A stretch of 32,366 nt of DNA from the NCBI GenBank assembly GCA_016926395.1, contig JAFGOT010000004.1:1-32366 (forward strand), written 5' to 3'. The notes beneath the pieces were generated by a model. The model searched no databases and was not told the DNA's origin. It saw only the letters and a program-made list of their open reading frames with translations. Source of the stretch: Candidatus Woesearchaeota archaeon (GTDB taxonomy: Archaea; Nanobdellota; Nanobdellia; Woesearchaeales; SKGA01). The stretch's first letter is position 1. Each line of letters opens with the position of its first letter. The position numbers and the translations under genes are program-made. This document shows positions 1-32,366 of this stretch, piece by piece.

Positions 1-30
1 TTCAATTATTTCATATGCTTTATCAGACAT
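1..30 (-). CDS. N-terminus of a CDS truncated by the window edge (MSDKAYEIIE...); possibly ribosomal protein L7Ae, very tentative
   Basis: Reverse complement of 1-30 reads ATG TCT GAT AAA GCA TAT GAA ATA ATT GAA, preceded by GAGGT (SD-like) 7 nt upstream of the ATG. Only 10 residues are visible. Confidence 0.55.
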   Translation of the reverse strand, partial: MSDKAYEIIE

Positions 31-65
31 TTTCTTTACCTCATAGGCAGTTTATTTGTTTGAAC

Positions 66-160
66 CGTAGAAACAGAATGTTTCACAGCCCCTCAATCAA
101 GCGACGAGTCGCTTTCATCTTTCATAGGCAAGCTATGACAGCGTTCAGCAAGCTGAATAC
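66..160 (-). ncRNA. Structured 5' leader or small RNA: four consecutive inverted repeats upstream of the partial CDS
   Basis: IRs on + strand: GAAAC-agaat-GTTTC (70-84), AAGCGAC-ga-GTCGCTT (99-114), TCATAG-gcaag-CTATGA (122-138), TTCAGC-aa-GCTGAA (144-157). TATA-like AT stretches on the minus strand lie just upstream (about 161-172 and 185-204). Confidence 0.45.
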
Positions 161-216
161 TGATATATTATAGGGGAAGAAGGTTTTATTTATAAATATA
201 TAGTAAAAAAATAGCA

Positions 217-1062
217 TTACAAAGATTCTAACAAACCAACCAATTCCTTTGAAGAAGGCCGTTTAGAGGGTTTTTTTGCAAGACAAGAAGCTATTATTTT
301 TCTATTTTTCTTCCACAAAGAAGACGTCTCATAAAAAACATCAAATTCTGAAGAAATAATGTTACGAAATGTGGCTCCCACAGAATAAATCTGGCTTTTT
401 TCAGTAATTAAACCCCCATAACAAACTTCGGGAGAATAATGCGAATACAAATTCCTATCAGAAATGTGATCTCCTCGAGAACGAAAATAAACAGGAACCA
501 AACAAGAATCAACTAAGACCACAGAATCAACTGTTTTTATGATGTTACCCTTATGAATATCTAAATTTATAAAATCATTATCAGATAATTCTTGGGAAGC
601 CAAAGCAATTTCATAAAAAGTTTTCTGAATATCTTCATTAGACTTATTGAATTTAAATACATCCAAATTTTGACCATCAATGAAAGGAATCAAACCATAA
701 AGAGTACGACTAAAACGATTTTCTAAAGGCTCATCAAAAATAGTTTCTAAATAAGAAGGATTAGCAACTCGTTTAAAGTTAGTCTTCGAAAATTTTTCAA
801 TCAACTTGAAAAAAGAATCATAAGATTCAAAACCAAAGTCAAAAAAGTGTTTGCCATCAAATTCTTTGCCAAACACAACAGGAATGTGTTTTTTTCCATC
901 AATTAAAAAAACAGGAATAGCGCTTGATTGCGTCTGATTAGATGTGGAGATTAAACGAGAATAGGAAGCAGAATAAAAGTCATCTTTCCAATCTAGGACG
1001 CCAATTATTTTATCTAAAGGAAAAGTGGAAGAATTCTTAATATCTAAAAAAGATGATTTCAT
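217..1062 (-). CDS. Divergent protein kinase-like (eukaryotic-type fold) protein
   Basis: Catalytic-loop-like NLDIHKGNII (D and N kept), DFG-like VDSC, SPEVCYGG (APE-like), SQIYSVG, and C-terminal KKPSKRPSSKELVGLL. Start trimmed to MKSSFLDIK. Confidence 0.6.
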   Translation of the reverse strand: MKSSFLDIKNSSTFPLDKIIGVLDWKDDFYSASYSRLISTSNQTQSSAIPVFLIDGKKHIPVVFGKEFDGKHFFDFGFESYDSFFKLIEKFSKTNFKRVANPSYLETIFDEPLENRFSRTLYGLIPFIDGQNLDVFKFNKSNEDIQKTFYEIALASQELSDNDFINLDIHKGNIIKTVDSVVLVDSCLVPVYFRSRGDHISDRNLYSHYSPEVCYGGLITEKSQIYSVGATFRNIISSEFDVFYETSSLWKKNRKIIASCLAKKPSKRPSSKELVGLLESL

Positions 1063-1147
1063 AAAAGACCTAAATTTAAAGCAATTTAAAATGATTTCCC
1101 AACAAACAAGGAACAATTTATAAATAATTAACAGCCACAAATTAGTA

Positions 1148-2029
1148 ATGGCAGTTCATTGGATAATTCATGCAATAATTCTTATCGGACTTGGAATCGC
1201 AACAGTAACAGACATTAAAAAGCGAGAAGTTCCAGATACACTTAATTTTGGGTTGATAATTCTTGGAGTTGTTATTGGAATACTTGGAAGTGTTTTTTCT
1301 AAATCTTGGCAACCATGCATAACATCAATATTGGGTCTTGGAATTGGTTATGGTGTTGGCGCCTTAATGTTCTATACAGGACAATGGGGTGGAGGAGATG
1401 CAAAAATGCTTATGGGAATGGGAGCTATTCTTGGAACACAGTGGACAGAAATAATAAGTTTATTTAACGGAACACAAAACATTCCTTTCTTTTTCACAAC
1501 AATAATCACTATCTTTATTGCGGGAGGAATTTATGGTTTCGCTTATGCAATTTTCTTAATTATAAAAAATCGGAAAGAGTTTAAAATTGAATTTCGAAGA
1601 AAACGTGAAGAGAAAAATATGATTAAAGTAAGAAAAATAGTTCTTGGCGCAACGGCGTTAATTGTTTTAGGAATGTTACTAGTTGACGATAAATTCTTAA
1701 AAATGGCACTTGGAATAATTGCGGTTTTTGTATTTTTTGGTCAATATTTATTTATCATATCTAAAGTTGTTGAAAAAGTTTGCATGATAAAAACAGTCCC
1801 TATTAGAGCATTAACTGAAGGAGATTGGATTGTTGAAGATATAATAGTAAAAGGCAAAAGAATCTGCGGACCTAAAGATTTAGGAATAAGTCTTGAACAA
1901 ATCGAAGAACTGAAAAAAAACAAAATTAGAACAATAAAAATAAAAGAAGGTATTCCATTTATTCCTGGATTTCTATTGGGATATATTCTAATGGTTGTAT
2001 TTGGTAATTGGCTTGTATATTTTCTTTAA
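1148..2029 (+). CDS. Type IV prepilin/preflagellin peptidase (A24 family), archaeal type with C-terminal extension
   Basis: TDIKKREVPD (first Asp motif) and GGGDAKMLMG (GxGD motif) in a polytopic membrane protein. Confidence 0.85.
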   Translation: MAVHWIIHAIILIGLGIATVTDIKKREVPDTLNFGLIILGVVIGILGSVFSKSWQPCITSILGLGIGYGVGALMFYTGQWGGGDAKMLMGMGAILGTQWTEIISLFNGTQNIPFFFTTIITIFIAGGIYGFAYAIFLIIKNRKEFKIEFRRKREEKNMIKVRKIVLGATALIVLGMLLVDDKFLKMALGIIAVFVFFGQYLFIISKVVEKVCMIKTVPIRALTEGDWIVEDIIVKGKRICGPKDLGISLEQIEELKKNKIRTIKIKEGIPFIPGFLLGYILMVVFGNWLVYFL

Positions 2030-2303
2030 ATTGCAATCTATCTTCTAAAGGTTGTTCTTTTGAACAAAGGTTAACTTCGACTGGTTCATTTGTTAAATTA
2101 TCGTTTGCTAAAAATCGAGAATTTTTTGAATCATAAATAACAATAGAACCATAAACTCTTTTTGAATAAACATTTTGATTTGGACGAGATGCTTGATAAA
2201 TAAAGAAACTTGACAGAACAAAAGAAGACGCAATTATTGAAGTTAATATTTGTTTTTTTACTTGAGATTGTTTTTTTGAAGAATACAAATAGTTTTTTTC
2301 CAT
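1959..2303 (-). CDS. Small single-TM hypothetical protein
   Basis: ORF with N-terminal TM (ILTSIIASSFVLSSFFIYQA) directly downstream of the 2306-3016 ORF; overlaps the 3' end of the prepilin peptidase gene on the opposite strand. Confidence 0.55.
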   Translation of the reverse strand: MEKNYLYSSKKQSQVKKQILTSIIASSFVLSSFFIYQASRPNQNVYSKRVYGSIVIYDSKNSRFLANDNLTNEPVEVNLCSKEQPLEDRLQFKENIQANYQIQPLEYIPIEIQE

Positions 2304-2305
2304 TT

Positions 2306-3016
2306 TTAATCACCTTTTAATTTATTATTTTCATTAACTAAATTTTGAACTAAATCATATTCATATTTTAAGAGAAGATTTCTATCATAAACAAATTGAT
2401 TCATTTTCTTTTCTAAAGGAATAGAAGGATTCTCATAAATATCTTTGTCAATAGTAGTATACATTCTTTTTTCTTTTGGAAAAACAGAATGACCAACATA
2501 CATGCCACCAACAAGAAGAAAACCATAAATTAAATTTTTATAATTAAAATTGAATCGAGAAGTTTTTCTATTATTTCGTTTGATTTTAGAGTATAATTTT
2601 GATCTGATTTTTTCTTTTAAATAATCAACATCAACATCTGAATCAATAAATGCATTAGCCAAAGTAATGAATTCCAAGTCAGATTCAACTTCAACAATTT
2701 TCCTAGAATTAGATCCTGCATAATCATTTACTGAATTTTTAATTTGTTGAATTATTGAGTTAATATCTTGAGAAAGAGAAATATCTTTTTTTAAAATTTC
2801 AGAATTTATATAATTAAGAGGATTTTGCGAATATAGCCTAACTAAAGCAGAATCAGAAGAGAAGTCTTGCACTCTCTGTTTAATAACAGTATATTGTGCA
2901 AGGTCAGATAATGTTTTTGTTTTGTCTTTACTTCTTAGACTAAAAGAAGAAACAAAAGACAAATCTTTTGGCAATCTCAAATTGAGATAGCTTTCAAATA
3001 AATCTGGATTGACCAT
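2306..3016 (-). CDS. Hypothetical membrane-anchored protein
   Basis: Long ORF with one central TM (NLIYGFLLVGGMYVGHSVF); 2 nt from the next gene. Start trimmed to MVNPD. Confidence 0.65.
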   Translation of the reverse strand: MVNPDLFESYLNLRLPKDLSFVSSFSLRSKDKTKTLSDLAQYTVIKQRVQDFSSDSALVRLYSQNPLNYINSEILKKDISLSQDINSIIQQIKNSVNDYAGSNSRKIVEVESDLEFITLANAFIDSDVDVDYLKEKIRSKLYSKIKRNNRKTSRFNFNYKNLIYGFLLVGGMYVGHSVFPKEKRMYTTIDKDIYENPSIPLEKKMNQFVYDRNLLLKYEYDLVQNLVNENNKLKGD

Positions 3017-3120
3017 GTTTATCACAACTATGAATAACTACAACAATCCAATTTATAATTAAGTCAATAAAAACCGAAAAGTCTACGATAAAAGATAACA
3101 ATACAGAAATACAACTTAAA

Positions 3121-3603
3121 TTAAGGCGTTCTATTAAGTTTTTTAAGAAGATAATTGTCTTTTTTTTCACCCGACTCATTTGGTGATTCTTGCTTAATAA
3201 CTTGAGGAGCAGAAGAGGATTTAGTAGCAACTTGATCAGGATTTTGTTTTTGCCACATAAGAATATCAATTTCGTCTTTTATAGATTTAGCAACAGAATC
3301 AAGTTCGATTGGGTCTCCTCTTATCGGTTGCCACAAGAAATCAAGACCGTCATTTTGCATTCTCGCTAAGATATCAGCATATAAAGAATCGTCTTTTTCC
3401 TGAATAATAATATTAGTACCATGAGCACCTATAAGTTCAAAAAGAGCAGTCGCACATTGAGATGTAGCAGAGAAAAAAGCCAAAGTCTCCACATCATTAC
3501 AAAGTCCTAGAGATTTAGAATTCTTCACAACAAGATGACCTTTAACAGAAGGTGTTTCGCTTAATTCAACAGTCAAATAATCATGTTTAAACAATTCACT
3601 CAT
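3121..3603 (-). CDS. Degenerate HIT-like protein (partner of the upstream HIT protein)
   Basis: HIT-like order of motifs: GHLVV...GAHGTNIIIQ...SLYADILARMQNDGLDFLWQP. The histidine triad is absent. Start MSEL overlaps the upstream stop (ATGAGTGA). Confidence 0.55.
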   Translation of the reverse strand: MSELFKHDYLTVELSETPSVKGHLVVKNSKSLGLCNDVETLAFFSATSQCATALFELIGAHGTNIIIQEKDDSLYADILARMQNDGLDFLWQPIRGDPIELDSVAKSIKDEIDILMWQKQNPDQVATKSSSAPQVIKQESPNESGEKKDNYLLKKLNRTP

Positions 3604-4669
3604 CAACGTCACCCCCGCGTTCTTTTAATTTTTCAGATAACAAATGAATATTAACATCAACAAAAAGTTCTTTTACATCAGGCCTATTTTTTAATAATTC
3701 GATAAAATAATCAGGATCACTAATAAGAAGTTGTTTTGCTTTAGGTTTTGAGTTAAAATATTCAAAAACAGCAGCTCTTTGTTTTAAAGGATCTTCACCT
3801 AAAAAAACTTCAGGTTTAAGTTCATTTGACTGTGAAGAAGAACTATCCGAAGATTCCAGATTTTGATTGGTTATTTTTTCTTCTTTAGCATCATCTTCTT
3901 TAACAACAGCTACTTCCTTAAATGAAGAACTTAACTGTTTTGATAAAGTTTCAATATCAATACCATTGAATAATTCTTCAAGTTTTGGATTGCCTTTAAG
4001 CTGCTCTTTAAATGAAATAGGATCTTCAATTAAAGCTAATCTTACATCATCGTGTTCTTCTAATATTTGAGCAATTAGTTCTTGTTTCTTAGCCATTAAA
4101 TCAACAAGATCTTTTGCATCTTTAGGACTTTCTTTGGATTTAGAGGAATCATTTTTTGAGGATGAATTTGAAGAAGGCAATATTTTTGAAAGCATGATGT
4201 TTAAATTATTTTTTAGTGGAGCCTCAATAGATTTTTGTTCACCTTTCATCGCAGGATTTTCTTGAAGATTAAAATTAGTCAGAACATCACCTTTATCTCT
4301 TGGAAAAATATGAAACAAAAAGTGAGGAGATTGTTGACCTGCAACAGCACCATTCGCAATAAAAATAGTGGTTTCGTTGACAAGCATTGCTTTTCTAATA
4401 CCATGAGCAATTATTTTGGTAGCTAGAAATATTTTATCAAAAATTTTTGGCGGAATAAGGGGAAGGATTGGAAAATGTTCTTTAGGCATAACTAAAACAT
4501 GACCTTTTCTTGCAGGATTAATATCCAAAATTGCAACTACATTATCATCTTCGTAAACTTTTTTTGAAGGAATTTCTCCTCTAATGATTTTACAAAAAAT
4601 ACAGTTATCTTTTTGAAGCTGTGCAATCTCTTCAGGAGACATTTTTTCCAGCTCTTCTTGGGTAACCAT
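3596..4669 (-). CDS. HIT-domain protein with zinc-binding-like CIFCKII N-terminus and long acidic/Ser-rich C-terminal extension
   Basis: NCIFCKIIRGEIPSKKVYEDDNVVAILDINPARKGHVLVMPKEH...GQQSPHFLFHIFPR. Start trimmed to MVTQEELEK. Confidence 0.85.
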   Translation of the reverse strand: MVTQEELEKMSPEEIAQLQKDNCIFCKIIRGEIPSKKVYEDDNVVAILDINPARKGHVLVMPKEHFPILPLIPPKIFDKIFLATKIIAHGIRKAMLVNETTIFIANGAVAGQQSPHFLFHIFPRDKGDVLTNFNLQENPAMKGEQKSIEAPLKNNLNIMLSKILPSSNSSSKNDSSKSKESPKDAKDLVDLMAKKQELIAQILEEHDDVRLALIEDPISFKEQLKGNPKLEELFNGIDIETLSKQLSSSFKEVAVVKEDDAKEEKITNQNLESSDSSSSQSNELKPEVFLGEDPLKQRAAVFEYFNSKPKAKQLLISDPDYFIELLKNRPDVKELFVDVNIHLLSEKLKERGGDVDE

Positions 4670-4914
4670 ACAGTTAGATATAACAAAGATGAACATTTAT
4701 AAAGGTTTTGTAGATAATTAATAATCATTAGAAATGAAGCTTAATTTAAGAGCTCCGAAAAGGGTGGAAGAAGGCCTTTAAAACGGGTTATTTTCGGCTG
4801 TTTTCGTAACGTTTAAATAAGGTAAAAACTTCCAAAAAAGTAGTAAAACAAATATAAAAAAACGATGAAAAAATATCAAATTCTAAATAAAAATTATAAA
4901 AACAGTGTGCGTGA

Positions 4915-6846
<1,932 letters not shown>

Positions 6847-6874
6847 ATTTTATTTTTTTATTTTCAACTTATTA

Positions 6875-6904
6875 GCGCCAAGAAAAAAATGTCGTTCTTG
6901 GTGT
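6875..6904 (+). terminator. Hairpin between gyrB and the DUF502 gene, possible terminator/processing element
   Basis: CGCCAAGAA (6876-6884) pairs with TTCTTGGTG (6895-6903) with one G-U pair, followed by a T-rich tract. Confidence 0.35.
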
Positions 6905-6958
6905 TTAACCATTTTTTACAAAAGTATTTAATTGGAAAGAACCAGAGTTAATCTTAAA

Positions 6959-7558
6959 ATGTCAAAAGGAAGAGATTTTATCAAATCAAACTTATTTACA
7001 GGATTTGTAGCACTATTACCATTAGCACTATTAATTTTAGTTCTGGGTTGGCTTTATGGAATAATAGCAAGAATAATTTTTCCAATAGCACAATTTTATG
7101 GAACGCCTGGTTTTGTAACAAACATACTAGCACTAATTTCTCTATTAGTCATAATTTTTCTAATAGGATTGGCTGTTAGAACAGGCCCGGGAAGATGGTT
7201 TGCGCAAAGAAGCGATAAATATGTACTAGACAAAATACCAGGATATAAAATAATAAAAGATATTATAAAACCATTCGCAGGCAAAGGATATCAAAAATCA
7301 TTTCAATCAGTGGCACTTGTAAATTTATATGAAAACTCAGTTTTAGTAACAGCTTTTGTAACGGACAAATCAGAAAAGAAAGGATACACAACTGTTTTTG
7401 TTCCAACAGGTCCAAATCCTACAAGTGGACAAATAGTACATCTAAAAGACAAATATGTACATCATGTTGATGTTCCAGTTGAAAGTGTTTTAAAATCAAT
7501 TATTGCAGTAGGAAGTGGGAGTAAAAGGATTTTGGAAAAATGTCCAAAAATCAAATAA
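6959..7558 (+). CDS. DUF502 family membrane protein
   Basis: Two TMs, then PGYKIIKDIIKPFAGK, TVFVPTGPNPTSGQIVHL, VPVESVLKSIIAVGSG, which are DUF502 hallmarks. Start trimmed to MSKGRDF. Confidence 0.85.
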   Translation: MSKGRDFIKSNLFTGFVALLPLALLILVLGWLYGIIARIIFPIAQFYGTPGFVTNILALISLLVIIFLIGLAVRTGPGRWFAQRSDKYVLDKIPGYKIIKDIIKPFAGKGYQKSFQSVALVNLYENSVLVTAFVTDKSEKKGYTTVFVPTGPNPTSGQIVHLKDKYVHHVDVPVESVLKSIIAVGSGSKRILEKCPKIK

Positions 7559-7650
7559 ATTCTCAAACATCTAAAAAAATCCTTTTTAAATAAAGAAAAA
7601 AAGTAATTTAAGCCTAATATTTATAAAATAACAACTCTTCTTAGAGAATA

Positions 7651-9051
7651 ATGGTACTAGATAAGCTTGGAGAAAGCATTAGAAACAGCCTTAATAAACT
7701 TGGGAAAAGCGGGTTTATTGACGAAAAAGCAGTTAATGAACTAGTTAAGGACATACAAAGAGCTCTTCTTCAATCAGATGTAAATGTAAAACTTGTTTTT
7801 AATATAGGTAAAAACATCAAAGAAAGAGCACTAAATGAAAAAGTACCTGTAAAACTTTCTAGAAAAGAATTCATAATAAATATTGTTTACGAAGAATTAG
7901 TTGCGCTTGTAGGAAAAGGAAAATCAACAATAAATGTTGATAGTAAAATGCGTAACAACAAACTTGTTGGCACCGATAAATCGGAACCATTTACAATAAT
8001 GCTTGTTGGATTGTTTGGAAATGGTAAAACCACCCTAGCAGGAAAACTTGGAAACTATTTTAAAAAACGTGGTAAAAAAATCGCATTATTATCAACAGAT
8101 ACTTGGCGACCAGCTGCATTCGAACAACTTAAACAACTTGGAAAATCAATTAACGTTCCAGTTTATGGAAAGCCCGAACTTGGTAATCCAGTAAAAATCT
8201 ATAATGAGTTCAAAAAAGAACTTGAAACATTTGATATCGTAGTGGTTGATACTGCAGGACGAGACGCACTTAATGACGAACTAATTGAAGAGTTAAATGA
8301 AATTAATAGTGCAGTTAATGCAGATGAAACATTACTAGTTCTAAATGCAGACATAGGACAATCAGCTCAAAAACAAGCACAAGCATTTCATGATACTTGC
8401 AACGTAACAGGAGTTGTTATTACAAAACTTGATGGTACTGCAAGAGGTGGGGGAGCACTAGTTGCGTGTGCGGTTACAGGAACACCTATTAAGTTTATTG
8501 GCGTTGGTGAAAAAATTGACGCACTTGAAAGTTTTAGACCAGAAGGATTTATTGGTCGACTTCTTGGAATGGGAGATTTAGAAGCACTTCTAGAAAAAGC
8601 TCAAGAAGCAATGAGCGAAGAAGAAGCACAAGACATGGGAAAAAAATTCTTGAAAGGAGAATTTAATTTAATCGATCTTTACGAGCAAATGAAATCCATG
8701 AAAAAAATGGGCAGCCTCTCTAAACTTGTTGGAATGATTCCTGGAATGGGAAATATGAATATTCCAAAAGATATGCTCGAAGGCCAAGAGAAAAAAATGG
8801 ATGCATGGAAAATAATAATGAACTCCATGACAAAAGAAGAGCTTGAAGATCCCGAAATTATTCGAGGAACAAGACTGGATAGAATTGCAGAAGGATCAGG
8901 CCAAGATTTAGGAGACTTAAGACTGCTAATCAAACAATACAAACAATCTAAAAAAATGATGAAGATGATGAAAGGTATGAATGGTAGCGATAAAGATATG
9001 CAAAAGATGATGCAGAAAATGCAAAGTGGCAACAAAAAACTAAAATTCTAG
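7651..9051 (+). CDS. Signal recognition particle GTPase SRP54 (Ffh)
   Basis: GLFGNGKTTLAGKLGNYF, STDTWRPAAFEQLKQL, VDTAGRDALNDELI, TKLDGTARGGGAL, Met-rich M domain (KKMMKMMKGMNG). Confidence 0.95.
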   Translation: MVLDKLGESIRNSLNKLGKSGFIDEKAVNELVKDIQRALLQSDVNVKLVFNIGKNIKERALNEKVPVKLSRKEFIINIVYEELVALVGKGKSTINVDSKMRNNKLVGTDKSEPFTIMLVGLFGNGKTTLAGKLGNYFKKRGKKIALLSTDTWRPAAFEQLKQLGKSINVPVYGKPELGNPVKIYNEFKKELETFDIVVVDTAGRDALNDELIEELNEINSAVNADETLLVLNADIGQSAQKQAQAFHDTCNVTGVVITKLDGTARGGGALVACAVTGTPIKFIGVGEKIDALESFRPEGFIGRLLGMGDLEALLEKAQEAMSEEEAQDMGKKFLKGEFNLIDLYEQMKSMKKMGSLSKLVGMIPGMGNMNIPKDMLEGQEKKMDAWKIIMNSMTKEELEDPEIIRGTRLDRIAEGSGQDLGDLRLLIKQYKQSKKMMKMMKGMNGSDKDMQKMMQKMQSGNKKLKF

Positions 9052-9065
9052 TTAAATAACAAAAA

Positions 9066-9854
9066 CTATTTCTCAAATTTTAAACTAACCTTTTTAGCAA
9101 ACCTTGCTAACTGAACTAAATCACCATAACGAGAACGCTTTGGATCACTTGCAAAATAAGGATGTTTTTTCTCCATGTAAATTGCAACACCAGCATTAGG
9201 AACAAAAGAAATTTCGCTTAAATCATGTTGCCAAGCATCAACTAGAATAGAACTATAAATTTTATTTTTTAAAGTATCACCAAAAGGAGTTGGAAAACCG
9301 ACAAAAGAAATATCTCTAGATAAGTTCCAATCTAAACAATGAGAAAATGTATTTAGATTAGGTTTATCAGAAATAATACCTACAGTCTTTTTTCTTGAAC
9401 CTGATAAAATTGATTCAATATCCTCTTTTGCAAAATATGCAGCTGAAAGATGATCGACAGATTTATCTTCAACAAGGACATTAGATTCAGGAATTTTGTA
9501 TATTGATTCTCTTGCATCGTTGGAATTTGCTAACCACATTAGGTGACCTTTAGCAAGATGAGATTCTACAAACAAAGGAGCATCATCTAAAATATAATGG
9601 TTACCTGTTAAAATAATCGGAACAGTAACTGGAAGAAGAGATGCAAAATAAGTTACTCTTTCCAAATCACCACCAGGAATAACAACTAAATCAACAGATT
9701 TTAGGTCTTTAGAATGATTGTTTGAAATAATCGTTCGTGGAAACTTATTGTAGGATAACATTTTGAAAAAAGAAGGGTTGTCCGGGTTTAAAGGTGTTGC
9801 GTGAAAAGGGTGTGTGAGGTGTGATTTTGGAAGCGTTATAAGAAACGTTCGCAA
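9066..9854 (-). CDS. Possible DUF218 (YdcF/ElyC-like) protein
   Basis: DLVVIPGGDLERVTYFASLLPVTVPIILTGNH and KTVGIISDKPNLNTFSHCLDW resemble the DUF218 motif order; weak. Confidence 0.5.
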   Translation of the reverse strand: MRTFLITLPKSHLTHPFHATPLNPDNPSFFKMLSYNKFPRTIISNNHSKDLKSVDLVVIPGGDLERVTYFASLLPVTVPIILTGNHYILDDAPLFVESHLAKGHLMWLANSNDARESIYKIPESNVLVEDKSVDHLSAAYFAKEDIESILSGSRKKTVGIISDKPNLNTFSHCLDWNLSRDISFVGFPTPFGDTLKNKIYSSILVDAWQHDLSEISFVPNAGVAIYMEKKHPYFASDPKRSRYGDLVQLARFAKKVSLKFEK

Positions 9855-9886
9855 CCCGGATTCCCCTTACGAGCATAAGCTCTTAT

Positions 9887-9964
9887 GTTACTGTATAGTA
9901 GTACTGATATATAAATATTTCGTTTTTGTGGTTACTGTTAAGTAGTAAAAATATTTGGTTTTTG
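9887..9964. repeat. Two imperfect direct repeats upstream of the 9066-9854 gene
   Basis: gttactgtatagtagtactgatatataaatatttcgttttt (9887-9927) and gttactgttaagtagtaaaaatatttggttttt (9931-9963). Confidence 0.5.
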
Positions 9965-10004
9965 CAAAAATTGTCAAAAAAAGTAACTTTTGAGTTAAAA
10001 ACAA

Positions 10005-10364
10005 TTATTGATGTAATAAACACACGCCTGCAGAAAACTCAACGCCAGAAGAGTCACAAAAAGACAAAATCTCATCATTAAAACTACCTGGTTGAAACCA
10101 AAATTTTTTGAAGCCCAAAGAAACAGCATTCTTAACAATTTCGAAAGTTACACTTGGTGGAACAACAAAAGCCAGAACAGTAGAATTATCCAAATCATTG
10201 ATTGAATGAATAACAGGTAAATCTAAAATAAAATCTTCATTTGGATTAACGGGAATAACATCTACACCAATTTGTTTTAAATGCTGAAGAATTTTAAAAC
10301 CATATTTATCAGAATTCTTACTAGCACCAATAACAGCATGTTTTAAAGATACATCAAAATCCAT
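10005..10364 (-). CDS. CoA-binding (YccU-like) domain protein
   Basis: HAVIGASKNSDKYGFKILQHLKQIGVDVIPVNPNEDFILDLPVIHSI...FWFQPGSFNDEILSFC. Start set to MDFDVSL. Confidence 0.8.
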   Translation of the reverse strand: MDFDVSLKHAVIGASKNSDKYGFKILQHLKQIGVDVIPVNPNEDFILDLPVIHSINDLDNSTVLAFVVPPSVTFEIVKNAVSLGFKKFWFQPGSFNDEILSFCDSSGVEFSAGVCLLHQ

Positions 10365-10406
10365 AAAGATATCACAACAACAAGCGTTTATAATATTTTG
10401 CAAAGA

Positions 10407-10583
10407 TTACTCTTCATAAAAAGTTGAACAAACTCTAGTGCATTTTCCACAATCAACACATTTTTCATTGTCAACAATAGGAACGCCATAACCCACTTGA
10501 GAAATTGCACCAACAGGGCAAACTCTAACAACAGGACAAGGGTGATTAGCAGGACAAAATGAAGGATTAATTTTTATTACCAT
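10407..10583 (-). CDS. Small 4Fe-4S ferredoxin-like protein, 58 aa (absent from the supplied ORF track)
   Basis: Translation MVIKINPSFCPANHPCPVVRVCPVGAISQVGYGVPIVDNEKCVDCGKCTRVCSTFYEE; one full CxxCxxCxxxC motif plus a CPxNHxCPxxxxCPVGAI motif. Confidence 0.85.
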   Translation of the reverse strand: MVIKINPSFCPANHPCPVVRVCPVGAISQVGYGVPIVDNEKCVDCGKCTRVCSTFYEE

Positions 10584-10648
10584 GACAAAAAGAAATACAA
10601 ATACAATTTAAAAAAGAAAAGTTGAAGTGCAAAAAAATGCACAACTAA

Positions 10649-11713
10649 CTAAACATCAAATTGTTCAAGACGAGTGTTAAGCTGTCTGTTAACAAGCAAA
10701 AAAGTCGCTCGTTTGGGAAATTCTTTAATACGCCTAGCACCAATATATGTTCCTGCACTCCTTAAAGAACCAAGCAAATCCAAAATAAACGGATTAATAT
10801 CTCCTTTGTAAGGTATTTTTGTAGTACGACCTTCACTAGCGCGATGAGTCGCAACCTTGCCATAAAATTTTTCCAAAGCAGTTGTTGAACTAGAACCAAA
10901 ATGCATCTTATACTTTTTTCCATTCTCCTCAATTAACTCTCCTTCAGATTGCTCAAATCCAGCAAAAAAAGAACCGTTAAGAGAAAAATCAGCACCTGCA
11001 CAAAAAGCTTTAGCAATATCTCCAGGGTTGGCAACACCGCCATCTGCAATAATTAAACCACAACCATTGCCGTGAGAAATACCATGAGCAGCGTCAGCAC
11101 ATTCAATAACAGCACTAAGTTGCGGATAACCAACGCCTGCTTTACGTCTGGTTAAACAAGCAGCACCACTACCAATACCAACCTTTACAATATCAGCACC
11201 ATTAATTAATAATTCTTCAACCATTTCATTAGTTACAACATTACCAGCAATAATGATATGATCAGGACAAAGAGAACGAACACGTCTAACAGAATCAACA
11301 AAACGTTCTAAATAACCATTTGGTACATCAAGACAAATAAAATCAAAATATTTATCCAAACCAAGCTTAAGAACTTCATCAAGTTTAGAAAAATCTTCAT
11401 CTCGAATACCCATCGTGTATGAAATATATTGAGGGTTGTTAAACAAAGGAAGTTCTTTTGATAACTTATCAACAGAATAATATTTGTGGAGAGTAGTTAT
11501 CATCTTGTATTTAACAAACTCATTAGCAATACTGAATGTTCCAGTGTCTGCCATATTAGCAGCCATAATAGGAATACCAGACCAAGTTTTCTTGCTGTGC
11601 AAGAAAGTAAATGATCTTTCAAGAATTACATCTTTTCTACTTTCTAAAGTGCTTCGTTTTGGACGAATTAACACATCAGAATAATCAAGTTTAACTTCGG
11701 TTTCTATTCGCAT
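10649..11713 (-). CDS. guaC: GMP reductase (IMPDH/GMPR family, no CBS domains)
   Basis: LDYSDVLIRPKRSTLESRKDVILERSFTF...WSGIPIMAANM...HKYYS...GSGAACLTRRKAGVGYPQLSAVIECADAAHG, very like the E. coli GuaC motif layout; Cys and Thr of C-x-T kept. Confidence 0.82.
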   Translation of the reverse strand: MRIETEVKLDYSDVLIRPKRSTLESRKDVILERSFTFLHSKKTWSGIPIMAANMADTGTFSIANEFVKYKMITTLHKYYSVDKLSKELPLFNNPQYISYTMGIRDEDFSKLDEVLKLGLDKYFDFICLDVPNGYLERFVDSVRRVRSLCPDHIIIAGNVVTNEMVEELLINGADIVKVGIGSGAACLTRRKAGVGYPQLSAVIECADAAHGISHGNGCGLIIADGGVANPGDIAKAFCAGADFSLNGSFFAGFEQSEGELIEENGKKYKMHFGSSSTTALEKFYGKVATHRASEGRTTKIPYKGDINPFILDLLGSLRSAGTYIGARRIKEFPKRATFLLVNRQLNTRLEQFDV

Positions 11714-11789
11714 ACCGTTAGTTAAATCCGGGAGACAGAGTATAAAAACATTACGATTATATATAAATAAAGAATTTTAAAATAATAAA

Positions 11790-11996
11790 ATGGAAGAAAA
11801 ATACATTGAACTAAACACGTTTTTGAAGATAAAAGGACTTGCAAATAGTGGCGGAGAAGCAAAGAATAGAATAAGAAATGAAGAAGTAAAAGTAAACGGC
11901 GAAATTGAAACGAGAAACAAAAGAAAACTCCACATCGGAGATAAAATTGAAATTGCAGGGAAAAGATTCTTTTTGAAAGAAGAAGAGATAAAGTAA
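11790..11996 (+). CDS. S4-domain RNA-binding protein (YbcJ/YaaA-like)
   Basis: YIELNTFLKIKGLANSGGEAKNRIRNEEVKVNGEIETRNKRKLHIGDKIEIAGKRF. Confidence 0.82.
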   Translation: MEEKYIELNTFLKIKGLANSGGEAKNRIRNEEVKVNGEIETRNKRKLHIGDKIEIAGKRFFLKEEEIK

Positions 11997-12084
11997 CGGT
12001 AATCTTTTTAAATGAAATAATGTTCCAAGAGTTAAGCAGATACAGAGATTACACAATACAGAGACCGAATCTGCACATTATCTT

Positions 12085-12201
12085 GCCTCCGTGGCTTAGT
12101 GGCTATAGCGCCTGACTTGTATACAAAACGAATGTTTTGAACCTTTCAAACTTCGTTATCAAGGAATCAGGAGGTCGCGAGTTCAACTCTCGCCGGGGGC
12201 T
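12085..12201 (+). tRNA. tRNA-Thr(TGT) with 44-nt canonical 37/38 intron (12122-12165)
   Basis: Acceptor GCCTCCG/CGGGGGC, ASL CCTGA-CTTGTA|A-TCAGG, T-arm GCGAG-TTCAACT-CTCGC, discriminator T. BHB: CTTG/CAAG central helix with bulges TAT and GAA; expected cuts TA|T and GA|A give exon 1 ending 12121 and exon 2 starting 12166. Confidence 0.9.
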
Positions 12202-12248
12202 TATCTTATTTCTTAACTTTTTTAAAGAGGGAAGTGTCCAGAGAAGAT

Positions 12249-12917
12249 ATGCTTATCAAATTAATAAGTTTTGACCTTGATGGAACATTAATAACATCTG
12301 ATTTTGACAGATTAATATGGGATGTTCTTATTCCTCAAAAATATGCTGAACAAAAAGGACTTCTTCTCTCTGAAGCACAACAAATCATAGCAGAAGATTA
12401 TATGAAAGATTTAGTTGAACTTAACATCTCTGCAAAAGAATGGTTTGATGTTAACTGGTGGATTAAAAGATTTGAACTAAATATTACGTGGGAAGAACTT
12501 TGGCAAAAGGCTCAGAACACAATTCATGTTTTTGATGATGTGGAAGAAACAATAAAAGAACTAAAAGAATTAGGATATAAAATTATCATTACAACAGGTG
12601 CAAGTCAGGATTTTATAGATATAAAATTAAAAAACACCAATTTCAAAGAAATGTTTGATGAGATAATTTCTGTTTCTAATAAATATAATTCTCATGACAA
12701 GGGATCGGAAGTGTATGAAAAAATATGTGAAGAGCACGATATTAAACCTTACGAACTTCTTCATGTGGGTGATAGTTACATTCAAGATGTACAAGCGCCA
12801 AGAGCAATTGGAGCTCAATCATTATTTCTAAACAGAGATGAAAAAATTAAATCAATAAACACAATAACATCATTAAAACAAGTTGTTGATTTTATTAAAA
12901 ATCAAAAAATAAACTAA
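12249..12917 (+). CDS. HAD-superfamily hydrolase
   Basis: SFDLDGTLITSDFD, IIITTGAS, LLHVGDSYIQDVQAPRAIGAQSLFLNRD. Start trimmed to MLIKLI. Confidence 0.88.
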   Translation: MLIKLISFDLDGTLITSDFDRLIWDVLIPQKYAEQKGLLLSEAQQIIAEDYMKDLVELNISAKEWFDVNWWIKRFELNITWEELWQKAQNTIHVFDDVEETIKELKELGYKIIITTGASQDFIDIKLKNTNFKEMFDEIISVSNKYNSHDKGSEVYEKICEEHDIKPYELLHVGDSYIQDVQAPRAIGAQSLFLNRDEKIKSINTITSLKQVVDFIKNQKIN

Positions 12918-13393
12918 TCAGAAGGAAAGTTGTTATAAACTTTTATTCCCGCATCAGAGATATAATTTTCTAGCTTTGTTGTGAAGAGATGATGTTTATC
13001 TCTAGTTAAAACATTAGTTTTAGTTTTTATTGCAGCCACCAATAATACTGCATCAGAAGGATCAGGAATTATTCCAAATAAATTATTATCAAAGTCTTGA
13101 ATAAATTTTTTCTCACCCTCTCTATCACCTGGGACTACAGACATTTCATAACGAAATATTCTACCATCACCTTTCAAGAACTTTCTAAAGTGTTCTCTAA
13201 ATGTGTGATTAACATCATGAGAATGAAATAGTACTTCGCCAATATTAAAAGAAGTTAATGCAACTATGTTTTCATCACAAAATATTCTAAACTCTTTATC
13301 TTTTTGATGTTCAAAAACATAATACAAGAAACAAGTATCAATAAAGTAATCAGCATGAGTTATCCGTGGAAGTGAGTCAAATAATTCTTTCAC
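12914..13393 (-). CDS. PIN-domain protein
   Basis: YFIDTCFLYYVFE, FNIGEVLFHS, DPSDAVLLVAAIKTKTNVLTRDKH; GTG start directly abuts the upstream stop. Confidence 0.7.
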   Translation of the reverse strand: MKELFDSLPRITHADYFIDTCFLYYVFEHQKDKEFRIFCDENIVALTSFNIGEVLFHSHDVNHTFREHFRKFLKGDGRIFRYEMSVVPGDREGEKKFIQDFDNNLFGIIPDPSDAVLLVAAIKTKTNVLTRDKHHLFTTKLENYISDAGIKVYNNFPSD

Positions 13394-13816
13394 TTAAATC
13401 ACCAAAAAAATAATCAAAGAAACAACCAGACCTAAAACTAAACCTGCAAATACTTCAATTTTTTTATGTCCATTCTTTAAAACCAACTCTTTTTGTAATT
13501 TCTTATCACTAACAATTTTTTTTAGAACTTGGGCATTCTTACCAGTAGCATACCTAACGCCTATAGCATCCACCATGATGACAACTAAGAATAATAAAGC
13601 TAAAATACTAAAAGAAGATAAACCGTGGAAAAATAATTCTGAGAAAAAGAAAGCACTAGCACTTGCCGTGTGAGAGCTTGGCATTCCTCCACTTTTTGAG
13701 AAAAAATCTTTTTTTGTAAATGATAAATACCCTAAAGAACCCTTTATTATTTGCGCCATAGACCAAGCTACAACTACAGAAATTAATTGAAAAATAGCAA
13801 CCAGATCAACATTCAT
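13394..13816 (-). CDS. Divergent PAP2 family (DUF212) membrane protein
   Basis: SKSGGMPSSHTASASAF...VVIMVDAIGVRYATGKNAQVL...GHKKIEVFAGLVLGLVVSL. Confidence 0.88.
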   Translation of the reverse strand: MNVDLVAIFQLISVVVAWSMAQIIKGSLGYLSFTKKDFFSKSGGMPSSHTASASAFFFSELFFHGLSSFSILALLFLVVIMVDAIGVRYATGKNAQVLKKIVSDKKLQKELVLKNGHKKIEVFAGLVLGLVVSLIIFLVI

Positions 13817-14776
13817 TTAAACAACCCTTCTAAAAGTTAAATTAATTAAAATCCATTCAACCATCAATAAAATAAAACCAACTATTAAGGCATAATTTCC
13901 AAGGTCGAATGAAAGCTTTGCTTCATGAGATCTAGAGTTAACCTCTTCAAAATAAGAAACCAGTTCATCAGTTGTTTTTGGATAAACCTCATCACCACCA
14001 GTAGTGTTTGCCATTAAGGCAATCGCACCTTTATCTATACCAACGGTTAAGTTAAAATCTTCAGGAAGATAACCAACTAAAGTATCTTCATCACCTAAAC
14101 CAATACCGTGAATAGTAACATGCTTTGAAGCAGCATAATTTGAAGCTGCTAAAATATTATTTTCCATATACGCACCAACAGTGTCTGAACCATCAGTTAA
14201 CAAAATGATAGCTTTGCCACGAGAATCATCAGAAAACATGTTTGTTGCAGTAACTATAGCTCCAGAAATATCTGTTCCTGAAACTCGAGATAAATTTAGA
14301 GAATTAATCTTCATCTTCAAAGGAATAAATTCAGATGTTAAAGGATTAACAACATAAGTCACACCTGAAAATGAAATAACACCCACTTTAGATGAAGAAT
14401 CTAAAGTATTGACAAAAATATTCGCTGCTTCCTTTGCAGCATCTAAACGAGTAGGAACCATATCTCTTGCTGACATAGAAGAGGAAGTATCAATAGCAAT
14501 AACATAATCAAAATCATTACGAAGACCATCATACCAAATACTTGTTCCAGCAAGACCAATTATAAAAGCAAGAATTGTAAGAGTTCTAAGAATAAGAACA
14601 GTCACGTTCTTAGTTACCATCCGTTCGCCAGAAATTCTTTTCAAAGTCATAAAATTTGCAAACTTCAAAGCCTTAACCTGAGTTCTTTTTAAGAAAAAGA
14701 AATGAGCGCCAATAAGCATCGGAATTAGAACTAATAACCATAAAAAGACAGGTTTTGCAAAATCTATAGTCCACAT
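13817..14776 (-). CDS. BatA/aerotolerance-type VWA-domain membrane protein
   Basis: DYVIAIDTSSSMSARDMVPTRLDAAKEAA (MIDAS DxSxS), ILLTDGSDTVG, N- and C-terminal TMs. Confidence 0.88.
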   Translation of the reverse strand: MWTIDFAKPVFLWLLVLIPMLIGAHFFFLKRTQVKALKFANFMTLKRISGERMVTKNVTVLILRTLTILAFIIGLAGTSIWYDGLRNDFDYVIAIDTSSSMSARDMVPTRLDAAKEAANIFVNTLDSSSKVGVISFSGVTYVVNPLTSEFIPLKMKINSLNLSRVSGTDISGAIVTATNMFSDDSRGKAIILLTDGSDTVGAYMENNILAASNYAASKHVTIHGIGLGDEDTLVGYLPEDFNLTVGIDKGAIALMANTTGGDEVYPKTTDELVSYFEEVNSRSHEAKLSFDLGNYALIVGFILLMVEWILINLTFRRVV

Positions 14777-14777
14777 T

Positions 14778-15677
14778 TTAATTTACCAACCTACTTTGTT
14801 TATTAAAAAACTTTTTCAAATTATCAGTTGGATCTTCTCCGTTCTTTAAAACCAAACAATCTCCTTGAACTTTCTTAAAAGTACTTCTTATTCTTTCAAC
14901 ATGCTCGGAAGATAAACGTTCATATTCAGCAGCAAATTTCTTATTATCAACATAAATAGTTTCTCCAGTTAAAGGATCTTTTAAAAAAAACTGACCATCT
15001 CCACTAGGAAGCTTTAGATCACGCTCATCTAAAACAACCATTCCAAAGACTTGATGACGTGCAGCTAGTAAAGAAATATATCTTTGCCATTCCTCAAAAG
15101 GACCTAAAAAATCAGAGAATAACATAATAATTCCTGGTTCAGCCATCATTGAATGAATTTGTAAAAGGGACTTCTTAAAATCTCTAACGCCACCATAATT
15201 CTTCGTATTAAGAAGTTCACGTTCAAACATCAAACGCATACCAGCACCAAATGAAGGTTCTAAAGAAGAAACAATATTAGAATTAAACATCGCAAGACCA
15301 ATTGCATCACCAGACTGCATCGCCGCTTGAGAAATAATAAATAAGATCTCTGCAGCAAATTCTGCTTTAAACTTTTCATTAGAAGAAGAAAACAACATAC
15401 CATCAGAAGTATCTAAAACAAACAACACTTTGAAATTTTTGAACTCTTCAAATTCTCGAAGTAAAGTTTCTTTAGACCTAAGAGATGCCTTCCAATCAAT
15501 AAGAGAAGCATCATCGGAAAAAGTGTACTGCCTATAACCAGTAAATTCTAAACCTCTACCTTTGAAAGTTGTAGCCCAGTTACCTTCTACAGTTCTTGAA
15601 AGAACATCAGGTCTACCAACAACTTGGAAAGAGGAAGCTTTTTTTGCTAAATCCACACGTAATTTATCTACAGGCAT
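14778..15677 (-). CDS. DUF58 domain protein
   Basis: FKGRGLEFTGYRQYTFSDDASLIDWKASLRSKETLLREFEEFKNFKVLFVLDTSDGM. Confidence 0.88.
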   Translation of the reverse strand: MPVDKLRVDLAKKASSFQVVGRPDVLSRTVEGNWATTFKGRGLEFTGYRQYTFSDDASLIDWKASLRSKETLLREFEEFKNFKVLFVLDTSDGMLFSSSNEKFKAEFAAEILFIISQAAMQSGDAIGLAMFNSNIVSSLEPSFGAGMRLMFERELLNTKNYGGVRDFKKSLLQIHSMMAEPGIIMLFSDFLGPFEEWQRYISLLAARHQVFGMVVLDERDLKLPSGDGQFFLKDPLTGETIYVDNKKFAAEYERLSSEHVERIRSTFKKVQGDCLVLKNGEDPTDNLKKFFNKQSRLVN

Positions 15678-15695
15678 AGGAAAAACCAACAACTA

Positions 15696-16703
15696 TCAAA
15701 CAATTGGAACATGTTTAATAATTTCTTTAACAATATCTTCTGGAGAAATACCTTCTGCTTGCCCTTCGAAATTCAATAAAACCCTATGACGAAGAATATG
15801 TGGACAAACTTCTTTAATATCTTTATGAGTAACAAATGTTCGACCACGCATCAAAGCATGTGCCTTTGAAGCAATAAACAAACTAATACTTCCCCTAGGA
15901 GATGCACCAAAATTAACATATTTTGAAGACATTTCTAAATCATATTTTTTTGGATCTCTTGTCGCATCAACAAGTCTAACAATATATTTTTTGATTTTTT
16001 CATCCATATGAATATGTTTGACTAAATGTTGAACTTTTACAATTTCTTCTTGGGAAAGAATTGGTTTTATTTCAAAAGATTCAAACTTTTGTAAAGTCAT
16101 GTTTCGATCAAGAATAATTTCTTCTTCATCAATAGAAGGATATACCATTAATAATTTGAAAATAAATCGGTCAAGCTGCGCTTCTGGAAGTCTATATGTA
16201 CCTAAGTTTTCAACGGGGTTTTGTGTTGCCATTACAAAGAAAGGCGATGGAAGGTTAAACGTTTCTTTACCAATAGTTACCTGACGCTCCTGCATAGCTT
16301 CTAAAAGTGCAGACTGAACTTTTGGAGGAGAACGGTTTATCTCATCAGCAAGAACAAAGTTTGCAAAAATAGGCCCTTTCATAGTGAAAAAACCTTTACC
16401 TTCTTCATAAGTTGTAACCCCAACAATATCAGTAGGTAAAAGATCCGGTGTGAACTGTATACGAGAATAAGAACAACCAATTATACTTGATAATGTTCTA
16501 ACTAAAAGAGTTTTACCAATACCAGGAACACCCTCTAAAAGAACATTACCATTAGCAATCAGTGCTTCTAAAAGTAAAGAAACCATTTCGTCTTGACCAA
16601 CAACAACGCTGGCAATTTCTTTTCGTGCTTCTTGAAGTCTAGCGTGATATATCTCAACTTGCTTTTTCAACTCTGCAGCACTAAAGCTCCCCTCTTCAGA
16701 CAT
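15696..16703 (-). CDS. MoxR-family AAA+ ATPase
   Basis: VVGQDEMVSLLLEALIANGNVLLEGVPGIGKTLLVRTLS, FVLADEINRSPPKVQSALLEAMQERQVTIG, VMATQNPVENLGTYRLPEAQLDRFIFK. Start trimmed to MSEEGSF. Confidence 0.92.
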   Translation of the reverse strand: MSEEGSFSAAELKKQVEIYHARLQEARKEIASVVVGQDEMVSLLLEALIANGNVLLEGVPGIGKTLLVRTLSSIIGCSYSRIQFTPDLLPTDIVGVTTYEEGKGFFTMKGPIFANFVLADEINRSPPKVQSALLEAMQERQVTIGKETFNLPSPFFVMATQNPVENLGTYRLPEAQLDRFIFKLLMVYPSIDEEEIILDRNMTLQKFESFEIKPILSQEEIVKVQHLVKHIHMDEKIKKYIVRLVDATRDPKKYDLEMSSKYVNFGASPRGSISLFIASKAHALMRGRTFVTHKDIKEVCPHILRHRVLLNFEGQAEGISPEDIVKEIIKHVPIV

Positions 16704-16824
16704 GATAAAAACATAATAAACACCATATAAATAAGTTACGACACAACTCAACAATAACAACACAATCAATTTATTTTCCAAGTAAGTAAAGTTTATAAAT
16801 AAAATTGGCGTTAAACAAGGTTAT

Positions 16825-17487
16825 ATGTCGAGTAAAAAAGAAGAAGACGTGCAAAAAGTAAACTTAGGATTACTTAGAGACGAAACAGAAGAAGAAATAA
16901 AATACATTCAAAAAAAATTACAAATAGAAGATAAAGAAGTTTATCTTCTAAGTAAACAATTCTTCAAAAAACTATTAGAACTAGATTATGAAACAACATA
17001 TGAAGAATTACTTGAAGAAATAGATAAAATATATCTTGACAAAGAACTTAGAAAAGAAATCCAAGCATTCATAATAAACATAGGACAAATAGAATACAGT
17101 AGAAAAGAGTTCACCCAAGAAGAACTAAGAATACTTCTCGATGAACTAAGAAGAATATCAAAAAAATTAATTCATATTCATCAACAAAAAGGCTTTTTTG
17201 CAAGACTTCTAATTAAACTTGGAGCAAAAGAAGAAAGCGAGGAAACAACAGTTGGAAGTCTAAAAGAAATCGTTGAAAAAGAAGAAGACAAATTAGAAGA
17301 ACAAGTTAAAATATCAAATCTAAGAGATTCGTTAATAGCTTCAGAAAAAGCAATGGATGAAGAACACAACGAAGAAAAAGCAAAAAAATTATACCAAAAA
17401 GCAATGCAACTATACTCCGAGTTGTCAAAAGAACAACAGAATTTTATTTATCCTGAACTTATGAAAACATACAATCACTTAAGCTAA
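16825..17487 (+). CDS. Charged helical hypothetical protein with C-terminal TPR/MIT-like hairpin
   Basis: Intact ORF; C-terminus EKAKKLYQKAMQLYSELSKEQQNFIYPELMKTYNHL. Confidence 0.75.
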   Translation: MSSKKEEDVQKVNLGLLRDETEEEIKYIQKKLQIEDKEVYLLSKQFFKKLLELDYETTYEELLEEIDKIYLDKELRKEIQAFIINIGQIEYSRKEFTQEELRILLDELRRISKKLIHIHQQKGFFARLLIKLGAKEESEETTVGSLKEIVEKEEDKLEEQVKISNLRDSLIASEKAMDEEHNEEKAKKLYQKAMQLYSELSKEQQNFIYPELMKTYNHLS

Positions 17488-17490
17488 TTC

Positions 17491-20400
17491 TTATATTTTC
17501 TTTAATTTAAAACTAGAAAGAACGCCAACAATTAAAGCTCCAACAAACAATATCATAATTGCTACAAATAAAACAGGAAAATTAAATGAAGAGTTAGAAG
17601 AAAAACCAAGTTTTCCTAAAAAAGATTGAGGAGTGGTTGATTCGTGAGTTTTAGCCTCATTGACTAGATACTTACAACTATTAATAACAGCATTCAATAT
17701 ATCAAGACCTTCTTGATTATTACCGCCAATTTTTTTCTCGGCTTCATTTAATAATTCATTTAGTTCTTCACATTCAGGATTATCACTAAGCAAATCCCTT
17801 GCAAAACCAATTCTTGAACGAAGAGATTCAGAATCTTCATGTCCCCGTTCTAAAGCATTAACAAACACCACTGAAGTATCGGTAAAATCTTCAGACCCAA
17901 TATAAGCACTAATATTAACTTCAAAAGGAGCATCAGCACGATAATTAGTCATCGTTAAATTAATATCCAAAGCCATTCCTTTTGGAATTATTGTAAAGAA
18001 ATCTTGAGAAAAGATAAAATTCTGAAATGGATAGGATGAGTTTGCAGATAATTGAATATTTTTAAGATCTGCATCCCAATCATTTCTTAACCGAATAGGA
18101 ATTATAACAGTTCCATTTTCATAAACAACAGTAACACCAGGAATTATTAGATTAAACTCTTCAGGAACATTTACCTCTTCTGTAAAAGGAACAGTTATGG
18201 TTTTTGTTTGAGTGATAGTGTTTGACTCACCACTGGTTTGTTGGTTATAATCGCTTTGAGTGTCTAAAATATCAATTCTTATTTCATTTGAAACAGCCAC
18301 AGCACCATAAGGATCGGTTGCAGTAAAATTAACATAACAAGTTCCTATCTGAGTAGGCACAATAACAAGATTTTCATTAGTAAATTCAAAATTAGCCAAG
18401 GCAAGACAGTCACTTCCGTTGTTAGGTGCAAACGTTAAATAACTATCTTCAAACAAGTCTAACTTACCGTTTGAATTATAATCTTCATCAGGATCGAAAA
18501 AAGTCATCTTAGTAAAATCAAATAAACCAAAAAAATCATAATACTGAGTAGGTCCTGAAATCGAACGATTATTTGAAATAGCAAGATTAGATAAACCATA
18601 AACAAAAGTAGGAGGACGATTAGTGTTAGAAACATGAACATCCCAAGTATGCACGTCTTTGTTAAAATTCAAATCAATTACTTCAACAGTAACATTTACT
18701 ATACCATCATCAAAATAATCAAAGAATATATCAGAAGTTTCTAATGGACCATACGTATAAGTATCAACCAAAACACCATCTTTATACCAATAAACAGACA
18801 TAATATCACCAGGCGTGTCATCATGAGCAGTTACTTTGAATGTAACAGTGTTACCTTCAGCAACATTAATGTCTTCAGATAGAGGAGGATTAGTTAAAGT
18901 GTTTTGTAGAACACCACCTAAGGACCAAGGTCTTACTTGATCAATAACAGGAGGTAAACCAGGCGAAACAACAGTGAAGTTTATTGAAAAATTCGACTCG
19001 CCACCCCACAAATCAGTCACAGTAAAATTAATCTGGTGATTACCAAGATGAGAAGAATTAGGTAAAAAAGTCAATCTAAAAACATCCTCGCTTAAATTAA
19101 CAAGTTGAAAGTCAGAGATTGAAAAATTACTTGAAGAAATATTAAAACTCAAATTTAGTGAATCAATAGAATACTGCAAATCTTCATCATAAATATAAAT
19201 ATCTTTTTCGAATGGAACGCCATCAACAACATTAGGAAATGTTAAGTTTTCGATTGTGGAATGATCAGCGTCATCATCAAATAAAGGAACATCATTTAAA
19301 TTAAAGACATGAAAAGAAATATCATCTTCTAAAACAGATCCAAATGAATCAACAAAGGTTAGATGAAAAACATAATAACCAGTATCGTTGTTTGTTGGAG
19401 TAAAATTTATTGAATAATTTGTTCTTGAAGAGTCAAAAGAGTTAAAATTTATGAACTTAGAAAGAATATCTTCTGTTGACAAATTATAATCAATACGCAA
19501 ATCATGGACTATGGATCCGGACTCATTCAAACGAGGTCTATCAATGTCAACAGAGAAAAAAGAATAATTTTCCAAATTAGAATCTAAATCATAAATGGAA
19601 ATTGTTTTTACACATGGAAAGTCTTCAACGCAAGGAGTGTTATCGAAAGTATCTAGGATAGGTGCAGAATTGTTTATCACAGTAATATTCATCGTTTCAG
19701 TATAAGACAAACCTTCGTCATCAGTAATATTTACAAAAAAAGACAAATTACCAATGTGAGATGTATTTAATGGAGCTAAAGAAGTTATATTTCCAGAAGA
19801 TGAATCTATAGTAAACAAAGATGAATTACCACCATAAATAGAATAATAAAAATTTTCACCTTCATAAGTTAAATCATCAGGATCAGAACCATTAACCCTA
19901 AAATAAAACATCAATGAAGTAGCTGTTGAAATAGAATGCATATCAAACAAATTTCCATTATCAGTAAAATTTGCATACTGGTGAATGTAAGGATAATCAT
20001 TCTCATTTGTAATATTCATAAATACATCTAAGTAAATGTTTTGTTTTGGAGTTCCAAACTCATCAACATCAAAAACAGTTACAGTAATATTTCGACAAGC
20101 AACAAACGAATTGTTGTCAGTTATCACAGGATTTTTTGTAATTATAAAACTAGCATTAGTTGAACCTGAACCATTAGCTACTCTTGTTCCAAGCCAAGGA
20201 TTAGGTAAGTCACAATCAGGACTTATCGTAAAATTAATTGTATCATTAACATCCACATCAGTTGCATTTATTGTGTATTGGATAGCAGATGGACTGTTTT
20301 GAGCTAATGTAGAAGGAGATAATTCTTGATAATTTATTACAGGATCGTGATTTATAGCATCAACATCTAATGTAAAAATGTAAGAAGCATTAGCACCCCT

Positions 20401-21288
20401 ATCATCAACTAAAGTTATGTTAATTGAAGTAGAACCAGTTCTTGAAAAATCAGGAGTAAAAGAAAAAGCACCAGTAGCACCAACTAAGTTTATGAAAGAT
20501 TCATTAGAATAAAAAGTCACATTATCATTTTCTTCATCAGATGCAAGAAGAGTAAAAGAACAAACAGAATTTTCAATACAATGAGAACCCATATTTAAAG
20601 TTGTCAAAACAGGAACATCATTAACAGGTCGTATATCAAAGATAACATCTTCCCCTCCCCAAGTTGAACCATCTCGAGCAAAAATAGACATTGTGTGATT
20701 ACCACAAACAGAATCATTTTGAGCAGTAAAAGATATTTGACCAGAAGTTGGATTTATAGCGAATAAAAAAGGAGTAAAATTCAAATCAATAGAATTCCAT
20801 AAAGTTATAGAATCACCATCAGGATCAGTAGCACTAGCTGTTGCTAAATAAGGATCATCTTCATACCAAACAACAGTATTTATCGGCGAAGTCAAAACAG
20901 GAGGTGAATTTACAATAGTAATAGATGAAGAATTAACAGGTCCAAACGTGGTGGAATCATCTTCTAAAAGAACATTACAAAGCCAAGAATCACCCTTTGT
21001 AGTAAATGCAGAAGTTACTGTTAGTAAAGAAGTTGGAATTGCATTAGATACAACATAAGAACCAGATATGCCCGCAGGAACTCCATTCTTATACCAAGAA
21101 ACATTAGCAGTAATAGTTCCAGTGCCCAGCGCAGTGAGGTCACAACTAAATGAAGATAAAGTTGTAACGTTTGTTGCAGGATTTACGCTAGGCCCGGAAC
21201 TAAAAGAAGGATTAGCAAGAGCAAAAGGAACTAAAACTAATAAGATTATAACAATAGAAAAACCAAATAAATTTCGACAACTCACCAC
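17491..21288 (-). CDS. Giant secreted cell-surface protein with tandem cadherin/Ig-like domains and C-terminal TM anchor
   Basis: Signal peptide (LFGFSIVIILLVLVPFALA), repeated cadherin-type modules (DPDGDSIT..., VNDVPVL, F.I...TG.I), C-terminal TM (FPVLFVAIMILFVGALIVGVLSS) then KLKKI. Confidence 0.85.
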   Translation of the reverse strand: MVSCRNLFGFSIVIILLVLVPFALANPSFSSGPSVNPATNVTTLSSFSCDLTALGTGTITANVSWYKNGVPAGISGSYVVSNAIPTSLLTVTSAFTTKGDSWLCNVLLEDDSTTFGPVNSSSITIVNSPPVLTSPINTVVWYEDDPYLATASATDPDGDSITLWNSIDLNFTPFLFAINPTSGQISFTAQNDSVCGNHTMSIFARDGSTWGGEDVIFDIRPVNDVPVLTTLNMGSHCIENSVCSFTLLASDEENDNVTFYSNESFINLVGATGAFSFTPDFSRTGSTSINITLVDDRGANASYIFTLDVDAINHDPVINYQELSPSTLAQNSPSAIQYTINATDVDVNDTINFTISPDCDLPNPWLGTRVANGSGSTNASFIITKNPVITDNNSFVACRNITVTVFDVDEFGTPKQNIYLDVFMNITNENDYPYIHQYANFTDNGNLFDMHSISTATSLMFYFRVNGSDPDDLTYEGENFYYSIYGGNSSLFTIDSSSGNITSLAPLNTSHIGNLSFFVNITDDEGLSYTETMNITVINNSAPILDTFDNTPCVEDFPCVKTISIYDLDSNLENYSFFSVDIDRPRLNESGSIVHDLRIDYNLSTEDILSKFINFNSFDSSRTNYSINFTPTNNDTGYYVFHLTFVDSFGSVLEDDISFHVFNLNDVPLFDDDADHSTIENLTFPNVVDGVPFEKDIYIYDEDLQYSIDSLNLSFNISSSNFSISDFQLVNLSEDVFRLTFLPNSSHLGNHQINFTVTDLWGGESNFSINFTVVSPGLPPVIDQVRPWSLGGVLQNTLTNPPLSEDINVAEGNTVTFKVTAHDDTPGDIMSVYWYKDGVLVDTYTYGPLETSDIFFDYFDDGIVNVTVEVIDLNFNKDVHTWDVHVSNTNRPPTFVYGLSNLAISNNRSISGPTQYYDFFGLFDFTKMTFFDPDEDYNSNGKLDLFEDSYLTFAPNNGSDCLALANFEFTNENLVIVPTQIGTCYVNFTATDPYGAVAVSNEIRIDILDTQSDYNQQTSGESNTITQTKTITVPFTEEVNVPEEFNLIIPGVTVVYENGTVIIPIRLRNDWDADLKNIQLSANSSYPFQNFIFSQDFFTIIPKGMALDINLTMTNYRADAPFEVNISAYIGSEDFTDTSVVFVNALERGHEDSESLRSRIGFARDLLSDNPECEELNELLNEAEKKIGGNNQEGLDILNAVINSCKYLVNEAKTHESTTPQSFLGKLGFSSNSSFNFPVLFVAIMILFVGALIVGVLSSFKLKKI

Positions 21289-21500
21289 AATAATACCTGC
21301 AACAATATTATACTATAATAACAAGAGATTTCATTTATAAATGTTTTGACCTAAAAAGGCGTTAAACAGCCAAAAAAAGCACAATTAGATAAAAAAGCGT
21401 TTATAAATAAAGTTTATATATGTTAAGGAATTCCTAAACGAGACAGAGAATATTAATCATAGCCATCAATATTAATAAAAAACCAAAAAAGGTGAAAATC

Positions 21501-22202
21501 ATGGATTACAGTACAACAGAAATACTAATTGGAAAAGAAAAACAAGAAATGCTAAAAACAAAAACAGTCTCAATCATAGGTTTAAGTGGAATAGGTGTTA
21601 CAGCCGCCCAAATATTAGTACGAAATGGTGTAAACTTAAGAATAGTTGACAAAGAAAGAGTTTACGAAAAAGAAGCACCAAGATACACAACATACATTGA
21701 AGATGATATAAACAAGTTTAAAGCAAAACAAGCAAAAAAAAGACTTGAAGAAATAAATAGCGAAGTTAAAGTTAAATCATTTCATGAAGAATTAACAAAA
21801 GATAATGTTTTTTTACTTGATGCAGATGTAATAATCGATGCAAGTAACAATTTTAAAACATCAAAAATAGTAAATAATTTTGCACTTTCAAAAGACATCC
21901 CGCTAATCTTTGCAAACCATGTTGGAAGAAAAGGTCACGTTCTAGTTGTAGATAGAAAACAAAACAAAAAAGGAGCGTGCGTTGAATGTTTAGAAGAAGA
22001 ATTAAACATTGGATCCATCAAAGAAGATGGCGCTTATGGTCCAACAGCAATGATGGTTGCAGCACTAGCAGCAAATGCAGCAATAAAAAATCTAATTGGA
22101 ATAGAAAATGTTGAACAATTATTAGTTATTGACGCCTTAAAAACAGAAGTTAGACATAAAAACGTTGAGAAAAAACGAACGTGTAAAGCAGGAAAGAACT
22201 AA
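21501..22202 (+). CDS. ThiF/MoeB/HesA E1-like adenylyltransferase
   Basis: VSIIGLSGIGVTAAQILVRNGV, RIVDKERV, DADVIIDASNNFKTSKIVN, CVECL, GAYGPTAMMVAALAANAAIKNL. GGTG upstream of ATG. Confidence 0.85.
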   Translation: MDYSTTEILIGKEKQEMLKTKTVSIIGLSGIGVTAAQILVRNGVNLRIVDKERVYEKEAPRYTTYIEDDINKFKAKQAKKRLEEINSEVKVKSFHEELTKDNVFLLDADVIIDASNNFKTSKIVNNFALSKDIPLIFANHVGRKGHVLVVDRKQNKKGACVECLEEELNIGSIKEDGAYGPTAMMVAALAANAAIKNLIGIENVEQLLVIDALKTEVRHKNVEKKRTCKAGKN

Positions 22203-22213
22203 GGATAAATACA

Positions 22214-23251
22214 GTGACAAGTAGAGAAGAAATTATTAAAAAAATTAGAGACCAACTTAACGATAGCGCCAGACCTTTATTTCTATTTGATGATGATCCT
22301 GACGGATTAGCAGCATTCTTATTGCTTTACAAAATGGTAAGAGCAGGAAAAGGTTCTGCATTAAAAGGATCTAATCTTAACGAAGAGTACGCAGAAAAGG
22401 TGAATGAATATTCACCTGATTTAGTTGTGATACTTGATAAACCAATAGTGGAACAAGATTTTTTTGACAAAGTAAAATCTAAATGTATTTGGATAGATCA
22501 CCACGAATTACAGACTCCGAAAGGAGTAACGTACTTTAATCCAAGAAAATATGATTCTGAAAAAAATATTCCAACAAGCCAATTATGTTATGAGATAACA
22601 CAGGAAGACGAATGGATTGCAGCAGTTGGGATAGTGGCTGATTGGTGTATACCACCTCAAGATATAATAAAAAAAACAAGAGAAAAATTTGGAAATGTGA
22701 TTTCTGAAAAAATAGAAAACGCACCAGATGCATTATACAACAGCGACATAGGAAAAATTGCAAGAGTGTTCTCGTTTAATCTAAAAGGTAAAGCAAAAGA
22801 CGTATATGCAAGTATGAAAATACTAAGTAGAATAAAAAGTCCACAAGAACTCCTTAATGAAGAACATGCACAAGCAAAGCTAGTGATGAAACAATACAAA
22901 AATCATCAAAAAGAATATGAAAAAGTTTTAAGTCAAATCGAAGTTAATAAAGAAGACAGCATTTTATTATTCAAATATACAGATAGTTCAAACTCATACA
23001 CAGTCGATTTATCAAATGAATTATTATATCGATACCCTGAAAAATATATAATAATAGCAAGATACCACAATAACTCTTATCGATGTTCTCTAAGAAGCAA
23101 CAAATATCCAGTAGAACCAATCCTTCAAGATGTTTTGAAAACAACAGGAGGAACAGGAGGAGGACATTTGCACGCATGTGGAGCAATAATCCCTGAAGAA
23201 CAGTTTGATAATTTTGTGGAATTAATTAGAGATAAGACAAAAGCTTTTTAA
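22214..23251 (+). CDS. DHH-family phosphoesterase (RecJ-like)
   Basis: FDDDPDGLAAFLLL, IWIDHHE, VGIVADWC, C-terminal TGGTGGGHLHACGAII (DHHA1). Confidence 0.88.
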   Translation: MTSREEIIKKIRDQLNDSARPLFLFDDDPDGLAAFLLLYKMVRAGKGSALKGSNLNEEYAEKVNEYSPDLVVILDKPIVEQDFFDKVKSKCIWIDHHELQTPKGVTYFNPRKYDSEKNIPTSQLCYEITQEDEWIAAVGIVADWCIPPQDIIKKTREKFGNVISEKIENAPDALYNSDIGKIARVFSFNLKGKAKDVYASMKILSRIKSPQELLNEEHAQAKLVMKQYKNHQKEYEKVLSQIEVNKEDSILLFKYTDSSNSYTVDLSNELLYRYPEKYIIIARYHNNSYRCSLRSNKYPVEPILQDVLKTTGGTGGGHLHACGAIIPEEQFDNFVELIRDKTKAF

Positions 23252-23305
23252 GTAAAAAATAAGTTCAAAAAGTAATTCTAAGCAAAGAATTCTAATTGAA
23301 AATTT

Positions 23306-23378
23306 GCCTCCTTGGCTTAGTGGCTATAGCACGGCATTGGTAATGCCGAGATCCCGGGTTCAACTCCCGGAGGAGGCT
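23306..23378 (+). tRNA. tRNA-Thr(GGT)
   Basis: Acceptor GCCTCCT/AGGAGGC, ASL CGGCA-TTGGTAA-TGCCG, T-arm CCGGG-TTCAACT-CCCGG, discriminator T. Confidence 0.95.
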
Positions 23379-23456
23379 TTTATTTCTAAAATCCCTTTTA
23401 AAAAGGAAAACGCTTTTAAAAGAAATAATGTTCTCTGATTCTAAGCAATTGATTTT

Positions 23457-23529
23457 GCCTCCGTGGCTTAGTGGCTATAGCGGCTGCCTAGTAAGCAGCA
23501 GGTCCCGAGTTCAAATCTCGGCGGAGGCT
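23457..23529 (+). tRNA. tRNA-Thr(AGT), A34 anticodon
   Basis: Acceptor GCCTCCG/CGGAGGC, ASL GCTGC-CTAGTAA-GCAGC (anticodon 23490-23492), T-arm CCGAG-TTCAAAT-CTCGG, discriminator T. Confidence 0.93.
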
Positions 23530-23539
23530 TATTTCTTAT
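23516..23539 (+). repeat. att-like direct repeat, copy 1 (3' end of tRNA-Thr(AGT) plus flank)
   Basis: Shares an exact 18-nt core CGGAGGCTTATTTCTTAT with 25092-25109. Confidence 0.8.
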
Positions 23540-23571
23540 TTATATAAAGCTCTCAATCTAAAAAATTAGAA

Positions 23572-23985
23572 TTACTTTGAAGGTCTTAATTTTATAAATA
23601 ACCAATTTAATGGAAAATATACTATTAGAACAACTACCAAAGACAATGGCCAGAAAATAATTTTTGAAAGAAGTGAATTATATATGATCATAAATGTTGA
23701 TAACACTACAACAACCAAACTAATAAAAAAATTATCATAAAAATTTTGTTTGTCTTTTAAGTCATCCGAAAAGGAAACATAGATATTATATGATACAAAT
23801 AGTAGAAAAATTAACGTAAAAGTTAAAACTAAAATTCCTTGCGAATTGGTGTCCGTGAAAAGTTCAGTAGAACCATAGACCATTGAAATAAATTTTCCAA
23901 AAAAGAAAGAAACTAGCAAAGAAGCTATCAATGCCGAATTAAAATTTTTAGATTTTCTCCAATGTTTTGTTATTACTTTAAACAT
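23572..23985 (-). CDS. Small four-TM membrane protein
   Basis: Four hydrophobic segments (ALIASLLVSFFFGKFI, ILVLTFTLIFLLFVSYNIY, FFISLVVVVLSTFMIIYN, IIFWPLSLVVVLIVYFPLNWLFI); ATG 1 nt after the upstream stop (TAAAATG). Confidence 0.75.
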   Translation of the reverse strand: MFKVITKHWRKSKNFNSALIASLLVSFFFGKFISMVYGSTELFTDTNSQGILVLTFTLIFLLFVSYNIYVSFSDDLKDKQNFYDNFFISLVVVVLSTFMIIYNSLLSKIIFWPLSLVVVLIVYFPLNWLFIKLRPSK

Positions 23986-23986
23986 T

Positions 23987-24724
23987 TTATTTTATTGCTT
24001 GTTTTGCTTCTTTGACTTCATCTTCAAAAGTTTTAATTGTATTATCCATTTCATCCATTCGATAATACAGTGTATGTATATTGACTTTCATTTTTTCTTT
24101 TTCACTAGACAATCTGTAAGCTACACTTTTCAAATATCTCATTTTGCCCAACTTTTCTGTAGCTTCTTTTAGTTGACTTTTGAATCGTTTTACTAAATCC
24201 TTTGCTTCTAGAAGATTTCTTGGCCAGTAGGATAACTCTCTCTTAACTTCTGACTCTGCTTTGTTATATTTCTTTTTTGTTTCTTTGATTCCACTTTCTA
24301 TTTCAGTTATTTTGTCTAGAATTTTTTTGAAACTAGATTTTGATGTATATTCAGGATATTTATCTAGATATTCTTGCATTGCATTTATTCTAAAATCATC
24401 AACCTCAGAATCTTTTATTTTTGGTTTTATTGTAACATTTGTATTCTTCTTTCCCTTCTGAGATGTTTTTAGCATTTCTTTTTCGAAATTAGTTTCTTTA
24501 ACTAGTAAATTATTCAGACTCACATATAATTCTGATTTCTCTTCTTCATCAGCCTTTAAATCATTTTTATATTTATGAATCAAAGCCATATTATCCTTAA
24601 GTTTGTGATTCATACCATAAAGCCACTTAACTTTTGACTTAACTTCCTCATGAGTACGATTTAAAGCTTGTTGATACTCTTCTTTGATTGCAATTGCGTC
24701 CTTTTTTCCTGTTATGTCTACCAT
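23987..24724 (-). CDS. LemA-like coiled-coil protein (soluble, no N-terminal TM)
   Basis: INAMQEYLDKYPEYTSKSSFKKILDKITEIESGIKETKKKYNKAESEVKRELSYWPRNLLEA matches the LemA order YPxL..F..L..ElxxtExxIxxxRxxYNxxVxxYNxxxxxfPxxl. Start set to MVDITG. Confidence 0.6.
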   Translation of the reverse strand: MVDITGKKDAIAIKEEYQQALNRTHEEVKSKVKWLYGMNHKLKDNMALIHKYKNDLKADEEEKSELYVSLNNLLVKETNFEKEMLKTSQKGKKNTNVTIKPKIKDSEVDDFRINAMQEYLDKYPEYTSKSSFKKILDKITEIESGIKETKKKYNKAESEVKRELSYWPRNLLEAKDLVKRFKSQLKEATEKLGKMRYLKSVAYRLSSEKEKMKVNIHTLYYRMDEMDNTIKTFEDEVKEAKQAIK

Positions 24725-24725
24725 T

Positions 24726-24893
24726 TTATTTGAAATACTCCTCCTTCTTGAGATTTTTTGGTTTAACTTCAACTTCGAAATGTTTGATTATTTTTTTAAT
24801 TGCTTCTTGTTTTGTTTTTAGCCCATTCACTAATTTGTATATCTCTACTGCTTTGTCTTCCTCAGGGCTTAAGTCTAATTGTATTTTTACCAT
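24726..24893 (-). CDS. 55-aa ribbon-helix-helix / DUF2683-like protein (absent from the supplied ORF track)
   Basis: MVKIQLDLSPEEDKAVEIYKLVNGLKTKQEAIKKIIKHFEVEVKPKNLKKEEYFK; stop 1 nt before the LemA-like ATG; TATA-like catttatatatttc on the minus strand upstream. Confidence 0.7.
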   Translation of the reverse strand: MVKIQLDLSPEEDKAVEIYKLVNGLKTKQEAIKKIIKHFEVEVKPKNLKKEEYFK

Positions 24894-25085
24894 TTGTATC
24901 TTCTTGATATACGAGAATATACTGAAATATATAAATGTTTCTATGATTTTAGCTCTTTTCAGCTATTAAATTTAAGAACTCAAACGCCTTTTATTCTCTT
25001 AGGGAACTCGTTAGAATTAGCGTTTTACACTGGGGGCTTTATACTTCCTGAGAGCTTCAAGAGAAGGGAAACGGAGAGTCTTTAT

Positions 25086-25109
25086 TTTCGCCGGAGGCTT
25101 ATTTCTTAT
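25086..25109 (+). repeat. att-like direct repeat, copy 2 (tRNA 3'-end remnant)
   Basis: TTTCGCCGGAGGCTTATTTCTTAT; no intact tRNA precedes it. Confidence 0.75.
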
Positions 25110-25115
25110 GAATAA

Positions 25116-26342
25116 TTATTCATCACGTAGAGTGTCTGCAGGTTTGTGTTTTGCTGCTTGAACTGCAGGAAGAGTTCCAGCTCCAGCACCAAGTACAAAT
25201 GAGAAAGCTAATGCTCCTAAAAATAATCCCCATGAAAAATGAGCAACCAAAAATGTTTTTCCAAGAGCTTGAGTACTAATTATTTCTACAAGCTTTGCAA
25301 AACCAACTCCTAAAAATATTCCTATCAAACCACCCACCAAACCAAGAAGACCAGATTCGATTAAGAATAAATAAAGAATATCACTATTTTTAGCACCAAC
25401 TGCTTTCATAATACCAATTTCTTTATTACGTTCCATAACTGAAGTAAACATGGTGTTCATAACTCCAATCCCGCCAACAAATAAACTAATAAGAGCAATA
25501 CCAATAAGGACGCCCTGAACAATATTTAAAATTGTGTCGAGTGTAGAAAGCAAATCTTCAGGAGTTTGAACATTAAAACCAACATCATCAACATTCACGC
25601 CTTGATGACGAGCAAGAGATCTAGTTACAACATCAGCCAAATCGTTTAAAGTTTCCTCATCACCTTGAACAACAATAAAATCAATTCGGTCCTCAATACC
25701 CGTAACTTTTCTAAATGAATCCATAGGAATGATAATCATGGAGTCATCTTGCGAACTACCAATTGGTTCAAAAACACCAGCCAAATAAAACTTTTGATCG
25801 TTAATAAAAAATTTATTATTTAACTGAATATTTTTCCCAGCATAAAGTCCACGTTCATTATGATAAAAACCTGTAACAGCGGCAAAAGTATCACCAGGTT
25901 CTAAGTTTCTACCTTTAGCTATGTCCGTAGCAAAAATATCAATAATCAAATTTAATCTTTCGGGTTCAGTTGGTATGCCCACAACTGAATAATATCTGAC
26001 TGAATCTTGAAATTCAATTCGAGCACTTGACATGACATAACCAGATACAGCTTGAACACCTGAAATTCCTTCCAGAAAATCCAAATCAGATTCAACTAAA
26101 GGAACATAACCAGTATTAGCGCCAGGAGGACCAAATTGTGTTTTAGGAGTAATCATTAATTTATCACTACCCATTCTTTCAAAAGTATCATAAACAGCAG
26201 AACGCATTCCTTGGCCTAAACTAATTAAAGAAACAACAGCAGCAATACCAATAAATATTCCAATCATAGTTAACCAACTACGAAGACGTCTCCTCGTTAA
26301 AGAACGAAGTGCAATTTGGAAATATTCTTTGATTAAAGTCAT
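25116..26342 (-). CDS. MacB/FtsX-type ABC transporter permease
   Basis: SLTRRRLRSWLTMIGIFIGIAAVVSLISLGQGM, GGIGVMNTMFTSVMERNKEIGIMKAVGAKNSDI. Start MTLIKEYF, ATGA overlap with upstream permease. Confidence 0.92.
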   Translation of the reverse strand: MTLIKEYFQIALRSLTRRRLRSWLTMIGIFIGIAAVVSLISLGQGMRSAVYDTFERMGSDKLMITPKTQFGPPGANTGYVPLVESDLDFLEGISGVQAVSGYVMSSARIEFQDSVRYYSVVGIPTEPERLNLIIDIFATDIAKGRNLEPGDTFAAVTGFYHNERGLYAGKNIQLNNKFFINDQKFYLAGVFEPIGSSQDDSMIIIPMDSFRKVTGIEDRIDFIVVQGDEETLNDLADVVTRSLARHQGVNVDDVGFNVQTPEDLLSTLDTILNIVQGVLIGIALISLFVGGIGVMNTMFTSVMERNKEIGIMKAVGAKNSDILYLFLIESGLLGLVGGLIGIFLGVGFAKLVEIISTQALGKTFLVAHFSWGLFLGALAFSFVLGAGAGTLPAVQAAKHKPADTLRDE

Positions 26343-27547
26343 TTTCTTAAACTCTCCACAGGATCCATTCTTGAAGCTTGCATTGCAGGTAGAGTACCAG
26401 CAAGCGACCCAATAACAAATGAAAATAGCAAAGCACCAACTAAAAGCCACCAAGGAAGAGCTGCTTTTAATATAGCAATATCATAAGCTGCTTTCACACC
26501 AATCTCGACACCTTTACTAATCATGATTCCTAACACTAAACCAATAAACCCGCCAAGCAAACCTAGCATTCCAGATTCTATTAAAAATATTCCAAGAACC
26601 TGTTCGTTAGTAGCACCAATGGATTTCATAATACCAATTTCTTTTCGTCTCTCAAGAACGGCAGTGTACATCGTGTTAAGAATACCAATCGCTCCAACAA
26701 CTAAAGAAATCGCAGCAATACCAACAAGCAAAATTTGAACAATAGTTAGTATCTCTTTAAACGAATCAATAGTTTCTTGAGGAGAAGAAACAACAAAATC
26801 TTCTTCACCTACTTTTTGACCTCTATCACGACGAAGTGTTCGTTCAACGGAATCTTTTAGTTGAACCATATCTGCATCTGCTTCTGCGGCTACAACTAAT
26901 AAACTATAATCACCATTTAAATCAAATAACTCATCCATTGCAACTTCAGACATTAGAATAGAATCATCAATCATAAAATTTCCTTTCTTTTTTAAGATTC
27001 CTACAACTTCAAATTCTTTTCCACCAATAGTTACTTTTGAACCAACTTCTGGTTTCAATCCATCAATTTCAACTTTAGAACCAATAGTAATTTTTCCCTT
27101 ATCAGTTCCTGAAATAAGATAACCTTCTTCAAGATCAAAATCCATTATATCTCTAATTACGGCAACCCCTTCTTTTGAAGGAATAGATGCCAAAAATAAT
27201 GCCTCAGAGTTTCCGCGATACTCGACTAAAGCAGGCATCAATTGTCTTCCAAAAACAGTTTTTACACCATTAATACGTTTTAGAAGAGAAATGTCGTGAT
27301 CTGTTACCTTACCAACAGAAGTAGCACCAGGAGGACCAAAACTGTTTCCTGCACCTTGAATAGAAAGTACATCAACACCTAAAGAAGCAAATTGTTCAGT
27401 TACAGCTCCTTCAAGTCCCTGACCTAAACTAATAAGAGCAACGATAGCTGCAATTCCTGCAAAGATACCAATAAGAGTTAACCAACTACGTACACGACGA
27501 TGGGTCAAATTACCAATGGCAATCTTAAACATATCTTTTAGGTTCAC
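26339..27547 (-). CDS. MacB/FtsX-type ABC transporter permease
   Basis: NLTHRRVRSWLTLIGIFAGIAAIVALISLGQGLE, VGAIGILNTMYTAVLERRKEIGIMKSIGATNEQV. Confidence 0.92.
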   Translation of the reverse strand: MNLKDMFKIAIGNLTHRRVRSWLTLIGIFAGIAAIVALISLGQGLEGAVTEQFASLGVDVLSIQGAGNSFGPPGATSVGKVTDHDISLLKRINGVKTVFGRQLMPALVEYRGNSEALFLASIPSKEGVAVIRDIMDFDLEEGYLISGTDKGKITIGSKVEIDGLKPEVGSKVTIGGKEFEVVGILKKKGNFMIDDSILMSEVAMDELFDLNGDYSLLVVAAEADADMVQLKDSVERTLRRDRGQKVGEEDFVVSSPQETIDSFKEILTIVQILLVGIAAISLVVGAIGILNTMYTAVLERRKEIGIMKSIGATNEQVLGIFLIESGMLGLLGGFIGLVLGIMISKGVEIGVKAAYDIAILKAALPWWLLVGALLFSFVIGSLAGTLPAMQASRMDPVESLRK

Positions 27548-27593
27548 AAATAACAGCCTCGAATTTTAATATAAAAAATAAAATAAAAAACAC

Positions 27594-28799
27594 CTATTTA
27601 TGGTGCTTCTTTGCTTTTTGTTTTTTTACAAACCATCTAACAACTAAGAAACCAACAAGAAGTACTAGTAAGATAGTGCTAAATGAAGGTCCTTTCTTTG
27701 CATTGGCTAGACTGTCATTTGTTTGAAAAGGAACAGTTAATGTTTCTGAAAATTCATTATTATTTTCATCTTTGTAAGTAACTGCAACTTTCAAATCAAC
27801 ATTTTTGGATGAAGGCTTTATAGTAAAAGTTTCACTTCTGTAATCATCAGAATCTAGATCACCAATGTATTCTTTAGAACCTGAAATAACTTCATAGTCA
27901 TCGCTTTGTAATAAAGAAACATCTAAGAATTTTAAATCATTAATTCCTTTGTTTACAAATTTTAAAGTTACATCACCAGATTGACTTGCTCCAGAAACAG
28001 TTGTTTTTTCAACATAAACCTTTAATTCTGGAACAGATTTTACAACAAGACCTATTAAATCCTGTTTCTCTGTTTTAGTTCCTTGATCATCATAGAATGA
28101 TAAAGAGATTGGTAATTTATAATAACCCGGAGTTGCTGTTGGGTAAGCCTTTATAGGAAATGAAACTTCAGATATTTCATTTGGATTAAGACGACCAATT
28201 CTTTGTTCGGTTGCAGATGATGTTGGAATAAAAGGCAAATCAGTAATTGAGCTTTGAGAAACCGCAACTAAACCTAACTGAACACCAATGTTTCGAATAA
28301 CAACCGACTCAGTATTTTTTAGTTTGATAGTAATAACACCATCCCCACCAGGAACTAGTTCTTTTGGGGAAGTTGATACATCAACCACAGATAAAGATAT
28401 GTCATTAGACTTAACTTCAATATCAAGAGATCGCTCTTGCCAATTTTTTCCATCAGGAGAGAATCTAACTTTTAACGCATTATTTCCAACAACAGCTTGA
28501 CTATCAACTTTGATTTGAAAATCAGAAACATAACTTCTTTGAGATTTTAAAGCACCAATAGTTTCTGAACCGTCACCAACAACAGTAAATGGAAATTCAT
28601 CCAAAACTTCTATCATTGCATTTTGAGCATCAGTGTCGCCAATATTATCTAACTCGATGTATGCAGTTACATATTGACCGGGTTGAGCGGGAATTGGCTC
28701 ATATTTTAGTAAATCAGCACTAAGAGAAGGCTCAGCACTAACAACTGGTATTAATACCATTAATGAAATTACCAACAATATAATTAAATTTTTTTTCAT
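27594..28799 (-). CDS. Secreted CARDB/COG1361 S-layer-like protein with C-terminal TM
   Basis: Signal peptide; YVTAYIELDNIGDTDAQNAMIEVLDEFPF, PGGDGVITIKLKNTESVVIRNIGVQL; C-terminal TM FSTILLVLLVGFLVVRWFVKKQK. Confidence 0.8.
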   Translation of the reverse strand: MKKNLIILLVISLMVLIPVVSAEPSLSADLLKYEPIPAQPGQYVTAYIELDNIGDTDAQNAMIEVLDEFPFTVVGDGSETIGALKSQRSYVSDFQIKVDSQAVVGNNALKVRFSPDGKNWQERSLDIEVKSNDISLSVVDVSTSPKELVPGGDGVITIKLKNTESVVIRNIGVQLGLVAVSQSSITDLPFIPTSSATEQRIGRLNPNEISEVSFPIKAYPTATPGYYKLPISLSFYDDQGTKTEKQDLIGLVVKSVPELKVYVEKTTVSGASQSGDVTLKFVNKGINDLKFLDVSLLQSDDYEVISGSKEYIGDLDSDDYRSETFTIKPSSKNVDLKVAVTYKDENNNEFSETLTVPFQTNDSLANAKKGPSFSTILLVLLVGFLVVRWFVKKQKAKKHHK

Positions 28800-28809
28800 A
28801 TTAATTCAC

Positions 28810-29505
28810 CTATTTGCTTTTAGGAATTATTTGACCATCACGCAAAACTTCTACTCGTTCTGCTACTTTAGCAGTATCCTCATCATGAGTAACCATAACA
28901 ATTGTCGTTCCGTTTTCTTTATGTAATTTTTTTAGGAAATCCATAACAGTTCCTCCTGTTTTACTATCTAAGTTACCTGTAGGTTCATCAGCCAATATTA
29001 CTTCAGGGTTTACTGCTAAAGCCCTTGCAATTGCAACTCGTTGTTGTTGACCTCCAGAAAGCTCACTTGGTTTGTGATTTTGTCTATCCTCTAGTTCAAC
29101 TAACTTCAAAAGTTCATTTGCTCGTCTTTCTCTTTCAACAGCGTTAACGCCTTGAAAAATAAGAGGCAACATAATATTCTCTTTTGCTGATAAAGTATTG
29201 ATGAGATTGAATTTTTGAAAAATAAAACCAATTTTTTTCCCACGAAGGGTTGCAAGACCAGATTCTGAAAACTTGGAAATATCTTTTCCATCCAATTTTA
29301 TAGATCCAGTAGTAGGACGATCAAGAACACCAATCATATTCATCGCAGTACTTTTTCCACTTCCAGAAGGACCCATAACAGCTAAAAATTCTCCTTTGTA
29401 GACAGTTAAATTCAAACCTCGTAAAGCATGAACTTTATTGTCGCCCATAGTATAAGTTTTCCAAACATCTTGAATTTCAATTAACGGTTTTGCTTTGGAC
29501 GTCAT
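28810..29505 (-). CDS. ABC transporter ATP-binding protein (LolD/MacB type)
   Basis: MGPSGSGKSTAMNMIGVLDRPTTG, LSGGQQQRVAIARALAVNPEVILADEPTGNLDS. Start trimmed to MTSKAKP. Confidence 0.95.
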   Translation of the reverse strand: MTSKAKPLIEIQDVWKTYTMGDNKVHALRGLNLTVYKGEFLAVMGPSGSGKSTAMNMIGVLDRPTTGSIKLDGKDISKFSESGLATLRGKKIGFIFQKFNLINTLSAKENIMLPLIFQGVNAVERERRANELLKLVELEDRQNHKPSELSGGQQQRVAIARALAVNPEVILADEPTGNLDSKTGGTVMDFLKKLHKENGTTIVMVTHDEDTAKVAERVEVLRDGQIIPKSK

Positions 29506-29510
29506 AATAA

Positions 29511-30032
29511 TCAACCTTGTTTTTTTGTTTTATTAATGTATTCAATAATATACGTGTGAAGTTTCTCAAGCAAAAGTGTTTGTTCTAAATCATGTTCCAA
29601 AAGTTCTAAATAAGATTTACCAAGATTTTTTCTTGAAAGAGATTTTTCTTGACGAATATCTTTTTTTAGAGAAGATATTAAATCAGGCAAAGATTCTTTT
29701 TTTGGTTTAACAATAAAATCTAATGCCATAGTGAATTTACCAATCAACATTTCAGAAACATCACGCTGAGCAGCTAAAAATACTTTTTTTGTTCCAGGTT
29801 TTTTAACTCGTTTTAGAATATTCATATCAGATAAATATTTAGCAACAGTACTTACAGTAGCTAACGAATAACCAGTACTTGAAGAAATATCTTCTAAAGA
29901 AACAGGCTCAATAGAACAAAAAACATGAGCATAAATTTTAGTTTCGACAGTTTTAAGACCAAAAGAAGACATAGAAGAGACTATTAATGACTCATAACAA
30001 GCAATCGACTCAGGAAAGTTTTCTTTTACCAT
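29511..30032 (-). CDS. GbsR/MarR- or TrmB-like winged-HTH regulator
   Basis: TKIYAHVFCSIEPVSLEDISSSTGYSLATVSTVAKYLSDMNILKRVKKPGTKKVFLAA; stop lies 6 nt before the ATPase ATG. Confidence 0.75.
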   Translation of the reverse strand: MVKENFPESIACYESLIVSSMSSFGLKTVETKIYAHVFCSIEPVSLEDISSSTGYSLATVSTVAKYLSDMNILKRVKKPGTKKVFLAAQRDVSEMLIGKFTMALDFIVKPKKESLPDLISSLKKDIRQEKSLSRKNLGKSYLELLEHDLEQTLLLEKLHTYIIEYINKTKKQG

Positions 30033-30099
30033 TTTCAATAAATACTAAATATTCAAAAAATAGTAAACAAAAATCATTTATAAAGGTTGTGAAAATAAT

Positions 30100-32121
30100 C
30101 TAAAGAGCATAAGAAGAAACATAAGAAATGTTCTTAAAAGTTAGATGAAGAACATCATAAGTCTTCTCTTGATCCGAATCAGATAAACGAGAGTAAATCT
30201 CTAAAGCTTCAATATATTTCTTTCTTGCAATATTTATCTCTTCAAATTGCAAAGCAAGAACGCTGTTATATAACAATTGAATAACATGAACCAAATCTTG
30301 ACCGTCAAAAGAGTCAACTTCATGAACAGGACGAGCTATATCTTGTTTTTTTGTAGGACCTACATCAATAACTAATTGTCTAAAAAGCTCTAAGCTCAAA
30401 TTCAAAGATTCAAAAGACAATGGTTTTGAAGACTCGATAACTTGAAGGTGATTATAATAATCTTCAAGAATTGATTTTATTTGTTTTGATGCACTTAATT
30501 TATTAATGCGAGCAAGAGTTCCGCCAGAACGTGTTGTGTGTTTTGACAATATGAAGTCAAAGAACTGACGAAGAGCTCTTGCAATCGCTGATTGATAAGG
30601 ATAATTAGAGGAAACATCAGAAGAATAAGAGTAACGTTTTTGCATATCTGCAATCATAGATAACAAAGAATCTTTTTCTTCAGAGCTAAGAAGAATCTGT
30701 TTTTTCTTAGAACGAACAAGCATCCAAAGAATCTTAGCAATAAAAGCATTAATTTGTTTTCTAAAAATACGATAAGTTACTCCGGCAACTAAAAGAAGCA
30801 TAGCTAAAGGAATAAGAATAACTAAAATAGAACGACCGACATCGCCAAGAGAGTCAGGCGTTTCCAACCGTCTACAAGCAGGACAAGTCCCACCACAATC
30901 AACACCAGTTTCGTCTTGGTTTTTCACACCATCAAAACAACTAGGACAAGGATCACAATAACCACCACAATCAACACCATCCTCGCCATAATTTTGTATA
31001 CCATCAAAACAACTCATACAAGGCTCGCAATTAGGACCGCCACAATCAGTTTCTTCTTCAAGATTATTTTTTATACCATCATAACAAGTTTCACAAGGAG
31101 GACAAGGACCGCCACAATCGACTCCTTCTTCATTTAATTCATACCCAGGAATCCAGTAATCTTGAACACCATTAACACACTGCTCAATATAATCACATTC
31201 TCTCCAAAAATATTTTGGTTCAGAATCACATCCATTAACATCAGTACATTTACGTTTTTGAGTTCCATTTACATAACAAATTCCCCAATCTTCACAGGAC
31301 CATTCAGGAACACAACGTTCTCTAGGAGGAGCAGCTCCACCACCCCCTCCATCAGGCGTTTGGGGAGCACATTCTAATTCAATAACTATCAAATCACTTT
31401 CGGCATAAAGACCATAAGGGTCGGTTGCTCGTAAAAACACCTGTCCACTGCCACAATCATTTGCACTAAGAATTATTTCAGAAGAAGGAAGAATCATAAT
31501 ATTAAACTCGGGCGAAATAAAGGAACTTGAAAAATTTAAGGGATCACCATCAGGATCGGAAAAATAATTATTAAGATAAATACCTCGTGTCGTAACACCA
31601 TCTTTTAGTTTAAATGGACCTGGAGGAGGAATCAAATTAAGTCTCGGCAGATAAACAGGAGCGTCGTTAGTTGCGACAAAAGTGAAAGTAACATCAATAA
31701 AATCACCATCAAGAGAACAACCACTATCATCATTGACAACAAATCTCATAGTAACATTATCTTGAAAAGAATCATCATTAGTGGGGATTGCAGAGAATAA
31801 ACCCGAAGTAGAATTCAAATCATAAAATAAAGTTCCATTATGTAAAGCAGCAGAATAAGTTAAATTATCACCATCAGCATCAGTTCCATTTAATTGACAT
31901 TCATAGTAAATGTCTTCGACCAAAGTAGTATTACAAGGAAAATCTAGAACAGGAGGAGTGTTAATACACAAATTAACATAACCTTGATCCTGCAACGCAT
32001 TACCAGTTAATAGAGGAGAAGTAGAAACTTGAGAAGCATAATAAATAGTCATCCCTGTTTGCACTAGAGAAAAAATAGCGAAAAATACAACTAAAGTTAC
32101 TATTAAACTATGACGCATCAC
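30100..32121 (-). CDS. Membrane-anchored surface protein: cadherin-like ectodomain, TSP1-like motif, four Cys-rich DxVDCGG repeats, TM, cytoplasmic helical domain
   Basis: CVPEWSCEDWGICYVNGTQKRKC; CVNGVQD..GVDCGGPCPPC, CYDGIKN..TDCGGPNCEPC, CFDGIQN..GVDCGGYCDPC, CFDGVKN..GVDCGGTCPAC; TM ILVILIPLAMLLLVAGVTYRIF. Confidence 0.82.
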   Translation of the reverse strand: MMRHSLIVTLVVFFAIFSLVQTGMTIYYASQVSTSPLLTGNALQDQGYVNLCINTPPVLDFPCNTTLVEDIYYECQLNGTDADGDNLTYSAALHNGTLFYDLNSTSGLFSAIPTNDDSFQDNVTMRFVVNDDSGCSLDGDFIDVTFTFVATNDAPVYLPRLNLIPPPGPFKLKDGVTTRGIYLNNYFSDPDGDPLNFSSSFISPEFNIMILPSSEIILSANDCGSGQVFLRATDPYGLYAESDLIVIELECAPQTPDGGGGGAAPPRERCVPEWSCEDWGICYVNGTQKRKCTDVNGCDSEPKYFWRECDYIEQCVNGVQDYWIPGYELNEEGVDCGGPCPPCETCYDGIKNNLEEETDCGGPNCEPCMSCFDGIQNYGEDGVDCGGYCDPCPSCFDGVKNQDETGVDCGGTCPACRRLETPDSLGDVGRSILVILIPLAMLLLVAGVTYRIFRKQINAFIAKILWMLVRSKKKQILLSSEEKDSLLSMIADMQKRYSYSSDVSSNYPYQSAIARALRQFFDFILSKHTTRSGGTLARINKLSASKQIKSILEDYYNHLQVIESSKPLSFESLNLSLELFRQLVIDVGPTKKQDIARPVHEVDSFDGQDLVHVIQLLYNSVLALQFEEINIARKKYIEALEIYSRLSDSDQEKTYDVLHLTFKNISYVSSYAL

Positions 32122-32203
32122 ACAACACAGTCTAAAACAGTTCTTTTAACTATTTAAAGGTTTTTAGAAATAGATAAAAAAAAGAAAAATAAGAAATTCA
32201 ACC

Positions 32204-32366
32204 TTAAGGTGTTGAAGCGGTAAATGTCAAAGTAGTACTACCATCAACAGAGGTTGCAGTTGCAGGGAAACCCATCTGAACGTAAAAGTCAAACTGGTCA
32301 GCACCATCAGTAGTATCTAAATTCTGACAAGCAACATAAGAACCAGTATCATTAAACAAAGTCCAA
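32204..32366 (-). CDS. C-terminus of a secreted/pilin-like protein, truncated by window edge
   Basis: Minus-strand reading: WTLFNDTGSYVACQNLDTTDGADQFDFYVQMGFPATATSVDGSTTLTFTASTP-stop. Confidence 0.6.
   Translation of the reverse strand, partial: WTLFNDTGSYVACQNLDTTDGADQFDFYVQMGFPATATSVDGSTTLTFTASTP

Follow-up and report, generated by a model that had tools for sequence, protein, structure and literature searches.

In archaea, the limits of integrated elements are routinely set with the help of repeats of tRNA 3' ends. Archaeal elements that have integrated into tRNA genes leave one complete and one partial copy of the tRNA, PYG1 of Pyrococcus yayanosii being an example (PMC9897764), and integrated elements of 9 to 23 kb or CRISPR spacers account for the partial tRNA copies published for archaea (PMC9897764). 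The locus described here, on a 32,366-nt stretch of contig JAFGOT010000004.1 (the window, whose numbering is used for all its features), resembles the PYG1-type elements in that apparently foreign genes are bracketed by a complete tRNA and a copy of that tRNA's 3' end, but its insert is about 1.5 kb long instead of approximately 9 to 23 kb, has no integrase, and is bounded by a repeat core of 18 nt. We compared the genome that carries it (G000) with two genus-mates (G001 and G002) and a family relative (G003).

The window contains a tandem pair of plus-strand tRNA-Thr genes, tRNA-Thr(GGT) at 23306-23378 and tRNA-Thr(AGT) at 23457-23529, both detected by ARAGORN and Rfam (RF00005), and it is the 3' end of the second that is repeated. 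The preliminary description of this DNA had reported the repeat as a 24-mer, and its figures were reproduced: positions 23516-23539 and 25086-25109 are identical at 22 of 24 positions, lie 1,570 bp apart, and share an exact 18-nt core, CGGAGGCTTATTTCTTAT, found on the plus strand at 23522-23539 and again at 25092-25109, 6 bp from the 3' end of an FtsX/MacB-like permease gene. The core comprises the 3' strand of the acceptor stem, the discriminator base, and 10 nt of trailer. In 60 Markov-simulated windows, the top match for the 24-mer was 17/24. Nor is the repeat a tRNA trailer that recurs genome-wide, the objection that had been foreseen, since the only two exact occurrences of the 17-mer GGAGGCTTATTTCTTAT in the draft genome of 1.02 Mb (40 contigs) are those at the tRNA-Thr locus. 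The extent of the repeat has to be narrowed, though. T-stem position 65 is G in tRNA-Thr(AGT) and C in the distal copy, and since the C49-G65 pair of the window gene is also present in tRNA-Thr(AGT) of G003, the distal copy does not extend intact into the T-stem and has not simply duplicated the entire 3' end. The secure repeat is thus the 18-nt core and not the full 24 nt.

The identity of position 65 also bears on a different origin of the distal copy, namely, as what is left of a third tRNA-Thr gene in the tandem array, of which all but the 3' end was lost through decay or when the genes now lying between the repeats were inserted, with no duplication involved. C65 is found in tRNA-Thr(TGT) of G000 and in the tRNA-Thr genes of G001 and G002, tRNA-Thr genes do stand in tandem at the locus, and their T-rich trailers are alike. 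No tRNA remnant is detectable before 25086, however, and the 10-nt trailer of the distal copy is identical to that of tRNA-Thr(AGT), which makes a relic gene improbable in our judgement.

The window tRNA-Thr(AGT) has A at anticodon position 34, which is unusual in archaea; G003 also has such a gene, and no tRNA-Thr(GGT) was found in that genome. At 12085-12201 the window has a tRNA-Thr(TGT) whose anticodon loop is interrupted by an intron; Rfam found this gene, and ARAGORN in its default mode missed it. Elsewhere, a tRNA gene of G003 has an apparent intron within the T-loop (L120, G003:C77:16671-16825), and in G001 an ORF judged by eye to be LAGLIDADG homing endonuclease-like lies directly upstream of an intron-containing tRNA-Thr (L040:2275-2910, G001:C28).

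Between the repeats lie three minus-strand ORFs of 55, 245, and 137 aa with 1 nt between successive genes, just as previously described, and none of them encodes an integrase. All three genes, which specify a putative regulator, a LemA-like protein, and a four-transmembrane-segment (4-TM) protein, are absent from G001, G002, and G003. Because they are missing from two genus-mates and a family relative, the operon was probably gained horizontally; the opposite pattern, in which relatives devoid of the repeat would have inherited the same genes vertically, was not found in these three genomes. They did not offer a clean empty site either, the locus being rearranged there. In G003, tRNA-Thr(AGT) follows the same DHH gene as in the window and is in turn followed by SRP54-, GyrB-, and HIT-type genes (identified by eye) and then by the FtsX gene, and in G001 the gene order around the locus is different again.

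Two other tRNA genes of G000 are flanked by inserts. The element at tRNA-Arg(TCG) (L074, G000:C17:21985-22059) extends 7.36 kb downstream, has a 17-nt repeat, and encodes an archaeal-type integrase (PF16795, E = 4.8e-40). The insert downstream of tRNA-Gln(TTG) (L063, G000:C36:13812-13884) is 1.14 kb long, lacks an integrase, and has a Fic gene (PF02661, E = 6e-20) as its sole gene; its near-perfect repeat of 81 bp begins 12 nt inside the tRNA and recurs about 1.2 kb downstream. Among the four genomes, only G000 carries a PF16795 integrase, encoded once and away from the tRNA-Thr locus; other tyrosine recombinases are present in all four. No end sequences shared by the three inserts (Thr, Gln, and Arg) were seen by eye. 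The integrase-bearing tRNA-Arg element and the integrase-less Fic insert support tRNA-targeted insertion in trans, and we lean towards direct integration at the 3' end of tRNA-Thr(AGT) as the route by which the operon entered. On this view, an integrase encoded elsewhere in the genome most likely acted in trans and recombined the horizontally gained operon site-specifically into the 3' end of the tRNA, which would have stayed intact while its end was duplicated beyond the operon. Mobilisation in trans, which had been offered as one way around the missing integrase, is thereby made more plausible by the PF16795 integrase and the Fic insert of the same genome, while the recombination in trans itself is presumed.

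We then surveyed the stretches around 100 tRNA genes of G000-G003 for copies of each gene's own 3' end, taking as a copy any ungapped score of at least 12 within 300 bp. Copies were found downstream of 34 of the 100 genes and upstream of 2, compared with 5.8 for mispaired regions; 32 cases were kept after a real neighbouring tRNA had been dropped and position limits applied. In these, the insert between the tRNA and the copy is 42 to 144 bp long and contains no gene. The copy starts in the T-loop (-18 to -16) in 18 cases and in the 3' strand of the T-stem (-15 to -12) in 9, it ends at the discriminator or a few bases beyond, and two or three tandem copies are present at several loci (examples of copies are L066, G000:C16:1019-1090; L088, G001:C12:29164; L112, G002:C46; and L041:2463-2680 in G003). 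Hairpin sequences such as CAATAATCTTTGATTATTG and AAAAATCAAAGATTTTT recur among inserts that belong to different tRNAs and species, and the inserts often carry a short segment complementary to the 3' part of their own tRNA (mean longest Watson-Crick run of 7.2, versus 5.8 for other tRNAs; permutation p = 0.0005), an excess that is small once G-U pairs are allowed (p = 0.02). Since the affected tRNAs differ among the species of G000-G003, turnover of the short copies seems fast. At loci from five genomes of other families, 3 of 49 tRNA genes had a downstream copy and 1 an upstream one, so the pattern is concentrated in this archaeal family.

The short inserts are like miniature elements with target-site duplication in that they share hairpins, are flanked by direct repeats, and occur at many tRNA genes; they differ in that what is duplicated is the 3' end of the tRNA concerned, from the T-loop or T-stem onwards, and in that no mobilising enzyme is known for them. 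Two other identities were considered for them and rejected. The hairpins are not general dispersed repeats, as 24 non-self matches fall just downstream of tRNAs and, of 8 matches listed elsewhere, 4 follow a tRNA-Met gene missed by the first scan and the rest are hairpin-only. Integron attC sites were dismissed by eye, there being no GTTRRRY cores and the repeats being tRNA-specific. No description of the 3'-end copy pattern was found in the open-licence literature, and this habit of the family is apparently undescribed.

As about a third of the family's tRNA genes have a gene-free 3'-end copy, the repeat at tRNA-Thr(AGT) may precede the operon, and the mere presence of a tRNA 3'-end copy is no proof of integration of the operon through it. 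The corresponding loci in the relatives have short copies too: in G003, a copy of the 3' end lies 126 bp after tRNA-Thr(AGT), and in G001, a degenerate one, matching the distal copy of the window at 19 of 27 positions, lies about 100 bp after tRNA-Thr with no operon present, so the distal copy of the window may have been in place before the operon. These duplications, along with the 32 found among 100 tRNA genes, favour arrival in two steps, with a short 3'-end duplication coming first and the LemA operon entering the interval later by an unrelated route, in which case the repeat would say nothing on how the operon arrived. The right end typical of the short inserts (an inverted T-arm segment, a hairpin, and a copy starting from the T-loop) is nevertheless not evident before 25086, and we consider such a history rather unlikely. 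Direct integration at tRNA-Thr(AGT) is still the reading that we prefer; the preliminary description had likewise proposed an integrated cassette, and the unique 18-nt repeat, the integrase-free insert, the absence of the genes from G001-G003, and the two other tRNA-flanked inserts are on its side, even if the repeat is not proof. More tentatively, short and long inserts could be products of one undescribed tRNA-targeting insertion process, which would copy the tRNA's own 3' end, beginning in the T-loop or T-stem and stopping shortly after the discriminator, and set it 40 to 150 bp or, with cargo, 1 to 7 kb downstream, behind a hairpin with a foot complementary to the same tRNA. Its cargo-bearing examples would then be the LemA operon and the Fic gene.

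LemA proteins are membrane-anchored helical proteins that form a widespread family, and to our knowledge they have no settled function. The middle gene of the operon (23987-24724, minus strand) starts at a conserved ATG at 24724, as does its ortholog, the TTG start listed at 24772 being an over-extension. The PF04011 score of its 245-aa product is 25.4 bits, just below the gathering cut-off of 26.2, and those of two orthologs are above it (26.3 bits in L157, a locus of a Nanoarchaeota MAG whose protein is the closest, with 62 to 63% identity, and 38.6 bits in L218). At other loci the partner of the regulator is an unmistakable LemA (PF04011 E = 2.8e-45 in L217 and 7.8e-32 in L213), and L218 has an intermediate form (E = 1.2e-9). 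In hhalign, the anchor-less group matched true LemA at 94.8% (E = 5e-8, 130 columns). The N-terminus is hydrophilic in the window, L157, and L218 proteins, and a membrane anchor is present in the true LemA partners. The AlphaFold model of the 245-aa protein is all helix; a structural search with it gave no match at E < 0.001, and LemA (2ETD) ranked only 16th. Pfam on the orthologs and the hhalign comparison thus uphold the earlier reading of the protein as LemA-like and identify it, at the level of sequence, as a derived LemA that has lost the N-terminal membrane helix and gained a C-terminal coiled coil. With the LemA family (PF04011; 2ETD) it shares the helical core, by profile, and the operon position of true LemA genes in relatives; it differs from it in the missing anchor, the extra coiled coil, and the slightly sub-cutoff Pfam score. 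No plasmid match was found for this protein.

Of 292 genomes examined from the order, 15 (G000 included), scattered over 15 genera, encode homologs of the 55-aa protein specified by the first gene (24726-24893, minus strand); the two genus-mates and the family relative do not. A LemA or LemA-derived gene directly follows the regulator at 10 of the 12 loci examined besides the window; the exceptions are L215, where it precedes a vWA/BatA-like membrane gene (by eye), and L209, which is near a contig end. Regulator and LemA together are a recurrent travelling unit of this archaeal order with a patchy distribution. No tRNA was found within the fetched stretches at these 12 loci, so the gene order, for which a search at other tRNA genes had been suggested, recurs as a regulator-LemA pair but away from tRNAs. 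None of the other regulator-LemA loci examined has a counterpart of the 4-TM gene, and the notion of a three-gene cassette is not supported. Nor could the assignment of the 55-aa protein to the ribbon-helix-helix (RHH) family be substantiated: no significant match came from Pfam searches with 13 regulator members, from a PDB profile search, or from hhalign against CopG, and an AlphaFold monomer from a two-sequence input (pLDDT 70), which is a poor model with one long helix after residue 9, had no convincing RHH fold. No phage match was found for it.

The promoter (24894-24941, minus strand) consists of a GAAACATTTATATA box and an operator-like block that reaches up to the ATG. Comparison of 13 promoters (the window and the regulator loci L157 and L209-L219) showed that the TATA-like promoter noted earlier is real and conserved, with a (G)AAANN-TTTATATA-like box 24 to 42 bp upstream of the start codon in 13/13. 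The block between box and ATG, 34 bp long in the window and about one repeat shorter in L214 than in the others, has a 10-bp periodicity (mean lag-10 identity of 0.537, versus 0.289 in shuffles), for which the z of 10.8 overstates the significance because the 13 sequences are related, while the period itself is internal to each; the next-highest lags among 6 to 15 have z of 2.8 and 2.5. The TATA box and phased block in all 13 promoters make autoregulation of the operon by the 55-aa protein likely, in keeping with the suggestion that the module is self-regulated. Repeats located just 3' of an archaeal TATA box fit repression by dimers that bind next to one another, and such dimers would most obviously be encoded by the first gene. 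RHH autorepressor operons are similar to that of the window in their small first gene and in repeats, here 10-bp phased, between the TATA box and the start codon; the 55-aa protein differs in having no profile or structural match to those repressors. The operon would thus express, from its TATA promoter, a DNA-binding-type regulator translationally linked to the LemA-family coiled-coil protein, and the regulator would probably bind the phased repeats and limit its own operon.

The third gene (23572-23985, minus strand) encodes a 137-aa protein with four membrane segments predicted by eye, weak sub-cutoff Pfam matches only, and no relatives in G001-G003. The gene in this position differs among loci, being a phosphoesterase gene in L157 and L211 and, by eye, a gene for other small membrane proteins in L212 and L216 and a NUDIX-like gene in L210. 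A stand-alone defence or toxin-antitoxin cassette on a mobile element, as had been considered, would agree with the small regulator placed first, the membrane protein placed last, and the patchy distribution. We regard it as very improbable, given that no toxin family was recognised, NCBIfam and PADLOC gave no meaningful match (that of PADLOC being a single negligible coiled-coil one), and the LemA partners are regular members of their family, encoded at unremarkable places in the chromosome. We would guess that the operon is autoregulated and acts as a membrane scaffold; its LemA protein, having lost its anchor, may be supplied with one by the newly gained 4-TM protein, the replacement of the anchor being wholly conjectural.

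The family-wide 3'-end copies generalise the repeat found at tRNA-Thr(AGT) and, at the same time, weaken the earlier inference of integration from it. If about a third of the tRNA genes of this lineage carry copies free of any element, the rule that such repeats delimit integrated elements has to be qualified for it, and a mobile process for which no enzyme is known is suggested by the short hairpin inserts. The conserved regulator-LemA operon, with its phased operator-like block, provides a testable handle on the function of LemA.
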